Below are positions 1 to 64,000 of a stretch of 64,000 nucleotides of DNA, piece by piece. The notes below the pieces were generated by a model, which made no database searches, had not been told where the DNA came from, and worked only from the letters and a program-made list of their open reading frames with translations. Made by a program: the position numbers and the translations under genes. This DNA is from Polyangiaceae bacterium (GTDB lineage: Bacteria > Myxococcota_A > Polyangia > Polyangiales > Polyangiaceae): positions 1 to 64,000 of the forward strand of contig JAQSWN010000013.1 of assembly GCA_029266615.1 (NCBI GenBank), given 5' to 3'. Position 1 is the stretch's first letter. Each line of letters begins with the position of its first letter.

Positions 1-1
1 G

Positions 2-673
2 AGTGCGTTCGGCGGCTCGGCAGGCATGAGCACCAGCGGCGCCGGTGGCACGGGTGGCGCCGGCGGTAGCGGAGGCGTGAGCGGTGGTGGCAGCGGCGGG
101 ACCAGCGGTGCGGGCGGCATGAGCGGCGCTGCCGGTATGGGCGGCGTGAGCGGCGCTGCTGGCATGGGCGGCGTGAGCGGCGCTGCCGGCACGGGCGGCG
201 CGAGTGGCGCTGCTGGCATGGGCGGCATGAGCGGCGCTGCTGGCATGGGCGGTATGAGCGGCGCTGCTGGCATGGGCGGCGCGGGAGGCGCGGCTGGTGC
301 TTCGGGCGGCGGGCAGGGTGGCGGTGGCATGGGCGGCATGGGCGGCACCGCGGGAGCAGCCGGAGGGGGCGGGGCGGCGGGTATGATGAGCGGCGGGATG
401 GCGGGTACGAGCGGCGCTGCCGGCGGCGGCGGCATGGGCGGCGGTGCGTCGTGCGCGACCGGCTGGCAAGGCAACGCGATGTGCGACTCTTGCTCCGCGC
501 AGACCCAGTCCGACCTGAAGGCGTGCGCAGCGGTTCTGGATTGCTACGTGATGAACGATTGCGGCCCTGCCAGCTGCTCCAGCAACGACGCGACGTGCGG
601 CGCCAACAAGCTTCAGAAGGGCACCGCCGCGTATCCAATCGCCAAGCAGGTCTACGACTGCATGTGCGATTGA
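2..673 (+). CDS. Gly-rich secreted protein with Cys-rich C-terminus (5' partial)
   Basis: The reading frame is open to the left edge, so the N-terminus, presumably a lipoprotein signal, lies outside the window; the first internal ATG is at 26. About 140 residues are almost only Gly, Ala, Ser and Met, including six 9-residue repeats, and look like a flexible linker. The last ~75 residues form a compact cysteine-rich domain with about ten Cys (CATGW, CDSCSAQ, CAAVLDCYV, CGPASCSS, and C-D at the very end). This linker plus Cys-domain design is common in myxobacterial exported proteins. The function is unknown; I infer an extracytoplasmic location. Confidence 0.7.
   Translation, partial: SAFGGSAGMSTSGAGGTGGAGGSGGVSGGGSGGTSGAGGMSGAAGMGGVSGAAGMGGVSGAAGTGGASGAAGMGGMSGAAGMGGMSGAAGMGGAGGAAGASGGGQGGGGMGGMGGTAGAAGGGGAAGMMSGGMAGTSGAAGGGGMGGGASCATGWQGNAMCDSCSAQTQSDLKACAAVLDCYVMNDCGPASCSSNDATCGANKLQKGTAAYPIAKQVYDCMCD
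122..283 (+). repeat. 27-bp tandem repeat, six units, coding
   Basis: Six head-to-tail 27-bp units encode the 9-residue unit SGAAGMGGV with variants at positions 6 and 9. Units begin at 122, 149, 176, 203, 230 and 257. Unit length is a multiple of three, so copy number can change without breaking the frame. Confidence 0.85.
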
Positions 674-704
674 GGCCCGCCTATTTCCTAGGTCTCATCG
701 ACGC

Positions 705-1697
705 ATGAGGCCTAGGAAGGGCTCGCCACGATCGCCTCCCGACGCTAGACCTGAGCCGGTGTCGGATTCACTGCTTGCGCGCATCGCGGCTGTTGGTGGT
801 TGGGCAGTCGCGCTTGGGCTCCCGCTCGTGCTCGGGGGGCTGGCTTGCTCCCATTCGCGTGGTTTCGTTTCACCGGACCCTCATTCGACCTCGGCTCCGA
901 TCGCTTCGAGCGAGGTACCGATCGCACCGAGCGCGGCACCGCTCGCCTCGATCGCGACTCCCGCTCCGGTCACGTCGGCCACCGTGTCGGCGACGCCGTG
1001 GCCTCCCGCCCCACCGGGCGCTTCGAGCGACTTCTGCATCGAAGGCGTGGACGCATTGGACGAGAGCACCTGCTACGTGCTGCCAGACGCTCCGACGGAG
1101 GAGCTGCTCATCTACCTGCACGGCATCGTCCCGCCCACGAAGATCAGCCGCCAGAAGACGAATTTCGAGACGGTCGTGAAGGCCGCGTCGCGTCGCGCCA
1201 ATGTCGCTGCGCTGATGCCGCGTGGACGCGCCGGACTGGCGCCGAAGGGTCACGAGGGGTGGTGGGGATGGCCAACGTCGCGCGCTAGCTACCAATCATT
1301 GGCAAGCGAGCTGCTAGCCGAGTTGGACGACAAGCGCCGGCGCCTCGAAGTCCTCACGGGGCGACCATTCCAGCGCGTCTACCTTGCGGGCTCTTCGTCG
1401 GGCGCTTACTTCGTCACGGCGCTGGCGAGTCGGCAAGCGCTGCCGGTAGACGGCTACGGCATCATCTCCGGCGGCGCGGATGTTCCGGACGTGGACTTCG
1501 CGAAGTTGCGACGCACTCCGGTTTACATCGGCTTCGGTACGTACGACACCGTGGGCGCCGGAGCCCGCGCATTCGGAGCTCGGCTGGCGCGCGTCGGCTT
1601 CCCGGTCAAAGTCGCGGCCCACCCGCTGTCGCACGGCACCGCCGAAATCTACCTCGACGAAGCCTTCGCCCACTTTCGCGCCGAGCGTACGGATTGA
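705..1697 (+). CDS. Exported alpha/beta-hydrolase (esterase-like)
   Basis: This 330-residue protein has a hydrophobic N-terminal segment (about residues 28-48) ending in GGLAC, which may be a lipobox, then a Ser/Ala/Pro-rich linker. The catalytic domain starts near residue 105. LIYLHGIVPP fits the oxyanion strand; AGSSSGAYF is a nucleophile elbow (G-x-S-x-G type) around residue 230; FGTYDT would supply the acid and PLSHGTAE the histidine. This matches the feruloyl-esterase/PHB-depolymerase-like branch of the alpha/beta-hydrolase fold. The substrate cannot be read from sequence. It begins 31 bp after the previous gene. Confidence 0.65.
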   Translation: MRPRKGSPRSPPDARPEPVSDSLLARIAAVGGWAVALGLPLVLGGLACSHSRGFVSPDPHSTSAPIASSEVPIAPSAAPLASIATPAPVTSATVSATPWPPAPPGASSDFCIEGVDALDESTCYVLPDAPTEELLIYLHGIVPPTKISRQKTNFETVVKAASRRANVAALMPRGRAGLAPKGHEGWWGWPTSRASYQSLASELLAELDDKRRRLEVLTGRPFQRVYLAGSSSGAYFVTALASRQALPVDGYGIISGGADVPDVDFAKLRRTPVYIGFGTYDTVGAGARAFGARLARVGFPVKVAAHPLSHGTAEIYLDEAFAHFRAERTD

Positions 1698-1949
1698 GCG
1701 GGGGTCGCGCGGGGCGCGTCACGCGGTTGCGCGCGGGCAGGGCGCGTGCGAAAGTGCGCTCCTCATGGCTCGCGCTCGCTTCAGCTTTCACCTCCGCGCT
1801 CGCGCCGTGGTAGCTCCGCGCGACGGCCATCACGCCGTGCATCATCCGCATCTCGCGGAGTGAGCCGGCGCCAAAACCAACGAAACCGCAACGTTTCGAG
1901 CCCGCTCCTCCTCAGGCAGCAGGTTCGACTTTCGTCGCGGTTAGCGGGC

Positions 1950-3314
1950 ATGGCTCCGACCGCGATCGGAGATGCACCCGTGACCGAAACACCGCCCGAT
2001 AGCCGCCCAGCTCCCTTTTCCGTCCCCGTTCTCACGTACCCACGCGCGCAGGCGACGGTCGCCGAGCGCCTGGCCCGGCGAGCGTCTCTCATCGATGCCG
2101 ACCTGGTGACCCGCGTGCACGCCCTCTTCACCCAGGTGAAGGAGCACGGCGACCGCGCGGTGCTGGCCGCGACACGCGCTCACGATGGCGTGAGCCTCAC
2201 CACGTCGCACATCCCCGAAGCCACGCTGCAGGCCGCGATTGGTGAGCTGCCGACGTCGCTGCGTGCGGCCATCGACGTGGCTAGAGAACGCATCGAGCGC
2301 GTGAATCGCGAGCTCGTCCCTCGCGACGTCTTTCGCGAGATGGAGCCCGGCGTTCGCGTCGGGGAGCTCTACCGACCTCTCGATTCGGTCGCGCTGTGGG
2401 TCCCGTGCCGCAAGGGGCCGCTGCTCTCTACCGCCCTCATGCTCGTCACCGCTGCGCGCGTCGCAGGCGTCCCCCGTATCGTCGTGCTGATGCCACCACG
2501 CGCCGATGGCTCGACGGATGCCGCGACCCTCGCCGCCGCGCGGTTGGCGGGGGCTCATGACTGCTACGTCGGCAACGGAGTGGCCTTGCTGGCGGCCGCG
2601 ACCCACGGCACCGAGAGCCTTCCGCGCGTAGCGGGCGTCTTCGGGCCGGGCCCAGGCGCGATCGCGATTGCGATGGCAACGGCTGGGATGTTCGGGTTGA
2701 AGACGGTGGTCGGTATCGGGCCGACCGACTGCGCCGTCCTCGCCGACGAGAGCGCCGAACCGCGTCTGGTGGCCTGGGACTTGGCGAGCGAAGCCGAGCA
2801 CGGCCCCGACTCCGCGTCGCTACTCGCAACCTCGTCGGAGTCTCTGGCGCGCGCTGTCGCGACCGAGCTTGGGGCCATCATCGATGGGGCGCCCGCCGCC
2901 CGGCGCGAGAACCTCTGCCAAGTCTTCGGCGAAGCCGGGCGCGGTATGCTGGTCGTCACGCCGGACTTTTCCGCCGCGTGCGCGCTAGCGGCGATCTTCG
3001 CACCCGAGCACTTGTCGATCGCCTGTCGTCCCGAGCGCCGAGAAGCGGCCCTGGCGTCGGCGGTCGCCGGGGAGGTCCTGCTTGGGCCCTACACTCCGTT
3101 TGCCGCCGCCAACTACGCGCTCGGCATCACGGCCGTGCTACCGACGAACGGAGCTGCGCGCTCCATTTCCGGCGTCACTGCCCGCGACATGCTCCGCACC
3201 ACGACGGTTGGAGAGTTGGACGCGGCCGCGCTGGCGGCGCTGACACCCACCATCGTTGCCCTGGCTCGCTACGAAGGGCTGCCGTGCCACGCGTCTGCGG
3301 CCGAAGCTCGGTAG
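1950..3314 (+). CDS. Histidinol dehydrogenase-family protein, divergent
   Basis: The 454-residue product aligns by eye along its length with HisD, the zinc enzyme oxidising histidinol to histidine. Conserved blocks are LLSTALMLVTAAR (~158), FGPGPGA (~231), AEHGPDS (~282), FAPEHLSI with the catalytic Glu-His pair (353-354), VLPTNGAA (~397) and a C-terminal EGLPCH. Two zinc-ligand positions differ from E. coli HisD as I recall it: Gln259 is Glu281 here and Asp360 is Asn388. PAGPSEV is replaced by VGIGPTD. No other his gene is adjacent. It may be a true HisD or a paralogue acting on another alcohol, as HpsN does. An upstream in-frame extension to 1746 is Arg/Ser-rich and unconvincing, so ATG 1950 was chosen. 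Confidence 0.75.
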   Translation: MAPTAIGDAPVTETPPDSRPAPFSVPVLTYPRAQATVAERLARRASLIDADLVTRVHALFTQVKEHGDRAVLAATRAHDGVSLTTSHIPEATLQAAIGELPTSLRAAIDVARERIERVNRELVPRDVFREMEPGVRVGELYRPLDSVALWVPCRKGPLLSTALMLVTAARVAGVPRIVVLMPPRADGSTDAATLAAARLAGAHDCYVGNGVALLAAATHGTESLPRVAGVFGPGPGAIAIAMATAGMFGLKTVVGIGPTDCAVLADESAEPRLVAWDLASEAEHGPDSASLLATSSESLARAVATELGAIIDGAPAARRENLCQVFGEAGRGMLVVTPDFSAACALAAIFAPEHLSIACRPERREAALASAVAGEVLLGPYTPFAAANYALGITAVLPTNGAARSISGVTARDMLRTTTVGELDAAALAALTPTIVALARYEGLPCHASAAEAR

Positions 3315-3399
3315 CCATCGAACATTTCGTGCGCAATGTCTTGCATAACAGAAATCTGTGCATTATGACGACGGTCATGAACGTCGAAGCCTGTCTCTA

Positions 3400-3434
3400 G
3401 TCGCCAGAAGCGCCCTTCGGGGCGGTCTGGCGAC
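3400..3434 (+). terminator. Long GC-rich hairpin after hisD-like gene
   Basis: The arms GTCGCCAGA and TCTGGCGAC pair perfectly around an inner, nearly complete stem AGCGCCC/GGGCGGT closed by a TTCG tetraloop. TTT follows. It lies 86 bp past the hisD-like stop and 22 bp before the sulfatase ATG, so it could be a terminator or part of the sulfatase leader. Confidence 0.65.
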
Positions 3435-3455
3435 TTTCATCGAAAGGTTCGGTTC

Positions 3456-5528
3456 ATGACGCATCTGCGCGGTAAAGCAGGCCTCGTTACGAAGCTCGGC
3501 GTGCTTCCGGTCGTTTGCTCGTTGGCATTGTCACCTCTCAACGGCTGCGCGAGCGCACCGCTCGACAGCGACAACGGGAGTGAGGAGCAGGTCGGCTCGC
3601 TCGGGGTCAACTTGGAGGTCGCTTCCGGCGTCTCGCTCGACACCGTGGCGTACACCATCGCGGGTAACGGGTTCAAGAAGGACGGCACGATTGACGTGAG
3701 CGGCGCGCCCACGATCAGCGGCACGATCGGCGGCATCCCCGCGGGGAGCGGCTACACGCTGACGCTTACGGCCACGTCGACGGACGGCAAGACGACGTTC
3801 AGCGGCTCAGCAAAGTTCGACGTGACGGCGGGCAAGACCTCATCGGTCACGATCCGGCTCAAGGGTACCTCTGCGACGGGTAACGGCAGCGTCGCCGTGA
3901 ACGGATCGCTCAACGTCGCCCCCGTCGTCGACGAAGTGACCATCACTCCGTCGTCGGTGAACGTCGGAAGCTCCATCAGCCTGCGCAGCGTCGCGCGGGA
4001 CCCGGATGAGTCGCCCGCGGCCTTGACCTACTATTGGTCAACGACGGGCGGCGTCATCTCCGACCCCATCGTGCCCAACGCCACGTTGACGAGCGACCGT
4101 CCCGGCACTTTCACGGTCAAGCTCACGGTTTCAGACGGAGAGTTCACGGCGACGTCGTCGACGACCGTCACCTTCGTCGACGACGAGGGAGGCGGCGGCG
4201 CTGGTGGCGGCAACGGTACGGCCCAGCCCAACGTGCTGCTCATCATCGCTGACGATTGGGGCGCAGAATCGACCAGCTTCTACCCGGAGCTGGTCGGCAA
4301 CAGCGGCGCGGTGCCGGTGCCGAGCGTCGAGTCGCTCGCCAACAACGGCCTCGTGTTCGACAACGCCTGGTCCACCCCGGCGTGCTCCATGACCCGCAGC
4401 ACGATCGTCACCGGACAGTACGGTTACCGCACGGGCGTCACTTCCGTGGGCGCGGTGCTACCGACGGACACGGTCACCGTGTTCGATCGGCTCAACCAGG
4501 GCAGCCCCGACTACGCGCATGCGTTCTTCGGCAAATACCACCTGGGTGGCGGCTTGTTCGATCCGCTCGCCGGCGGCACCTTCGCAGGCGCGCCGAGCAT
4601 CCTCCAGCACGCGCGGGACCTGGGTATCAAGGCGTTCCAAGGCATTCTTGGCGGCGCGGTCGTCGACTACTACAGCTGGAACATCTTCGACATCAACGGG
4701 CCCGCCAAGCCCACGACCACCTTCGCCACGACGGCTCTCACGGACCTCGCGATCGACTTCATCCAAGATCAGAAAGACAAGCGCCCCGGTAAGCCTTGGT
4801 TCTTGTACCAGGCCTACAACGCGCCCCACGCCGCGAACGGTGGCAACAGCCCCTACCAGGTGCCGCCGCCCTACTTGCACTCGGTCGATCTCTCGGCCGT
4901 CGGCAACCCAGCTCCCGGAACTAGCGCGACGAATATCCCCGTTTACAAGGCAAATATCCAAAGCTTGGACACGGAGATTGGTCGCTTGCTAGCGGAGGTG
5001 GATCTCGAGAACACGGTGGTCATCTTCGTGGGCGACAACGGCACGCCCTCGGTCGTCAAAGACGAGGGATCTCGCATCCGCGGCTCCAAGGGCAGCGCTT
5101 ACGAAGGCGGGGTCCGGGTGCCGTTCGTCGTCGCTGGTGCCGGCGTCACGCGACGCGGTCGTGAGGACGACCTCGTGCAGACGAACGACATCTACGCCAC
5201 CGTGCTCTCCTTGGCGGGGGTGGAGGCGGACAACGTCAGTAGCAGCTACAGCATCGAGCCGCTGCTTACCGACGAAACCGCGACCACCGGCCGCACCCAC
5301 TCCTTCACGGAGACCTCGAACGGTACCAGCAACCGCCGCTACGCGATCCGCGACAAGCGCTACAAGTTGGTTTCGAACCTCGGCGTGCGGGAGCTCTACG
5401 ATCTCGTCGCCGACCCGCTGGAGACGACGGACTTGCTGGCCAGCGCGCCGCACGCGGCGGTCCGGGCCAGTCTCCTGGCAGAGATCGACGCGTTGAACGC
5501 CGACGCTCGCCCCGGCTACTTCCCGTAA
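3456..5528 (+). CDS. Sulfatase-family lipoprotein with PKD-like domain
   Basis: The protein has 690 residues. The signal peptide ends at a likely lipid-attachment Cys (PLNGC, residue 31). Residues ~50-136 form a beta-rich domain, ~158-240 a PKD-like module (DPDESPAALTYYW, FTVKLTVSDGEF), then a Gly linker. The sulfatase domain begins at ~258 with PNVLLIIADDWG, whose Asp pair is the metal site. Sulfatases carry C/S-x-P/A-x-R for conversion to formylglycine; here residues 310-314 are CSMTR, with Met in place of Pro/Ala. FVGDNG (~525) and the GSKGSAYEGGVRVPF block fit the family. An RBS-like GAAAGG sits 9 bp before ATG. Likely substrate is an extracellular sulfate (or phosphonate) ester. Confidence 0.8.
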   Translation: MTHLRGKAGLVTKLGVLPVVCSLALSPLNGCASAPLDSDNGSEEQVGSLGVNLEVASGVSLDTVAYTIAGNGFKKDGTIDVSGAPTISGTIGGIPAGSGYTLTLTATSTDGKTTFSGSAKFDVTAGKTSSVTIRLKGTSATGNGSVAVNGSLNVAPVVDEVTITPSSVNVGSSISLRSVARDPDESPAALTYYWSTTGGVISDPIVPNATLTSDRPGTFTVKLTVSDGEFTATSSTTVTFVDDEGGGGAGGGNGTAQPNVLLIIADDWGAESTSFYPELVGNSGAVPVPSVESLANNGLVFDNAWSTPACSMTRSTIVTGQYGYRTGVTSVGAVLPTDTVTVFDRLNQGSPDYAHAFFGKYHLGGGLFDPLAGGTFAGAPSILQHARDLGIKAFQGILGGAVVDYYSWNIFDINGPAKPTTTFATTALTDLAIDFIQDQKDKRPGKPWFLYQAYNAPHAANGGNSPYQVPPPYLHSVDLSAVGNPAPGTSATNIPVYKANIQSLDTEIGRLLAEVDLENTVVIFVGDNGTPSVVKDEGSRIRGSKGSAYEGGVRVPFVVAGAGVTRRGREDDLVQTNDIYATVLSLAGVEADNVSSSYSIEPLLTDETATTGRTHSFTETSNGTSNRRYAIRDKRYKLVSNLGVRELYDLVADPLETTDLLASAPHAAVRASLLAEIDALNADARPGYFP

Positions 5529-5538
5529 AAAAGAGCTT

Positions 5539-5575
5539 GGCGCCGCTCTCACCCGCACGGGGAGGGAGCGGCGCC
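5539..5575 (+). terminator. 10-bp stem-loop after sulfatase gene
   Basis: The perfect arms GGCGCCGCTC (5539-5548) and GAGCGGCGCC (5566-5575) enclose a 17-nt loop, 10 bp past the sulfatase stop. There is no T-run. It overlaps a possible ATG at 5537, which argues against that ATG as the start of the next gene. Confidence 0.5.
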
Positions 5576-5590
5576 GAGGACCGAAGACCT

Positions 5591-7822
5591 TTGAGAAACT
5601 GGCTGATCCTAGCGGGCGCAGTCGTTTTCGCGGCGCTGCTGGCAATCTCGAACCGTGACCAGCCGCGCGTCATTCCCCCGGCTCTGACGTCATCGGTTCC
5701 CGCGCCTCGACCCCTGCTCCGCGGCCGCGAGCACTTCGTCGGCTCGGCGGTGTGCGCGGATTGTCACCGCGCGCAGAGCGACGCGTACGCAAACTCGCAT
5801 CACGCCAAAGCGCTCGCGACGCCGACCTCATCGCGGTTCGAGGGTCAATCCTTCACCTCCAAGCTCGGCGGCACGACCGAATTTTCGGTGCGCGACGGCG
5901 TGCCCTTGGTGAAGACTCCCGCTCCCGTCGGTAAAACGGCAACATTTCCGATCCGCTACGTAGCGGGCGTCTGGCCCCTCGAGCAGTACGTGGTCGCGAC
6001 GGAGCGCGGCAAGCTACAGTCGCTCGGCGTCGCCTGGGACGCGCGCGGGTCCGAAGCGGGCGGCGCCCAGTGGTTTCACGTTTACGGCGCGACTGGCGTC
6101 GCTCCGAACGACTCGCTCTTCTTCACCGGTTCCGCGCAGAATTGGAACCACATTTGTGCGGATTGCCACTCCACTTGGGTGGAGCGCAGGTACGACGTGG
6201 CCGCGGACAGCTTCGACACGCGTTGGGCCGAGCTCTCCGTCGGATGCGAGGCTTGTCACGGACCCGGCGCCGAGCACGTTCAGTCGGCCCGGGCCGGAAA
6301 GGCCGAGCCTTTTGCGACCCGGCTCGCGCGGTCCGAGCCATGGATGCCTTCGGAAACCGGCAGCCCGATCCCGCGCGCGAAAGACGACGTGGAGCTCGAG
6401 GTATGCGCCCCTTGCCACAGCCGTCGCTCTCCGCTCAAGGAGGGCTTCGTGGCGAGCGATCCGTTCCTGGACTCTTTCGAGCCTGACTTGCTTCGGCCTG
6501 GCCGTTACCACGCGGACGGGCAAGTGGAAGGCGAGGTCTTCGAGTGGGGCTCGTTTAAGCAGAGCCGCATGCACCACGCGGGAGTCAAATGCTCGGACTG
6601 CCACGAGCCGCACTCGGGCAAGCCCCTCGCAGAAGGCAACGCGTTGTGCGTGCGCTGCCACGAGCGCACGCGCTTCGACGTGACGGAGCACTCACGGCAC
6701 CAGGGATTCGGCGCGCCGCGCTGCATCGACTGCCACATGCCTCCCGTAACGTTCATGCAGGTGCACGAGCGGAGAGACCACTCGATACGCATCCCGCGGC
6801 CTGACCACAGCGTCGCGTTTGGGGTCCCCAACGCATGCAATGGCTGCCATGGCAAGCAGCCCGCGAGCTGGGCTCAAGGCTGGGTCGAAAAGTGGGCCCC
6901 GGCTGCGAAAACGAGAGCACATTTCGCGGACGCGCTCGCTTCCGATCGCCAGGGAACGCTGGACGCCCCGCGCAGATTGCGCGCGCTGGCTGGCGACGTC
7001 GCGGCTCCGGCCATCGCCCGCGCCACCGCGCTCGAGCGCCTCGCCAGCTATCCCTCGGAACGCACCCTCGGCGCCCTGCGGACGGCGCTCACCAGCTCGG
7101 ACGCGCTCGTCGTGTATGGCGCCGTGAAGGGAGCCGCGACGCTCGCTCCGCCTCAACGCTCCCCGTTGCTGGCGCCTGCGCTTCGGCACGAACGTCGTGT
7201 GGTGCGCATCGCGGCCGCAAAAGCTCTGGCCGGATTGCCCACGAGCTCACCGGACGCGCTACAGCGTGCTTTTGCCGAGGTGGAGCAGAGCTTCGAAGTG
7301 AGCGCGTCGCGCGCGGAGACGCACGTGGAGCGCAGCGCCTTCGAGCTCGCGCGAGGGCGGCTCGCGGAAGCCGAACGCGCCTTGCAGAGCGCGCTTCGCC
7401 TCGACCCTTGCTCCATCGCCGCACACCTCAACTTCGCCGACCTACATCGCCAGCGCGGCGACGAAGTCGCGTCGGAGCGCGCCATCCGCGCCGCGCTCAC
7501 GTGCGACCCCCAGAGCGCGTCCGCTCACCACGCGCTCGGGCTCTGGCAGGTAAGAAGCAAGCAAGCGCTCGCGGCGCGCGCGAGCCTCAGCAAGGCCGTT
7601 CAGCTGGCGCCCACGGACGCGCGATTCAGCTATGTGCTGGCGGTCGCGCTCGCCGGCAGCGGCGACCGGGCGGGCGCGATTCGAGTGTTGGAAGACGCGC
7701 TGGAAGAGCGCCCCAACGACGCGAACACGCTGCAAGCTTTGCAAACCTACCTTCGCGAAGCCGGCCAGCTCGCTCGAGCCGCGGAGCTGCGCCGCCAGCT
7801 CGAACGACTCACTAACGAGTAG
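5591..7822 (+). CDS. Octaheme c-type cytochrome with HEAT-like and TPR repeats
   Basis: A membrane-anchored signal segment (RNWLILAGAVVFAALLAI) leads into a domain with eight CxxCH haem sites: CADCH twice, CEACH, CAPCH, CSDCH, CVRCH, CIDCH and CNGCH. The order and spacing resemble the cytochrome c554/multihaem family. After about residue 430 the protein changes to an alpha-helical HEAT-like segment and then TPR units (LNFADLHRQRGDE, HHALGLWQVRSKQ). It should sit on the periplasmic side and carry electrons, with the TPRs binding a partner. TTG 5591 is preferred because GAGGA lies 10 bp upstream and the alternative ATG 5537 falls in a hairpin. Reductase activity, for example toward nitrogen compounds, cannot be decided. 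Confidence 0.8.
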   Translation: MRNWLILAGAVVFAALLAISNRDQPRVIPPALTSSVPAPRPLLRGREHFVGSAVCADCHRAQSDAYANSHHAKALATPTSSRFEGQSFTSKLGGTTEFSVRDGVPLVKTPAPVGKTATFPIRYVAGVWPLEQYVVATERGKLQSLGVAWDARGSEAGGAQWFHVYGATGVAPNDSLFFTGSAQNWNHICADCHSTWVERRYDVAADSFDTRWAELSVGCEACHGPGAEHVQSARAGKAEPFATRLARSEPWMPSETGSPIPRAKDDVELEVCAPCHSRRSPLKEGFVASDPFLDSFEPDLLRPGRYHADGQVEGEVFEWGSFKQSRMHHAGVKCSDCHEPHSGKPLAEGNALCVRCHERTRFDVTEHSRHQGFGAPRCIDCHMPPVTFMQVHERRDHSIRIPRPDHSVAFGVPNACNGCHGKQPASWAQGWVEKWAPAAKTRAHFADALASDRQGTLDAPRRLRALAGDVAAPAIARATALERLASYPSERTLGALRTALTSSDALVVYGAVKGAATLAPPQRSPLLAPALRHERRVVRIAAAKALAGLPTSSPDALQRAFAEVEQSFEVSASRAETHVERSAFELARGRLAEAERALQSALRLDPCSIAAHLNFADLHRQRGDEVASERAIRAALTCDPQSASAHHALGLWQVRSKQALAARASLSKAVQLAPTDARFSYVLAVALAGSGDRAGAIRVLEDALEERPNDANTLQALQTYLREAGQLARAAELRRQLERLTNE

Positions 7823-7911
7823 AGTCCCCGGTAAGCGGTCACGGACTTCTGGGTCGGCACGTGGGCACGTTCGGAGCCGGGAAAGGAATTCCTGCCTCGA
7901 TGCGAATCGAC

Positions 7912-8773
7912 TTACAAAGCCGATGCGTCTATCCGCAAGCTCGACGCCGTGTAGACGAGTCGAATGCTGGAGGTCGCATCGGGCGCAGACTTTCACGCGC
8001 TCGCCCGTCGCCCACCGCCACGAATAAGAGAGCTCGAGCTGCTGTGACTCGAGACAGCTCCTGAAGGCGCCTTCCGTGCGGCAAGCCGACGGTATGCCAC
8101 GCGTGGCCGCCTCCGTAGGACCGTACTTGCTAGTGAGGTTGGCCTTCAAGGCCACGACGTTGCGCGACCAGCTCGCGTTCGGGCGGTGCTCGAGCGTGAC
8201 GCCACATGCGCGGCCGGCGCAGAACCGCACGGCCGTCGTGGCTTCGAAGCCTAGTGGCGCCGCTGTCCCCGAGCAGCGGCCGAGCTGCGGCTCGAGCTGG
8301 CTCCAAGCGTACCCGGCCTCCTCGCACCGCCGTTGCGTATCCTCGCGCGTCTTTCCGAACTCGAAGCCACCCGCGCCGGCCGGAGCCGCGCGGGGAGGCT
8401 GCTGGGGACCCAAAGCCTGCTGCACGCGCGCGATACGCCTCGCTTCGCGGTTCTCCTCCTCTTGCGGCGTTTCCGCTTCCTCCCGACACGTCACTTGGTT
8501 CGAGCCCTGCCCGCTCACCAAAACGTCGAACGCGCCATCGCGATTTCGGTGCCGCGTACTTTCATTGATTTGCGTACAAACGAACGTGCGTCCGCGGCAG
8601 CTCGCGACCCAGGTCTGCCCCGACTGCACCAAGATTCCATGACGCCGCTCGTCCGAAATCTCGATCTCGTCCGGCCCGCAACCTATGGCGCCGGCGCTTC
8701 GTGCCTCCTTGCCCATGCAGCCCGTGAGCAACGAAAACCCCAAGATCAACACCCCACTCCTTCGTGCGTTCAT
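7912..8773 (-). pseudogene. Lipoprotein gene with 1-nt frameshift near its 3' end
   Basis: ATG 8773 starts a clear lipoprotein (signal ending LLTGC) with several cysteines, then a Gln/Pro-rich linker and a domain beginning FEFGKTREDTQRRC. The frame is convincing down to WRWATGERVKV. After that the natural end reads in the +1 frame, APDATSSIRLVYTASS, stopping at TAA (7912-7914). One extra base near 7987 breaks the link. If ignored, the original frame runs unnaturally to 7442, antisense to 381 bp of the cytochrome gene. Either a recent pseudogene or a base error. Function unknown. Confidence 0.65.
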
Positions 8774-9146
8774 TGGTACCACCGCCGCCGTCCATAGCAG
8801 CCTGCATGCCACGCAAAACTCGGCGAGATCCTCTACGCTCAGCCCGCCAGTTCGTGCCCGTTCGTCCACGCCTGTGAATCCGTTGCGTCGGTGACGATCG
8901 CGAAGCCGTCATTGCCGCGGGACCGGCTCTGCTCGATTCATGATCCAGATTGCCAATCTCCGAATGCATGGCAGCGCAGTCGAGCTCAGTTCCACGGATC
9001 ATTGTCACCGCCCGGCCCTCGACTCGGCGCGAAGCCGCCCGCGGCAAAGTGACACAGCGGGGGCCAAACGGGGCGAGGACGCCTGTAAATCGCCGCGCGA
9101 TGGGTCGAATGGCGACGGCACGACGTGTGCAGGGTGGCGGCGTCGG

Positions 9147-11402
9147 ATGATGTCGCAGCCGGATGACGTGCGGGGAGCACACGCGGCCGCGTTCACGTCC
9201 TCGCTCTTGATCGCGCAGCAAGTGGCCGGCAAGGCGACGCGGGACGCGCTATTTCTTTCAAGCTTCCATACGTCCAAGCTGCCGATGGCGATGGCGGTGG
9301 GGGCCTTGCTGTCCGTCGCGGGCATCTATTGGCTGTCGCGGTTGATGGTGGCGAAGACACCGGCGCGCGTGATGCCCGTGCTCTTCGGCGTGAGCGCGGT
9401 CGGCTTCTTTGGTGACTGGCTGCTTGCCGGCTCGGCCCCGAAGACGGCAGCGCTGGTGGTCTATTTTCAGACGGCCCTTCTCAGCCCAATCATGATTTCG
9501 ACGTTCTGGTCGCTCATCAACGAGCGATTCGATCCGAGGACGGCGAAGCGGGCGGCGTCCAGGATTGCGGCGGGCGGCACGCTGGGCGGGGTGCTGGGCG
9601 GGCTCGCCGCCTGGCGCGCTTCGACCGTGATCCAGCCGTTGACGATCTTGCTGGTGCTGTCTCTGTTGAACGCGGCTGCCTTGGTTGGCACGTTGGTGAC
9701 GCGCGCCCGGCATGAGGCGGTGGCGCCCGAGAGCACGGAGCTGAGCGATGCCGCCGCGATGGCGTCTCCCCTCGCGACGCTGCGTGACGCGCCATTCTTG
9801 CGCAGCTTGGCGCTATTGGTCGCGCTCGGAGCCGCGATCTCCGCGCTGCTCGACTACGTGTTCAGCGTGGAGGCGACGGCCGCTTACACGGATGGGCAGT
9901 CGCTGCTCTCGTTCTTTTCGTTGTTCTGGTTGGTGGTAGGAGTCATTTCTCTGGTGCTGCAGATGGCGCTGGGCCGCCTGGCGTTGGAGAAGCTCGGCCT
10001 CGCCGTGAACATCACGATCTTGCCGGGACTCATCTTACTAGGCGGAGCGTTCGGTCTTGCGGTCCCGGGGCTCGGTAGTGCATCTCTCCTGCGGGGGGCG
10101 GAGGCGGTGCAACGAAACACCTTGTTCCGTGCGGCCTACGAGCTCCTTTACACACCCATTCCTGAGTCCAGCAAACGCGCCACGAAGGCGGTCATCGACG
10201 TCGGCTGCGATCGGCTCGGCACCGTGGTCGGAAGCGGATTGGTCCTGCTGATGGTGCACTTCCTTCCGGGACCCTCCTCATCTTGGCTCTTGGCCGCGGT
10301 GGTTGGGCTGGCGGCCGTGACGTTGCCGGTCACGCGCCGTTTGCATCTCGGGTACGTGCAAGCCCTCGAGGAGGGCCTGCGTGAAGGCGCGGCGAAGATG
10401 GCGGGCGCTACGAAGCGTGCGGCGCGCAGCGAGCAAGGCCCGCATTCGAGCCGTAGCGGGCAGGGCCAGCGTGAGGAGCTCATCGAGCGAATCGAGGAGC
10501 TGCAGCCCGGCGGCCTATCGGCCTTGGTCGGCGAGCCGCGAGAAGCGGCTAAGGCGCCAGACGTCCCCGCGCCGGGCGCGGCAAACGGCGGTGGGGACGT
10601 GCTCGCCACCGCTCGAGCTCTCGTTGCCGAAGACGCCCAAGAGGTCGAGCGCGCTTTGGGTCGGCTCGAGCCGCGCGACCCCGCTGTCGCATACGCCATC
10701 GTGCTTCTCGGGCATCCGCAGCACCACGGGCGCGCGGTGGAGGCCCTGCGTTCGCACGCGTCGCAACTCACCGGACAGTTACTGGACTCGCTGTTGGATC
10801 CAAACGTCGACTTCGTGATCCGGCGCCGCATCCCCCGGGTGCTGGCGGCCTGCTCGACGCAACGGGCCGCGGACGGATTGCTGCTGGGGATCGCCGACGA
10901 ACGCTTCGAGGTCCGTTACGAATGCGGCTTGGCGCTCGTGAAGCTCACCGACAAAAACCCGGAGATCGTGATCTCCGAGGCGCGGGTGCTGGACGCGATC
11001 CGTCGCGAGGTGGAGAGCGGGCAGGAGCTGGCCGAGCAGTCGGCGGCCCGAGGCGAAGCTGAAGACGGGAGAGCAGAGCAGCAGTCGCTCGTCGAAGGGC
11101 TGGTGCGCGACCGCGTCGAGCGCAGCTTGGAGCACATGTTCACGATCCTGGCGCTCATCCTCGAGCGTGAGCCACTGCGGATGGCGTTTACGGGTCTCCA
11201 CCACGAGGATCAAAAATACCGAGGCACAGCGCTCGAGTACCTGGATACGGTGCTCCCGAGCGAGGTGCGGGAAATTATCTGGCCGTACTTGGGCGAGTCC
11301 GCGCCGCTCGCGAGCGCCCGCCCCGCGAGCGAGCTCCTCGCAGACTTACTGGCGGCCACGAAGTCCTCACAAAAGCCGCTGAGCGCCGATCACGAACACT
11401 AA
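9147..11402 (+). CDS. NTT/MFS-like membrane transporter fused to HEAT repeats
   Basis: From ATG 9147 (or 9150) the product has 751 residues. The first ~410 hold about ten hydrophobic helices in an MFS-like layout, with the conserved-looking QQVAGKATRDALFLS and FWSLINERFDPRTAKR segments resembling ATP/ADP-translocase (Npt) homologues. A polar linker (~420-510) leads to an alpha-helical C-terminal part with HEAT-like repeats (ALRSHASQLTGQLLDSL, RRRIPRVLAACS, RFEVRYECGLALVKL). NTT-HEAT fusions are known in free-living bacteria. Nucleotide transport is inferred from family only. The frame is open further upstream to 8940, but that stretch is not protein-like. Confidence 0.65.
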   Translation: MMSQPDDVRGAHAAAFTSSLLIAQQVAGKATRDALFLSSFHTSKLPMAMAVGALLSVAGIYWLSRLMVAKTPARVMPVLFGVSAVGFFGDWLLAGSAPKTAALVVYFQTALLSPIMISTFWSLINERFDPRTAKRAASRIAAGGTLGGVLGGLAAWRASTVIQPLTILLVLSLLNAAALVGTLVTRARHEAVAPESTELSDAAAMASPLATLRDAPFLRSLALLVALGAAISALLDYVFSVEATAAYTDGQSLLSFFSLFWLVVGVISLVLQMALGRLALEKLGLAVNITILPGLILLGGAFGLAVPGLGSASLLRGAEAVQRNTLFRAAYELLYTPIPESSKRATKAVIDVGCDRLGTVVGSGLVLLMVHFLPGPSSSWLLAAVVGLAAVTLPVTRRLHLGYVQALEEGLREGAAKMAGATKRAARSEQGPHSSRSGQGQREELIERIEELQPGGLSALVGEPREAAKAPDVPAPGAANGGGDVLATARALVAEDAQEVERALGRLEPRDPAVAYAIVLLGHPQHHGRAVEALRSHASQLTGQLLDSLLDPNVDFVIRRRIPRVLAACSTQRAADGLLLGIADERFEVRYECGLALVKLTDKNPEIVISEARVLDAIRREVESGQELAEQSAARGEAEDGRAEQQSLVEGLVRDRVERSLEHMFTILALILEREPLRMAFTGLHHEDQKYRGTALEYLDTVLPSEVREIIWPYLGESAPLASARPASELLADLLAATKSSQKPLSADHEH

Positions 11403-11449
11403 GGGAGTGTCCCTGAATTGGGATCGCTCGCGCGTGTCCGTAAACGCGC

Positions 11450-11544
11450 CCGTGCCTGTGGCCGTGCCCGACGGTCCGTGAGTTACCGTCGGGCCCGTCT
11501 GTTTGGGAGGCCGAGGTTTGTGGCGCGGGCCTGGCCCGCGCGCG
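11450..11544 (+). repeat. Left arm of a ~100-bp imperfect inverted duplication
   Basis: This arm is repeated in opposite orientation at 11757-11861. Shared blocks include GTGCCCGACG, TCCGTRAGTTA, CGTCGG and GGTTTGTGGCGCG. Within this copy CCCGACGG (11467-11474) and CCGTCGGG (11486-11493) form a perfect 8-bp hairpin around the shared TCCGTGAGTTA loop, a REP-like arrangement. It may also terminate the NTT-HEAT transcript. Confidence 0.6.
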
Positions 11545-11548
11545 CCGC

Positions 11549-11742
11549 TGGAAGACCGCGTTCAACGGGTTCGACCGTTGGGCAAGCAAGGGTATCTGGC
11601 AGCGTCGGTTTCGAAACACGACTCAGACGCATTTCCCGTCCCATTGGATTGCCAGGGCTCCTTGCCGGTCATCCCGTCTAATCGCAGCCGCGCCGGTAAA
11701 TTGGCGTACGACAAGCAGCTGTACAAGTCCCGCTCCGAGATC
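11549..11742 (+). mobile_element. IS5-type transposase remnant
   Basis: Two fragments typical of IS5-family DDE transposases survive in different frames. Residues WKTAFNGFDRWASKGIWQR are encoded from 11549. VIPSNRSRAGKLAYDKQL followed by YKSRSEI is encoded at 11668-11742. The intact proteins have about 60-120 residues between these blocks, so there is an internal deletion plus a frameshift. The remnant lies between the two arms of the inverted duplication. It cannot encode an active enzyme. Confidence 0.75.
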
Positions 11743-11756
11743 CCCGCGGCGCCCGC

Positions 11757-11861
11757 GGCGCGCGCTTGCCTGGCACGCGCCACAAACCCAGGCCTACCGG
11801 CCCCCAATACCGCCGACGATAACTTACGGACGCGTCGGGCACGGGCACGGGCACGGGCACG
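11757..11861 (-). repeat. Right arm of inverted duplication, with hexamer tandem tract
   Basis: Read on the minus strand it matches the left arm (11450-11544) with scattered differences; CGCGCCACAAACC at 11776-11788 is the complement of 11514-11526. The outer end has four tandem GGGCAC hexamers (about 11836-11860). CCGACG and CGTCGG again can pair around a TCCGTAAGTTA loop. Confidence 0.6.
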
Positions 11862-11862
11862 T

Positions 11863-12349
11863 CTCGGGATTGATCACCTCTACTGCTCGAAGGCGGCCGG
11901 CGCATACGCCCGCGGAATCGCCGGAGCGAAAAGTCGCCGCGGCCGGCTCGGTCCGGAATCGAGCTAGCGATGGGAGCGACCGCTACTCGCCCCGCGCGCC
12001 GCTCTCGCTGGTCGCGCGAAAAAGCGTTCGCCTCGAAAAAAGGGGCACTCTGTAGACTCAGGCCGCAGTCGCAGAAGTGACTAAGTTTCGCTAACGATTT
12101 CAAGTGCAGCGCGCCGGAAAGTCGATCAGTCGCATCGGTGACCATCACCCGAAGCACGCCCGTGGATTGTCACCGCTGCGACGATGCCGTGATGTGCGAG
12201 CGAGAGCCCGAATTCGTTCAGCAAATTTAGTCTAAACCGCGACATCGTGCCGAGTCTCGAACACCCCTTCTTTTTTAAAATTTCGACAAGCTCGACGCGC
12301 GGCTCGGGACCCCTCGCGTCGCGGCACCGCCCGGCGCCCTAGCGCGGCC
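11863..12349. other. Intergenic stretch without recognised gene
   Basis: About 490 bp between the IS relic and the ccmE-like stop. No frame looks coding. The middle part (12060-12290) is less GC-rich, has a CTTCTTTTTT tract near 12270 and may be leftover transferred DNA. I see no further feature. Confidence 0.4.
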
Positions 12350-12847
12350 TCAGAGAGCGCTGCAGAGCGGGAGCCCATCCAATGAATCCGGCAAGTCTCC
12401 GAATGGTGCGGTGGGCGCCGGTACGTCGTGCGTCGCGCGCGCAAGCACGTCCGAAGCTTGGAAGTCGTGGCACGTGGCGCACACCTGTCCGCCGACGATG
12501 ACCTGAACGTCGCCCTCTGCCGTGCTCCGTAGCGGACGCGGAACGACGCAGCTGGGGAAGCTCACAGCCAGGGTGTGACCCGGCGGTGTCCCCGAAGCCA
12601 CCGCGCGATCGGTCACTCGGAAGCGGACCTCGCACGGCTCCGAGATGCGGCACAGCGAGCCCTTCACCAAATAGCCGTTCAAGAACACGCGCTCGTCCAA
12701 CAACGGACGACGCAGGAACTCGGCGACGCCGAGCTGGAGGGGAGCCACCCCGGTTGCTTGCTGCGGCTCGGAGTGCATCAACCCGAGGAGCGCCGCGCTC
12801 CCCACCGTGGTGAGCATCACGAAAGTAGCGAGCAACTTGCGCTTCAC
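12350..12847 (-). CDS. CcmE-like cytochrome c maturation protein with CxxCH motif
   Basis: The 165-residue protein has an N-terminal membrane anchor (residues 5-23) and a beta-rich OB-fold-like domain. The layout FLRRPLLDERVFLNGYLVKG, SFPSCVVPRPLRS and DVQVIVGG matches CcmE, the periplasmic haem chaperone. The usual C-terminal haem-binding LAKHDENY is only partly kept as LARATHDVP. Instead CATCH, a c-type haem motif, occurs at residues 123-127, and Cys66, Cys72 and Cys100 are extra. It may bind haem covalently in another way or be a redox-active relative. No other ccm gene is nearby, although the octaheme cytochrome (5591-7822) would need such a system. Confidence 0.65.
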   Translation of the reverse strand: MKRKLLATFVMLTTVGSAALLGLMHSEPQQATGVAPLQLGVAEFLRRPLLDERVFLNGYLVKGSLCRISEPCEVRFRVTDRAVASGTPPGHTLAVSFPSCVVPRPLRSTAEGDVQVIVGGQVCATCHDFQASDVLARATHDVPAPTAPFGDLPDSLDGLPLCSAL

Positions 12848-13487
12848 AGCGCTCTCTTATCACGGCGGCTACGTGGGCACGATGCCGCGACGGCCTTCCC
12901 AGCTGCCGTGCTCGCTCAGCGCGCGGAAGCGAAGCGTCGTGAATTCGCGATGTAAATCGCGGCGTTTGCGCTCTCGCATCGCGGCCACGTGGCGCCTTTC
13001 GTCCGCGGTTCCGCCGCGGCCGCGCACCATTGCGAGCATCTCGCGCTGCGTGCGCCACACGGAGATTCGAGCCGAGGGCCATGCAGGTCATGCATTCGGC
13101 GTGGCGGAGACGGGGTACCGTGCGGGACGTTGGGGGGGCCAGCAGGGCGTCGGTGGTCGTGAAGAACGAACCCTCAGCGAGGTGAAAGCTGAAAAGCGCC
13201 ACCCGCGCACGTTAGCCCCGCGTTGCGAACAGCGTCACGAGATCGCGAAATTCGTCCCTGTTCGACTCAAGATGTCGAGGCGGCGACCGTTCCGTGGGGG
13301 GCGGTCGTGAGCGTGCGGAGACGGGTAGGGAGCTGCGAGGGCCGAGCCAGTTCGGCATGGGCCTGATACTGGGGCTGGAGCAGAGGCGCGGCCAAACGCT
13401 CGACGCGTCGGCGCGGAAGACGGCGAAGAAGCTGGCGCGAGCGTCTGCTTTCTGGACTTGAGAGCGCCGAACGTTTTAGCTCACGCC
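12848..13487. other. Intergenic region between ccmE-like and GST genes
   Basis: About 640 bp hold the promoters of the two divergent neighbours. A minus-strand frame at 12869-13060 could encode a 63-residue Arg/Glu-rich peptide (RHVAAMRERKRRDLHREF), and a 34-codon plus-strand frame lies at 13357-13461. Neither has a recognisable family or a good RBS, so both are left uncalled. Confidence 0.35.
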
Positions 13488-14174
13488 ATGAACGAATCCA
13501 CTCACCCGGTCGTCCACCACTTGGAGCATTCGCGCTCGCTGAGGGTGCTGTGGCTGCTCGAAGAGCTAGGGCTACCCTATGAGATGAAGCGCTATGCGCG
13601 CGACAAAAACTTCCGCGCTCCCCCTGAGCTCGAGGCCGTACATCCCCTCGGTCGTTCCCCGGTCGTCGAAGTTGACGGCCATGTGCTCGCCGAGTCCGGC
13701 GCCATCATCGAGTACCTGGTAGAGCGCGCGGGGGGGCAGCTCCAGCCGCAACCGCCGGAGGAGCTTCTTCGCTATCGCTTCTTTCTGCATTACGCCGAGG
13801 GCTCGGCCATGCCGCCGCTCTTGGTGCAGCTGTTGGCCGACAAGATTCGCAGCCAGAAGGTGCCGTTCTTCGTGAAGCCGATCACCCGAAAGATCGCGGA
13901 CGGGCTCCAGCAGAGCTTCTCGGGGCCCGCGATCGCGACGCATTTCGGCTTCGTCGAGAGCGAGCTTTCGAAGCGTCCCTACTTTGCCGGCGCGGGCTTC
14001 TCCGCCGCGGATATTCAGATGATTTATCCGGTCGAAGCGGCGCTGCTGCGCGGCAAGGGAGAGTGGCCGAGCCTCCGCGCCTGGCGTGACCGCGTGAGGG
14101 CTCGACCCGCATTCCAGCGCGCCGAGTCGCGCGGCGGCCCCGCCATGCCTCCGCCGCAAAAGCTCGCTGAGTAA
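13488..14174 (+). CDS. Glutathione S-transferase family protein
   Basis: The 228-residue protein has an N-terminal thioredoxin-like domain (VVHHLEHSRSLRVLWLLEELGLPYE, shown here in part: HSRSLRVLWLLEEL), with NPLG-equivalent HPLGRSPVVEVDG and the ESGAIIEYL glutathione-gamma-Glu site near residue 60. The C-terminal helical domain ends with FSAADIQMIYPVEA, the usual N-capping box region. These enzymes conjugate glutathione or act as peroxidases in the cytoplasm. The active-site Ser of the SRSLR segment is a candidate. ATG 13488 begins exactly where homology begins; the upstream ATG 13458 adds ten residues. Confidence 0.85.
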   Translation: MNESTHPVVHHLEHSRSLRVLWLLEELGLPYEMKRYARDKNFRAPPELEAVHPLGRSPVVEVDGHVLAESGAIIEYLVERAGGQLQPQPPEELLRYRFFLHYAEGSAMPPLLVQLLADKIRSQKVPFFVKPITRKIADGLQQSFSGPAIATHFGFVESELSKRPYFAGAGFSAADIQMIYPVEAALLRGKGEWPSLRAWRDRVRARPAFQRAESRGGPAMPPPQKLAE

Positions 14175-14271
14175 CCAACCGTGAGCTTTACGCCCGCGGC
14201 ACCTCGCTCGGTCGGCCGCGCCCGCGCTCGTTCGAGGAGACTGAACGAAAAGCTTCCGCTACGCTGTGGGC

Positions 14272-14733
14272 ATGACTCCCCGCCGAATTGCGATAGTCGT
14301 GGCGGCGGTGCTGGCTGCGCTGGCAGTGGGAGTGTGGCTGTACCAATCGGACGAGGAGCGCGTGCGTGACGCGGCAGACGCGATCACCCGGGGCGCGAAC
14401 CTAGGACCGCTCGAGCTCACGCGGGCTCTGGAAGAGCACGCGGTGGAGAACGTCACGATAAGCGTGTCGGACTTACCGGAGCCGCTTCAGGGGCGCGGTG
14501 CGATCGTCGCGGCCGCGAGCCGGACGGCCGCGGCCGGGCGCAAGCTGAGCTTTCGAATGCAGCGCGTCGAGGTCTCGGTCGAGGGCAGCCATGCGCGGTT
14601 GAATGCCGAATTCGTGGCCACCTTGCAGCTCGGCTTGCGGGGTCTGAGCCAGTCGCGAAGCGGCGTCGCTCTCTTCCAAAAGATTGACGGCCGCTTCAGA
14701 CTGGTCTCCGCAGAGGTCGGGAGCGAGCGTTAG
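14272..14733 (+). CDS. Membrane-anchored hypothetical protein, possibly NTF2-like
   Basis: About 153 residues: one N-terminal membrane helix (IAIVVAAVLAALAVGVWLY) and a soluble alpha+beta domain. Residues ERVRDAADAI to ARLNAEFVATLQL and ending FQKIDGRFRLVSAEV resemble SnoaL/NTF2-like folds, in which the final strands carry WKI-D-GRWRL-type motifs. No catalytic residue is apparent. A second ATG six bases upstream (14266) is equally possible. Function unknown. Confidence 0.6.
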   Translation: MTPRRIAIVVAAVLAALAVGVWLYQSDEERVRDAADAITRGANLGPLELTRALEEHAVENVTISVSDLPEPLQGRGAIVAAASRTAAAGRKLSFRMQRVEVSVEGSHARLNAEFVATLQLGLRGLSQSRSGVALFQKIDGRFRLVSAEVGSER

Positions 14734-14782
14734 CAGTGATTGGCGAGGGGCTGCTCTGCGCCAGTCGAAGAGGGCGACTCGC

Positions 14783-15019
14783 TCAATCTTTCCGGATCTC
14801 TTCCGCTACCTTCTTGTCGACCTTGTCGATGACTTTGCCCGTCTCGTCGACGGCCTGCTTTGCGCCCTCCTCGACTTTGCGACCGGTCTCTTTGAGGTCC
14901 TTCTTCACCTCTTCGGTGTCGACCTCCTTCACTTCTTCCTTGATGGCTTTTCCGGTGTCGTCACAGGCAAACGAGGCCGTCGCGAGGACGAGCGGAAGCG
15001 TGCGGAGCAGAATGCGCAT
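14783..15019 (-). CDS. Small Lys/Glu-rich coiled-coil lipoprotein
   Basis: A 78-residue protein with a signal peptide ending ATASFAC, then DDTGK. The remainder is a highly charged amphipathic helix (KEEVKEVDTEEVKKDLK, VDETGKVIDKVDKK) with heptad-like spacing. It is likely exported and lipid-anchored or periplasmic, perhaps structural. ATG 15019 was chosen since it directly precedes the signal peptide; longer starts add Arg-rich residues that would spoil it. It is convergent with the preceding gene, 49 bp apart. Confidence 0.65.
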   Translation of the reverse strand: MRILLRTLPLVLATASFACDDTGKAIKEEVKEVDTEEVKKDLKETGRKVEEGAKQAVDETGKVIDKVDKKVAEEIRKD

Positions 15020-15233
15020 GCGCTTCGCCAAGCAAGCTGAGTGCCATCGCGCAATGGCGGAGGTCCCGGGCCACGCGTGTCGCGGTTTGCCCCGACTGCG
15101 CACGAGCGTCACGTCTTTCGCTCGCTGCGGCCCCGTGTCTAACTCGGGTCGAAGCCACCGGGCGGCCCGCTCGACGGATGAGATGCGTGCGCTAGCTTGA
15201 GGCTTTTGTACGCTTCGGCGGCCGAAGCTCCCT

Positions 15234-16022
15234 ATGCCTGAAGGTCATACGCTCCATCGCCTGGCTCGCGACCTCGACAAGGACTTGAAGGGCAAGAAGC
15301 TCGAGGTCTCCTCGCCGCAGGGCCGGTTCGTGGAGGCCGATTCTCTGAGCGGAACGACGCTGCACCGGGCCTTCGCGATCGGGAAGCATTTGTTCCTCGA
15401 GCTGGATCGCGCGCTCGTTCACGTTCACCTCGGCCTGTTCGGCAAGATGAAGCGCAAAAAGGTCGAGCTCCCGCCGCGGGCGAGCGCGCGACTCCGCCTT
15501 ACTTCCGGCGCCGTCGCGTGGGAGCTGACAGGGCCGACGTGCTGCGAATGCCAAACCGCGGAAGAGTTCGAGGCGCTGACAGCGCGCCTGGGCGCGGACC
15601 CGCTCGGAGACGCTCCTCGACCACGCTCGCTTGGCGAGCGACTCCGCCGCTCCAAACGCCCGATCGGCGCGCTCCTTCTCGACCAAACCTTGTTCGCGGG
15701 CATCGGTAACGTGTACCGCGCGGAGATTCTATTTCTCGCCAAGCTCAATCCGGACGCGCCCGGCCGTTCGCTCACGGCGGCGGACGTGGACCGGGTTTGG
15801 CGGCTAGCGAAGGAGCTGCTGAAGCGCGGCGCCGAGCACAATCGCATCGTGACCGTGAAGGGCGGAACCCGTCGTACCAAGCGTGCAGAGGCGCTGTACT
15901 GCTACAAGCGCAGCAGCTGCCGCGTGTGTGAGTCGACCATCGTTCGCAGTATGACGGGCGGCCGCGCGATGTTTCATTGCCCGGAATGTCAGCCGCTCAC
16001 GGCTCCGGTCCCCTCTCGCTGA
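15234..16022 (+). CDS. Fpg/Nei-family DNA glycosylase-AP lyase
   Basis: The 262-residue product begins MPEGHTLHRLARDL: after Met removal Pro1 is the Schiff-base nucleophile and Glu2 the proton donor. AIGKHLFLEL supplies the conserved Lys of the N-terminal domain; LLLDQTLFAGIGNVYRAEILF is the helix-two-turn-helix signature (cited here as FAGIGNVYRAEILF); the C-terminus has a four-Cys zinc finger (CRVCE...CPEC). MPEGH is typical of endonuclease VIII-like (Nei) members more than Fpg (MPELPE). It removes oxidised bases from DNA in base excision repair. Confidence 0.88.
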   Translation: MPEGHTLHRLARDLDKDLKGKKLEVSSPQGRFVEADSLSGTTLHRAFAIGKHLFLELDRALVHVHLGLFGKMKRKKVELPPRASARLRLTSGAVAWELTGPTCCECQTAEEFEALTARLGADPLGDAPRPRSLGERLRRSKRPIGALLLDQTLFAGIGNVYRAEILFLAKLNPDAPGRSLTAADVDRVWRLAKELLKRGAEHNRIVTVKGGTRRTKRAEALYCYKRSSCRVCESTIVRSMTGGRAMFHCPECQPLTAPVPSR

Positions 16023-16404
16023 TGCGAGCGGCACGCCTCCTGGCAGCAGCAACTTTGGGAAGCGGCGCTGCAAAAGCGGCGCGGTAGGGCGGAGTCCGTG
16101 CCGAGCGCCGTGAGGGTAGTCGAGGTCACGAAAGCGCAGCGGATCCAGCTGCAATAGAAATAGGTCGGAGGGCCTTCGGCGGGGCCCAGCCCTCAGCTTA
16201 CAGCCCTGAGCTCACCACTGCCGCCCTTGGAGAAACTCACTAGTTGAAGGCGCGCGTCGAACCACGATGCTCACTCCGGGGGGTGATGGGGCCGAGCAAA
16301 ACCTTCGCTCGTCGGGCTGTCTCATCGCGGGCATGGACGTTGAGGGCGAGCTTTGATACGGATGCGGCGCAGGTGGAGGACTTTCTTTGAGCCGGTCGAG
16401 CAGG
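16023..16404. other. Intergenic leader before the Cys-rich lipoprotein gene
   Basis: About 380 bp with no convincing coding frame. It presumably carries the promoter for the 16405-20264 operon. I did not find a clear sigma-70 hexamer pair or a stable hairpin. Confidence 0.35.
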
Positions 16405-19389
16405 ATGAACATGGCGGCGCGGTGGCTGGCGGCCCTGCTTTACTGCTGGGTGGCCCTCGGCTGCAGTGGCGGGGGAGACGGCAAGGGGCCGCGCGGTGGC
16501 ACCCGGCAGCTCGGCGAACGTTGCGAAACTACTGAAGAATGCGCTTCGCTGCTGTGTGTGCGCCTGGACGAGTCGGGTGGCATCTGCAGTAAGTCCTGTC
16601 AGGACGCTCAGGCATGCCCAGCTTCCGACAACTGGGACTGTTTGGGGGCCCCCGGTCAGTCGTTTTCCGTGTGTGCGTGCCTCCCACTCGGGGAAACGGA
16701 AGTGTGCGGGGACGGGCTGGACAACGAGTGCAACGGCGTCGTGGACGACTGCCAGTCGTGCGCGGGCTCACCGGTCCCGCGGGACGACCCCGCAAACTGC
16801 GGAGCTTGCGGCAACGCTTGCCGCGCGGACCAGGCATGCGACGGCAAAGAATGCGTGTGCCCCGACACGGCGCCGGAGGAGTGCGGCGGCGCATGCACGT
16901 CCGTGACCACCGACGCGCTGAACTGCGGAGAGTGCGGCACCGTTTGCGCGCTCGGCCAGACTTGCTCCCAAGGCAAATGCGAGTGTGACGACTTCGTGAA
17001 GCGCGACTTCTGTCCGGGCACGGGCTGCTTGGACTTCGAGAGCGACGCCAACAACTGTGGCAGCTGCGGCAACGTGTGCACGCTCGGGCAATCCTGCGTG
17101 AGTGGAAAGTGCGCGTGTCCCGCGGGCGGCCCTCAAGACTTCTGCTCAGAGCTCGGCTGCGTCGATCTCGCGAGCGCGGCGACTAGCTGCGGCACCTGCG
17201 GCAACGCCTGTAGCGTCGGACAGAGCTGCGTTGCGGGCAAATGTGCGTGTCCAAACGGGCAGAGCGCGTGTGACGGCAGCTGCGTCGACCTCTCTACGGA
17301 CGAGCAGAACTGCGGCGCTTGCGGTCAGATCTGTCCGCAGGGTCAGGCTTGTGCGGGCGGTGCTTGCGGCTGCAGCGCGAGCGCGCTGACGAGCTGCGGC
17401 GGCGACTGCGCCGACTTGGCGAACGACGTCGACAACTGTGGCACCTGCGGCAACGTGTGCGCGGACGGCGAGCAGTGCAGCGGCGGATGCCAATGCCAAA
17501 GCGCCGTGTACTGCGGAACCAGCTGCATGCCGGCGGGAGATCCCCAGAACTGCGGCGCCTGCGGCAACGCGTGCTCGGCCTCGCAGTACTGCAACGGCGG
17601 TCGCTGCGAATGTCAGGGCTTTGGCCTGACCAAGTGCGGCGCCGCTTGCTACGACGTCTACAACGACGCCCAGCACTGCGGCAGCTGCGCGCGGGCGTGC
17701 CGAAGCGGAGAGCAGTGCGTTTCGGGCGACTGCCAGTGCCCGTTCGGGGAGACGTACTGCGCGGCGGCGGGTAAGTGTGTCTCGCTTTCGAGCGACCCCG
17801 CCAACTGCGGAAGCTGCGGCAACGTCTGCAACCCGAGCGAGGCGTGCTCCTCCGGGGTCTGCGCGTGCCCCCAGAACGGTCAAAAATTCTGCGCCGCGGA
17901 GGGCAAGTGCGTCGACACTTTGAGCAGCACCGCCAACTGCGGGAGCTGTGGGACCAAGTGCCAGGCCACGGAGGTGTGCAGCCTGGGCAGCTGTGACTGC
18001 ACCGGCTCGACGCAGACCTACTGCGCCGCCGCGAACGCATGCGTGGATGTCTGGACCAGCAACCAGCACTGCGGAGCGTGCAACGTGGCTTGCCCGGCCG
18101 GCACCCAGTGCAGTTTCGGAACCTGCTACTGCGCAAACGGCAACGAGTCGCTCTGCGGTTCGAGCTGCGTCGACCTGCAGACCAGCACCGCGAGCTGCGG
18201 CAGCTGCGGCAACTCGTGCGAGAGTGGAGAGGTTTGCACGAGCGGTCGGTGCCGTTGTCCGAATCCCACCGTTGGCGCCGCGGTGAGGCTCACCGAAAAC
18301 GAGCTGACGGATACGGCGATGGTCGCGGCTTGGGACGGGACCCACGTCGGCGTCGCGTACTTCCGTCAGGTCGCAACCACGAGCAGCTACTACAATCTGC
18401 GTTTTGCGCTGCTGAACCCCGACGGGACGCTCTTCAAGGACGTGGCCGTGACCAGCTACGCGGACGGTGAGCTACGCGCGGCTGCCACCAGCTTCAGCAG
18501 CGAAACCTCGTGGGTGAACAACAAGCCGAGCCTGGTCTGGAACGGCCGTGAGTACGCGGTCATTTGGAACGACCTGGACGCGACTCAAGCCATTCGGAAC
18601 AACGTCAAGCTGGTGCGCATCTCCGCCGCGGGCGAACCGAGCGCTCCGGTCACGGTGGTTTCCGGGCAGGAGCTAGGGAGTGTGAGCGGACCCTCCGTCG
18701 CGTGGTCGGAGCCGTATGGCGGCTACATCGTGAGTGGGCACTCGGAGCAAAGCGTTTTCTACCGGCGCGTGGGCGCCCAAGGAACGGCCCTCCAGCCTCG
18801 AAACAGCTATCCGTCGACGACGGGGTGCCGCGCGACGTCCACGGCGGTCTCGCCGCTGGGTTTCGCGGCGGTGAGCTGCAACACTTTCTCCGGCGTCGTC
18901 GGCTTCTTCAACGCTGACGGCTCGCGCACACGTGAGCCCGTGACGCTCGGGTTGGCGTTCATCGTCGGTGACACCGAGACGCTCTGGGACGGCACTACGT
19001 TCGACACGGCCATGATGTGGAGCGATGGCAACATCAACCTCTACCGAGATGGCCGCTCGGCGTCCGTGCCATGGGTCCAGCTGCTGCCGCACGACTCCAG
19101 CGCCAAGCGCTCGTCGTTTGCGACTACTTGGCTCGGCGGCGCCCTGGCACTGGGAATCGTCGACGACAAAACGTTTCAGCTGCGCCGTTACCGCCTTTCC
19201 ACGGACGTGAATGCCGAGGCGACGAGCCTCCATGATCCAGTCACCGTGGTCTCCACGCCGAACGTCATCAACACCGCGGAGCTGGTCGCGGCCGGCTCGA
19301 GCAAGCTGCTCGCGATCTGGCAGGACGATCGCTGGAGCACCCGAGGGGATCTATTCGCCGCTCCTATCGACCTAAAGGCGTGCCCATGA
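16405..19389 (+). CDS. Cys-rich repeat lipoprotein with C-terminal beta-propeller
   Basis: About 994 residues from ATG 16405 (ATG 16411 has better AGCAGG spacing). Lipobox VALGC. A 'CGDGLDNECNGVVDDC' calcium-loop-like module precedes twelve tandem ~40-residue modules of the form NCGxCGNxCxxGxxCxxGxCxC, which resemble Stig1-type cysteine modules. After about residue 630 the Cys stop and a beta-rich part follows (MVAAWDGTHVGVAY, PSLVWNGREYAVIW, ALGIVDDKTFQLRRY, LLAIWQDDRW), consistent with a propeller. It is probably a surface adhesin or carbohydrate/protein-binding protein. Coupled to the next gene by an ATGA overlap. Confidence 0.8.
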   Translation: MNMAARWLAALLYCWVALGCSGGGDGKGPRGGTRQLGERCETTEECASLLCVRLDESGGICSKSCQDAQACPASDNWDCLGAPGQSFSVCACLPLGETEVCGDGLDNECNGVVDDCQSCAGSPVPRDDPANCGACGNACRADQACDGKECVCPDTAPEECGGACTSVTTDALNCGECGTVCALGQTCSQGKCECDDFVKRDFCPGTGCLDFESDANNCGSCGNVCTLGQSCVSGKCACPAGGPQDFCSELGCVDLASAATSCGTCGNACSVGQSCVAGKCACPNGQSACDGSCVDLSTDEQNCGACGQICPQGQACAGGACGCSASALTSCGGDCADLANDVDNCGTCGNVCADGEQCSGGCQCQSAVYCGTSCMPAGDPQNCGACGNACSASQYCNGGRCECQGFGLTKCGAACYDVYNDAQHCGSCARACRSGEQCVSGDCQCPFGETYCAAAGKCVSLSSDPANCGSCGNVCNPSEACSSGVCACPQNGQKFCAAEGKCVDTLSSTANCGSCGTKCQATEVCSLGSCDCTGSTQTYCAAANACVDVWTSNQHCGACNVACPAGTQCSFGTCYCANGNESLCGSSCVDLQTSTASCGSCGNSCESGEVCTSGRCRCPNPTVGAAVRLTENELTDTAMVAAWDGTHVGVAYFRQVATTSSYYNLRFALLNPDGTLFKDVAVTSYADGELRAAATSFSSETSWVNNKPSLVWNGREYAVIWNDLDATQAIRNNVKLVRISAAGEPSAPVTVVSGQELGSVSGPSVAWSEPYGGYIVSGHSEQSVFYRRVGAQGTALQPRNSYPSTTGCRATSTAVSPLGFAAVSCNTFSGVVGFFNADGSRTREPVTLGLAFIVGDTETLWDGTTFDTAMMWSDGNINLYRDGRSASVPWVQLLPHDSSAKRSSFATTWLGGALALGIVDDKTFQLRRYRLSTDVNAEATSLHDPVTVVSTPNVINTAELVAAGSSKLLAIWQDDRWSTRGDLFAAPIDLKACP

Positions 19390-20264
19390 GCATCGAAGTT
19401 CGTTCACGTTGGGCCCTCAACTGGGCGTTGCTCGGCGCGGGGCTGGCGCTCGCCGCTTGCAGCAGCGACGGCGAGTCGAGCTCCGAGCCGGCCGGCCCGA
19501 GCATGGGCATCGTGGAGGTGGATCCGAACCGCATCCCCCTCGGCGAGGCCGGGCGCCCCGCTCAGTCGGGAGGAAGCAGCGGTCAGGGCGGCTCGGTCAA
19601 CACGGGCGGAAGCTCCGGCAGCGGTAGCGGCGGCAGCGGCTCGAACAAGCCGCTCGAGCGCATCGGCAAGCCCTGCGAGACGACTGCGGACTGCGCCCAA
19701 GGCCTGACTTGCCGTGAAGACTCCGACTACATCGCGCACCAGCAGTGCACGGTTAGCTGTGCCGACAGCGAGACGTGCGAGGGCGTGGAAGCGGGGTCCT
19801 TCTGTATCGGTGCGAACGTGTGCGTGCACCGTTGCGAGACCAACGCGGATTGCGGACCGAAAACGCGCTGCGGCACGGCTGGGTGGTGCGAGCGAACGGG
19901 CCCCGGCTCGGGGGTTCCGTATTGCGGCGGCGTGGCGACCCCGTGCTCGTTGGCGACGGACACGAGCTGCCTATTGTCGTCCGGCTGTCGCGACGACAGC
20001 GAGTGCACCGGCTTCGCGGAGAGCTGCTACTCGCAGTTCGACAGCTTTTCGTGCAACGACCTGGACGGCTGTTTTTGGAGCTCGAGCTCCAATCAATGCA
20101 GCGGCTCGGCCTATTCGTGCTCCACGTTCAAGCTGCGGACCTCGTGCGAGTTTCAACCCGGTTGCCGGTGGAGCGCGCAGTGCAACGGCACCGCCCGCAG
20201 CTGCGACGACACGCTGGCAGCGCTCTGCAGCAATCAACCCGGCTGCCAATTGGTGACAGACTGA
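19386..20264 (+). CDS. Cys-rich lipoprotein, second of operon
   Basis: 292 residues from ATG 19386, which overlaps the previous stop as ATGA. Signal ends LALAAC (lipobox). A Gly/Ser linker (residues ~55-95) is followed by modules such as CETTADCAQGLTC, CETNADCGPKTRC and CSSNQCSGSAYSC with about 34 cysteines. These 'C-x-T-x-A-D-C' modules are widespread in myxobacterial surface proteins. Translational coupling suggests it works with the upstream repeat lipoprotein on the cell surface. The downstream decayed frame starts within its stop codon (TGATG). Confidence 0.75.
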   Translation: MSIEVRSRWALNWALLGAGLALAACSSDGESSSEPAGPSMGIVEVDPNRIPLGEAGRPAQSGGSSGQGGSVNTGGSSGSGSGGSGSNKPLERIGKPCETTADCAQGLTCREDSDYIAHQQCTVSCADSETCEGVEAGSFCIGANVCVHRCETNADCGPKTRCGTAGWCERTGPGSGVPYCGGVATPCSLATDTSCLLSSGCRDDSECTGFAESCYSQFDSFSCNDLDGCFWSSSSNQCSGSAYSCSTFKLRTSCEFQPGCRWSAQCNGTARSCDDTLAALCSNQPGCQLVTD

Positions 20265-20529
20265 TGGGAGCGGGAAGCAGGATGCACGGGGCGCGCCCCT
20301 CGCGGCGACCAAGCATCGGCGAAAGTTTCCTCGTTTGCGCGCTACTCGCCGCGTGCTCGGACGACGCGGTGACCCCCCGCCGCGGGACCCAAGGGACCGC
20401 CCGGACACGATGGTCGGGGGCAACTTAGCCGTGCTGCTCGCCGAGAGGTCCACCTGGTTCGGACCCACCCGGCTCAAGCTGCAGCGCTTCGTGCTGCCCG
20501 CTTCGGCGACGTCGACGGTGTGTCCGTGA
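20264..20529 (+). pseudogene. Frameshifted lipoprotein, third member of operon
   Basis: ATG 20264 overlaps the previous stop (TGATG). It encodes a lipoprotein signal (ESFLVCALLAACSDD). At the six-C run near 20373-20378 the natural reading passes to another frame (PPRDPRDRPDTMVGGNLAV, then LLAERSTWFGPTRLKLQRF), ending at 20529. A further shift near 20505 would restore FGDVDGVSVSCSFKRG to 20624; that is less certain. The lesion is at a homopolymer, so phase variation, decay or sequence error are all possible. Confidence 0.6.
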
Positions 20530-20936
20530 GCTGCAGCTTCAAGCGCGGGAGTGAACCAGTAAGACCGCGGCTCGTAGTTACCGCGGCGCGATTGCCATAC
20601 GGATGCAGGCGGCGCCGCTGTTGACAGATCACGCGCGCGAGAGCATCCTCAACCGCAAGTAGGGTAGGTACAGGGATACACATTTTTGCGTGAGGGGCTC
20701 TCGAGCGTCGCTGCCGGCCTGGCGAAATCTGCCGCCGGATGTGGGACGCACGGAAATGAGCGGCAGGGCTCGATGCGTTGGCGGCGTTTTATCGCCGTTT
20801 GCACCGACCCTTGGTCACGGCAGAGCTCCTGTTCTGCACCCGGCCCCAAATTGCTCGCGCGGGAGCGTGAGTCTTTACGAATAGGAACATCGAAATTGAA
20901 TAGAAACGACAACTCTTTGGGAGCGGAGCTCCAAGC
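20530..20936. other. Intergenic stretch upstream of tatD
   Basis: About 400 bp. The first 95 bp may be the decayed tail of the preceding lipoprotein. The rest has no convincing gene. The last 70 bp are clearly AT-richer (GAATAGGAACATCGAAATTG region, 20878-20910) and probably hold the tatD promoter. Confidence 0.35.
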
Positions 20937-21743
20937 TTGAATCGACCGCTCGTAGACATCGGCGTCAATCTCACCAGCAAGCAATTTAGCGCCGACTTGC
21001 CGCAGGTCATCGCGCGGGCGCTCGCCGCCGACGTGCGCTTCATGATCGTGACGGGGCTCACGGCCCCGCTGAGCCGGGCCGCAGTGGCGCTCGCGAGGTC
21101 ACGACCGGAGGCGCTGTGCTGCACGGCGGGCGTTCACCCCCACAACGCCAGCAGCTTGGATCCGCTCGCCTTGGCCGAGCTGCGCCAAGTTGCCCGCGCG
21201 CCGGAGGTCGTGGCGGTCGGAGAATGCGGTCTCGATTACGATCGAGAATTTTCCCCTCGCGACCAGCAACGCCAAGCCTTCGAATGCCAGTTGGAGCTCG
21301 CCGCCGAGCTCGGCAAGCCCGTCTTCCTACACGAACGTAGCGCGCACGAAGACTTCCTCTCCATTCTCAAGAACGCGCGGGCGCGGCTCGTGGGCGGTGT
21401 CGTGCACTGCTTCACCGGGGACGAACGGGCGCTCACGGCTTACTTGGAGCTCGGGCTGTGCATCGGCATGACCGGGTTCATTTGCGACGAGCGGCGCGGC
21501 ACGCACTTGCAGGCGCTGGTGCGTCGCGTCCCGCCCGAACAGCTGATGATCGAGACGGACGCGCCGTTCTTGCTCCCGCGTGACTTGCGGCTTCGGGAGC
21601 GCCGAAACGAGCCGTGCCATTTGCCCCACGTCGCCAAGAGCGTCGCACGGTTTGCGGATCGGGACGAAGCGGACGTGCGGCGCGACACCACCGCCACCGC
21701 CTTCCGGTTGTTCGGTTTGGAGGCGCGCTTTGGCTCGCGTTGA
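20937..21743 (+). CDS. tatD: TatD family 3'-5' DNase / metal-dependent hydrolase
   Basis: The 268-residue product is close to E. coli TatD throughout: VDIGVNLTSKQF at the start, TAGVHPHNAS, VGECGLDYDREFSP (metal-binding Glu), VFLHERSAHEDF, VVHCFTGDE, CIGMTGFICDERRG, MIETDAPFLLPRDL and RRNEPCHLPHV. It is a TIM-barrel enzyme with a two-metal site that trims DNA 3' ends. The usual first HxH motif is absent, as in genuine TatD. The start is TTG 20937, with GCGGAG about 8 bp upstream. It stands alone with no tatABC genes. Confidence 0.9.
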   Translation: MNRPLVDIGVNLTSKQFSADLPQVIARALAADVRFMIVTGLTAPLSRAAVALARSRPEALCCTAGVHPHNASSLDPLALAELRQVARAPEVVAVGECGLDYDREFSPRDQQRQAFECQLELAAELGKPVFLHERSAHEDFLSILKNARARLVGGVVHCFTGDERALTAYLELGLCIGMTGFICDERRGTHLQALVRRVPPEQLMIETDAPFLLPRDLRLRERRNEPCHLPHVAKSVARFADRDEADVRRDTTATAFRLFGLEARFGSR

Positions 21744-22013
21744 TGCCGCGTGCGGCGGCTACCCCGTTCGGCCCTCTGCGCCGGCAGGCGACCACGCGTT
21801 GGTCAGGCTCGAGCACGCCCTGCTAGGAGTCCAGCGCGGGCGCGGGCGTGACGCGGGTGGGCAGCTGCCTTCGTTCTTCCTCCGCTCGCCGCACCGTGTG
21901 GACGTGCGGCTGGCCGCGTCGTTGGTCTTCGCTGGCGCGTGGGGAAGCGAGAGCACGGCCTGCGAAGCCGCCGTGACTTCGAAGTGTCGCTAGAAAGCGG
22001 ATTGAGGCGACGC

Positions 22014-22625
22014 TCAGGTGGCCACACCGCGCGTGAGGAAGCCGGCGAGCTTGGGGACACCAGGTACGTAGTACTCGTCCGCCGCCTCGAGGTTAAAGCC
22101 TGCGGCGGTTAGCAACTTTCGCGTATCACGGTTGAGGTTGCAGCCCCCGAACAACAGCTTTTGCAGCCGATTGAGGCGATGCTGCCACTGCTGAACTCCA
22201 CGGTCTGGCGCGAGGCCGTGCTCCGCGAACAGCAGCTCGCCACCAGGCTTCAATACGCGACGCATCTGGCGGAGCGCCGCCGCGGGATCCGGAATGGAGC
22301 AAAGCGTGAACGTTGAAACCACGCAGTCGAAGCTGTGCTCCGGTGCGTCGATGTCTTCGCCAGCGAGCCGCACGTACTCCACCGGGAAGCCTGCATGCGC
22401 GATACGCCGACGCGAGAGCTTCATGCTTTCGCCAGACGGGTCCACGGCTACGACGCGCTCCACCGCCTTCGGGTACCAAGGCAGGTTGCGCCCCGTCCCA
22501 AAGCCGACCTCCAGCACCCTGCCGCGCGCGCGGCTCAGACACACGCGTCGCTCTTCGTCCAGAGCGGGGAAGGCCATGGCCGCATCCAGCAGTCGGGGAA
22601 GAACCCACCGTTCGTAAAGTCCCAT
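22014..22625 (-). CDS. Class I SAM-dependent methyltransferase
   Basis: 203 residues from ATG 22625 (MGLYERWVLPRLLDAAM, the typical opening of METTL7/UbiE-like enzymes). Motif I is VLEVGFGTGRNLPWY, the acidic residue after strand 2 is VAVDPSG, motif II VVSTFTLCSIPD and motif III LKPGGELLFAEHG. The C-terminal part has several Cys/Asn (FGGCNLNRDT). Substrate unknown. A longer start at 22661 (MTPTLQSN) is possible. The gene is convergent with tatD. Confidence 0.8.
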   Translation of the reverse strand: MGLYERWVLPRLLDAAMAFPALDEERRVCLSRARGRVLEVGFGTGRNLPWYPKAVERVVAVDPSGESMKLSRRRIAHAGFPVEYVRLAGEDIDAPEHSFDCVVSTFTLCSIPDPAAALRQMRRVLKPGGELLFAEHGLAPDRGVQQWQHRLNRLQKLLFGGCNLNRDTRKLLTAAGFNLEAADEYYVPGVPKLAGFLTRGVAT

Positions 22626-22774
22626 GGCGATCGCGAGATTAGACTGTAAAGTGGGAGTCAATCCAAGCCGTCAGGGCTCTGATGCCGGGCAGATCGCCTC
22701 GGCCAGAAACGGACTGCCGCGCTAGCTTGCCTCGAGCGGAGCCCTTATTCGCGCGCGGCTTGCAGGTATGAATC

Positions 22775-25120
22775 GTGCTCTGCGCGTGGCTCATGCGATC
22801 ACGCGGATGGAATGGACTTGCGTGCAGCTGGCTACTACTCGCCGGCTGCGGCACCGAAGTGACCGGCGAAGAGGAGTCACTCGGCACCGTGCAGCAGGCG
22901 TTGTGCGCGCAGCAACTGCTGCCTCGCGTTGCCGCCTTCGCTTCGACGGTGGAAAACGTGAGGTACCCGGCTAGCGCCGCCATCGACGGAAGTCTATCCA
23001 CGCGCTGGTCGAGCGTGTACGCGGACCCGCAGTGGCTGGTCGTAGATTTGGGCGAGGTGCGCCACATCAGCCGCGTCGTCCTGCGTTGGGAGAAAGCGGC
23101 CAGCCGGCACTACCGGCTCGAGGTGTCGGACAGCCCGGACGGCCCTTGGACGTGGATTCACGAGGACGGCCGCGGTAGCGGCGGCAACGTCGCCGTCAAC
23201 GGCCTGGAGGCGACGGGCCGGTACCTGCGCGTGTACTCGCTCAGCCGCACGTCGGGGTTTGGGGTTTCGCTCTTCGAGGTCGAAGCCTACGGCGACACGG
23301 ATCCGACGTGCTTGGGGGGGGCACCCGAGCCGCCGCTTCCGTGCGCGTCCGAGAAGCTCGTCAATCTGTCGGCCACGGCTTCGTCGTCAGAGGGCCGCAA
23401 CTACCCCGCGGGCGAGGCGGTCGACGGCATCATTCAAAGCGGCTGCGGCGTAGAAAATAGATGGGCCAGCGCGTACAGCGACCCGCAGTGGCTGCAAGTG
23501 CGTTTGCAAGGCCTGACTCACATCGACCGCGTCGTGTTGCACTGGGAATGCGCGGCCAGCGCCAACTACGAAATTCAAGTCGCCAGCAACGCCGAGGGGC
23601 CTTGGGCGACCGTGTACAGCGATACCGCGGCCAATGGCGGTAGAGACGACATCACGGGGCTCAACGCAACGGGCCACTTCGTCCGCGTGCTGTCCCGCGC
23701 ACGACGCACGGCGTTCGGAAACTCCTTGTACGAGGTGGAGGTTTTTGGCGACACGAGCTGGAACTGCGGCGCACAGTCGTGTGTCAATCCGGACGCCGCC
23801 AACTCGACGACCCTGAGCTTGCATGAGCCGGGGATCGGTGCTCGCTACGGCACGACCACGACTCCGCGCGGCGCCGTGCGGATTGCCCAAAACCCAGTCT
23901 CCAAGAAAGTTTACGTCCTGCTCGGCGACGGCAGCTTGCGCGAGCTGAGCCTTACGACCTTGACCACGGCGCCCGCGGTGGCGGGCAACGCGATCCTGAG
24001 CGAGCTTCCGACGGGAACGTTTTTGACGAGCGTGCAGGGGTTCGCCTTCGGCCCCGAGGGAAACGTCTACCTCGTCGCCAACGAAGATCACGGCGCGACC
24101 AACGTCGGGTTGGTCGTCAAAGGAACCGCCAACGCGACCGCCACCTCCTGGACGTGGTCGATTCTGGCGCGTAGCGCCGAGTATCCGGACAGCGGTTCGT
24201 CCTTCGACCACCATTGGAACGGCGTCGTCGTGAGCCCGGACGGGAAAGACGTGTACGTGGCCAGCGGGTCTCGCACGGACCACGGCGAAGTACAGGACGC
24301 TGGCGGCGCATACCCGAACCTAAGAGAAATCCCGCTAACCTCGCGTATCTTTCGGCTGCCCAGCTCGGGCGCCGGCATTTCGCTACCGAACGACGACGCA
24401 GGCCTCGCCAGCTACGATTTCGCGCGCGGAATCCGCAACACGTTCGACTTCGCCTTCGCCCCCGACGGCAAGCTGCTGGGCGTGGATAACGGACCCGACG
24501 CGGACTACAGCGAGGAGCTGAATTGGCTTCGCCTCGGCCGTCACTACGGCTTTCCGTGGCGCCTCGGCGCGGAGGACAACGCGATGCAATTCGCGAGCTA
24601 CGACCCCGCGCTGGACCAACGCTTGCGCCCTGGCTACGCGGGCACGGAGTTTTACTACAACGATCCAGCGTTCCCGCCGAAGCCGCCGCAGCTCGTCGAT
24701 CCCATCGCCAACCGCGGTCCTGACGGCGACCTTTTCCGCAATCCGCAGACCGGCGCGATCGAAGACGCGAGCGCGCTCGGGCGAACGCTCGGCACTTTCA
24801 CGGGCCACCGCTCGCCGCTCGGCTTGAGCTTCGACGTGGAAGGCCGGCTCTGCGGCTCGCTCAAACGCTCCGGGCTGATGCTCAGCTTCGGTGCGGCCGT
24901 GCCGGCCACACCGGCGAACGGCATGCTTCCGGACCAGGGCCGCGATTTGCTCGCGCTCGAAGTTTTGCCCGCCGGAGAAAGCTTCCAAATTCGAACGCGC
25001 AAGCTCGTGAGCGGCTTCGCTAGGCCCGTCGACAGCGTGCTCATCGGCAACAAGCTGTACGTCCTCGAATACGGCGGAACGAGCCGCGTCTACGAAATCT
25101 CTTTACCGATGCCCGGCTGA
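22775..25120 (+). CDS. Lipoprotein with two discoidin domains and a six-blade propeller
   Basis: 781 residues from GTG 22775, or 775 from ATG 22793. Lipobox LLLAGC. Residues ~45-175 and ~190-325 are two F5/8-type C (discoidin) modules (STRWSSVYADPQWLVVDLG; NRWASAYSDPQWLQVRLQG), each ending FEVEAYGDT/YEVEVFGDT. They usually bind sugars. The remainder resembles PQQ-type glucose/sorbosone dehydrogenase propellers (NVYLVANEDHG, GKDVYVASGSRTDHG, DFAFAPDGKLLGVDNGPD, GRHYGFPWRLG). It is likely a surface carbohydrate-active or binding protein. Confidence 0.8.
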   Translation: MLCAWLMRSRGWNGLACSWLLLAGCGTEVTGEEESLGTVQQALCAQQLLPRVAAFASTVENVRYPASAAIDGSLSTRWSSVYADPQWLVVDLGEVRHISRVVLRWEKAASRHYRLEVSDSPDGPWTWIHEDGRGSGGNVAVNGLEATGRYLRVYSLSRTSGFGVSLFEVEAYGDTDPTCLGGAPEPPLPCASEKLVNLSATASSSEGRNYPAGEAVDGIIQSGCGVENRWASAYSDPQWLQVRLQGLTHIDRVVLHWECAASANYEIQVASNAEGPWATVYSDTAANGGRDDITGLNATGHFVRVLSRARRTAFGNSLYEVEVFGDTSWNCGAQSCVNPDAANSTTLSLHEPGIGARYGTTTTPRGAVRIAQNPVSKKVYVLLGDGSLRELSLTTLTTAPAVAGNAILSELPTGTFLTSVQGFAFGPEGNVYLVANEDHGATNVGLVVKGTANATATSWTWSILARSAEYPDSGSSFDHHWNGVVVSPDGKDVYVASGSRTDHGEVQDAGGAYPNLREIPLTSRIFRLPSSGAGISLPNDDAGLASYDFARGIRNTFDFAFAPDGKLLGVDNGPDADYSEELNWLRLGRHYGFPWRLGAEDNAMQFASYDPALDQRLRPGYAGTEFYYNDPAFPPKPPQLVDPIANRGPDGDLFRNPQTGAIEDASALGRTLGTFTGHRSPLGLSFDVEGRLCGSLKRSGLMLSFGAAVPATPANGMLPDQGRDLLALEVLPAGESFQIRTRKLVSGFARPVDSVLIGNKLYVLEYGGTSRVYEISLPMPG

Positions 25121-25142
25121 CGTCCGCGTGAGGCATCGCAGC

Positions 25143-25178
25143 GCGTCGGCAGCGCGCGCCATACCGCGCTGCCGACGC
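25143..25178. terminator. Bidirectional terminator hairpin
   Basis: Perfect 14-bp arms GCGTCGGCAGCGCG (25143-25156) and CGCGCTGCCGACGC (25165-25178) with an 8-nt loop lie between two convergent stop codons (25120 and 25194). The position suits termination of both transcripts. Confidence 0.8.
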
Positions 25179-25193
25179 TACGACACACCCTCT

Positions 25194-27398
25194 TTACAAG
25201 GCCAGGTTGCGAACGAGGATGAGCGAGTTGCCGTCGCCATCCATGTCGTCTTGCCAGCCGACGACGAAGCGGCCCTGGTCGTCCAGGCCGGTGGAGGGGA
25301 CGCGCTGCTGGCCGCTGGCGTCGCTGTTGACGGTGAAGTCGGCGCGGCGCTGCGCGGCGCCGTTGGTGAACGAGCGCGCCAGGATCTGGTACGAGCCGTT
25401 TTCGTCCTGGTCGTCCTCCCACGCGACGGCGAATGAGCCGTCGCCGCGCACGCCCACGCTGGGCGAATACTGCTGGCCGTCCGCCACGCTGTTGGCGGCC
25501 ATCTCCGCGATGCGCTGAGCGCCGGTGACGGTGAAACCGCGTAGGTACGCTTGGTAGAAGCCGTTGCCGTCCTTATCGTCTTCCCAGGCGATCACGTGGT
25601 CGCCGTTGTTGGCCATGCCAATGGTCGGACGCGTGTGCTGGCCACCGCCGCCGCTGCTTACGGCCTTTTGCGCGAAACGGCTGCCGGCGGTGCTGGTGAA
25701 GCCGCGGTGGAAGATCTGAAAGTTGCCGTCGTCGTCCTGGTCGTCTTCCCACGCGACGACGAAGTCGCCGTCGTCGTCCGCGGCGATGGCAGGGTTGAAT
25801 TGCTCACCCGCGGCCACGCTGTTGACAGTGAAGGTCGCGATGCGTTGCGCGCCCGCGGCCGTGAAGCCGCGTCCCAGAATCTGGTAGTAGCCGTTGTCGT
25901 CCTGGTCGTCTTCCCAAGCGACGACGAAGTTGCCGTTTTTGTCACACGCGATGGCGGGGCGAGACTGCGGACCGGAAGTCACCGTGTTCACGGTCAAGTC
26001 GTGGAAACGCTCAGTGCCGTTGGCGTTGAAGCCGCGCACCATGATCTCCGGCACGCCGTCGTTGTCCTGGTCGTCTTCCCAGGCCACGACGAAGCGCCCC
26101 GCGTCGTCGATGGCGACGCTTGGGTGGCGCTGCTGGCCTGCGGCCACGCTATTGACCGCGATTTGCCCGAACAGCGCGTTGCCGTCCGGATCGAACCCGC
26201 GCGCGTATATCTGTCCGACGCCATTGCCGTCGTTGTCGTCCTCCCACACGGTGACGAAATTGCCGTTCGGCGCGACGGCGACCTTGGGGTCAAGGTGCTC
26301 GCCCGTGAGCTGCACGTTGGCCATGCGATCCTTGAACAGGATGTCGCTCGCCTTGTAAAGGTAGGCGGGCAGCGCGCCGAGATTGTGGCTGATGTTGTAG
26401 CTCAGCTGATTGTGCTTGGTCGCGGTTGGGCTCGTTGCCTGGTTGTAGGGACGGTACAGCGTGGCCCGGCAGTTCGCGAAGATGGCGCAGTTGCCGTCCT
26501 CCACGCTGAGCGACTCGACCGAGATTTGATTCTGAGCGGGTTTGAACGTGAGCACCCGGAGCCAGCCGTTGCCGAGGTTGCGCCCGTTGCCAAGCACGGG
26601 CTCGTTCTGGAAGTCGGTCAAGATTTCGTGCACGTTGTTGCCGTTGTTGCCGGTGCGCTGGCGGTAGGAGACGCCCTGGATGTGCCCGCTCACGGACATG
26701 AACACGTTGCTGTGGCGCGCAATCAGCTCTTCCCATAAGTCCACACCGTCACGGCCTTCGAGGTCGTAATTGTCGGCGCAGCCCTTGGCGTGCTCCGCGT
26801 TCGCATCCATGTGGCAGTGCGTAGCGACGATTACCCGGCGGTCGGGGTGGTTTTTGATGACCTGGTTGGCCCACGTCACCACGTCTTTGCGGGGCGTAAA
26901 CTCCACGCTGACCACCATGAACTTCGCCCCGCCGGACTCGAAGTACGTGTAGTTGTTCATGTTGGACGAGTCGTACGCGCCCCCGTAGAACGACTCCCCC
27001 TGGTAGCGCGCCTGGCCGAAGAAGCTCGCATAGAGGGACTCGCGCTTGTAGACCTGCGCGCTCGGGTAAATGTCGTGGTGGCCGATCGTCATGCTGTAGG
27101 GCGCGCCCGCCACGTCCAAGAGCGAGTGCGCGGCGCTAGCGACGTCATACTCGGCCGTCGTGTCGTGGTTCGTGATGTCGCCCAGGTGCACCGCGAACTT
27201 GATGTTGCGCGCGGCGCGGTTGTTCACGATCCACTGCATCTGGTGCTGGTACACGCCGTAGGACGAGAACTCGCTATAGTTCTGGGTGTCCGGTATGAGC
27301 ACGACCGAGAAAGTTTCCTGAGCGTCGGCGTGCTGAGTCACGCAGCCCAGCAGCGCCGCGAAGGCGCCGGCCAGAAGCGAACGGTGGCTTTTCCTCAT
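25194..27398 (-). CDS. Secreted metallophosphoesterase with seven acidic repeats
   Basis: 734 residues from ATG 27398 (AGAGGA 9 bp upstream; TTG 27419 is an alternative). Signal peptide ends near CVTQHADAQ. Residues ~30-310 are a calcineurin-like phosphoesterase: IPDTQNY, HLGDITNHD, TIGHHD, VIVATHCHMD and SVSGHIQG provide the His/Asp/Asn metal ligands. The C-terminal ~360 residues hold seven ~51-residue repeats with the core F-V-V-A-WEDDQDxDG, whose DxDxDG cluster resembles an EF-hand or dockerin-like calcium loop, each followed by QI-x-x-RGF. Probably a secreted Ca-stabilised phosphatase or nucleotidase. Confidence 0.78.
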   Translation of the reverse strand: MRKSHRSLLAGAFAALLGCVTQHADAQETFSVVLIPDTQNYSEFSSYGVYQHQMQWIVNNRAARNIKFAVHLGDITNHDTTAEYDVASAAHSLLDVAGAPYSMTIGHHDIYPSAQVYKRESLYASFFGQARYQGESFYGGAYDSSNMNNYTYFESGGAKFMVVSVEFTPRKDVVTWANQVIKNHPDRRVIVATHCHMDANAEHAKGCADNYDLEGRDGVDLWEELIARHSNVFMSVSGHIQGVSYRQRTGNNGNNVHEILTDFQNEPVLGNGRNLGNGWLRVLTFKPAQNQISVESLSVEDGNCAIFANCRATLYRPYNQATSPTATKHNQLSYNISHNLGALPAYLYKASDILFKDRMANVQLTGEHLDPKVAVAPNGNFVTVWEDDNDGNGVGQIYARGFDPDGNALFGQIAVNSVAAGQQRHPSVAIDDAGRFVVAWEDDQDNDGVPEIMVRGFNANGTERFHDLTVNTVTSGPQSRPAIACDKNGNFVVAWEDDQDDNGYYQILGRGFTAAGAQRIATFTVNSVAAGEQFNPAIAADDDGDFVVAWEDDQDDDGNFQIFHRGFTSTAGSRFAQKAVSSGGGGQHTRPTIGMANNGDHVIAWEDDKDGNGFYQAYLRGFTVTGAQRIAEMAANSVADGQQYSPSVGVRGDGSFAVAWEDDQDENGSYQILARSFTNGAAQRRADFTVNSDASGQQRVPSTGLDDQGRFVVGWQDDMDGDGNSLILVRNLAL

Positions 27399-27498
27399 CT
27401 CCTGAGTCCTCTTTCCCAAGCTCCCGAGCGTGGATTCGCTCGCGAACCCGCACCGCTAGAAAGCCGAGGTGTCGAACGCGTGCGGAGCTGGATATTTC

Positions 27499-27526
27499 TC
27501 GACGCGGTCGCAATCTGCCGCGTCGA
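27499..27526. promoter_or_regulatory. 9-bp inverted repeat in divergent intergenic region
   Basis: The perfect arms TCGACGCGG (27499-27507) and CCGCGTCGA (27518-27526) are separated by 10 bp, between the phosphoesterase and PPIase genes. It could be an operator or an RNA hairpin; nothing decides between them. Confidence 0.4.
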
Positions 27527-27612
27527 AGGTCTGGTGCCGATGCGGCTCCGTCATCGCTGCGCGGTCTTTGCGTCGCGTGGTCGTCACGAAGCCTCGTTAG
27601 CGTCGCGGACGC

Positions 27613-28488
27613 ATGACTCGAGCGGCGGCAGGCGTGGGGGACTTTGAGCCGGCGGCGCCCCGTGGCGTCGGCGCGTTGCGATGGCTACGTAGCGCTGCGA
27701 GCGAGCCGTTGCTGCACTTTACGTTGCTGGGCGCACTCGTCTTTGCAGGGCACCGCGTGCTCTCTGGCCCGGCGGAGGTGCCGACGCTCGAAGTCTCAGC
27801 GGCGAAGCAACGCGAGCTCACCACGCTGTTCGAGCAGCGACAGGGCCGCGCCGCGACGGACGAAGAGCGCCGGCAGTTGGTGCAACGCTACGTCGAGGAC
27901 GAGGTCCTTTTTCGCGAGGGCGAGCGCCTGTCCCTCCCGCAAACGGACCCGATGCTCCGAGCGCAGCTGCTGGCACGCGTGCGCAGCCTGCTGCAAGCGG
28001 AAGTGAGCGAGAAGCCGCCGACCGAGCCCGAGCTGGTCCGGTATTACGACGAGCACCGCGGCGACTACACGAAGCCGGAAACCATCAACTACCGCGAATA
28101 CTGGTTCAAGACCGGGCCAAACGCGAAGGACGACGCGCGCCGGCTAGCGCTCGCGCTGCAACGCGGCGAGGAGCCTCAGGGCGCGGACCTGCCGAGCCCG
28201 ATCAACTACACCGGGCGGGGGCTCGAAGAGCTGCGCACCGTGCAGAGCCCGGACCTCGCGCGACGGATTTGGAGCTTGCCCACCGGGGTCTGGCGGGAGC
28301 TGCCGTCCGACCGCGGTCTGCACGTCGTGCGAGTGGACGAGCGCACGCCCGCCCTTGACCTCCCCTTCGCGCGCGTGCGCGAGAGGGTGCTGGCCGAGTA
28401 CCGCAAAGAGCAAACGTCGCGAGCCTTTCAGGCGGAGGTCGCTCGGCTCACCTCGCAGTGGCGAGTGCGAGTGGCGGGGCAGCCATGA
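27613..28488 (+). CDS. Parvulin-like (SurA/PpiC-type) peptidyl-prolyl isomerase
   Basis: 291 residues. One N-terminal membrane helix (EPLLHFTLLGALVFAGHRV, ~30-48) and a periplasmic helical chaperone domain (RQLVQRYVEDEVLFREGERL, cited in part: VEDEVLFREGERL). The region from ETINYREYWFKT to HVVRVDERTP corresponds to a degenerate PPIC rotamase domain. It is commonly found beside HupE/UreJ membrane proteins, as here; the next gene overlaps its stop (ATGA). It likely folds exported proteins. Confidence 0.7.
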   Translation: MTRAAAGVGDFEPAAPRGVGALRWLRSAASEPLLHFTLLGALVFAGHRVLSGPAEVPTLEVSAAKQRELTTLFEQRQGRAATDEERRQLVQRYVEDEVLFREGERLSLPQTDPMLRAQLLARVRSLLQAEVSEKPPTEPELVRYYDEHRGDYTKPETINYREYWFKTGPNAKDDARRLALALQRGEEPQGADLPSPINYTGRGLEELRTVQSPDLARRIWSLPTGVWRELPSDRGLHVVRVDERTPALDLPFARVRERVLAEYRKEQTSRAFQAEVARLTSQWRVRVAGQP

Positions 28489-29468
28489 AGCCCTCGCTGC
28501 GCCTCTTGGCATTGCTGTGTCTTCTGCTGTGCGCGAGCCATGCCCGCGCTCATACCGCGACCTTCAGCGTGCTCTTGCTCGAAGAAAGAGCTCCGGGGGA
28601 ATTCCTCGCGAGCTGGGAGCAAACTCCGACCCTCAACGACCCCAGCGCGGCGTTCGACCTCCTCCGACCCGTCTTCCCCGAGCACTGCCGACTTTCGCCG
28701 CCTCGCCTGGACTGCGGGGTGAAAGGGCTCTCCGGAGAGCTGGGCTTCGACGGCCTCGGAGAGCTCGGCACTTCCGGCATCATCAAGATTCGCTGGCGAA
28801 GCGGCAAAGCTCAAGCACTGAGCCTCTCGTCGGCGGCGCCCCACGTTCGTGTCGCGCCTACCCAGCAAGCCGAGGTGGCGTTCCGTTCGGTCGCGAGCTT
28901 CGTGCGCATCGGAGTCGAGCACATCTGGCTGGGTTGGGACCACCTGCTGTTCGTACTCGGGCTGCTGTGGTTCGCGTCGTCGTGGCGCGCGCTGCTCAAG
29001 ACCGTGACCGCTTTCACGATCGCGCACAGCCTCACGCTTGCCAGCGCCAGTCTCGGGCTCTTCGTCTTGCCCACGGCCCCGGTCGAAGCCGTCATCGCTC
29101 TCAGCATCGCGTTTCTGGCCGTCGAGATGGTGCGCGAGGTGCGGAGCCGCAAGCCGAGCATCACCCGCCGCGCGCCGTGGGCGGTGGCGTTTGCGTTCGG
29201 GCTCTTACACGGCTTCGGCTTCGCTAGTGCGCTCTCCGAGCTCGAGCTGGGCAAAACCACGCTACCGCTCGCCCTGCTGTGCTTCAACGTGGGGGTGGAG
29301 GTGGGCCAGCTGCTGTTCGTCGGCGCCCTCATCGCGGTGAAACCGCTTTGGCGCAAACTGCAGCAGCGGCTCGGGCCGCGCGTCGCGCTCTTCGGCCAGT
29401 ACGCCGTCGGCACCGCGGCGATGTTCTGGTTCTTCGAGCGGGTCGTGGCGTTCTTTCCGACGGTCTGA
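28485..29468 (+). CDS. HupE/UreJ-family membrane protein
   Basis: 327 residues from ATG 28485, overlapping the PPIase stop by four bases. A signal peptide (LALLCLLLCASHARAH) is followed by a ~110-residue extracytoplasmic beta domain, then about six or seven membrane helices. HIWLGWDHLLFVLGLL, TIAHSLTLASASLGLF and LLHGFGFASALSEL carry the conserved His/Asp/Glu residues of HupE/UreJ, which transport nickel or related metals. No nickel enzyme is encoded nearby, so metal specificity is unproven. Confidence 0.8.
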   Translation: MKPSLRLLALLCLLLCASHARAHTATFSVLLLEERAPGEFLASWEQTPTLNDPSAAFDLLRPVFPEHCRLSPPRLDCGVKGLSGELGFDGLGELGTSGIIKIRWRSGKAQALSLSSAAPHVRVAPTQQAEVAFRSVASFVRIGVEHIWLGWDHLLFVLGLLWFASSWRALLKTVTAFTIAHSLTLASASLGLFVLPTAPVEAVIALSIAFLAVEMVREVRSRKPSITRRAPWAVAFAFGLLHGFGFASALSELELGKTTLPLALLCFNVGVEVGQLLFVGALIAVKPLWRKLQQRLGPRVALFGQYAVGTAAMFWFFERVVAFFPTV

Positions 29469-29551
29469 AGAGGGTCGGCGATGTTTCTTAATCGCCCACC
29501 CGTGCGAAATGCGCTTCACAAGTCGCGGCAGCTCGAGGAAAACAGGGGGCG

Positions 29552-31954
29552 ATGGCGCCCTCCACCAAGCAAACGAGTAAACACTCCGCGGACAGCCACG
29601 ACCTGATTCGGGTGCAGGGCGCCCGAGAAAACAACTTGAAGGACGTGAGCGTCGAGCTGCCCAAGCGCCGGCTCACCGTCTTCACCGGCGTTTCCGGCTC
29701 CGGCAAGTCCTCCTTGGTGTTCGGTACCATCGCGGCCGAGTCCCAGCGGCTCATCAACGAGACCTACAGCGCGTTCTTGCAGGGTATGATGCCGTCCCTC
29801 GGGCGACCGGAGGTGGACGTCCTGGAAGGGCTCACGACTGCGATCATCGTCGACCAGGAGCGGATGGGTGCGAACGCGCGCTCGACGGTAGGCACCGCCA
29901 CGGACGCGAATGCGATGCTGCGTGTGCTGTGGAGCCGCCTCGGCAAGCCGCACATCGGGTCCTCCAACGCGTTCTCTTTCAACGTGCCGTCGGTGACCGG
30001 CGTCGGGCAGATCGCGGTCGAGAAGGCGGGAGGGAAGAAAGTCGAAAAGAAGACATTCTCCGTGAACGGCGGCATGTGCCCTCGCTGCGAAGGCATGGGC
30101 TCTATCAGCGACATAGACCTCACCCAGCTTTACGACGAGAACAAGAGCCTGAACGACGGCGCGCTCACGATCCCGGGCTTCTCGATGGAAGGCTGGTACG
30201 GGCGCATCTTCAACGGCTGCGGCTTCTTCGACGCGAACAAGCCCATCAAAAAGTTCACGAAGAAAGAGCTGAATGACTTGCTCCACAAGGAGCCAACGAA
30301 GATCAAAATCGAAGGCATCAACCTCACCTACACCGGGCTCATTCCTCAAATTCAGAAGTCGTTCTTGTCGAAGGACGTCGACGCGATGCAGCCGCACATC
30401 CGCGCGTTTGTGGAGCGCGCGGTCACGTTCACGACCTGCCCGGAGTGCAGCGGTACACGCTTGAACGAGGCCGCGCGTTCCTCCAAGATCAAGAAGCTCA
30501 ACATCGCCGAGGCATGCGCCATGCAGATCAGCGACCTCGCGGAGTGGGTGAGCGGCTTGAACGAGCCGTCCGTCGCCCCACTCTTGAAGTCGCTGAAGCA
30601 CACGCTGGATTCGTTCGTCGAGATCGGCCTCGGCTACCTCAGCTTGGACCGAGCGTCCGGCACGCTGTCGGGCGGGGAAGCCCAGCGCACGAAGATGATT
30701 CGTCACCTCGGCTCTTCGCTGACGGACGTGACTTACGTCTTCGACGAGCCGACGGTCGGCCTTCATCCCCACGACATTCAGCGCATGAACGAGCTTTTGC
30801 TGCGCCTACGCGACAAGGGCAACACGGTCTTGGTCGTGGAGCACAAGCCGGAGGCGATCGAAATCGCGGATCACGTGGTGGATCTCGGGCCTGGCGCCGG
30901 CACCGCCGGTGGCCAAATCGTCTTCGAAGGTACAGTGGAAGGGCTACGAGCCAGCGGTACGCTGACGGGCCGGCACCTGAGCGACCGCGCGTCGTTGAAG
31001 CCGACGGTACGTAAGCCGACTGGCAAGTTGGAGGTGCGCGGGGCCAGCTCGCACAACCTCAAGAAGGTGAACGTGGACATTCCGCTCGGCGTCCTCGTGG
31101 TAGTCACGGGGGTGGCTGGCTCCGGCAAGAGCTCGCTCATTCACGGCTCCGTGGCCAAGCGAGAAGGCGTGGTGACCGTCGACCAGAGCCCCATCCGCGG
31201 CTCACGCCGCAGCAACCCCGCGACGTACACGGACCTGCTGGAGCCGATCCGCAAAGCCTTCGCCAAGGCCAACGGCGTGAAGCCCGCGCTGTTCAGCGCG
31301 AACTCCGAAGGCGCCTGCCCGACCTGCAATGGAGCCGGGGTCATCTATACGGACTTGGGGATGATGGCTGGCGTGAGCTCGGTTTGCGAAGACTGCGGCG
31401 GAAAGCGCTTTCAAGCATCGGTGCTGGAGTACCGGCTCGGCGCGCTCAACATCGCGGAGGTGCTGGACCTGCCGGTGGCAGAAGCGGTCACTTTCTTCGG
31501 CGAAGGTAAGGGCCGCACGCCGGAAGCGCACGCCATTCTGCAGCGGATGGCCGACGTCGGGCTCGGCTACGTGCGGCTCGGGCAACCGCTGCCCACTCTT
31601 TCCGGCGGCGAGCGGCAACGGCTGAAGCTGGCTACCCACATGGGTACCGAAGGCGGCGTCTACGTGTTGGACGAGCCGACCACGGGTCTCCACTTAGCCG
31701 ACCTCGCGCAACTGCTGGGGCTTCTGGATCGCCTCGTCGACTCCGGCAAATCCGTGATCGTCATCGAGCATCACCAGGCGGTGATGGCGCATGCGGATTG
31801 GATTATCGATCTGGGGCCAGGCGCGGGGCACGACGGAGGGCGCGTCGTGTTCGAAGGCACGCCGGCCGAGCTCGTGAAAGCGAAGTCCACGCTCACGGGC
31901 GAGCACCTCGCTGCGTTCGTGGGCGGGCGCACCAAGGCAACTCGTGGCCGTTGA
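29552..31954 (+). CDS. UvrA-like ABC ATPase lacking the UvrB-binding region
   Basis: 800 residues with two UvrA-type ATPase halves. First Walker A GVSGSGKSSLVF and signature LSGGEAQRTK; second Walker A GVAGSGKSSLIHG, zinc finger CPTC...CEDC and signature LSGGERQRLKLA. EPTVGLHPHD and EPTTGLHLAD are the D-loop regions. The stretch between DVLEGLTTAIIVDQE and the first zinc-finger-like Cys pair is short, so the UvrB-binding insertion of ~950-residue UvrA is missing. Such paralogues (DrrC/UvrA2 type) bind damaged or drug-bound DNA and can confer drug tolerance. A true uvrA should exist elsewhere. Confidence 0.85.
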   Translation: MAPSTKQTSKHSADSHDLIRVQGARENNLKDVSVELPKRRLTVFTGVSGSGKSSLVFGTIAAESQRLINETYSAFLQGMMPSLGRPEVDVLEGLTTAIIVDQERMGANARSTVGTATDANAMLRVLWSRLGKPHIGSSNAFSFNVPSVTGVGQIAVEKAGGKKVEKKTFSVNGGMCPRCEGMGSISDIDLTQLYDENKSLNDGALTIPGFSMEGWYGRIFNGCGFFDANKPIKKFTKKELNDLLHKEPTKIKIEGINLTYTGLIPQIQKSFLSKDVDAMQPHIRAFVERAVTFTTCPECSGTRLNEAARSSKIKKLNIAEACAMQISDLAEWVSGLNEPSVAPLLKSLKHTLDSFVEIGLGYLSLDRASGTLSGGEAQRTKMIRHLGSSLTDVTYVFDEPTVGLHPHDIQRMNELLLRLRDKGNTVLVVEHKPEAIEIADHVVDLGPGAGTAGGQIVFEGTVEGLRASGTLTGRHLSDRASLKPTVRKPTGKLEVRGASSHNLKKVNVDIPLGVLVVVTGVAGSGKSSLIHGSVAKREGVVTVDQSPIRGSRRSNPATYTDLLEPIRKAFAKANGVKPALFSANSEGACPTCNGAGVIYTDLGMMAGVSSVCEDCGGKRFQASVLEYRLGALNIAEVLDLPVAEAVTFFGEGKGRTPEAHAILQRMADVGLGYVRLGQPLPTLSGGERQRLKLATHMGTEGGVYVLDEPTTGLHLADLAQLLGLLDRLVDSGKSVIVIEHHQAVMAHADWIIDLGPGAGHDGGRVVFEGTPAELVKAKSTLTGEHLAAFVGGRTKATRGR

Positions 31955-32112
31955 GTTGAAAAGCGGCCGTCGTCCCCGCTGTGCTGTTCAATCGTGAGCG
32001 GCGCGGTCGTCGCAAGTGGTTGAAATTAATGCAGAATTAGCATGCTAAATGAATCGCGGGAACATTGGCCAGTCTGCCAAATAAGGTTCAGCTCGGGAGG
32101 AGCCGAAGCTGA

Positions 32113-32448
32113 CGATCTGCGAGGTCGAGCCGCTCTGACACTCAACGCCGCGAAAATTTTCTGGCGCTGGACGCCGTCGTCGCCGCGCTGGCGCACCCGG
32201 CGCGGCGACAGATCCTCATGACCATTCATTTCCGTGGCGCCGCGACCGCGGGCGAGGTCGCGGGGCGCTTTGCGCACAAATGGCCGACGACGACTCGGCA
32301 CTTGCGCGTGTTGGAAGACGCCGGCTTAGTACGACACGAGAAGCGCGGGCGAACGCGCGTCTACACGGTGGACAACTCGCGGCTCGCGCTCGTGCGCGAA
32401 TGGCTCGGCTGGTTCGAGCACGAGGCGGAGCGACTTGATGGTGATTAG
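32113..32448 (+). CDS. ArsR-family regulator lacking a normal start codon
   Basis: The frame is open from 32113 and encodes TQRRENFLALDAVVAALAH, PARRQILMTIHFRG, a winged-helix TTTRHLRVLEDAGLV recognition region and a KRGRTRVYTV wing. This is an ArsR/HTH_20-type repressor. ATG 32218 falls inside helix 2 and would remove the N-terminal helix. Between the upstream stop (TGA 32110) and 32218 there is no in-frame ATG, GTG or TTG; CTG 32161 is the nearest candidate. Either CTG is used or the 5' end is damaged. Confidence 0.7.
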   Translation, partial: RSARSSRSDTQRRENFLALDAVVAALAHPARRQILMTIHFRGAATAGEVAGRFAHKWPTTTRHLRVLEDAGLVRHEKRGRTRVYTVDNSRLALVREWLGWFEHEAERLDGD

Positions 32449-32465
32449 CCGAACGCTGGCGCCAA

Positions 32466-34079
32466 CTACGGCCCGCCGCTCGCCGCTCGCCAGGTGATGC
32501 CGAAGTAGATGAGCAAGCCAGCCGTGATGGCGGCCACGCCCATGATGACCCATACCGCGAGCAACCTTCTCCAGCCGGCGGGGACCGAGGTGAGTAAGCG
32601 CTGCCGCTCGGCGGCGGCCACGGCGGCGACCAGCGCGACTGCCGGCAAGAGCAAGTTCCACCCGGTCCAGCCCGCGCCCACCGGCTTCAGCTCCGGACGC
32701 GCCAGGAGCCGTACCAAGAAGTCGTCGATGACGTGGAAGGCGAGCGCCAAGAGGCCGTAGGTGAGCGCGCCGGCCAGCGCCGCCGCTCTCACCTGGCCGA
32801 GCAATGAGAGCACGCGAGAGCTGCTTTGCCAGATCTTGCGGCGCACGTAGACGAAGCCGAGCAAAGCGGGGGTCAGCGACGTGCCGACAATCGCGAGCGT
32901 GATGAGACCGAGCTCCAGACGGCCGAATTTGCGGCCGATGGCGAGCTCCACACCGCTGATGGCGATGCTCGCGGCAGCCATGGCGAGCACCGCCGCCGCG
33001 AACATGACGAACAGGAGTCGGGGACGCGCGCTTTGTACGTCGCCTTCGGAGGCGGAGACGAGCTCGGTGCGGCGCGCGCTGGGAGCGGGGGACGGCGCGG
33101 CCGCGGGCTGAATCGATTCGCTGAAAGCATGCGCGCTGGGTAGCGCGTCGAGCGCGCGCTCGAACGCGGCCATGTCCGGGTACCGCTGGTCCGGATCTTT
33201 GGCCATCGCGCGCTCGATCACGAGCTCCACGTGCGCGGGGATCGTGGGTACGAGCGAGCGCGGTCGTGGCGGTTCCGAGCTGAGCAGCGCCAAGATGGTC
33301 GACTGCGGGGAGTCCTCTTGAAACGGCGCACGCCCGGTGAGCACGGCGTAGAGTATCGCCCCAAGACCGTAGACGTCAGCCCGGTGGTCCACGCGCTGGC
33401 CGCGCGCTTGCTCGGGCGCCATGTAGGAAGGCGTGCCCATGATGAACCCGGTCTTGGTCAGGTTCTGATTGTCGCCGCCGCCTTGATGAAAGCGCGAAAG
33501 GCCGAAATCCAAGATTTTTGCGAACAAACGCGGCGGCGCGCCCTTCTTGAAGTCCCCGACGAGAAAGATATTCGGGGGCTTCAAGTCGCGATGAATCACG
33601 CCGCATGCGTGCGCCGCCGCGAGGCCGCGACATAGCTGGCGAGTGACGGAGAGCGCGTCCGGCACGTCCAGCCGCTGCACTTCCTTGAGGTGGTCAGAGA
33701 GGTCGACGCCTTCCAGGTACTCGCAGACCAAGTAGGGCATTCCTCGCGGAGTGCTGTCGATGTCCAGCACGCTCACCACGTTCGGATGCGAGATGGCCGC
33801 GGCCGCCTCCGCTTCGCGTTGAAAGCGAGCCAGCACCTGTTCGCTCCCGGCTAGCTCGGGGTGCAACACCTTGATCGCGACTCGCTTCTGCGCGATGCGA
33901 GTGTGGCGCGCCAAGAAGACTTGCCCCATGCCGCCTTCGCCGAGCAAGCGCTCGACGACGTAGGTGCTATTCAAAGTCGCGCCGACCAGGTCTTTGCCCG
34001 ACTCCGGCGAGTCAACGCCCGACCACGACTGCAGGATGTCACCAGTGCGGAGGTGCTGGGTGTCGTCGATGCTGGGCAT
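32466..34079 (-). CDS. Hanks-type Ser/Thr protein kinase with five C-terminal membrane helices
   Basis: 537 residues. The kinase domain (~38-310) has a Gly-rich loop LGEGGMGQV, Lys70 in VAIKVLHPE, HRDLKPPN with Asp165, DFG at 191, and GTPSYMAPEQ, so it should be active. A Pro/Ala linker (~325-350) leads to about five hydrophobic helices (LLFVMFAAAVLAMAAASIAI; ELGLITLAIVGTSLTPALL; VRAAALAGALTYGLLALAF; NLLLPAVALVAAVAAA; VWVIMGVAAITAGLLIYFG), instead of one helix plus a sensor domain. Signal and targets unknown. ATG 34079 is preceded by a short divergent region. Confidence 0.85.
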   Translation of the reverse strand: MPSIDDTQHLRTGDILQSWSGVDSPESGKDLVGATLNSTYVVERLLGEGGMGQVFLARHTRIAQKRVAIKVLHPELAGSEQVLARFQREAEAAAAISHPNVVSVLDIDSTPRGMPYLVCEYLEGVDLSDHLKEVQRLDVPDALSVTRQLCRGLAAAHACGVIHRDLKPPNIFLVGDFKKGAPPRLFAKILDFGLSRFHQGGGDNQNLTKTGFIMGTPSYMAPEQARGQRVDHRADVYGLGAILYAVLTGRAPFQEDSPQSTILALLSSEPPRPRSLVPTIPAHVELVIERAMAKDPDQRYPDMAAFERALDALPSAHAFSESIQPAAAPSPAPSARRTELVSASEGDVQSARPRLLFVMFAAAVLAMAAASIAISGVELAIGRKFGRLELGLITLAIVGTSLTPALLGFVYVRRKIWQSSSRVLSLLGQVRAAALAGALTYGLLALAFHVIDDFLVRLLARPELKPVGAGWTGWNLLLPAVALVAAVAAAERQRLLTSVPAGWRRLLAVWVIMGVAAITAGLLIYFGITWRAASGGP

Positions 34080-34302
34080 GCGTCAGAGGGCCTCGAAGCA
34101 TAGCCTGGCGCCTAGCGTGCTTCGTGCCCCGGGCCTCGGCCACGCTGCAATTGTGAGCAAACCGCGCAGAAAGGCGCCCAGACGCGCACAGCTGAGTGGC
34201 AGAGGGCCGGCACCCGTTTAGGGTGACCTCGACGACGACCCTGCGCTCATCCCCCAATTAGGGGAATGTTCGGCGTCGGGGCCGGTCGCCATGCTCTGAA
34301 TC

Positions 34303-34929
34303 ATGATCGAGAGCTCAAGCGAGGAAGTTTTATCATTCTGGTTCGGTGCTCCGGCGACCACCGCGGAGGCCCTCATGGCCAAGTTTCGTCGCTGGTATCA
34401 AGGCGGCGCGGAGCTGGACCTCGAGATTCATACCCGGTTCGGGCCGCTCATCGAGAGCGCTCTCGCCGGTGGGCTCGACGACTGGACCAAAACCTTGAGC
34501 GGGCAGCGCGCGCTGGTGGTCGTGTTGGACCAGTTCGTGCGAAATGTGCACCGCGGTACGCCGCGCGCCTACGCTGGTGACCGCCGCGCCCTGTCTCTTT
34601 CGCTCGCGATGCTCGAACGCGGCGCCATGGCGTCGCTAGACAGCGAGGCGCAGCTCTTCGTGATGATGCCGCTCCTTCACGCCGAGGACGTGGTGATGCA
34701 GGCCCGCGCCGTGGAGCTCGCCGACGGCCTCGTTCGGCGGGAGGCGCGCGAGGAGCTGCGCCCGGCGTGGGCGGTGGGCGCCGAGCGCGCTCGGCACTAC
34801 CAGAGCGTCATCGCTCGTTTCGGCCGCTTTCCTCACCGAAACGCCATCCTCGGTCGAGCCACGAGCGGAGAGGAGCAAGCCTTCTTAGACGCGGAAGCCA
34901 AAGCCGGAGGCCCGCTCGACGGCAAGTGA
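34303..34929 (+). CDS. DUF924 family protein
   Basis: 208 residues with typical DUF924 blocks: VLSFWFG at the N-terminus, FRRWYQGGAELDLEIHTRFG, ALVVVLDQFVRNVHRGTPRAY (in part: LDQFVRNVHRGTP), FVMMPLLHAEDVVMQ and FGRFPHRNAILGRATSGEE. The fold is all-helical and TPR-like. No biochemical activity is established. The gene stands alone between the kinase and a lipoprotein gene. Confidence 0.85.
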   Translation: MIESSSEEVLSFWFGAPATTAEALMAKFRRWYQGGAELDLEIHTRFGPLIESALAGGLDDWTKTLSGQRALVVVLDQFVRNVHRGTPRAYAGDRRALSLSLAMLERGAMASLDSEAQLFVMMPLLHAEDVVMQARAVELADGLVRREAREELRPAWAVGAERARHYQSVIARFGRFPHRNAILGRATSGEEQAFLDAEAKAGGPLDGK

Positions 34930-34960
34930 ACACCGTAGACGCGGAGGCGCGTAAGCGCCT

Positions 34961-34992
34961 AACCTCCTCGATCCATCTTGGTCGAGGAGGTT
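34961..34992 (+). promoter_or_regulatory. Perfect hairpin enclosing the ribosome binding site
   Basis: The arms AACCTCCTCGA (34961-34971) and TCGAGGAGGTT (34982-34992) are exactly complementary over 11 bp, with a 10-nt loop. The right arm contains the ideal Shine-Dalgarno GAGGAGG of the next gene, whose ATG is at 34996. When folded, the RBS is fully paired. This is the layout of an RNA thermometer or translational switch; a terminator is less likely since no T-run follows. Confidence 0.7.
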
Positions 34993-34995
34993 CCG

Positions 34996-35880
34996 ATGAG
35001 GGCTCGGATTGTATCTGTCTTGTTGGTCGGCGCGGGGCTGTGCGGATTGGTCGGCTGCAGTGACGATTCGGAGGCGGGTAACAAGGACGACTTCATCGCC
35101 AAGCTTTGCGCCGAGTACATGGGCTGCTGCAAAGCCGCGGGTCGGCCGTCGGACGGCGCGCAGTGCCGGGCCTTTTACGGCGCGTTTGCGCCGGCGGGCG
35201 GCTACGACGCCTCTGCTGCGCAGGCGTGCTTGGACGAAGTACGCGCTCGGCAGGATCAGTGCGACACGAGCTCTGCCAGCGCGCCCAGCTGCGGCAGGGT
35301 CTTCTCGTCCGGCGGCACCAAACAGCCAGGTGAAACGTGCGATACGAACGCCGATTGCGTCGCGCCGGACGAAGGAGAGGTGGAGTGCGTGAGCGAGTTC
35401 TTGGACGGCGCTACGGTTCGGCAATGCCAGGTTCAGCTGCCAGGTAAGCTCGGCAGCTCCCCATGCCTGGGCACGCGCGACGGTAATTTCACGAGCTATG
35501 CGGGCGTGGATGGGCTTCCGCCCAGCGGCTACATCTGCGACAAGGCGGACGGGCTTTCCTGCAATGGCCAGACCGGGGCCTGCGAGAGCCTGGCCGCCGT
35601 CGGCGCGAGCTGTGCGGGCAGCGCTCAGTGCCTGGCGTCCGCCTATTGCGACTTCAGCGCGCAGCAATGCAAGGCGCGGTTGGCGGTTGGCGCCGCCTGC
35701 ACTGCGCAAGAGCAATGCGCGGAGTCCACTTACTGCGATGCGGACACGGATACTTGCACCGCGCACCTCGCACCGGGCGCAGCGTGCACCACCGACGCTC
35801 AGTGTGCAGCCGACGACTGCACCAACGGAGAGTGCGGCGCCGGCAATGACCTCGGCGTCACCCTCCTGTGCGGGAGCTGA
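34996..35880 (+). CDS. Cys-rich lipoprotein under RBS-hairpin control
   Basis: 294 residues; signal peptide with lipobox LVGC. The first part (FIAKLCAEYMGCCKAAG...CRAFYGAF) is a small helical Cys domain seen in myxobacterial lipoproteins; later parts are modules C-DTNADC, C-AGSAQCLASAYC, C-TAQEQCAESTYC and C-TTDAQCAADDC. About 26 cysteines suggest a disulfide-rich surface protein. ATG 34996 has a perfect SD six bases upstream; an in-frame earlier start (GTG/TTG ~34978) would lie in the hairpin. Function unknown. Confidence 0.75.
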   Translation: MRARIVSVLLVGAGLCGLVGCSDDSEAGNKDDFIAKLCAEYMGCCKAAGRPSDGAQCRAFYGAFAPAGGYDASAAQACLDEVRARQDQCDTSSASAPSCGRVFSSGGTKQPGETCDTNADCVAPDEGEVECVSEFLDGATVRQCQVQLPGKLGSSPCLGTRDGNFTSYAGVDGLPPSGYICDKADGLSCNGQTGACESLAAVGASCAGSAQCLASAYCDFSAQQCKARLAVGAACTAQEQCAESTYCDADTDTCTAHLAPGAACTTDAQCAADDCTNGECGAGNDLGVTLLCGS

Positions 35881-35901
35881 GCGGCGATCCCCGGAGCCGC
35901 G

Positions 35902-36792
35902 TCAGTCTCCTAAAAACGCAAGGCCTTCTTCCAAGGCCTTCCAAACCGTCGCTATGCGCGGCACGTGGCGTAGCGAGCGCGGCGTGACCAACCACAGCGA
36001 AAGCTCGGGTGGCGCCGGCAGCTCCCGGTCTAGCTCTACGAGCTCGGGATCGAGCTCGAGCACGCTCTTCGCGAGCAGCGCGACGCCAATTCCCGCGCGC
36101 ACGGCCTCGATCTGCGAGACGTAGCTGGAAACGAAGAGTCGCGGCGCGCGCCGCAAGTGTCGCTCCAAGTAGCGGCTCTCCAGGCTCGCGCGCTCCCCCA
36201 GCTCCGCGCCTACGACGGGCAGCTCCGCGCGTGGCACGCCGCGGAAGCGGCGGTGACCGATCAGCGCCGTCTTCATGCAAGCGATACGCTGAGCCACCAG
36301 GTCGCCGCTCTTTGGGCGAAAGAAGCGCAACGCCAGCTCCGCTTGGCGGTGCCCCAGCTCCTCCACGTCATAGCTGGCAGACAGGCGCACGGTCAGCTTC
36401 GGATTCGCCTCGTGCAAGCGCGGCAGCACGCGTGGGATCACGGCGTGCACCGCGATCGATTCGGTGAGCGCGAGGCGCACGACGCCTTCAATCTCGCGCT
36501 CGTGGCCGCTCGCTTCGTCGATCAAGGCGTGAAGCTCGGCTTCCATGGCTTGCGCGTGCCGCTGCACCTTCGCGCCCAGCACGGTGAGGGACGAGCCTTG
36601 CGGGGTGCGTTCGAACAGCGCCGCCGCGAGCTTTGCCTCCAGCCCCGCCATGCGGCGGCTCACCGTCGCTTGATCCACGCCCAACGTGGCGCTCGCGGCG
36701 GTGAAGCTGCCCACGCGGGCGACCTCCAAGAACAGCCGAAGATCGTCCCAGTCCGATAAAATGGGGCGCTTCTGGGCTGGTCTGCGGGGCAT
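35902..36792 (-). CDS. LysR-family transcriptional regulator
   Basis: About 296 residues. N-terminal helix-turn-helix: DLRLFLEVARVGSFTAASA, TLGVDQATVSRRMAGLE and LFERTPQGSSLT, then a substrate-binding domain (GVVRLALTESIAVHAVIPRV, cited in part). 'DQATVSRRM' is typical of the subgroup controlling oxidoreductase genes. It is divergent from the quinone-reductase-like gene at 36862 and probably regulates it. Starts at 36804 and 36813 are possible, but those would place the palindrome at 36797-36806 inside the coding region, so 36792 is preferred. Confidence 0.85.
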   Translation of the reverse strand: MPRRPAQKRPILSDWDDLRLFLEVARVGSFTAASATLGVDQATVSRRMAGLEAKLAAALFERTPQGSSLTVLGAKVQRHAQAMEAELHALIDEASGHEREIEGVVRLALTESIAVHAVIPRVLPRLHEANPKLTVRLSASYDVEELGHRQAELALRFFRPKSGDLVAQRIACMKTALIGHRRFRGVPRAELPVVGAELGERASLESRYLERHLRRAPRLFVSSYVSQIEAVRAGIGVALLAKSVLELDPELVELDRELPAPPELSLWLVTPRSLRHVPRIATVWKALEEGLAFLGD

Positions 36793-36796
36793 GCAA

Positions 36797-36865
36797 CCAT
36801 GCATGGCTAGCATGCTCCTGTGCGTCTACCCGAAGTTTATCGCATGCCCTAATCGTTGGGCATGC
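36797..36865. promoter_or_regulatory. Palindrome-rich divergent control region
   Basis: Between the LysR and oxidoreductase genes are CCATGCATGG (36797-36806, perfect palindrome), flanked by ATGC and GCAT, and a longer dyad with arms GCATGCCC (36842-36849) and GGGCATGC (36858-36865). The second dyad covers the oxidoreductase start codon (36862). These are candidate LysR operators. Confidence 0.5.
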
Positions 36866-37485
36866 ACCTCGTTGTCCACGGCCACCCCTCTTCTGAAAGC
36901 CTCAGCGACGCCCTGGCCGAAGCGTACGCGGAGGGACTTGGCCGCGGGGGCGCGCAGTTCGAACGCCTGAAGCTGCGCGAGCTGAGCTTCGACCCGAATT
37001 TGCGCCAAGGCTTCAGTCAGCGGCAAGCGCTCGAGCCGGATCTGTTGCGCGCCCGGCAGCTGATCGAGCGCGCGTCGCACGTGGCTTGGTTCTTCCCGAC
37101 GTGGTGGGCGGGGCCGCCCGCGCTCGTGAAAGGCTTCGTCGATCGCACGTTCTTGCCGGGCTGGGCGTTCGCGTACCGTGGCTCCGGTAACGGCTTGCCT
37201 GAGGCCCTATTGCGCGGTCGCTCCGCGCGCGTCGTCACGACCATGGATAGCCCCGGCTTCTGGTACCAACTTTGGCACCGTGGCTCGCTCCATGGCTCCT
37301 TCGTGAACGCGACGCTGCGCTACGTCGGCTTCGGCCCCGTCGCAACCACGACTCTATACAGCCAGCGCGCGCGGACCGCCGCCCAGCGCGCGGCGTGGAT
37401 AGCGAGGCTCGGTCGAGAAGGCGAGGCCGATGCCAAAAGTCGCGGCGCCAAGCTGCAGCTGGGGAACGCCACGACCGAGGCGTAG
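36862..37485 (+). CDS. NAD(P)H-dependent quinone reductase-like flavoprotein
   Basis: 207 residues of flavodoxin-like fold: MHLVVHGHPSSESLSDALAE binds the FMN/FAD phosphate, HVAWFFPTWWAGPPALVKGF is the NQO1/MdaB-type substrate segment (cited in parts), and DRTFLPGWAF matches the family. It reduces quinones or electrophiles with NAD(P)H in the cytoplasm. ATG 36862 gives the family start; TTG 36856 is in frame. It is likely controlled by the divergent LysR. Its stop is one base from the convergent acetyltransferase stop. Confidence 0.82.
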   Translation: MHLVVHGHPSSESLSDALAEAYAEGLGRGGAQFERLKLRELSFDPNLRQGFSQRQALEPDLLRARQLIERASHVAWFFPTWWAGPPALVKGFVDRTFLPGWAFAYRGSGNGLPEALLRGRSARVVTTMDSPGFWYQLWHRGSLHGSFVNATLRYVGFGPVATTTLYSQRARTAAQRAAWIARLGREGEADAKSRGAKLQLGNATTEA

Positions 37486-37486
37486 C

Positions 37487-37960
37487 CTACTCCTCGACCT
37501 CGACCTCGACCTCGACCTCGATGTCGAAATGGTAGACGTCTTCGCGCGTCCCGAGCTTCGTGTACAGCGCTACCGCGGGTGCGTCGGGCGGGTCGGCTTG
37601 GACATAGACCACGTAGGCGCCTCGCTCCCGGCCGATGGCGCGCAGAGCGTTGATGAGCGCGGTCGCGAGCCCCGCGCGCCGGTGCGCCTCCGCCACGGCC
37701 AAGTCGTAGATGTAGATCTCGCTGCGCTCTTGCTCGAATTTTCGTAGCTCGTACGCGGCCAGCCCTCCAACGACCTCGTCTCCCTTCAGCGCCACCAGGG
37801 CGATGAACGTAGGGGTTGCCAGCAGGGTGTTCAGGTACGCGTCGCTGGGTCTTTTCGAGTCATAGGCGTCCGGATCCTCGAACGCCGCGCTGAACATCGT
37901 GAGCATGCCATGGGCGAGCGAGACATCGCCGGGGCGGAGCTGGTGGACGCGGTAAGTCAT
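37487..37960 (-). CDS. AAC(3)-I-like aminoglycoside N-acetyltransferase (GNAT)
   Basis: 157 residues with strong resemblance to AAC(3)-I enzymes: SDAYLNTLLATPTFIALVAL, YELRKFEQERSEIYIYDLAV, HRRAGLATALINALR (acetyl-CoA loop), GAYVVYVQAD and DAPAVALYTKLGTREDVYHFDI (in part). These enzymes acetylate the 3-amino group of gentamicin-type drugs. In a soil myxobacterium it may be intrinsic resistance or act on another amine. The C-terminus is an odd acidic EVEVEVEVEE tail made by a hexamer tandem repeat. ATG 37960 fits the family start. There is no integron or IS beside it. Confidence 0.85.
   Translation of the reverse strand: MTYRVHQLRPGDVSLAHGMLTMFSAAFEDPDAYDSKRPSDAYLNTLLATPTFIALVALKGDEVVGGLAAYELRKFEQERSEIYIYDLAVAEAHRRAGLATALINALRAIGRERGAYVVYVQADPPDAPAVALYTKLGTREDVYHFDIEVEVEVEVEE
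37492..37521. repeat. Five tandem CCTCGA hexamers
   Basis: Five perfect 6-bp units lie just inside the 3' end of the acetyltransferase gene and encode its Glu-Val tail on the minus strand. Length changes would stay in frame. Confidence 0.85.
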
Positions 37961-38037
37961 TCGCCCCGGTACGGCGCGCACCCGCGAGCGGTCACCGGCC
38001 GCCGAAAAAATTTTGCATGTGCCACACCTGGCGGAAA

Positions 38038-39585
38038 TCAGGGCGGGGGAGACTCGCTCTGACCCTTGTCGTTAGCACCCCAGCACACGACGCTGTTGTT
38101 TTCGCGGAGGCCGCAGCTGTGGCCGCCACCCGCGGAAACAGCGAGGAAGTTACCCCGCGGCGCATCTATTCTTCCGTCTTCCTCGTTCCCCCAGCACAGC
38201 GCGCTGTTGTCCGCTTGAATGCCGCACGTGTGCTCGATACCGGCCGAGACGCTCCTGAACCGACCGCCTGGAGTCATGCCGGTCGTGAGGCCCCAGCAGT
38301 AGAGGAAGCCATCGGCCCGCACGCCGCAAGCATGCCAGTAGCCCGCGTCGATGCTGGAGAGCTCTATCTCTTGATTGACCTGGGTTTGCCCGTACTGATC
38401 GTTGCCCCAGCAGGTGGTCACGCCTTTGCCGTTCAGCGCGCACGCGAAGTAATATCCGGATGCTACGTCCACGAAGCCGCTCTCTTGCGGCTCTTCTAGG
38501 ACCAGTAAGCTCTCCTCGCCCTTCCCCCAGCAGGTCAAAGTAGAGTCCGCTTTGACCCCGCAGCTGGTGCTGAATCCGCCCGCGCTCACGTCCAAGAACC
38601 TGCTCGTGGGCGCATCCGCCTTGCCGTACGCGTTGTCACCCCAACAGGCGGCGCTGCCGTCCGGTCTGAGGCCGCACTGGTGCAGCACCGCGCCGTCGAT
38701 CGTTTCGACCGTCTCTTCCGTCGGCGTGATCTGTCCCCATTCGTTATTGCCCCAACAGTAGACCGTATGGTCGCCGCGCAACGCGCAGCTGTGGGTCTCG
38801 CCGGCCATGACGCCGATGTAGCGCGTGAGTTGGCAGCGCTCGCCGCGGTAGCGCTCAGGACATTCGCAGCTGTAGCTCGTGCCCGCGAGGGAGCATTTGC
38901 CGCCGTTCAGACAAGGGTTCGGCGTGCAACCGAGGACCGGGACCTCGCACGTCTCTCCGCTGAACCCGGCCGGGCATTCGCACACGAAGCCGCCCACTCC
39001 GTCTTGGCACGTGCCTCCGTTCTTGCAGGGCGCGTTGGCGCACTCGTCCACGTTCTCTGCGCAAGTCGGGCCCTCGAAGCCCGGCGCGCACGTGCACACG
39101 AAAGTGCTGGACGCTTCGGCACAACTGCCGCCACCCTCGCAGGGGTTCGGCTCGCATGGGGTCGCCTTCGTCTCGCAGCTCTTGCCGGTGAAGCCGCTCG
39201 GACACGCGCAGACGTAGTCCCCGACGCGGTCTCCGCAGACCCCGCCGTTCTTGCACGGGCTGCTCGCGCAGTCGTCCACGTTCTGCTCGCACTCGTCTCC
39301 GCCGAAGCCGGGCGCACACTCGCAGTGGGGCGCGCCGTCGTCCGTCACGCAGCGCGCGGTGTTCTGGCACACCAGGTTCCCGCAGGTGGACGAGCCGTCG
39401 TTCATGGTGCCGGCCGTGCCGGCGGTATTAGCGGTGCCGGCCGCGCCCGCGCTACCAGCGGCGCTGCCCGGCTCCACGCCTTCGAATTGCTTGCCGCCAC
39501 ACGCGCTCGCCCACGCCAAGGGCGCGACCAACGCGAGCCACAGCGGTGCGACCTGCCGAACCGACTTCGCCAGCATAGCCTTCAT
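38038..39585 (-). CDS. Lipoprotein with five EGF modules and RCC1 repeats
   Basis: 515 residues. Signal peptide ends ASAC, then an Ala/Gly/Thr linker. Five EGF-like modules follow (C-x-PNPCxNGGxC...CxCxxGFxGxxCE); two begin NVDDC/NVDEC as calcium-binding EGFs do. From ~270 to the end are about seven ~35-45-residue RCC1-type repeats (HSCALRGDHTVYCWGNNEWGQ; HACGVRADGFLYCWG), a likely seven-blade propeller with paired Cys. Both module types are better known from eukaryotes but recur in myxobacteria. Likely a surface interaction protein. ATG 39585 gives the best signal peptide. Confidence 0.85.
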   Translation of the reverse strand: MKAMLAKSVRQVAPLWLALVAPLAWASACGGKQFEGVEPGSAAGSAGAAGTANTAGTAGTMNDGSSTCGNLVCQNTARCVTDDGAPHCECAPGFGGDECEQNVDDCASSPCKNGGVCGDRVGDYVCACPSGFTGKSCETKATPCEPNPCEGGGSCAEASSTFVCTCAPGFEGPTCAENVDECANAPCKNGGTCQDGVGGFVCECPAGFSGETCEVPVLGCTPNPCLNGGKCSLAGTSYSCECPERYRGERCQLTRYIGVMAGETHSCALRGDHTVYCWGNNEWGQITPTEETVETIDGAVLHQCGLRPDGSAACWGDNAYGKADAPTSRFLDVSAGGFSTSCGVKADSTLTCWGKGEESLLVLEEPQESGFVDVASGYYFACALNGKGVTTCWGNDQYGQTQVNQEIELSSIDAGYWHACGVRADGFLYCWGLTTGMTPGGRFRSVSAGIEHTCGIQADNSALCWGNEEDGRIDAPRGNFLAVSAGGGHSCGLRENNSVVCWGANDKGQSESPPP

Positions 39586-39726
39586 GGGTCCCACGCCCGG
39601 GCGAATCGAGTCAAGTCCTTCGGCGAATCGGCTGCCGCTCCGCTTGGTTAGGCTGCCTCCGCTGGTTACGAAAGCTCACATTTCTACAGTGAACGACTCT
39701 TCCCTAGGATGGCTACGATGCGCTCC

Positions 39727-39892
39727 ATGAACGAGGTGGTGGAGTTGCGGCTGCTCGGCGTCGGGGACGAAGCGCAGCTGCTGTCTTTTCTAGCGCCTCG
39801 CTGGCTTGCTTCCGACACGCTCTGGGTGGCGCCGCGCCTACGAGGCGCTCGGCTACCGCATCATCGGCGACTTTGGCCTGGTTCTTTTTTAA
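39727..39892 (+). pseudogene. GNAT acetyltransferase relic
   Basis: ATG 39727 encodes MNEVVELRLLGVGDEAQLLSFLAP, a GNAT-like N-terminus. At about 39838 the natural C-terminus AYEALGYRIIGDFGLVLF appears in another frame and stops at 39892. The acetyl-CoA-binding core between them is gone, so an internal deletion with frameshift made this non-functional. It is not the same gene as the AAC(3)-like one. Confidence 0.65.
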
Positions 39893-39937
39893 GGTAGCCG
39901 CTCGCCGTGGCCGCGTAGCACGGCGCGCCGAACTGGT

Positions 39938-41458
39938 TCAGCTCGCAGAGCGGAGGGCACCTTGGGTCGAGTACTTTTCGAGCAAGGTGGTCATCGCGGC
40001 CCGCGACTCCGCCGCGAGTGGGCCCTGCCGCGCGTCGAGCTCTTCGAACGACCTGCAGAGCGCGGCCTGCACGTTCGCAGGTAGTGTGCGCGCCGCTCTT
40101 TCGAACAGGTCATGCTCTTCGTGAGCCATGTGAGAATACAGAAAGTGGATGAGCTCGCCCGCCACGCCAACGAAGTTGCGCGCGTCATCCCGTGACCATT
40201 CGTTGCGCTGGCTCGCGAGGTGCGTGAGCACCTGAATGAAGTAGTGCTCCTGCCGATGCTCGCGTCGCATGACTGCGAGCGGTCCGTCGTACCAATCGAA
40301 GCCGTGGGCCGCGAGGACCGGGGTCAAAATCGACTCCTCCTTCTCGTGGTGCCCGAGTTCTCCACAGTCGGCCAAGAATGTCACGATGGTCCGGAGCTCC
40401 GTACGGTCTATCGGGGTGCCTTCGCCTGCTACGCCAGCGAGCGTTCCCAGCACCCGGAGTACCCGGTCCATGTACGCGTGCTCCTTCGTCAGGTGCTCGA
40501 AAGGGTCGCTGCGACGCGGCCGCGTGGCCGCCAAAGGTGGGGCTTGCACTTCCTCCTCGCAGGGAAAGTAACAGGTCGAGATCGTCGAGCTCAAACGGGC
40601 TAGCTGTTCCGATAATTGCGCGGTGGGCTGACGCGGTAGCGCCTCCGCGGACCGCCCCGCGGCGAAGGCGGTGGCGAGCGTCACTCCTAGCTGCTCGCCG
40701 ACTGGCCGCGCGCGCGGCAGGTGCGTTAGTTGGCGCTGCACTACTTGGAGGCAGTGCGCGACCGCTCGCGGGCAGCTCGTGTCTGACATCGCGAGCGCGA
40801 GCAGCCGTGGCAGCTCCGCCTGATGATGATGGTGGCGCCGGTATGCCGAGTGCAGGCCGATGGCGTGTAGGAGCCCAGTCCAGCGCACGTCATCGTAGGC
40901 GCGCTCCCAGCCCGCGGGAGACAGCACCGGCGTGAGGGCGGCGATGGACCGAACCAACATGTCGGCGCGCTCGATGTTGCAACCCATCTCCAAGAAGGCG
41001 AAGGCGTTGTCGTGGGTCATGCTGCGTTGCCGTTCTCCTTCGAAGCGGTTGCCCAGCGCCAGCGTCGCCTCGAGCGCCTCCAGCAGCGCCCCTTCCGACC
41101 CTGGAGCGTTCTCCTTGAGCTGCTGGACGAGCATCCCTACTGTCGTCCAAAGCTCGACGGGCGCGACCACCCGCGCGACCCGGAGATTTTCGCGTGCCGC
41201 GAGCAGGGCCCCGAGAACGCTGGAGCGGTTGTCTGGGTCGAGGACCAGTTGGCGTAGCGCCTCCGAACGGTCACGCTGGCTCGCCGCGTCTGGGGTCCGG
41301 TCCATGAGCGCGAACAACGGGCCGAGCTCGAGCTTCCGAGAGGCGGATAAGTCGAAGCTCAGCCGCTCGTACCCGAGCACCACCCGCGCCAAGGCTTGTG
41401 AGCGTTCCACGTATCGCCCGGTCCAAAACATCGCTTCTGCCACGCTAGAGAGCAACAT
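39938..41458 (-). CDS. Alpha-E domain protein fused to a hemerythrin domain
   Basis: 506 residues. Residues 1-300 are an Alpha-E domain (MLLSSVAEAMFWTGRYVERS, RQRSMTHDNAFAFLEMG, NIERADMLVRSI), the all-helical partner of circularly permuted ATP-grasp ligases. Residues ~320-470 are hemerythrin-like: HLTKEHAYMDRV, GELGHHEKEESIL, MRREHRQEHYF and HMAHEEHDLF supply the His/Glu ligands for a di-iron O2/NO-binding site. The start lies two bases after the ATP-grasp stop, so both are one operon. ATG 41458 matches the usual Alpha-E start. I know of no common fusion of this type; O2, NO or iron control of the ligase is inferred. Confidence 0.85.
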   Translation of the reverse strand: MLLSSVAEAMFWTGRYVERSQALARVVLGYERLSFDLSASRKLELGPLFALMDRTPDAASQRDRSEALRQLVLDPDNRSSVLGALLAARENLRVARVVAPVELWTTVGMLVQQLKENAPGSEGALLEALEATLALGNRFEGERQRSMTHDNAFAFLEMGCNIERADMLVRSIAALTPVLSPAGWERAYDDVRWTGLLHAIGLHSAYRRHHHHQAELPRLLALAMSDTSCPRAVAHCLQVVQRQLTHLPRARPVGEQLGVTLATAFAAGRSAEALPRQPTAQLSEQLARLSSTISTCYFPCEEEVQAPPLAATRPRRSDPFEHLTKEHAYMDRVLRVLGTLAGVAGEGTPIDRTELRTIVTFLADCGELGHHEKEESILTPVLAAHGFDWYDGPLAVMRREHRQEHYFIQVLTHLASQRNEWSRDDARNFVGVAGELIHFLYSHMAHEEHDLFERAARTLPANVQAALCRSFEELDARQGPLAAESRAAMTTLLEKYSTQGALRSAS

Positions 41459-41460
41459 GT

Positions 41461-42951
41461 TCAAGCTCCAATTCTTTGGTCGTCGCACACGATCCAGGTG
41501 TCTTTACTGCCCCCGCCTTGGGACGAGTTCACTACGAGAGAACCTTTGCGGAGCGCGACTCGCGTGAGGCCTCCGCGAGTGACGTACCCCGTCTCGCCGC
41601 TGAGCACGAACGGTCGCAAGTCGAGATGTCTCGGCTCGACGCCGTCTTCGCAGAGCGTGGGCGCGGTCGACAAGGAAACGATGGGCTGGGCCACGAAGTT
41701 TCGCGGGTTCGCCAGCACCGCTTCGCGGCAGCGCGCGCGTTCGAGCACGCTCGCCGCGCTGCCGACCATGATGCCGTATCCGCCCGACTCATTGACCGGC
41801 TTCACCACGAAGGATTCGAGGTCGCTCAGCACATGCTGGCGATGCGCAGCGTCGATCATGCGGTACGTTTCGACGTTCTGTATCAGGGGTTCTTCGCCGA
41901 GGTAGTAGCGGATGAGATCCGGCACGTAGGAGCAAACCAGCTTATCGTCGGCGACCCCCGCCCCCGGCGCGTTGGCGATGGCGACCTTGCCCGCCTGCCA
42001 AGCACGTAGCAGGCCCGCACAGCCGACGAGCGACGCCGCGTCCAAGACCGCGGGGTCCAGGAAGGCATCGTCGACACGTCGGTAAACGACGTGCACCCGC
42101 TCCAGCCCGGAGATGGTCTTCATGTAAACGCAGTCATCGTCGAGAACGACGAGGTCGTGCCCGCGGACCAGCTCAACCCCTAGCTGCTGCGCCAGGTAGC
42201 AGTGCTCGAAGTACGCAGAGTTGTACGGGCCCGGCGTGAGCAGCACCACCGTCGGGTCGGCGACGTTGTTCGGAGCGAGGCTCTGCAGGAGGCCCGATAG
42301 GCGACTCGGATAGCCGTCCACCGGCTGAATTCGCTGCGCCTCGAACAACTCGGGAAATACGCACTTCGTGACCGCACGATTCTCCAGCATGTAGGAGACG
42401 CCGGAGGGGATTCTCAGGTTGTCCTCCAGCACGTACAGCGTCCCGTCGTCGTCTCGAACGAGGTCGCTGCCGCAGACGTGAGCCCAGACGCCGAACTTCG
42501 GCCTGACGCCTACGCATGCAGGCAGAAAGTGCTTGGAGCTCGCCAGCACCTCGGCCGGAAACACCCCGGACTTTATGACGCGCTGAGCGTTGTAAACGTC
42601 GTCGATGAAGAGGTTCAGCGCTCGCACGCGCTGCTCCAGGCCCCGTGCGACGCGGTCCCACTCGCTCTCGGCAATGATGCGGGGGATGACGTCGAATGGC
42701 CAGTCCCGGTCCACGTTCTGCCGCTCCGAGTAGACGGTGAAAGTAATGCCCAGCGCCCTGATCGTGGACTCTGCTGCGCGCTGCCGCGCCCGCAGCTCCT
42801 CGACGGTCATGCGGCTCAGGAGTGCCCCCACGCGGCCGGCGAACGATCGTGGCTCGCCTTCGCTCGAGACGAGCTCGTCGTAGCCCTTGTTTACGGAGTA
42901 GTTGAGAAAGCTCACGACTCGGGCAAGAGCAAGGCGCGCGCCAATCGTCAC
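41461..42951 (-). CDS. Circularly permuted ATP-grasp type 2 protein
   Basis: 496 residues from GTG 42951. Recognisable blocks are YDELVSSEGEPRSF, FTVYSERQNVDRDWPFDVIPRI (in part), DDDGTLYVLEDNLRIPSGVSY, LTPGPYNSAYFEH, VHVVYRRVDDAFLDP, FVVKPVNESGGYGIMVG and HLDLRPFVL. This family is predicted to ligate amino acids or peptides (amidoligases), commonly encoded with Alpha-E and transglutaminase proteins. Here the Alpha-E partner follows at once but no transglutaminase is present. GTG codons slightly downstream could also serve as start. Confidence 0.87.
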   Translation of the reverse strand: MTIGARLALARVVSFLNYSVNKGYDELVSSEGEPRSFAGRVGALLSRMTVEELRARQRAAESTIRALGITFTVYSERQNVDRDWPFDVIPRIIAESEWDRVARGLEQRVRALNLFIDDVYNAQRVIKSGVFPAEVLASSKHFLPACVGVRPKFGVWAHVCGSDLVRDDDGTLYVLEDNLRIPSGVSYMLENRAVTKCVFPELFEAQRIQPVDGYPSRLSGLLQSLAPNNVADPTVVLLTPGPYNSAYFEHCYLAQQLGVELVRGHDLVVLDDDCVYMKTISGLERVHVVYRRVDDAFLDPAVLDAASLVGCAGLLRAWQAGKVAIANAPGAGVADDKLVCSYVPDLIRYYLGEEPLIQNVETYRMIDAAHRQHVLSDLESFVVKPVNESGGYGIMVGSAASVLERARCREAVLANPRNFVAQPIVSLSTAPTLCEDGVEPRHLDLRPFVLSGETGYVTRGGLTRVALRKGSLVVNSSQGGGSKDTWIVCDDQRIGA

Positions 42952-43080
42952 CCCACGCGCATAGACCGGTCAAAAGCGACGCGAAACATCGGGGCAACGC
43001 GCAATGCCCGCGAGGTGGCGCAGCGATTGCGCACGCAGTGCTCGTTTCGTAGCTGGTGTAGAAGTTGCCTAGGGGCGGGC

Positions 43081-43485
43081 ATGGACGACGACTCCGAAAG
43101 CCTCTCCACACTGTCACTCGCCGAGGTGATGAGCATGCCTGCCATCGCGATCGGACCCGACCTGAGCGCCGCGGAGCTGCGGCTGTTGGCCCAAGAGCAC
43201 GAGATTCACCACTTCCCCATCGTGCACGAGGGCAGGCTCGTGGGGATCGTCTGCGTGAGCGACTTGGAGGGAGACGCCCCGGAACACCCGGTCATGGATA
43301 GAGCTTGGCGGCACGTCGTCACGGCGACGCCACCGAGCTCTGCCGACGACGCAGCGAGGCTCATGCGGCTGCACGGCGTAAACTCCGTGGTCGTGGCAGA
43401 TGAAGAGGGAGTCTGGGGCATCGTCACGCGTGACGACCTGCTCGAAGCCGATCCGGAGTTGGCGAGACTGCTGGTAGACTCATGA
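43081..43485 (+). CDS. Small protein of two CBS domains
   Basis: 134 residues: CBS1 is SLAEVMSMPAIAIGPDLSAA with IHHFPIVHEGRLVGIVCVSD (in part), CBS2 runs from VVTATPPSSADDAARLMRLHGVNSVVVAD (in part) to GIVTRDDLLEADP. Paired CBS modules bind adenine nucleotides. Alone they act as regulators of partner proteins. The gene is divergent from the ATP-grasp operon (130 bp apart). The frame is open far upstream but that part is antisense to ATP-grasp; ATG 43081 is the start. Confidence 0.85.
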   Translation: MDDDSESLSTLSLAEVMSMPAIAIGPDLSAAELRLLAQEHEIHHFPIVHEGRLVGIVCVSDLEGDAPEHPVMDRAWRHVVTATPPSSADDAARLMRLHGVNSVVVADEEGVWGIVTRDDLLEADPELARLLVDS

Positions 43486-43726
43486 GCGCGGGACGTCCGG
43501 TGGGCGCAAGTGGTGCGCCGGACGCGGCGGAGTGCTCCGCTTCTGCGCGCTCGCACGCAGGTTCGTGCGGCGAATCCCGGCTCTTTCGGGGCGGGCGCAA
43601 GATTGTCGTAGCGACGCTAAACTCGCGCCTCGCATCGGTGACGGCCGTGTTTCGCGCCGCGCGCCATCGTGAATAACGCAACTAGGTGGGGTTGGCCTGC
43701 CGTGTGCAAAGGGTCACGCCATTCCG

Positions 43727-46700
43727 ATGCAAACTCACTCCGAAGACACGAAGCCGCTCGAGCTCAACCGTTATGTGAACCTGAAGCTCGCCGCGCTCGG
43801 CGTACCCACTAGCGCCGAAGTCGGTGACGGCGAGTTCCTGGAAGTCACCCGCCCGCTCCTACGCAATCATTTCGAGAAGGACGAGCTGCTTGGCTGGCCG
43901 CTGTGCCCCGTGGATCGGCGCATTCAGAGCTACCTCGAGAGTTACTTGAACGACGTGAGCCCGGACGGCGTACCCCAGCTCCCCCGCCGAACTTTGGTGC
44001 TGGACCGGCAGGGACTTGGGCGGTTGCTGTCCCTGCCGAATAAAGGTGACGAGTTCAGGTCGCCGTTCCTCACGTCGTATCGCATCGAACAGGGCGTGCT
44101 GCATAACCCCAAGAGTGATAGGCGGACCACCAAGGGCGTGTTTCACGTCGCGGAGGGCGGCTTCCCGGTGCCTGTCGACAAGCAGGCGGTCCCGAAGCAG
44201 ACCTTGGCGCGGCTGCTCGCGGCTGCGTTCGCGCCGCCGCCAGACGTACTCACGCTGCCGTTCACGGCGGCGGAGCCCGAGGGCGCGCAGCTCTTCGTCT
44301 CGCTGCTCCTACGTCCGCTGGTGTGCCCAGCGACCGCGACCGAGCCGGAAAAGCGCATGGAGGTGCGTTTCATTGCCCCCGGTAGCCTCGTGAGCAATCT
44401 GGACTTCGTCGAAAGCATCTTCGGGAATGCGGGCGACCCCTTTCTGAGCGAAAACGATGCCGCCCTGGATCCCGCTTCTTGGACCGGTCACACCGGCTGC
44501 GTGATCCTGGCCCCGCACCTCGTCGGCCTCAAAAAGGTCGACGTCGGCCTGCCGCACTACGACATCGCCACCGAGCGCCAGCGCCGCGACGGCATGTGCT
44601 ACCGCGACGCCGACGAGCTCTACAATGACGGCAATGCGTTCAAGATCACTTGCCGCGACTCTCGCGGCGTGATCGTGACCGTGATCGCCGACAACTATTA
44701 TGGTTACTGCAAAAAAGAGGTGAAGACGCAAATCAGCTACTCAGCCAACTTGTTCGGTTCGTGCGAAGAAGAGCACGCTGGCGGAGTGCTGGCCTTCCCG
44801 AGCTACGTTCTCGGTCTCACCTTCCATGCCAGCGCCGGCCTTGAGCTCAAGCCCACCACGTTCGTGAAAGCGCTCGAGCTCTTGGGAGAGCGGGCTCGAC
44901 TCCAGCCCGAAGGCTACGCTGTAGACGCCGCGTACGCGGACGTCTTTTACGTTCCCGAGGACGCCGCGTTCAGCGTGCAAGAAGGGTTGGTGCGCTTCCG
45001 TGCCGGCGGCGAAGAGCGGACGCTGACACTGCGGCCCGAGCACGTGTTCGTGCTACCGTCCGGCTACCGCGTTCAGCTCGAGAAGCACCCGCACGGGCCG
45101 TTTTTTCGCCTCGTCGGTACACGGGCGGAGGGCGTGCTCTGCCACAAGCCGTGCACGGTGTCAGGTGGCGGCAAGAGCGAAATTTCGAAGTCGCTCAAGC
45201 CGATGCTGCAGCCCGCGCCCGTATTCGTAAAAGACTTCGACCACGACTTGGCCAAGGTGGTCGAGATCTGCAAGCGCGACTTCTCCGGTTGTTTCAGAGA
45301 GCCCCCGGTGGACGGCAGAGCTACGCGTGCGCTGCTGAGCCCCGAGCGGTCACTCGGCTCGGTGGTCAAGTTGCTGACTCCCTCCAGCGACTACACGGAC
45401 GAGCACAACGCCTGGTTGCACGCTCTCCCTCAAACGATTCGAGAGCTCGTGTTCATAGTGAAGCGCCTCTATCGGCCGGAGTGGGGGGACGACATTCGAG
45501 CGCACTTCAGCGTGGACAGCGTCAATGGTTACGCGGGCCACGAGCTCCGCTTCGAGCAACAGCGGCTGCTCACGAACCAGTTGCGCGTTGGCTTCGAGGC
45601 GGGGAGTGCCACGTGGCGCATGTTCAAGCTACGGCCCGATTTTCGGCCGAGCGACAAGGTCCAGATGGAGGACGACATCACCGCCTCCGCGGTCGTGCCC
45701 CGGACGCACGTCCACGGCCTCTCCGCCGGCCACCCCCGCCAGAGCGTGAAGATTGTCGCAAACTGCGAAGAGTACCTGTTTCAGCGGCCGGACGACGCGG
45801 TCCTTCGGGGCTTCGACGCCCAGGCAGAGGCCGACCTGGCCACTCCGGGAACGTTCATCACGAACTTCGAGCCACTCGATCGCTCGCAGGCTAGGGCGCT
45901 CGTAGACAAGGTCGCCGAGCTCGAGCTGTTCACGCCGCCCGTCAAGCAGCTCCTCAGCGACTTCGTACATACGCCTCGCACCAGCTACGTCGTGTCCTCC
46001 GCTCACCCGCGCATGGTAGACGGCAAGCCTTCGAAGAACCCGCGCTATCTGCAGCGCCGACCGGACCGCGTGAACCACCGCGACGCGTACTTGGCCGAGG
46101 TCGTGGGGCGCCTCGACGGAGAGGTGCCGCTCGACAAGCCACTGCTGAAGGTCGTGCACGCGGTGCTCTCTGGCCGCCGCGCGAACCGGGCGCAGCCAGA
46201 GATCTCCTTGCCGCCCCTCGCGGCGTTCGGCCCACTGCACTACCAAGAGCTCCCTGAGCTGTTCATGGACTTCCTGAGCAGCTTGACGGGCAAGTCGCCG
46301 TCCACGACCGGCTTCGGCAGCGAAGGAGCGCTGACCAAGGCGCCGTTCAACGCGGTTTGGCCCGTCGTCGACATGAACAACGCGGTGGTCTCCGCCATCC
46401 TGACCGAGTACGCTGGCTTCACGAGCGTCGCCGGTCAATTGGGGCCGCGCTACCGAGTGGACCACGACGTGAGCATGCTCGTGCCGGAGGTTTGGTGCCG
46501 CATGAGCGAGCGCGAGCGCGAGGCCGGGTTCCTCATCGAGAACGGCTACTTGGAGAAGGTCGACGACTTCGAGCTCGGGGGTCGCACGGTGCTCGCCAGC
46601 CGGCTCGGCTACCGCATCACGCCCCGCTTCGTGGAACGCTTCTTGGGTCGAATCTTTCAAACGCCCAACGCGGTCTTCAGTGAGGACATGCTACGGCCCG

Positions 46701-47161
46701 AGCTGCAAGGGCTCGAGTCCTACGCCGCCGGCATCGACGCGATCGTCGACACCCAGACCCGAGTCGCACGCGGCTATTTCGAAGACGGCAGCGTCGAGGC
46801 GGCCTGTCCGCCGCTCAAGGCCTTGCTGCACATCATGGCGCACGGCCAGTACCAAGGCATGGCCATCGACGACCCGTGCTTCAGAGCGCTGTTCGCGCGC
46901 GCGGTCGTGGTGAAGAGCGATTGGTACCGCGAGCGGCTCGTCACCAAACAACGCCGCGACATCGAGCTATTTCGCCGCCACGCCGCTGCCCTCGACGAGA
47001 AGCTTCGTGGCGCGGCTCGGCCCTCCCCGGAGCTGCTCGAGCGGCGAAGGTTCGTCGCGCGGGAGCTCGAGCGAGTGAGCTCCAGCGCTTATGTAGACGA
47101 GCTGGTCGGCACTATCGGTGCGGACCCCTTCCACGGCCAGTCCGACGGCACCTTGAGCTGA
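43727..47161 (+). CDS. Probable PPi-dependent phosphoenolpyruvate carboxykinase
   Basis: A 1144-residue cytoplasmic protein without signal or membrane helices. Its length and blocks such as DNYYGYCKKEVKTQISYSA (~322-340), EEEHAGGVLAFPSY and CHKPCTVSGGGKSEISKS (472-489, P-loop-like) match my recollection of PPi-type PEPCK (EC 4.1.1.38) of Entamoeba and propionibacteria, which interconverts PEP, CO2 and phosphate with oxaloacetate and PPi. It shows no general similarity to ATP- or GTP-PEPCK. The following gene, 21 bp downstream, is an AspT-type dicarboxylate antiporter, which fits C4-acid metabolism. If not PPi-PEPCK, it is a large uncharacterised enzyme. Confidence 0.68.
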   Translation: MQTHSEDTKPLELNRYVNLKLAALGVPTSAEVGDGEFLEVTRPLLRNHFEKDELLGWPLCPVDRRIQSYLESYLNDVSPDGVPQLPRRTLVLDRQGLGRLLSLPNKGDEFRSPFLTSYRIEQGVLHNPKSDRRTTKGVFHVAEGGFPVPVDKQAVPKQTLARLLAAAFAPPPDVLTLPFTAAEPEGAQLFVSLLLRPLVCPATATEPEKRMEVRFIAPGSLVSNLDFVESIFGNAGDPFLSENDAALDPASWTGHTGCVILAPHLVGLKKVDVGLPHYDIATERQRRDGMCYRDADELYNDGNAFKITCRDSRGVIVTVIADNYYGYCKKEVKTQISYSANLFGSCEEEHAGGVLAFPSYVLGLTFHASAGLELKPTTFVKALELLGERARLQPEGYAVDAAYADVFYVPEDAAFSVQEGLVRFRAGGEERTLTLRPEHVFVLPSGYRVQLEKHPHGPFFRLVGTRAEGVLCHKPCTVSGGGKSEISKSLKPMLQPAPVFVKDFDHDLAKVVEICKRDFSGCFREPPVDGRATRALLSPERSLGSVVKLLTPSSDYTDEHNAWLHALPQTIRELVFIVKRLYRPEWGDDIRAHFSVDSVNGYAGHELRFEQQRLLTNQLRVGFEAGSATWRMFKLRPDFRPSDKVQMEDDITASAVVPRTHVHGLSAGHPRQSVKIVANCEEYLFQRPDDAVLRGFDAQAEADLATPGTFITNFEPLDRSQARALVDKVAELELFTPPVKQLLSDFVHTPRTSYVVSSAHPRMVDGKPSKNPRYLQRRPDRVNHRDAYLAEVVGRLDGEVPLDKPLLKVVHAVLSGRRANRAQPEISLPPLAAFGPLHYQELPELFMDFLSSLTGKSPSTTGFGSEGALTKAPFNAVWPVVDMNNAVVSAILTEYAGFTSVAGQLGPRYRVDHDVSMLVPEVWCRMSEREREAGFLIENGYLEKVDDFELGGRTVLASRLGYRITPRFVERFLGRIFQTPNAVFSEDMLRPELQGLESYAAGIDAIVDTQTRVARGYFEDGSVEAACPPLKALLHIMAHGQYQGMAIDDPCFRALFARAVVVKSDWYRERLVTKQRRDIELFRRHAAALDEKLRGAARPSPELLERRRFVARELERVSSSAYVDELVGTIGADPFHGQSDGTLS

Positions 47162-47182
47162 CGTCCGTGAGGCATCATCGTC

Positions 47183-48811
47183 ATGTCGGAATTTCTCGCA
47201 GGGCGCCCGCTCATCGTTCTCTTCGGCGTAGCGGCGCTCGGCTACCTCATCGGTCAAGTTCGCGTGCTCGGTTTTTCACTGGGTGTCGCCGCGGTTCTGT
47301 TCGCTGGCCTGTTCGTCGGTTGGGCCGTGCCGGGCGGCGCGCTTCCAGACCTCGTCGCGCAGCTTGGCCTCGTGCTGTTCGTCTACACGGTGGGGCTCGC
47401 GAGCGGTCCCGGGTTCTTCGCATCGCTGAGGCTGCGGGGCGTGCGCGACAACGGGCTTGCCCTCGTCGCGTTGTGCGCAGCCTTCGGCGTGGCATGGCTG
47501 CTGGGCAGGTTGGCAGGTCTGCCGGGGCCACTGCTGGCCGGGCTTTTCTGCGGCGCGCTCAACAATACACCGGCCCTGGCGGCCATCACCGAGTCCATGC
47601 AAGTCGCCGGCGCCACCGCCGCTGCCCTCGCCGTGCCGGTCTTGGCATACTCCATCTGCTACCCGCTCGGCGCGCTGCTGCCGCTCGTCGCTGTCGCGTT
47701 CGCCCACCGAGTCTTCAAGGTTTCCTATGCGGCGGAGAGCATCTCGCGTGCTTACCGAGGTCACGGCGAAGAAGCGATCGTCAATACGACCGCGCGCGTG
47801 GAGCTCGACTGCGCACAGTCCGCGGGAGAGCTACATCACACACGAAAGTTGAACGTCGTCTTCTGCCGAATCCGGCGAGGGTCGCTGACCAGCGTCGTTC
47901 ACGACGAGACGTTGTTCCAGGTCGGTGATCTCGTTTCTGTCGTCGGTCCATCGAGGGACGTCGACGCCGCGGTGGCGCTTCTCGGCAGCGCCTCCGCGGA
48001 GCACTTGGAGCTCGACCGTTCGGAGCTGACCTACCGGCGTATGTTCGTGTCGAACCCGGAGGTGACGGAGCGTCCACTTAGCCAGCTTCACCTGCCGCAG
48101 CGGTTCGACGCTCTGATTACCCGAGTTCGGCGCGGCGACGTGGACTTAGCCCCGGACGGGCACTTCGAGCTCATGCGGGGGGACCGAGTCCGCGTCGTCG
48201 CGCCAATCGATCGAGTGCACGAGATCGAGCGGCTCTTGGGCGATTCGGCGCGGCGCGTGGCGGAGGTGGACATCATTACCTTCGGTCTCGGGATCGCACT
48301 CGGTCTGCTGCTCGGGGCCGTGAGCATTCCGTTGCCAGGTGGCGCGAGGTTTTCGCTAGGGCTTGCCGGCGGCCCCCTGGTCATGGGTCTGATCCTCGGT
48401 CGGCTTGGACGGACGGGGCCTTTGGTTTGGTCATCGCCGTACGGAGCCAACATGACTTTGCGCCAGTTCGGGGTCGTGCTGTTCCTGGCCGGGGTCGGCT
48501 GCAAAGCAGGCAGCGCACTCTCCGCCGCCACGAGCGTGTCGGTCGTGGAGACCTTACTCCTCGGCGCTACCATTACCGCCACCGTCGTCCTCGTGACGCT
48601 GTTCGTGGGCCGCCGCGTGCTCGGCGTACCGCTGTCGGTTCTGGTCGGGATTTTGGCGGGTATTCAGACTCAACCTGCAGTCCTAGCTTTCGGAGTGGAA
48701 AAGACGGGAAAGGACCTACCGAACGTCGGGTACGCGACCGTCTTCCCCCTCGCGATGATCGCGAAGATTCTGCTCGGTCAGCTGATGCTCCAACTTGGCG
48801 GCGTCCACTAA
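47183..48811 (+). CDS. AspT/YidE-family antiporter with two TrkA-C domains
   Basis: 542 residues: five or six N-terminal membrane helices, a central cytoplasmic region of two TrkA-C (RCK-C) domains (LNVVFCRIRRGSLTS...VGDLVSVVGP; FDALITRVRRGDVDL...RGDRVRVVAP), and five or six C-terminal helices. Motifs LFCGALNNTPALAAI and GANMTLRQFGVVLFLAGVG match the aspartate:alanine exchanger family (TC 2.A.81). Members exchange aspartate or succinate with another acid. Its place after the PEPCK gene suggests C4-dicarboxylate exchange. GAGG lies ~10 bp before ATG 47183. Confidence 0.85.
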   Translation: MSEFLAGRPLIVLFGVAALGYLIGQVRVLGFSLGVAAVLFAGLFVGWAVPGGALPDLVAQLGLVLFVYTVGLASGPGFFASLRLRGVRDNGLALVALCAAFGVAWLLGRLAGLPGPLLAGLFCGALNNTPALAAITESMQVAGATAAALAVPVLAYSICYPLGALLPLVAVAFAHRVFKVSYAAESISRAYRGHGEEAIVNTTARVELDCAQSAGELHHTRKLNVVFCRIRRGSLTSVVHDETLFQVGDLVSVVGPSRDVDAAVALLGSASAEHLELDRSELTYRRMFVSNPEVTERPLSQLHLPQRFDALITRVRRGDVDLAPDGHFELMRGDRVRVVAPIDRVHEIERLLGDSARRVAEVDIITFGLGIALGLLLGAVSIPLPGGARFSLGLAGGPLVMGLILGRLGRTGPLVWSSPYGANMTLRQFGVVLFLAGVGCKAGSALSAATSVSVVETLLLGATITATVVLVTLFVGRRVLGVPLSVLVGILAGIQTQPAVLAFGVEKTGKDLPNVGYATVFPLAMIAKILLGQLMLQLGGVH

Positions 48812-48958
48812 GGGCAGCTCGGCCGCGGATAGGGACCGCCGTGGCGGCGTGCCACGGCGGGGTTCGCCGCGACGACGAGAGTTAGACATTGGGCAACTCG
48901 GCTGCTCCGGCGCGCCGAGTTGCCGCGAGCGCCTCGGGGAGTAGTCCTTAACCCACCT

Positions 48959-50182
48959 TTGGAGCTACGTAAAAAGCTCAGCATTTTGGCCGACGCCGCG
49001 AAGTACGATGCCTCGTGTGCGAGCAGCGGCTCGAAGCGCGCGACTCCGGAGCAGGGGCTGGGCAACACGAATGGGATGGGCATTTGCCACAGCTACACGC
49101 CGGACGGCCGTTGCGTTTCGCTGCTGAAGATTCTGCTCACCAATAGCTGCAGCTACGACTGCCAGTACTGTATCAACCGCAGCTCAAGTGATGTTCCGCG
49201 TGCGCGCTTCACGCCGGAGGAAGTCGCGAACCTGACCCTCGACTTCTACCGCCGGAACTACATCGAAGGCTTGTTCCTAAGCTCCGGCGTGCTCAAGTCC
49301 CCGGACGACACGATGCAGCAGCTGATCGAGGTGGCTCGGCTGCTGCGGGAGGAGCACCGCTTCGGCGGCTACATTCACCTCAAGGCGGCGCCCGGGGTGA
49401 GCGCGGAGCTCCTCGAGCGCGCCGGGACGCTCGCAGACCGCGTCAGCGTCAACGTAGAGCTCCCGACCGTGCGGGACCTCTCGGCCCTGGCTCCCGAAAA
49501 AAAGATGCCGCAAATCGAGAGCTCGATGAGCGCGCTCCGCGAAGCGCAGGTGGCGCGCGCGGACGAGCCGACGCGGTTCTTGCCGGCCGGGCAGAGCACG
49601 CAGATGGTCATCGGCGCGACGCCCGCGACGGACGCAGAGATTCTGCGAACGGCCGATCACCTTTACCGGTCGTTCAAGCTGCGCCGCGTCTATTACTCCG
49701 GCTACAGCCCCATCCCTCGGGCCGACGCTCGCCTGCCCGCGGAGCGTGCGCCGCTGGTGCGGGAGCATCGGCTCTATCAAGCCGACTGGCTGATTCGCCA
49801 CTACGGGTTTCGTCCGCAAGAGCTCACGGCGGACAACCTGGACTTGAACCGCGATCCGAAGCTCGCCTGGGCGCTCGCGCACCGTGAGTTCTTCCCGGTG
49901 GACCTCAACCGGGCGCCGCGTGAAGCGCTGCTCCGCGTTCCGGGCCTCGGTGTGCGGAACGTGGACCGCGTGCTCGCGCTGCGCCGGCATCGCGCCGTGC
50001 GGTTCGAAGACTTGAAGCGGCTCCGCGCGGCGGTGGAACGGCTCGCCCCGTTCGTCGTCACCGCGGACGCCGAGCAGCGCCATAAGCCAATACGGCTTTT
50101 GGACTCTTCCAAATTGGGGGAGCCGCCGGCTCAGCTGGATCTGTTCGCGGTGGCGAAGAGTGCACACGGCGGACAGCTTTGA
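48959..50182 (+). CDS. Radical SAM protein, predicted DNA modification/repair
   Basis: About 407 residues from TTG 48959, where similarity to the family begins (LELRKKLSILADAAKYDASC); TTG 48920 would add 13 residues. CSYDCQYC gives the CxxxCxxC site for the [4Fe-4S] cluster that cleaves SAM. GLFLSSGVLKSPDDTMQQL and YYSGYSPIP follow the family (TIGR03916-like). A C-terminal helix-hairpin-helix (NRAPREALLRVPGLGVRNVD) points to DNA binding. It overlaps udgX by four bases (TTGA); this pair recurs in bacteria and is inferred to act on damaged or modified DNA. Confidence 0.85.
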   Translation: MELRKKLSILADAAKYDASCASSGSKRATPEQGLGNTNGMGICHSYTPDGRCVSLLKILLTNSCSYDCQYCINRSSSDVPRARFTPEEVANLTLDFYRRNYIEGLFLSSGVLKSPDDTMQQLIEVARLLREEHRFGGYIHLKAAPGVSAELLERAGTLADRVSVNVELPTVRDLSALAPEKKMPQIESSMSALREAQVARADEPTRFLPAGQSTQMVIGATPATDAEILRTADHLYRSFKLRRVYYSGYSPIPRADARLPAERAPLVREHRLYQADWLIRHYGFRPQELTADNLDLNRDPKLAWALAHREFFPVDLNRAPREALLRVPGLGVRNVDRVLALRRHRAVRFEDLKRLRAAVERLAPFVVTADAEQRHKPIRLLDSSKLGEPPAQLDLFAVAKSAHGGQL

Positions 50183-51606
50183 TTCGAGCTCGGCCGGCGA
50201 CGGGCCTTTCAGGATTCCGCGACGCGGCTCGCCCTTTGCTGCAACGAAACGTGCCGCCCGAACGAGTGGTGTGGCAGCCGCCTGGGGCGCAAACGGAGCT
50301 GTTCGGCGACGATGCACCGAGCTTCGACACCAATCTCGACTATCGGCCGCCGGTGCCGCGGGCCTATTTCGAGCTGGCCGAGCAAGCCGTGTACCACCGC
50401 AGTCCCCAGCGCTACGACGCCCTGTACCGGCTCTTGTATCGCCTCGTCAACGGAGAGCCCGAGCTGCTGGAGGTGGCCAGCGACCCCGAGGTGAGCCGGG
50501 TGCGCTCGCTATCGCAAGCGGTGCGAAGGGACGTGCACAAGACGCACGCCTTCGTGCGCTTTCGGCGGGTGGAGAGCGAGGAAGGGGAGCGATTCGTGGC
50601 GTGGCACCGGCCGGACCATCCCATCTTGGAGCTCGCGGCGCCGTTCTTTCGCGACCGGTTCCCGAACATGTGCTGGTCCATCCTCACTCCCGACGAGTCC
50701 TGCTACTGGGATGGCCAGCGGTTACTCTACGGACCCGGCGCGCCGCGCAGCGCCGCTCCCGAGAGCGACGAGCTCGAAGAGCTCTTCCTCACGTATTACC
50801 GCTCCATCTTCAACCCGGCCCGGCTCAACTTGCCGGCCATGCAAGCCGAGATGCCGGCGAAGCATTGGTCCACGCTGCCCGAGGCGCGCGTCATGGGCGA
50901 GCTGATGCGCGAGTCACCCGAGCGTGTACGCGAGATGCTAGAGGCGCCGAAGAGTGCCGCGCAGGCTTTTCTGCCACGAACGGAGACGTTGCCGGAGCTC
51001 ACTCGCGCCGCGAAATCTTGCGAGGCCTGTCCCCTCCACGAGCCGGCGACACAAGTCGTGTTCGGTGAAGGGCCGGATCGCGCCGAGCTGATGCTGGTCG
51101 GCGAACAACCCGGCGACGAAGAAGACTTGCAAGGGCGTCCGTTCGTCGGACCAGCGGGGAAGGTTTTGGACGAGGCCTTGGCACAGGCCGGAATTTCACG
51201 CGCAGGCGTTTACGTCACGAACGCGGTCAAGCACTTCAAATTCGAGCCGCGCGGCAAGCGTCGACTTCATCAAAGGCCTCGCGTCGGCGAGGTCGTCGCG
51301 TGTCGCGCGTGGCTGGACGCAGAGCTGCGTGTCGTAAAGCCGCGCGTCATCGTCTGTTTGGGCAATACGGCCGCGCAGAGCTTCGTGGGCAGCCGCTTCA
51401 ATCTCCAGCGCTACCGCGGGCGCATCTTTCAGCAGCCTTGGGCGGAAGCGTGGCTCGCCACGTACCACCCGGCGGCGATCTTGCGCGCCCCCACGGCCGA
51501 GGCGCGCGCCGAAACTTGGACCACGCTCGTTGCGGACTTGCGCAAGGCGCGAGCCTTTCTGTTGGGTGAGCTCGCAACCCCGACCGAGTCACTCGAAAGC
51601 CGGTAG
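50179..51606 (+). CDS. udgX: UdgX-type uracil-DNA glycosylase with N-terminal DUF4130
   Basis: 475 residues from TTG 50179, overlapping the radical SAM stop. Residues ~1-240 are the DUF4130 partner domain (TIGR03915-like). The rest is a family IV-like UDG: cluster cysteines 281, 284, 375 and 393, GEQPGDEED (308-316) and KRRLH (360-364). The His of the R-loop (His364) is the residue that becomes covalently bound to the sugar after uracil removal in UdgX. HPAAILR is the conserved C-terminal motif. Its product is a DNA-protein crosslink, an unusual repair or protection mechanism. Confidence 0.88.
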   Translation: MIRARPATGLSGFRDAARPLLQRNVPPERVVWQPPGAQTELFGDDAPSFDTNLDYRPPVPRAYFELAEQAVYHRSPQRYDALYRLLYRLVNGEPELLEVASDPEVSRVRSLSQAVRRDVHKTHAFVRFRRVESEEGERFVAWHRPDHPILELAAPFFRDRFPNMCWSILTPDESCYWDGQRLLYGPGAPRSAAPESDELEELFLTYYRSIFNPARLNLPAMQAEMPAKHWSTLPEARVMGELMRESPERVREMLEAPKSAAQAFLPRTETLPELTRAAKSCEACPLHEPATQVVFGEGPDRAELMLVGEQPGDEEDLQGRPFVGPAGKVLDEALAQAGISRAGVYVTNAVKHFKFEPRGKRRLHQRPRVGEVVACRAWLDAELRVVKPRVIVCLGNTAAQSFVGSRFNLQRYRGRIFQQPWAEAWLATYHPAAILRAPTAEARAETWTTLVADLRKARAFLLGELATPTESLESR

Positions 51607-51621
51607 GGAGCGATTCACGAC

Positions 51622-51909
51622 TCAGCCGCCGCGAGACAGCAGAAGGGCCGCCACACCCGCCGCGACGACGAGCAGCAGCACGACCACGGGCCAGCGACGC
51701 TTGCGAGTGAGCGCTTGCAGGTCCAAATCCGTGGCCTCATTGCCGAACAAGGGCGCGAGGCTTCGCCGTATGGGGGCAAAGCTGCGACGGAGCGGCTCGA
51801 GGCTCTCGCGTAGTCGCACTGGCAACGGCGGCATGCGCCGACCGCCTGGCAGCACCGGCATGCCGCGCGGGATCTTCATCTTCACTTCGCGCGAGGGCGC
51901 CGCCGGCAT
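51622..51909 (-). CDS. Small tail-anchored hypothetical protein
   Basis: 95 residues from ATG 51909. A basic, Pro/Arg-rich part (RLRESLEPLRRSFAPIRRSL) and DLDLQALTRKRRW precede one C-terminal membrane helix (PVVVLLLVVAAGVAALLL). It looks like a tail-anchored inner-membrane protein. The frame is open to 52194, but that extension has no protein-like character. It is convergent with udgX, 15 bp apart. Function unknown. Confidence 0.5.
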   Translation of the reverse strand: MPAAPSREVKMKIPRGMPVLPGGRRMPPLPVRLRESLEPLRRSFAPIRRSLAPLFGNEATDLDLQALTRKRRWPVVVLLLVVAAGVAALLLSRGG

Positions 51910-52338
51910 CAACGCGCTGCGATCGTCGCGCTCTTCGCTTTCGGCGGCTCGTTTGATGCGCGTCGATGACTCGTTGTTCTGCGGTTCGTGTATGAACGAA
52001 AACGAACAGTTAGCGCGCGAGGAATTTTGCCTCTGCTCGTTCCCAGCAGGCATTGAACGAGCGGGAATGGATGAGGGGAGGGTCGCCGAGCCGCAGCGCA
52101 CTTGGCGCAAGGGTTCCGTGTCGCCGTTCGGTACAGTCGGGCGTCTGACGTCAATACCTCGGGGCCGTCGCCGGCTGAGGCCGCCGGCAGGCACCGTTCA
52201 GCTAGTGCTAGTGCTAGGCGGACGCGAAGCGGACGCGGGGTCTGGGGCGAAGCCCCAGCGAGAAAGACACTAGTGCGGCGCATGCCGCGTAGCGGACAAC
52301 CGCGCAGCGATTGTTGACCGCAGATCACATGCGCTGCA
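51910..52338. other. Intergenic region downstream of the histidine kinase
   Basis: About 430 bp, no recognised gene. It contains three GCTAGT hexamers (52200-52217), two GCGGACGC copies (about 52218-52236) and a hairpin listed separately. It should hold the promoter for the 51622-51909 gene. Confidence 0.4.
52242..52258 (-). terminator. 7-bp hairpin, likely terminator of histidine kinase
   Basis: The arms CTGGGGC and GCCCCAG pair perfectly with a 3-nt loop, about 80 bp past the kinase stop on its strand. There is no clear T-run, so intrinsic termination is only possible. Confidence 0.45.
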
Positions 52339-55300
52339 CTAGCGGGAGCTTTGCGGGGCGCGAAAGCGGGTGAGGTTGGCGATGACCGCGATGAGCTCGG
52401 CCGGCTCCACCGGCTTGGGAATGTGCATCATGAAGCCGGCGTCGAGCGCCTTGCGGCGGTCTTCGGCCCGGGCGTAAGCGGTCAGGGCCGCAGCAGGGAT
52501 GCTCTCGGCGCCGGGCAGGGCGCGGAACTTGCGGATGAGCGCGTAGCCGTCCTCGCCCGGCATGCCGATGTCGGAAAGAAGCAGGTCCGGCAGCCCCTGC
52601 GCCACGGCGGCCATCGCCTCGGCCACGCTGCCCGCCGCCGTCACCTTGGCGCCGAGTTGCTCGAGCACGGCGACGACCAGGTCCCTCGCATCGCCCTCGT
52701 CGTCGACGACCAAGATCTCGAGGTCGACGAGCTCGGGGCGCTCCGCGGGCTGCGCGTGGCCCACCACGGTCGTGAAGCGCGCGGCCGTGCCGCGAATTTC
52801 CGGGCGGAGCGGCGCCACCGGCAAGCTCACCGTGAACGTACTGCCCTGTCCCTCGCCTTGGCTCTTCACGGAGATGCTACCGCCGTGCAACTCCACGATG
52901 TGGCGCGAGATAGCGAGGCCGAGGCCGAGGCCGCCGTGGGCGCGGGTCGTCTTACCGTCTTCTTGTTTGAATCGCTCGAAAACGTGCGGCAAAAACTCCG
53001 CCGCGATGCCTTGGCCGGTGTCGGCCACGGAGATGTGGAGGTTGGAGTCCACGCGCTCGAGCTGAACGTTGATGCGCCCGCCGCGGGGAGTGAACTTGAT
53101 GGCGTTGCTGAGCAGGTTCCACACGACTTGTCCCAATCGGTGTGGGTCGCCGATGACGGCCCCGGCTCGCGGATCGAGCGCGGTGATGATCTGAATTTTG
53201 CGGGCGTCGCTGGCGAGGCGTAGCGAGTCGATGGCGTATTCGATGACGTGCGCGAGCCCTACCGACTGCGGCTCCAAGCGCAGCTTGCCGCTGACGATAC
53301 GCGCGACGTCCAGCAGATCTTCGATGAGCTGGGCTTGGGTCACGGCGTTGCGCTCGATAGTCTCGAGCGCTCGCTCTTGCCGCTCCGGCGGGAGCTGCCC
53401 CGCTCGGAGCAGCCGCGTCCACCCCAGCATCGCATTGAGCGGCGTCCGCAGCTCGTGGGAGATCGTCGCCAGAAATTCGTCCTTGAGGCGGTTGGCTTCG
53501 TCGGCCGTGTGCTTCGCCTCGATGGTGGTGCGAAGCAGCTGCGCGTTGTCGATCGCCACTCCCAAGCGCTGCGCGAAGTCCTCCGCGACTCTTAGATCCG
53601 CGACCGTGAAACGGCGCCCGGACTCCGCCGAGCTGAGGCTGATGGCGCCGATCACCTTGCCGCGCACGTGCAGCGGCACGCACATGGTGGATTTCAAGCC
53701 GAGCGACGCGCGCGAGTGTAGCCGCTCCGGATCCAGGGCACTGGAAGACAGCACGTCTTCCGAGACGTTGGGGTAGATTTCCGAGACGCCAGTTTCGACC
53801 ACGCGCGCGACCCCGTGAGCGTCCCCGTGCTGCGGCGGCCAGCGTCGCCACAGCTCTTGCGCCTGCGCCACCTTGGCCACGTCCGTGTGCGCGACGCTGA
53901 CGCGCCGGAACGTCCCGTCCGGCTCCGACAAGTCCACCGCCGCCCAGTCTGCGACCAGCGGCACGGCGAGGCGCGTGACCGTGCTGATGGTCGTGGTGTA
54001 GTCCTGGTCATCGCCAGCGCGGCTGAGCACGACGCTCACCTCGGCGAGGAACCGGAACAAGTCCTCGTTGCGCTTCTGGTCGTCGATGTCCGTGCAGGTG
54101 CCGAACCAGCGCGTGACCCGGCCTGCGTCGTCGCGCGCTGGCTCGGCGCGCACCAAGTGCCACCGGTACGTCTTGTCGCTCGCGCGCAGCAGCCGAAATT
54201 CGGTCTCGTACGACCTCCCGGACGCCACCGACTCGCTCCACGAAGCGATGGCCCTGTCCCGATCGCCGGGAAACACGAACTGTAGCCAAACTGCGGGATC
54301 CGAAGAGCCGGAGTAGCCGGTCCAGCGTTGGTTCGTGTAATCGAGCACTCCGTCCGGCCGTGCCGTCCAAACCACCTGCGGCATGGAGTCTGCGAGCGCG
54401 CGCAAATCTCGCTCGTGCTCCACCCGCGCGGAGATGTCGCTGGAAGTTCCGAAGAAGCGCACCGGCGCGCCGTCCGGCGCGTAGTGCACTTTACCGCGTA
54501 CCTCCACCCAGATCGTCTTTCCATCGGGGCGGGCGACGCGGTACTCGAGCTGGTATGGATTGCGGTCGCGCATCGCTTCGGCGATGCGCCTTTGGACCCG
54601 CTCGCGATCGTTTGGGTGCACGAACTCGAACACCTCGGCGAGGGTTCGACTTGCCGTGTCGTCTCCGATGCCCCAGTGCTCGCGCATCTGCGCGCTGAGC
54701 GTCACCGAGTCTTCGGTGATGTTCCAGTCGTAGAAGCCCGTTTTCGAGCTCTCCAGCGCGAGGGTGAGCTGATCTTCGCTGCGCTGCAGGCGCTCCTGGG
54801 CGCGCTTCTGCGCGGTCAAATTCTTGAGCACCAGCAGCGTAGTCTCTGGTTGCCCGAACTCGGCGGGAATGACGTCTGCGGACGCCTCGATGAACCGCTT
54901 GCCTCGGTTCGTCTCGAGCTCGAGTGCATGGTCGTGGAGCGGCGCGCCGCCCGCCGCCTGGCGCAGCTCTTCCGTGCCCGCGCCGCTCAGCAGCTGCGTC
55001 GCCGCGTAGTTTTGGAAGACGATGTCGCCGCTCGCCGGCTCCAGGAAGAGGGTAGGGGACGGCAAGCGGTTGAGCACCGACTCGAGCCAGCGGCGCTGGT
55101 GCTCCTGAGCGCGCCGGGCCAATACCTGTCCCGTCACCTCCGAACCCATGATCATGATGCCGTCGATGTCACCGGCAGCGCTGCGTCGCGCGGCGTACGT
55201 CAAATCGAAGTAGCGCGTGCGGTCCGTGAGCGTCACCGCTATCTCGCGCAACGCCGCGGTGACGCCGGTTCGGTACACTTCGTCCAGAATGCCGTGCACT

Positions 55301-55470
55301 TCCACGGATTCGGGCTGAGCCTCGCGCACCGCTTGGCCCGTCGCGTCGAAGCCGAGCGCGCGGATATGCGCCTCGTTGACGAACTCGAAGCGGTGCTCGG
55401 GCCCGGCCAGAATGCAAACCATCTCCGGCGTCTGCCGGAAGAGGTTCGCGAAGTTCTGATCGTCAATCAT
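52339..55470 (-). CDS. Cytosolic hybrid histidine kinase (PAS x4-GAF-HisKA-HATPase-REC)
   Basis: 1043 residues without membrane helices. Four PAS domains occupy ~1-480 (MVCILAGPEHRFEFVNEAH; PSPTLFLEPASGDIVFQNY; TGFYDWNITEDSVTLS; MPQVVWTARPDGVLDYTNQ), then a GAF domain (~490-645). The dimerisation helix carries ISHELRTPLN with phospho-acceptor His672; the ATPase has NLLSNAIKF, DTGQGI and GGLGLGLAI. The receiver (~914-1035) has Asp967 in LLLSDIGMP and Lys1019. No output regulator is adjacent, so phosphotransfer to a distant Hpt or regulator is likely. Preceded by a small coiled-coil gene on the same strand. Confidence 0.9.
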   Translation of the reverse strand: MIDDQNFANLFRQTPEMVCILAGPEHRFEFVNEAHIRALGFDATGQAVREAQPESVEVHGILDEVYRTGVTAALREIAVTLTDRTRYFDLTYAARRSAAGDIDGIMIMGSEVTGQVLARRAQEHQRRWLESVLNRLPSPTLFLEPASGDIVFQNYAATQLLSGAGTEELRQAAGGAPLHDHALELETNRGKRFIEASADVIPAEFGQPETTLLVLKNLTAQKRAQERLQRSEDQLTLALESSKTGFYDWNITEDSVTLSAQMREHWGIGDDTASRTLAEVFEFVHPNDRERVQRRIAEAMRDRNPYQLEYRVARPDGKTIWVEVRGKVHYAPDGAPVRFFGTSSDISARVEHERDLRALADSMPQVVWTARPDGVLDYTNQRWTGYSGSSDPAVWLQFVFPGDRDRAIASWSESVASGRSYETEFRLLRASDKTYRWHLVRAEPARDDAGRVTRWFGTCTDIDDQKRNEDLFRFLAEVSVVLSRAGDDQDYTTTISTVTRLAVPLVADWAAVDLSEPDGTFRRVSVAHTDVAKVAQAQELWRRWPPQHGDAHGVARVVETGVSEIYPNVSEDVLSSSALDPERLHSRASLGLKSTMCVPLHVRGKVIGAISLSSAESGRRFTVADLRVAEDFAQRLGVAIDNAQLLRTTIEAKHTADEANRLKDEFLATISHELRTPLNAMLGWTRLLRAGQLPPERQERALETIERNAVTQAQLIEDLLDVARIVSGKLRLEPQSVGLAHVIEYAIDSLRLASDARKIQIITALDPRAGAVIGDPHRLGQVVWNLLSNAIKFTPRGGRINVQLERVDSNLHISVADTGQGIAAEFLPHVFERFKQEDGKTTRAHGGLGLGLAISRHIVELHGGSISVKSQGEGQGSTFTVSLPVAPLRPEIRGTAARFTTVVGHAQPAERPELVDLEILVVDDEGDARDLVVAVLEQLGAKVTAAGSVAEAMAAVAQGLPDLLLSDIGMPGEDGYALIRKFRALPGAESIPAAALTAYARAEDRRKALDAGFMMHIPKPVEPAELIAVIANLTRFRAPQSSR

Positions 55471-55562
55471 CTTACGTTCGGCACCTCGGGCTCACGGGGC
55501 GGCCGACGCGCGCCGGAGCGCGCTGAGGAGTCCACGCACGACGAAGCAGCGCGGCAGAGCTC

Positions 55563-55811
55563 TCACTCCGATAGCCGCTGCCTAAAATCGATCAGCGACT
55601 GCTTCATTTCGCGCGCTAGCTGCGCGGTCGCGCCGAGCACGCTGCCGCCGTCTGCGGTGACGCGATGCTCCAAGCTTTCCAGCTGCGTCTCGAGCTCGGC
55701 CCACTTGTCCTTCGCGTCCAGCTGCGCCAAGTGCACGCGCACTCGGATCTCGTCGCGGAGCTGCGCCAAGCTGCTGAGTTGAACGGATTCGTCTTTCGTC
55801 TCTTCGCTCAT
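55563..55811 (-). CDS. Small coiled-coil protein upstream of histidine kinase
   Basis: 82 residues from ATG 55811. LAQLRDEIRVRVHLAQLDAK and WAELETQLESLEHRV are amphipathic helices likely to form a coiled coil. Similar short proteins occur in myxobacteria without known function. It lies 92 bp before the kinase ATG on the same strand and may be co-transcribed. Confidence 0.6.
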   Translation of the reverse strand: MSEETKDESVQLSSLAQLRDEIRVRVHLAQLDAKDKWAELETQLESLEHRVTADGGSVLGATAQLAREMKQSLIDFRQRLSE

Positions 55812-56234
55812 ACGCGGGTCGTCTGCAAGCTTCAGGCCGACTATCAGGGGCCGGTTTTGTCGCAGGCCCGTCGGTCTAGTGAGGCAAGAGAGCAATCGTG
55901 CGGCCGCACGTGTGGCAACTTTGATGAGCGACCCTCATCGCCTCCGACGCCTCGCGATATAGTCGGCCGCTCTTCCAAGCGTTGCAGTTACGCGACCCGA
56001 CCTTCCGTCTGGCGAGCACAGCATCGGTTCCTCACCTCGCGCGCCGCGAGCTTCGACTGGTACTCACCTTCGGCGGCTCCGTCTCCATCGAGCGGGATCG
56101 GCGGCGTCGTCGGCTCACTGCGTGGGGCGTCGCTCTCGGCGGCTTCGCAAACCCCGTTCCGTCCCCGCATTTGCTCATCCATCGAGCCTATCGGGTGCGA
56201 CTCGGCAGCGGGCTCGGCTCTGCTAAGAAGGCGC
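55812..56234. other. Intergenic region before the ExoIII-like gene
   Basis: About 420 bp between divergent genes. Long open frames cross it in both directions, but their products are Arg/Ser-rich and unlike the neighbouring proteins. I see no further feature; AAGAAGG at 56225-56231 is the RBS of the next gene. Confidence 0.4.
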
Positions 56235-57086
56235 ATGCGCATTGCGACCTGGAACGTCAATTCGTTGCCGGCACGGCTGGAGAAGGTGAGCTGGTGGCTG
56301 GAGCGCGTTCGGCCGGACGTGCTCTTTCTGCAAGAAACGAAAGTGACGGACGACGACGCGCCCTTCGAAGAGCTGGCGCGCCACGGCTACCAGCTCGCGC
56401 ACCATGGTGAAGGAAGGTGGAACGGTGTTGCGATCGCCAGCTTGCACCGCATCTCGGACGTGGTCGTCAATTTTGGGGTGCCGCTCAAGCCCGCCCTAAC
56501 GACGGATGCGGGGGACGACGAGCCGTTTGCCGAGGCGCGCATGATCGCGGCCAGCGTGGGCGGCGTGCGCGTCGTGAGCATCTACGCACCCAACGGGCGC
56601 GCCCTAGGGTCTCCTTTCTATGCCGCAAAGCTCGCGTGGTTCGAGCGCCTCCTGCGCTGGTGCCGCGAGGCAGGCAACTCCGCCGAGGCGCTCGTGATCG
56701 GTGGAGACTTCAACGTCGCGCCATCGGATTTGGACGTTTGGGACGCGACCGCGTGCCACGGCGGCACGCACGTCTCTGCGGCCGAGCGAGAGGCCGTGCA
56801 GCAGCTGCAGCACTGGGGGCTCAAGGACGCGTTTCGGGTTTTGCACCCCGAGCTGAAGCGCTTTACCTGGTGGGATTACCGGGCGGGCGCGTTCCACAAG
56901 AACCTCGGCATGCGCATCGATCACTTCTTGATCAGCGATTCGGTCGCGCAACGTCTGGTTTCAATCGACGTGGATCGCGAGGCTCGCAAAGGCAAACCGA
57001 CACCGTCTGATCACGCCCCGCTCGTCATGGATCTTGACGCGCCGGGAACGCCCTTCGATGCAGGCTGGGGGGCGCCGAAATCCTGA
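56235..57086 (+). CDS. xthA: Exodeoxyribonuclease III (AP endonuclease family)
   Basis: 283 residues from ATG 56235, with AAGAAGG just upstream. MRIATWNVNSLPARL (Asn of the metal site), LFLQETKVTDD (Glu), VSIYAPNG (Tyr), GGDFNVAPSDLDVWD (Asp/Asn), FTWWDYRAGAFHKNLGMRIDHFL (in part) and the final SDHAPLVMDL with catalytic His are all present. It cleaves 5' to abasic sites and removes 3' blocking groups in base excision repair, so it could work after the Fpg/Nei-type glycosylase (15234-16022). Confidence 0.9.
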   Translation: MRIATWNVNSLPARLEKVSWWLERVRPDVLFLQETKVTDDDAPFEELARHGYQLAHHGEGRWNGVAIASLHRISDVVVNFGVPLKPALTTDAGDDEPFAEARMIAASVGGVRVVSIYAPNGRALGSPFYAAKLAWFERLLRWCREAGNSAEALVIGGDFNVAPSDLDVWDATACHGGTHVSAAEREAVQQLQHWGLKDAFRVLHPELKRFTWWDYRAGAFHKNLGMRIDHFLISDSVAQRLVSIDVDREARKGKPTPSDHAPLVMDLDAPGTPFDAGWGAPKS

Positions 57087-57232
57087 CGTGGGAACCGTCC
57101 ACATTCAAGCGGCCGCAGATGCGGTCTCCGGCCCTCTGTCCCCGCTTCCGCTCGCGCCACTCTCGACTACGACTCGAGACCGCGTCGATTGCTCCGGCGT
57201 GAGGTGGGGCGCGCGCTGCTCGCGGGTCGAGC

Positions 57233-58051
57233 TCAGCGCTCTTGGTGGTAGAGCCGCATCGCAATTGGCGCGCTGATCGCGACGATGACGCCGGACGCCG
57301 CGAGCACCCATAAAACGTCGCCCCACGCGGTCGTACCGTGCATCAACCCGCGCGAAGCGTTGGCGAGGCGGGTGACCGGATTGTGGCGGACGGCGGCTTG
57401 GAGCCAGCCGGGCATGGTCTCGATCTTGACGAAGATGTCGCTCGCGAAGGTGAGCGGCATCAAGAACAAGAAGCTCGTCGTCATGACCGACTCGGGATTT
57501 TTCACCTTCATGCCGAAGATGATCCACACCCACGAAACCGCGAAGGCGAAGACGAGCACGAGCCCGAACGCGAGCAGCACCCCCAGCACCCCCGCGCCCG
57601 GCCGAAATCCGAGGATGACCCCCAATACGACGATCAAGGACGCGGCGACCGAGTAGCGAAACAAGTCACCGGCTAGCGCGCCGAGCACGGGCGCTGGCTG
57701 CCACATGGGCAAGGAGCGGAAGCGGTCGAACAAGCCCTTCTGTATGTCGGTGTTGAGGCCGACGCCGGTGTACACGGTGATGAAGAGCACCGTCTGCACC
57801 AGGATGCCGGGCAGCAAATACTGCAGGTAGACGCGCGGAGAGCCGGCCAGCGCGCCGCCGAACATGTACGTGAACAGCAGCGTGAACATGATGGGCGTGA
57901 CCGTCACGTCGAACAGCTGGAACGGCACGTGCTTGATCTTGAGCATCGCGCGCCAAGCTAGCGTCGCCACTGCGGAGAGCGCAGATGGCGGCGTTGGGCG
58001 CGCATGAAGCGAGAGGGCGTCACTGGGCGAGGGGGTGTTTTCCATGCTCAC
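57233..58051 (-). CDS. ABC-2 type exporter permease (DrrB-like)
   Basis: 272 residues with six membrane helices and the ABC-2 signature around GLFDRFRSLPMWQPAPVLGAL. LLFTYMFGGALAG and PLTFASDIFVKIETMPGWLQ (cited as PLTFASDIFV) are typical of DrrB, the permease of daunorubicin-type exporters. The GTG start (58051) overlaps the ATPase stop (GTGA); ATG 58045 is an alternative. It forms an efflux complex with the upstream ATPase. Substrate unknown. Confidence 0.85.
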   Translation of the reverse strand: MSMENTPSPSDALSLHARPTPPSALSAVATLAWRAMLKIKHVPFQLFDVTVTPIMFTLLFTYMFGGALAGSPRVYLQYLLPGILVQTVLFITVYTGVGLNTDIQKGLFDRFRSLPMWQPAPVLGALAGDLFRYSVAASLIVVLGVILGFRPGAGVLGVLLAFGLVLVFAFAVSWVWIIFGMKVKNPESVMTTSFLFLMPLTFASDIFVKIETMPGWLQAAVRHNPVTRLANASRGLMHGTTAWGDVLWVLAASGVIVAISAPIAMRLYHQER

Positions 58052-59019
58052 GATGCGGACTCCTGGCTCGGCGCCGCGACACCTTCCGCGGGTCGGCCCG
58101 TTAGTGAAAAGAAGACGTCGTCCAAGCTCGGAACCCCCAGCGCGAAGTCCGTCAGCGCAATGCCCGCGCCCGACAGCGCGCTCAGGATGCTGGCGGCGGC
58201 GGCGGCGCCCGACACATTGACGGAAATCGCGGTTGGATCCGTATTGGGCAAGATGCCGTCGCCCACGACCTTGGCGATGAGCGACTGCGCTTCCGCGCGC
58301 CGCCCCGGATCCGCGAGCTGAAGCCGCAGCGCGCTACCGCCGATCGATGCTTTGAGCTCCTGACTAGTGCCTTCCGCGATCACCCGCCCGTGATCGACGA
58401 CCGCCATGCGCTCCGCCAGCTTGTCGGCCTCTTCCAGATACTGCGTGGTGAGCAGTACCGTCGTGCCCTCGGCGGCGATCTGGCGAACGAGATCCCAAAC
58501 TTGGTTGCGGCTGCGCGGATCCAGCCCGGTCGTCGGCTCGTCCAGGAACAGCAGCTCCGGCCGGGTCACCAAGCTTGCTGCGATGTCGATACGGCGCCGC
58601 ATACCGCCGGAGAAGCTACGCACCTGCTTGCCGCTCGCTTCCGATAGACCGAACGCGTCCAACAGCTCCGTTGCGCGCAATCGCGCGTCGCGCCAGGACA
58701 TGCCGAGCAAGCGGCTGATGAGCACGAGGTTTTCGTGCCCCGTCAAATCTTCGTCCACTGACGCGTACTGGCCGGTGAGGCTCACCTTTTGCCGCACCTC
58801 CGCGGGTTTCTCCACCACGTTCAGCCCCAGCACGTGGGCGGTGCCGGAGGTGGGTTTGAGCAACGTAGCGAGCACGCGAATCGTCGTCGTTTTGCCGGCG
58901 CCGTTCGGGCCGAGCACGCCGTAGACGCTGCCGCGCCGCACGCTGAGGTTCAACCCGGAAAGCGCGCGCGTCTCCCCGTAGTGTTTCGTGAGGCCCTGGG
59001 TCTCGATGGCGTGCGTCAT
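58048..59019 (-). CDS. ABC exporter ATPase (DrrA-like)
   Basis: 323 residues. Walker A GPNGAGKTTT, Q-loop SLTGQYASVDEDLTG, signature FSGGMRRRIDIA, Walker B LLFLDEPTTGLD and LTTQYLEEADKLA are of the DrrA family. A C-terminal ~90-residue accessory domain ends PSLDDVFFSLTGRP, the usual DrrA tail. It powers the overlapping DrrB-like permease. With the UvrA/DrrC-like gene at 29552 and the AAC(3)-like gene it suggests xenobiotic tolerance. Confidence 0.88.
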   Translation of the reverse strand: MTHAIETQGLTKHYGETRALSGLNLSVRRGSVYGVLGPNGAGKTTTIRVLATLLKPTSGTAHVLGLNVVEKPAEVRQKVSLTGQYASVDEDLTGHENLVLISRLLGMSWRDARLRATELLDAFGLSEASGKQVRSFSGGMRRRIDIAASLVTRPELLFLDEPTTGLDPRSRNQVWDLVRQIAAEGTTVLLTTQYLEEADKLAERMAVVDHGRVIAEGTSQELKASIGGSALRLQLADPGRRAEAQSLIAKVVGDGILPNTDPTAISVNVSGAAAAASILSALSGAGIALTDFALGVPSLDDVFFSLTGRPAEGVAAPSQESAS

Positions 59020-59224
59020 GGCGGCCGCTACTCATCGGAAGGCGCCCGCGCGATGTCAAGGGCCGACGGTCTGGGAGCTACTCCGCGATGGGAAATCTCG
59101 GTCGCTTCGGCGAAGGTTTCGTTCAAGGTCATCCACGGTCGCCTGTGCTCTTGTCGCCCGCTCGCCCGCCTCACCCGAACGACGGCGCGTGGCCGTCGGC
59201 GCCACCCACTGGTATAGCCAGGCC

Positions 59225-60643
59225 ATGCAGGTGAGTGACCACACCGCGACCTGGGTCGCGGAAGAATTCGAGCGGTCAATCGTTCCGACCTTGGTCGACT
59301 ACATTCGGGTGCCCAACAAGTCGCCCGCGTTCGACCCGGACTGGCGCAAGAACGGTCACATGAACCGCGCGGTGGAGCTGCTCGTGGCGTGGGCTCGCCC
59401 GCAGCTGCCTGCAGGCGCGACGCTGGAGGTCGTGCAGCTCGGTGAGCGCACGCCCGTCATCTTCATCGAGGTCCCGGGAACGGGCACCAAACAGGACGAC
59501 ACGGTGCTCCTCTACGGTCACTTGGACAAACAACCGGAAATGAGCGGCTGGCGCGAAGGTCTCGGGCCCTGGGAGCCGGTCCGCGAAGGGGACAAGCTCT
59601 ACGGTCGCGGCGGCGCGGACGACGGCTACGCGCTGTTTGCGTCTCTCACCGCGCTGAACGCGGCGCGGCGTGACGGATTGCCGCACGCTCGCGCTCTCAT
59701 TCTCATCGAAGCCTGCGAGGAGTCCGGCAGCTACGATCTGCCCGCCTACATTCAGCACCTGGCGCCTCGTTTGGGTGAGCTCTCGCTCGTCATCTGTCTG
59801 GATTCCGGCTGCGCCAACTACGACCAGCTTTGGTCCACGACTTCACTCCGGGGGGTCGTCGTGGGCAAGCTCGAGGTTTCGCTGCTCACGGAGGGGGTCC
59901 ACTCCGGTGACGGCACCGGCGTCGTCGCGGCGAGCGAGCGCGTCGTGCGCGTGCTGCTGGACCGTTTGGAGAACAGCACCACCGGTATGATGCTGGTGCC
60001 GGAGCTGGACGTGCCCATCCCCCTGCAGCGCCAGCAGCAAGCGGCGCGCTCGGCGGAGGTGTTGGGCGCCGCCGTTTACGACAAATTTCCGCTGCAGCCT
60101 GGGGCTTCCCCCGTGACGGAGAGCGTGACGGAGCTCATCCTGAATCGAACCTGGCGTCCGGGTCTCGCCGTCACCGGCGCGGACGGCTGGCCCGCGATCG
60201 CCAATGCCGGCAATGTGCTGCGGCCCTTCACGCGGCTCAAGCTCTCGATTCGTATCCCCCCGCGAGTCGACCCTCATGTGGCGACGGCGGCGATCAAGCG
60301 CCTTCTCGAAGCCGACCCGCCGTACGGAGCGAGGGTTTCGTTCAGCGAGGCCGGGGGCGCCGCGGGCTGGGACGCGCCGGAGCTTTCGCCCTGGCTCGAG
60401 CGCAGCCTCGAACAATGTTCCCAGCGCCATTTCGGCAAGCCAGCGATGTACCTGGGCGAGGGCGGCACGATCCCGTTTATGTACATGCTCGGAGAGCGCT
60501 TTCCGAAGGCGCAGTTCTGTATCACCGGCGTGCTGGGCCCGGGCTCTAACGCGCACGGTCCGAACGAGTTTCTGCACTTGCCCACCGCCCGCCGGCTCAC
60601 GCTCTGCGTGGCAGAGGTACTGGCCGCGCACGCGTCGCGCTGA
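59225..60643 (+). CDS. M20-family metallopeptidase (dipeptidase-like)
   Basis: 472 residues from ATG 59225. Zinc ligands appear as YGHLDKQPE (His99, with Asp101), GRGGADDGYA (Asp132), ACEESGS (Glu165/166, base and ligand), LDSGCANYD and NEFLHLP near the C-terminus. The spacing matches the M20 dipeptidase/CNDP group with a dimerisation domain between ~215 and 350. It likely hydrolyses dipeptides in the cytoplasm. The in-frame extension to 58988 overlaps the divergent drrA start and is rejected. Confidence 0.88.
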   Translation: MQVSDHTATWVAEEFERSIVPTLVDYIRVPNKSPAFDPDWRKNGHMNRAVELLVAWARPQLPAGATLEVVQLGERTPVIFIEVPGTGTKQDDTVLLYGHLDKQPEMSGWREGLGPWEPVREGDKLYGRGGADDGYALFASLTALNAARRDGLPHARALILIEACEESGSYDLPAYIQHLAPRLGELSLVICLDSGCANYDQLWSTTSLRGVVVGKLEVSLLTEGVHSGDGTGVVAASERVVRVLLDRLENSTTGMMLVPELDVPIPLQRQQQAARSAEVLGAAVYDKFPLQPGASPVTESVTELILNRTWRPGLAVTGADGWPAIANAGNVLRPFTRLKLSIRIPPRVDPHVATAAIKRLLEADPPYGARVSFSEAGGAAGWDAPELSPWLERSLEQCSQRHFGKPAMYLGEGGTIPFMYMLGERFPKAQFCITGVLGPGSNAHGPNEFLHLPTARRLTLCVAEVLAAHASR

Positions 60644-60908
60644 GCAACGCCTCACGGCTTACTCCCCGACGCGACTCGGCTCCGCAGCGGCGAGCGCTCG
60701 ATAGATCAGGCGGCGTCGGTAACGGAAACCCGCTCGCCTCCGAGCTCGGCGGCGATTTGGCGCCCGTCGTTCGGAAACGCACGCGGCCGTGCGGAGCAGA
60801 TAGAATCAGCAAGGAACTTAACCGGTTGAAACCGGCACCGCACCTCTGCCTAGGCCTGGTTGTGGGGGGGCGGCGGCCGAGATTTCGTGCGAAGCTCACC
60901 GCGTGAGG

Positions 60909-61823
60909 ATGAAGGCGCGCGCGCTGGCGGTTGGGGTAGCTTTGGGATTCGCCGCTTGCGGAGGCAATCCGTTTGGTACGAGCGATGACGACACGCCGAA
61001 CGGCATGGGCGGCTCAGCCAACGAGGCCGGCACGTCAGGCAGCGCCGAAGCCGGTGAAGGCACGGGAGCCGTCACCACTGGCGGCAGCGCTAACAACGCC
61101 GGTGAAGCAAACGGAGGAGCAACTCCTCCGAGCGGTGACGGCGGCATGCCCCCGAGCGTCGGCGGTAGCTCGTCCAACACGGGCGGTGACGCCGGTGCAG
61201 GGGGAGAGCCCCCGGTCGTGATGGAGCCGGTCTTCACCATGTCGAAGCTGATCGACGACATGGAGGATGGGAACAAGACGCTGCTGGAGACGAATGGCGA
61301 TTGGTTCGTGATCAAGGACGAAACGGCAGCCGGGGTGATCACGCCCCCCAAGGAGAAGCCGTTCACGATGACCACGCTCACGCCCGCGCGCGGCGCGAGC
61401 ACGAAGGCGGCGGTCGTCACCGTGTCCGGATTCCTCGGCTGGGGTGCCGCATTGGGCTTCGACTTTCTTTACGCGAACGGTGTTCGGCAGCCGGCGGACT
61501 TGGGTCCCGCGCTCGCGGTTAGATTTTGGGCCAAGGCCAGCCAGGCCACCACGGTTCGGTTTCAGTTGCCCAACGCGGACACGGACGAGCTGGGAGGCAA
61601 GTGCACCACCGCTGAGAAGGCCTGCAACGCGCACTGGACCAAGGCCTTCAACGTCGGCACCCAGTGGCAGCAGACGACCATTCAGCTCTCGGAGCTGAAG
61701 CAAGACCTGCCGGGGCGCCACGTCCCAACCTTCGACAAGCAGCACGTTTACGGGGCCTTCTTCGTGATCGGCCCGAACCAGTCCGTGACAGTCTCGATCG
61801 ACGACGTGGCGCTCGTGCACTGA
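60909..61823 (+). CDS. Lipoprotein with CBM11-like jelly-roll domain
   Basis: 304 residues from ATG 60909 (GTG 60903 also in frame). Lipobox GFAAC. Residues ~20-105 are a Gly/Ser/Asn linker. The C-terminal ~190 residues start KLIDDMEDGNKTLLETNGDW and include WGAALGFDFLY, LAVRFWAKASQATTVRFQLP and VTVSIDDVALVH, a jelly-roll layout like carbohydrate-binding module family 11. It probably binds polysaccharide at the surface. Its stop adjoins the DUF1552 relic on the other strand. Confidence 0.75.
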   Translation: MKARALAVGVALGFAACGGNPFGTSDDDTPNGMGGSANEAGTSGSAEAGEGTGAVTTGGSANNAGEANGGATPPSGDGGMPPSVGGSSSNTGGDAGAGGEPPVVMEPVFTMSKLIDDMEDGNKTLLETNGDWFVIKDETAAGVITPPKEKPFTMTTLTPARGASTKAAVVTVSGFLGWGAALGFDFLYANGVRQPADLGPALAVRFWAKASQATTVRFQLPNADTDELGGKCTTAEKACNAHWTKAFNVGTQWQQTTIQLSELKQDLPGRHVPTFDKQHVYGAFFVIGPNQSVTVSIDDVALVH

Positions 61824-61824
61824 T

Positions 61825-62232
61825 TCAAGTCGCACGGAGCGCCGAAAATTCTCCCGGATTCGCGTTGCAAATCGCGGCGAGCGTCGCGATGGCCGACCAA
61901 ATGTCCGCGCCCTCCAAGCCCGTTCCCAGGATGGGCATCGTCAGCCGGTCGTGCTCCGGATCGGTCGCGCCGGCAGCGCCCACGCTTGCTTCTGTCTAGC
62001 CGAGCGAGGACGCGAGCTTGGTCGTGCACTGCTCGTACGACACGACCTGACCGGTCTGGTTCAGGAGCTCCTTCCAATCCTCCAGCTTGCGCCGGTCCGC
62101 GCCGCTCATGTCCTGGCGCTGCAGCGTGGCCAGGTCTTCTTTCACCACGTCCAGAATGCTCTTGCCGCGAGCTACGGCGTAGCTATCCGGAGAAGAGAAA
62201 CCGGCGTCAGCTGGCCAACGAAAAGCGCGATG
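61825..62232 (-). pseudogene. DUF1552 protein C-terminal remnant with internal TAG
   Basis: On the minus strand the frame reads GFSSPDSYAVARGKSILDVV, KEDLATLQRQDMSGADRRKL, SYEQCTTKLASSLG, then TAG (61996-61998), and goes on in the same frame TEASVGAAGATDPEHDRLT to TGA (61825-61827). Both parts match DUF1552 proteins. The N-terminal ~300 residues and start codon are missing; the frame begins right after the stop of the neighbouring lipoprotein. It is an inactive fragment, probably from a deletion that joined two genes. Confidence 0.75.
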
Positions 62233-62814
62233 CTACGAGCTGCATTGCCAGCTGCCGGCGGAGCACCGACAGGCTCGCTTGGGCGTCAGCGCGATTTTGG
62301 CAGCGCCTCCGGCGGCGCCCTCCGGCGGCGGGGCCGCGCCGCCCGGGCACGAGGGGTCGACGACGGAGCAGAAGGAGGTGGGGGTCGGCGCGTAGCACAG
62401 GCATTCGGTGCCGACGTCGTACATGCACAGCGCATCGGCCTGCGCGGCCGTGCACATCCCGCTCGGGAGCTTAGGGGGGCAACGCGGGTCTACCGTGCTC
62501 GTGCCACCCGCGCCGCCACTACCGCTGGTGGCGCCCGTTCCACCCATGCTGCTGGTGCCCGCGGTCCCGGCCATTCCGCCGTTGTTGGTAGTTCCCGCAG
62601 TGTTCGAGCTGCCCGCGGTGTTCGAGCTACCCGCGGTGTTCGAGCTGCCCGCAGCGTTCGTGCCGCCCGCCCCTTGCCCGGCGGCGCTGCCGCCAGAGCC
62701 GCTGCCCGCGGAGGTGGACCCCCCGCTAGGGTTGGGGTTCGAGTCGTCCGTGCTGCCGCCGCAGGCGACGGCCCACAGCGTGACGAGCAGCGAGCAGCCG
62801 AGGTATCTGGACAT
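62233..62814 (-). CDS. Gly/Ser/Thr-rich lipoprotein with Cys-rich tail
   Basis: 193 residues from ATG 62814. Lipobox WAVAC. A long Gly/Ser/Ala/Asn linker contains three SSNTAG repeats, then a Cys-rich domain of about 65 residues (CPPKLPSGMC, DALCMYDVGTECLCYAPT, RACRCSAGSWQCSS). It resembles the protein at 2-673 in design. The stop is directly followed in frame by the DUF1552 relic, so its tail may be cut by the same rearrangement, though the ending looks natural. Function unknown. Confidence 0.7.
   Translation of the reverse strand: MSRYLGCSLLVTLWAVACGGSTDDSNPNPSGGSTSAGSGSGGSAAGQGAGGTNAAGSSNTAGSSNTAGSSNTAGTTNNGGMAGTAGTSSMGGTGATSGSGGAGGTSTVDPRCPPKLPSGMCTAAQADALCMYDVGTECLCYAPTPTSFCSVVDPSCPGGAAPPPEGAAGGAAKIALTPKRACRCSAGSWQCSS
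62600..62653 (-). repeat. Three 18-bp coding repeats
   Basis: Units at 62600, 62618 and 62636 differ by one or two bases and encode SSNTAG three times in the lipoprotein linker. Confidence 0.8.
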
Positions 62815-62945
62815 GGGGAGCTCCAAGGAAGGGCGCGCCGTCTAAGGCAACGGCGCGCGGGTCACGAATACCACGATACCGAGCTTAGCGGCCCTCGCCC
62901 AGCGCCGCGGGCGCCGCTAAGCGCGAATAGTGGTCGAACGTATGC

Positions 62946-63485
62946 TTACTTCTCACCTGGCGTGCGCCGGCCTAGCTCCGCCGCTTCCGCGAGGCTGATG
63001 CCAGCGACGAGCGGGTCCGCGTGACGATGCACGAGCAGCCAATCCTCACCTTCACGGCGGTACACGAGCGTGACGCGTAGCGCCCAGGGCTGCCCCGGTA
63101 GCCCGCCTACTTCGGCGTTCGTGCGCTCGATGATCGCCAGTGCCACGAGGTCGGCAGAGCCGTACGCTTGAACGACTTCTTGCTCCAGGTTGCCATTCTT
63201 GAAGAAGCGACCAAGGCGCTCGAGCTTTTCCGGGGTGAAGCCGCCACGAGTCGGCTCCCCACCGAAGGGCGAAAAGAGGGTGAAGTCTTGCCCCATTCGA
63301 ACGAGCGACTGGTAGCGTCGAGCGTCGCCCTGCATCAGCGCGGCGTTCGACTCCTTGGAGCGTTGGATCAAAAGCGGCACCGCGCTTGGCGCGCTCGGCG
63401 GTGTAGGACGCGCGCAAGCGAGCGTAAGACCGGCGAACCCGAGACTGCGTTGGAAGAACTTGGAAAATACGTTGGAGACGTTCAT
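62946..63485 (-). CDS. Exported NTF2/SnoaL-like protein
   Basis: 179 residues from ATG 63485. The N-terminus (RSLGFAGLTLACARP) looks like a signal peptide with a possible lipid Cys. The domain SNAALMQGDARRYQSLVRMG, DFTLFSPFGGEPTRGG, YGSADLVALAIIERTNAEVGG (in part) and LRVTLVYRREGEDWLLVHRHADPLV follows the NTF2-like DUF4440 pattern, ending with the typical W-x-L-V-H-R-H. Such domains bind small molecules or act as isomerases; activity is unknown. An upstream extension to 63902 is antisense-like and rejected. Confidence 0.72.
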   Translation of the reverse strand: MNVSNVFSKFFQRSLGFAGLTLACARPTPPSAPSAVPLLIQRSKESNAALMQGDARRYQSLVRMGQDFTLFSPFGGEPTRGGFTPEKLERLGRFFKNGNLEQEVVQAYGSADLVALAIIERTNAEVGGLPGQPWALRVTLVYRREGEDWLLVHRHADPLVAGISLAEAAELGRRTPGEK

Positions 63486-63553
63486 GCCCCGCAAGATGCC
63501 GCGCGAGCCGTACTGAACCAAGTGACACGATTGCAGCGATGTGCTGCATGAAA

Positions 63554-64000
63554 CTAACGACGCCGTCTCCGACCTTGGGTCGCGCAACTTGCGACGAGCC
63601 GGAACAACCACGCCACCCCCGCGTCCGCCATGGCCGACTCGGTAGCGATCACGCTGAGCGACGAGCGCGTGAGGGGTGAGAGCGGCGCTGGCGGCTCGAC
63701 CAAGGCCACGCCGAGGCGGCGTGCGTGCGGCGCGGCCAAACGCGGAACCGCCGCGAGCAGGTCCGTTTCGGCGACGAGCGCCAAGGCGAGCAAGAAATGA
63801 GGAACGGTGGCGGCGACGCGCCGAGTACGGCCCAGCTTCTCCAACGCGACATCGACATTGCCGTGAGGGTCGCCCGCTCCTGATACCAACACGTGGGAGC
63901 AAGCGCAGTATCTTGAAATCGTGAGCTTCGAGCCGAGCGGATGCCCGACCCGCATCGCGATCGCGAAGTCTTCGTCGTACAGCCGAGATGCGCGAAACCG
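63554..64000 (-). CDS. LysR-family regulator, C-terminal half (cut by window edge)
   Basis: The minus-strand frame is open to position 64000, so the helix-turn-helix lies outside. It reads LYDEDFAIAMRVGHPLGSKL, HVLVSGAGDPHGNVDVAL, VPHFLLALALVAETDLLAAV and LSVIATESAMADAGVAWLF, the usual order of a LysR substrate-binding domain. It ends with an Arg run. Regulated genes may lie to the right of the window. Confidence 0.8.
   Translation of the reverse strand, partial: RFRASRLYDEDFAIAMRVGHPLGSKLTISRYCACSHVLVSGAGDPHGNVDVALEKLGRTRRVAATVPHFLLALALVAETDLLAAVPRLAAPHARRLGVALVEPPAPLSPLTRSSLSVIATESAMADAGVAWLFRLVASCATQGRRRRR

Follow-up and report, generated by a model that had tools for sequence, protein, structure and literature searches.

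We describe a new variation on the widespread CPAG/Alpha-E gene pair, in which the Alpha-E protein is fused to a hemerythrin-like (HHE) domain carrying, as judged by alignment, a complete YtfE-type set of 4His-2Glu di-iron ligands. The variation is known from one example in one draft assembly. It was found in a stretch of 64,000 nucleotides, called here the window, and comprises the following features:

41461 to 42951, minus strand: CPAG, a circularly permuted type-2 ATP-grasp ligase of 496 aa, first gene of the pair
39938 to 41458, minus strand: Alpha-E plus hemerythrin fusion protein of 506 aa with an ATG start (Pfam, translation, GC by codon position)
40565 to 41455, minus strand: Alpha-E domain, residues 2-298 (PF04168)
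40505 to 40564, minus strand: linker, residues 299-318 (alignments)
40097 to 40504, minus strand: hemerythrin-like (HHE) domain, residues 319-454 (PF01814, ligand alignment, domain model, Foldseek)
39941 to 40096, minus strand: extra C-terminal helix after the HHE domain, residues 455-506 (alignment and domain model)

Both halves of the fusion scored above the curated Pfam cut-offs. The Alpha-E domain matched PF04168 with 167.5 bits (E 7e-49, cut-off 20.8) and the HHE domain matched PF01814 with 50.8 bits in the protein scan (E 3e-13) and 54.1 bits in the genomic scan (cut-off 25.3). The fusion put forward in the original prediction is thus borne out and, with these cut-offs passed and six ligand positions conserved, it is beyond chance at the sequence level. 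A type-2 CPAG gene (PF14403, CP_ATPgrasp_2, 517 bits, E 3.5e-155) is directly followed by the Alpha-E gene, the arrangement that defines a CPAG/Alpha-E pair. The spacing of two bases given earlier was also found, between the CPAG stop codon (ending at 41461) and the ATG of the fusion gene (41458), and this gene order and spacing imply that both genes would be co-expressed. CPAG has a solved relative, 3n6x, across residues 21-490 (E 4.8e-152), and its core is kept, with 12 departures over the 190 near-invariant columns of its lineage; two of the 28 CPAG relatives are comparable (12 and 11 departures in the same columns). One of the 12 is a change from D to H at residue 287, in a set of columns counted by conservation and not by catalytic role. 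In the trees CPAG sits on a long branch and its placement is unsure. Going by the trees, the CPAG/Alpha-E pair is of another lineage than the genome's canonical cassette on contig C233, and probably of a type rare in the host's order.

The description of the HHE domain as a complete-looking hemerythrin with His/Glu ligands was confirmed. The six putative ligand positions (H327, H370, E374, H401, H443 and E447) were invariant in 10/10 alignment rows and match those of YtfE (Glu133, Glu208, His84, His129, His160 and His204, as given in PMC9052748), five of them by HMMER alignment and the helix-A His by conservation and position. The domain would be expected to bind two irons. In the predicted structure the helices of a four-helix bundle (319-345, 352-384, 392-416 and 423-458) each contain ligands, and the AF2 model of the domain had a pLDDT of 93.1 and a pTM of 0.87. 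Searching with this model, Foldseek gave 3cax at the top, followed by YtfE and FBXL5, none of them passing E 0.001. The values for 3cax were a probability of 1.00, a TM of 0.70 (query length), an rmsd of 2.8 and an E of 3.7e-3. Besides, 3cax was also a sequence-profile match to the domain (E 9.9e-6). With the full-length model, in which residues 140-310 were poorly modelled and confidence was low at residues 295-312 in the linker region, the Foldseek matches were mostly unspecific. Ligands unfit for two irons, named beforehand as what would count against the idea, did not appear in the part of the check that was run (YtfE alignment, AF2 and Foldseek).

In the Alpha-E half the ER motifs are kept. 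E18-R19 and E163-R164 are invariant, the window protein included, and together with D166 and R170 they are among the 26 positions that do not vary in an alignment of 18 rows. The same half departs at 13 of the 38 columns that are near-invariant in its lineage, against 3 at most in each of 28 relatives. Divergence as a mere lineage trait was considered and discarded, the window row being still extreme within the lineage (29 rows). In a wider set of 83 rows it was second in divergence, and these ranks hold for row sets that are not random, their selection having relied in part on similarity to the window protein and in part on the pattern LSRVA... The diverged half may be losing its old function. 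Profile search gave no solved relative of Alpha-E, whose role, like the product of the CPAG/Alpha-E pair, is to our knowledge not established.

The nearest relatives of the HHE half were stand-alone proteins from the order to which the host belongs. At E<=1e-22, HHE-only matches appeared in 6 of 183 genomes of the order (8 candidates scored per genome) versus 1 of the 1126 genomes in the four draws from other phyla (5 candidates scored per genome). The closest relative (L089, 42% identity) adjoins a protoglobin histidine kinase, two others (L090 and L091) adjoin a universal stress protein, and at L015 there is an array of sigma54 activator, Usp, HHE and response regulator. In total, the neighbours of 7 stand-alone relatives of this subfamily were scanned and counted, and sensory or stress genes adjoin 4 of these relatives; three have no sensory neighbour, or four of eight when counting L027, whose match has stops. 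There are six other PF01814 loci in the genome, none of them a blastp relative of the fused domain at E 1e-3, so that its subfamily may have no second copy there; four of the six were weak profile matches to it (15-25 bits).

The absence of a transglutaminase, which the original prediction had pointed out, is correct locally and does not stand as a peculiarity. Using the genome's own transglutaminases as queries (phmmer, E 1e-5), no transglutaminase-like ORF of at least 90 aa was found in the window. Actually, 21 of 80 Alpha-E loci also had none in the stretch examined, some of the contigs being short (18 with CPAG and 3 with Alpha-E alone), and the same was found at 3 of the 12 loci of the same lineage (L208, L210 and L211). 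Besides, another contig of the same genome, C233, carries a canonical cassette, with CPAG, Alpha-E, a DUF2126-type transglutaminase, a CPAG+Alpha-E fusion and a small transglutaminase together. Transglutaminase loss as the key oddity of the locus was ruled out by these data. The six neighbouring proteins scanned had no proteasome-type Pfam match (Anbu), and the sole plausible tailoring gene among them was a GNAT acetyltransferase (37487-37981, minus strand), located past an intervening EGF/RCC1 gene. As a separate observation, the sigma-54 (NtrC-type) pattern TGGCRYN5TTGC occurred 3 times in the window versus 0.94 expected, a number reached by 7 of 100 shuffles; one match lies inside the CPAG start and another points toward the divergent CBS gene, and we claim no promoter. 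Between 39500 and 43300 the sigma-70 promoters and terminators found were 0 and 0.

The fusion was seen in this genome only, over draws from five phyla and 80 Alpha-E loci. Among 209 Alpha-E ORFs, coming from 192 of 216 sequences (215 loci and the window), only four entries had both domains together, and they were the window gene itself. These counts refer to 4-15 first-look candidates scored per genome in seven draws, all but one with a limit of 1e-20 or 1e-22 and three of them overlapping and including the host genome, and to a second contig scan for which a single N-terminal pattern was used, one that the window protein (LSSVA) does not match, with the best 80 of 566 retained. A hemerythrin gene adjoining Alpha-E, a possible precursor state, was found neither in the 80 loci nor in the 12 lineage loci. 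Another Alpha-E, at L115, has a C-terminal extension of 145 aa with no Pfam match at E 0.01. The suggestion that the fusion was apparently undescribed stands so far as checkable: no literature joining alpha-E, hemerythrin and ATP-grasp was found by a search that covered few subscription papers, the fusion is described in none of the matches listed, and the main text of the survey PMC4919030, whose scope is O2-binding hemerythrins, does not name alpha-E. Being a single example and not conserved, the fusion cannot be shown to be under selection.

The reading that we tentatively prefer, at somewhat less than even confidence, is a ligase cassette of two genes whose Alpha-E partner would have its own di-iron sensor, and whose amide ligase would be gated by redox, O2/NO or iron. 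CPAG would make an acyl-phosphate with ATP and then join it to an amine; for the CPAG of Yersinia bercovieri, phosphate release from ATP is reported in section 8 of PMC6376114. Alpha-E would bind CPAG or its substrate, and the hemerythrin domain, with two irons bound, would respond to O2, NO/nitrite, redox or iron supply and thereby switch amide-bond formation on or off. A ligase responsive to O2, NO or iron would fit the sensory neighbourhood of the stand-alone relatives described above. The likely setting would be nitrogen or respiratory stress, because such genes have been reported elsewhere in nitrogen-limitation responses. The NtrC regulon table of Burkholderia cenocepacia includes Alpha-E and CPAG genes (PMC5491218), a P. 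putida transcriptome table of ammonia versus nitrate includes CPAG and Anbu genes (PMC8050072), and Anbu is described as high in nitrogen starvation (PMC6376114). Counting against the reading, expression of the Anbu operon proteins was reported unchanged under various conditions including nitrosative stress (PMC5666114) and, when Anbu served as bait, the co-expressed Yersinia operon proteins did not interact specifically with it (PMC6376114). The same logic is known from FBXL5 and BRUTUS, whose hemerythrin-like domains control a tagging ligase; here it would have been arrived at independently in a bacterium. As for its origin, a native hemerythrin gene next to a CPAG/Alpha-E pair could have become part of it once the intervening stop was lost. 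A bolder version, which we find rather doubtful, is that the Alpha-E-borne di-iron hemerythrin directly gates a bacterial amide ligase; by analogy, this would be a convergent counterpart of FBXL5/BRUTUS in which the tagging of peptides or proteins is coupled to O2/NO/iron status and to nitrogen stress. In any case, a natural fusion of this kind is a 'Rosetta stone' and suggests that di-iron sensing or catalysis is useful at the Alpha-E subunit. If the domain binds iron, the state of the partner protein could be read by spectroscopy during a CPAG activity assay, and if the gating is true it would provide a handle on what Alpha-E does.

The joint between the halves bears on a different explanation, namely a passive or decaying fusion by stop-codon loss. 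Under it, each half would act on its own, or Alpha-E would be drifting and the hemerythrin alone would still matter. In the alignments the joint coincides with the usual Alpha-E end and the usual start of stand-alone hemerythrins, and the C-terminal helix (149-193 of the domain model) is also partly common to stand-alone HHE relatives. The linker DNA has a Shine-Dalgarno-like AGGAGG two bases ahead of a GTG in frame (V304). This could be the relic of a ribosome-binding site, with a spacing that is short for a working one. Restriction to one genome, the 13 Alpha-E departures and the possible status of the fused HHE as sole copy also favour a passive fusion. We still consider it unlikely, given that the six iron ligands, the ER motifs and the CPAG core are all kept and that the entire frame, linker included, is open with a gene-like codon-position GC (GC3 above GC2 in every 50-codon step). 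The open frame and its GC also count against an assembly chimera or sequencing slip uniting two separate genes, as do the affinity of the HHE half to proteins from the host's order and the location of both halves on the same strand behind CPAG. Such an artefact is very improbable in our opinion, even if the draft has 444 contigs and an estimated contamination of 7.04%, the fusion was seen once, one of the two other same-strand frames is stop-free from codon 189 to 424, and the contrast of GC3 with GC2 shrinks at the joint (0.76 versus 0.62, then 0.72 versus 0.56).

The di-iron domain could otherwise be catalytic, acting as an oxidase, peroxidase or nitrite/NO reductase to modify or protect a product or substrate bound to Alpha-E. 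An attachment to a biosynthetic pair would be typical for a tailoring enzyme. YtfE has the same set of ligands and is reported to be a nitrite reductase that generates NO (PMC9052748), so hemerythrin-like domains need not be sensors. Regulatory or stress neighbours at 4 of the 7 counted stand-alone loci, and a single plausible tailoring gene, itself past the EGF/RCC1 gene, argue against this role, which we regard as decidedly unlikely.

Systems of CPAG, Alpha-E and transglutaminase, with or without Anbu, are predicted to carry out peptide synthesis or tagging, an idea credited to Iyer et al. 2009 (via PMC5666114, PMC6376114 and PMC3597751). The locus described here has the same first two genes, in the same order, with near-zero spacing and a conserved CPAG core; it differs in the hemerythrin on Alpha-E, the window without transglutaminase and an Alpha-E more diverged than 28 relatives. 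The hemerythrin-like domain and the 4His-2Glu pattern are shared with YtfE/RIC (PF01814 with ScdA_N), whereas the fusion protein has no Pfam match to ScdA_N, the N-terminal domain with a Cys pair, is fused to Alpha-E and scores 29.3 bits against the equivalog cut-off of 254 of the NCBIfam YtfE model. FBXL5 and BRUTUS/HRZ are eukaryotic ubiquitin ligases governed by a hemerythrin-like domain. The likeness is that such a domain would be tied to a ligase forming amide or isopeptide bonds, predicted in our case, and FBXL5 domains were among the Foldseek matches; in contrast, no homologous ligase parts are found here, the HHE domain is on the partner protein and the gating is an analogy. The best solved structural match, the archaeal PF0695 (3cax), was deposited as an uncharacterized protein, and we know of no tie between it and CPAG or Alpha-E. 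Finally, in DcrH, Bhr-DGC and Bhr-HD-GYP a hemerythrin is likewise joined to an output domain, with chemotaxis or c-di-GMP outputs and ligands of five His, one Glu and one Asp (PMC9388753), whereas the fusion described here has 4His-2Glu ligands and an amide ligase as its predicted partner.

We have analyzed two reverse-strand genes of the window, in which an Alpha-E protein, the partner of a circularly permuted type-2 ATP-grasp (CPAG), continues into a hemerythrin-like (HHE) domain:

42951-41461, reverse strand: CPAG, 496 aa (Pfam PF14403, E 3.5e-155)
41458 (ATG) to 39938, reverse strand: Alpha-E + hemerythrin fusion protein, 506 aa, in an open frame
Residues 2-298 of the fusion protein, reverse strand: Alpha-E domain (PF04168, E 7e-49)
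Residues 319-454, 40097-40504, reverse strand: HHE domain (PF01814, E 3e-13 in the protein scan, 54.1 bits in the genomic scan)

A relative of the CPAG has a solved structure, 3n6x (match over residues 21-490, E 4.8e-152), and the ATG of the fusion protein lies two bases past the CPAG stop codon. GC at codon position 3 exceeded that at position 2 in all 50-codon steps of the fusion ORF, though the two came closer around the joint (0.72 against 0.56, codons 276-325). In one alternative frame at the joint codons 286, 289 and 323 are stops, and the other is stop-free between codons 189 and 424. Pfam domains, ORF and codon-position GC thus bear out the original prediction of an Alpha-E/hemerythrin fusion in a pair spaced by two bases. 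That the joint is an assembly chimera is very improbable in our judgement; the genome is a draft of 8.88 Mb in 444 contigs (98.2% complete, 7.04% contamination), and the frame runs open through both domains.

Outside its own genome, whole-protein searches found no two-domain match in 97 genomes of relatives, 183 of the order and 377 of the phylum (overlapping sets, each including the own genome), and none was found in 299, 277, 276 and 274 genomes from the phyla of Tepidiphilus, Solibacteraceae, Nonomuraea and Lacipirellula, respectively. Scanning genome contigs of 84,980 species with the fusion protein gave 13 pattern matches and 0 confirmed relatives, and in a second contig scan, which retained the 80 top-ranked of 566 Alpha-E relatives, none extended beyond query residue 313. 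Among 88 matching plasmid records, 0 had a single site covering 80% of the query. Of 209 Alpha-E ORFs across the collected sequences, only the window gene (four entries of it) carried both domains. No paper found in the literature search brought alpha-E, hemerythrin and ATP-grasp together, and the matches listed held no description of the Alpha-E/hemerythrin combination. The fusion is real, observed once so far and apparently undescribed to date, and all parts of the cassette belong to known families. Its weight is limited because there is a single case, from a single draft assembly, and the Alpha-E half has diverged.

Six HHE positions (H327, H370, E374, H401, H443 and E447) were invariant in 10 of 10 rows, the window protein and nine relatives from fetched loci, and remained so with 12 rows. 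The di-iron ligands of YtfE are given as Glu133, Glu208, His84, His204, His129 and His160 in the part of PMC9052748 that describes them. Five of these matched five window ligands in a HMMER alignment, and H327, in the first helix, was assigned as the sixth from conservation and position. The alignment agrees with the original prediction of a complete-looking domain with His/Glu ligand motifs. Its AF2 model was confident (mean pLDDT 93.1, pTM 0.87), with 3cax as top Foldseek match (probability 1.00, TM 0.70, rmsd 2.8, E 3.7e-3); the YtfE and human FBXL5 hemerythrin domains followed as weaker matches among unrelated helical proteins. In the full-length model pLDDT was about 95 in the HHE, about 90 in Alpha-E 1-140 and poor in 140-310.

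The neighbours of stand-alone HHE relatives were examined by Pfam scan. The closest relative (locus L089) lies upstream of a protoglobin histidine kinase and a response-regulator kinase. In L090 and L091 the HHE adjoins a universal stress protein (Usp) gene, and in L015 the order is sigma54-activator, Usp, HHE, response-regulator; L092, L021 and L212 had no sensory neighbours. Since sensory or stress neighbours occur in 4 of the 7 loci counted (a count that omits L016, L093, L094 and L027, which has stops in the match and two scanned neighbours without Pfam match), a sensory rather than biosynthetic role is favoured. A catalytic di-iron domain, which the full ligand set would also suit, seems improbable to us. 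In L089 (8820-12090) the HHE gene stands directly before the protoglobin kinase, a possible double gas-sensing module.

The lack of a transglutaminase, originally taken as a peculiarity, turned out to be ordinary, being shared by 21 of 80 loci. The own genome has three Alpha-E matches, and its contig C233 carries a canonical set of CPAG, Alpha-E, DUF2126-type transglutaminase, CPAG+Alpha-E fusion and small transglutaminase. The canonical Alpha-E there (L004 12643-13737, reverse strand) has an insert of low-complexity Thr-Gln sequence, some 30 residues long, that the other 17 alignment rows lack. A further ligase fusion of this genome, on contig C267 (L099 7389-9929, forward strand, 847 aa), combines glutamate-cysteine-ligase-2 (GCS2) and CPAG domains.

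The window CPAG is 52% identical to that of C233 and in two trees belongs to a different clade (100/100 support). This clade holds beta/gammaproteobacterial and actinobacterial forms plus one order-mate, G072, and within it the window CPAG grouped with actinobacterial rows (97/80 and 93/94), its exact place being unsure because of a long end branch. At just one of 14 relatives' CPAG loci scanned, that of G072 (L077), did the window CPAG give a better score than the C233 one. The HHE signal is opposite and points to the host's order: HHE-only matches at E ≤ 1e-22 occurred in 6 of 183 order genomes against 1 of 1126 in four other phylum draws, searched slightly less deeply. The best stand-alone relative found, in L089, has 42% identity. 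Within the own genome, none of six other PF01814 loci was related to the window HHE by blastp at E 1e-3, and four were weak profile matches. From these sequence comparisons we infer that a CPAG/Alpha-E pair foreign to the order, perhaps gained laterally, was fused to a native hemerythrin gene. In alignments the joint is the usual Alpha-E end followed by the usual start of a stand-alone HHE. The linker DNA contains AGGAGG, with an in-frame GTG two bases on, and this may be the former ribosome-binding site of the hemerythrin gene.

Downstream of the pair, 38038-39594 (reverse strand) codes for five EGF stretches and then seven RCC1_2 repeats. Divergent from the CPAG gene is a small protein with two CBS-domain stretches (43081-43485, forward strand), by which a sigma-54-like site, TGGCGCAGCGATTGC (43016-43030), was not significant against window shuffles. 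Further along the forward strand, an 1144-aa ORF (43727-47161), for which neither Pfam (E ≤ 1) nor NCBIfam (E ≤ 1e-3) gave a match, lies directly upstream of an AspT/YidE-type antiporter (47183-48811), and 48920-50182 codes for a putative DNA modification/repair radical SAM protein (TIGR03916 rSAM_link_UDG, 549 bits).

The role of the ligase half is known only in outline. Peptide synthesis was predicted by Iyer et al. 2009, as relayed by PMC5666114 and PMC3597751. Passages of PMC6376114 report phosphate release from ATP by the Yersinia bercovieri CPAG, high levels of Anbu, a peptidase of related operons, under nitrogen starvation, and, with Anbu as bait, no specific interactions seen among operon proteins. 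Alpha-E and CPAG genes are included in an NtrC regulon table of Burkholderia cenocepacia (PMC5491218), and CPAG and Anbu genes in a Pseudomonas putida transcriptome table comparing nitrogen sources (PMC8050072). On the contrary, a passage of PMC5666114 describes unchanged operon protein expression under various conditions, including nitrosative stress.

The fusion might also be passive or decaying, which we consider rather unlikely. The window CPAG departs at 12 of 190 near-invariant columns of its lineage, which is not unusual since two relatives reach 12 and 11, and the conserved Glu-Arg (ER) positions of Alpha-E are kept. However, 13 of 38 near-invariant Alpha-E columns are changed, compared with no more than 3 per protein among 28 relatives, and the similarity of this Alpha-E to its relatives is below that predicted from CPAG divergence (lowest of 29 rows, second lowest of 83 in a wider set). 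The Alpha-E is thus markedly changed in this protein, possibly by re-tooling, possibly by decay. The reading that we rate highest, tentatively and at a little under even chances, is that the di-iron state of the HHE on Alpha-E would gate the amide-bond chemistry of the cassette, an idea both attractive and testable. Its logic is supplied by FBXL5, the eukaryotic hemerythrin-governed ubiquitin ligase, which with iron and O2 promotes the interaction with IRP2 and then IRP2 ubiquitination, as a passage of PMC12022348 describes.
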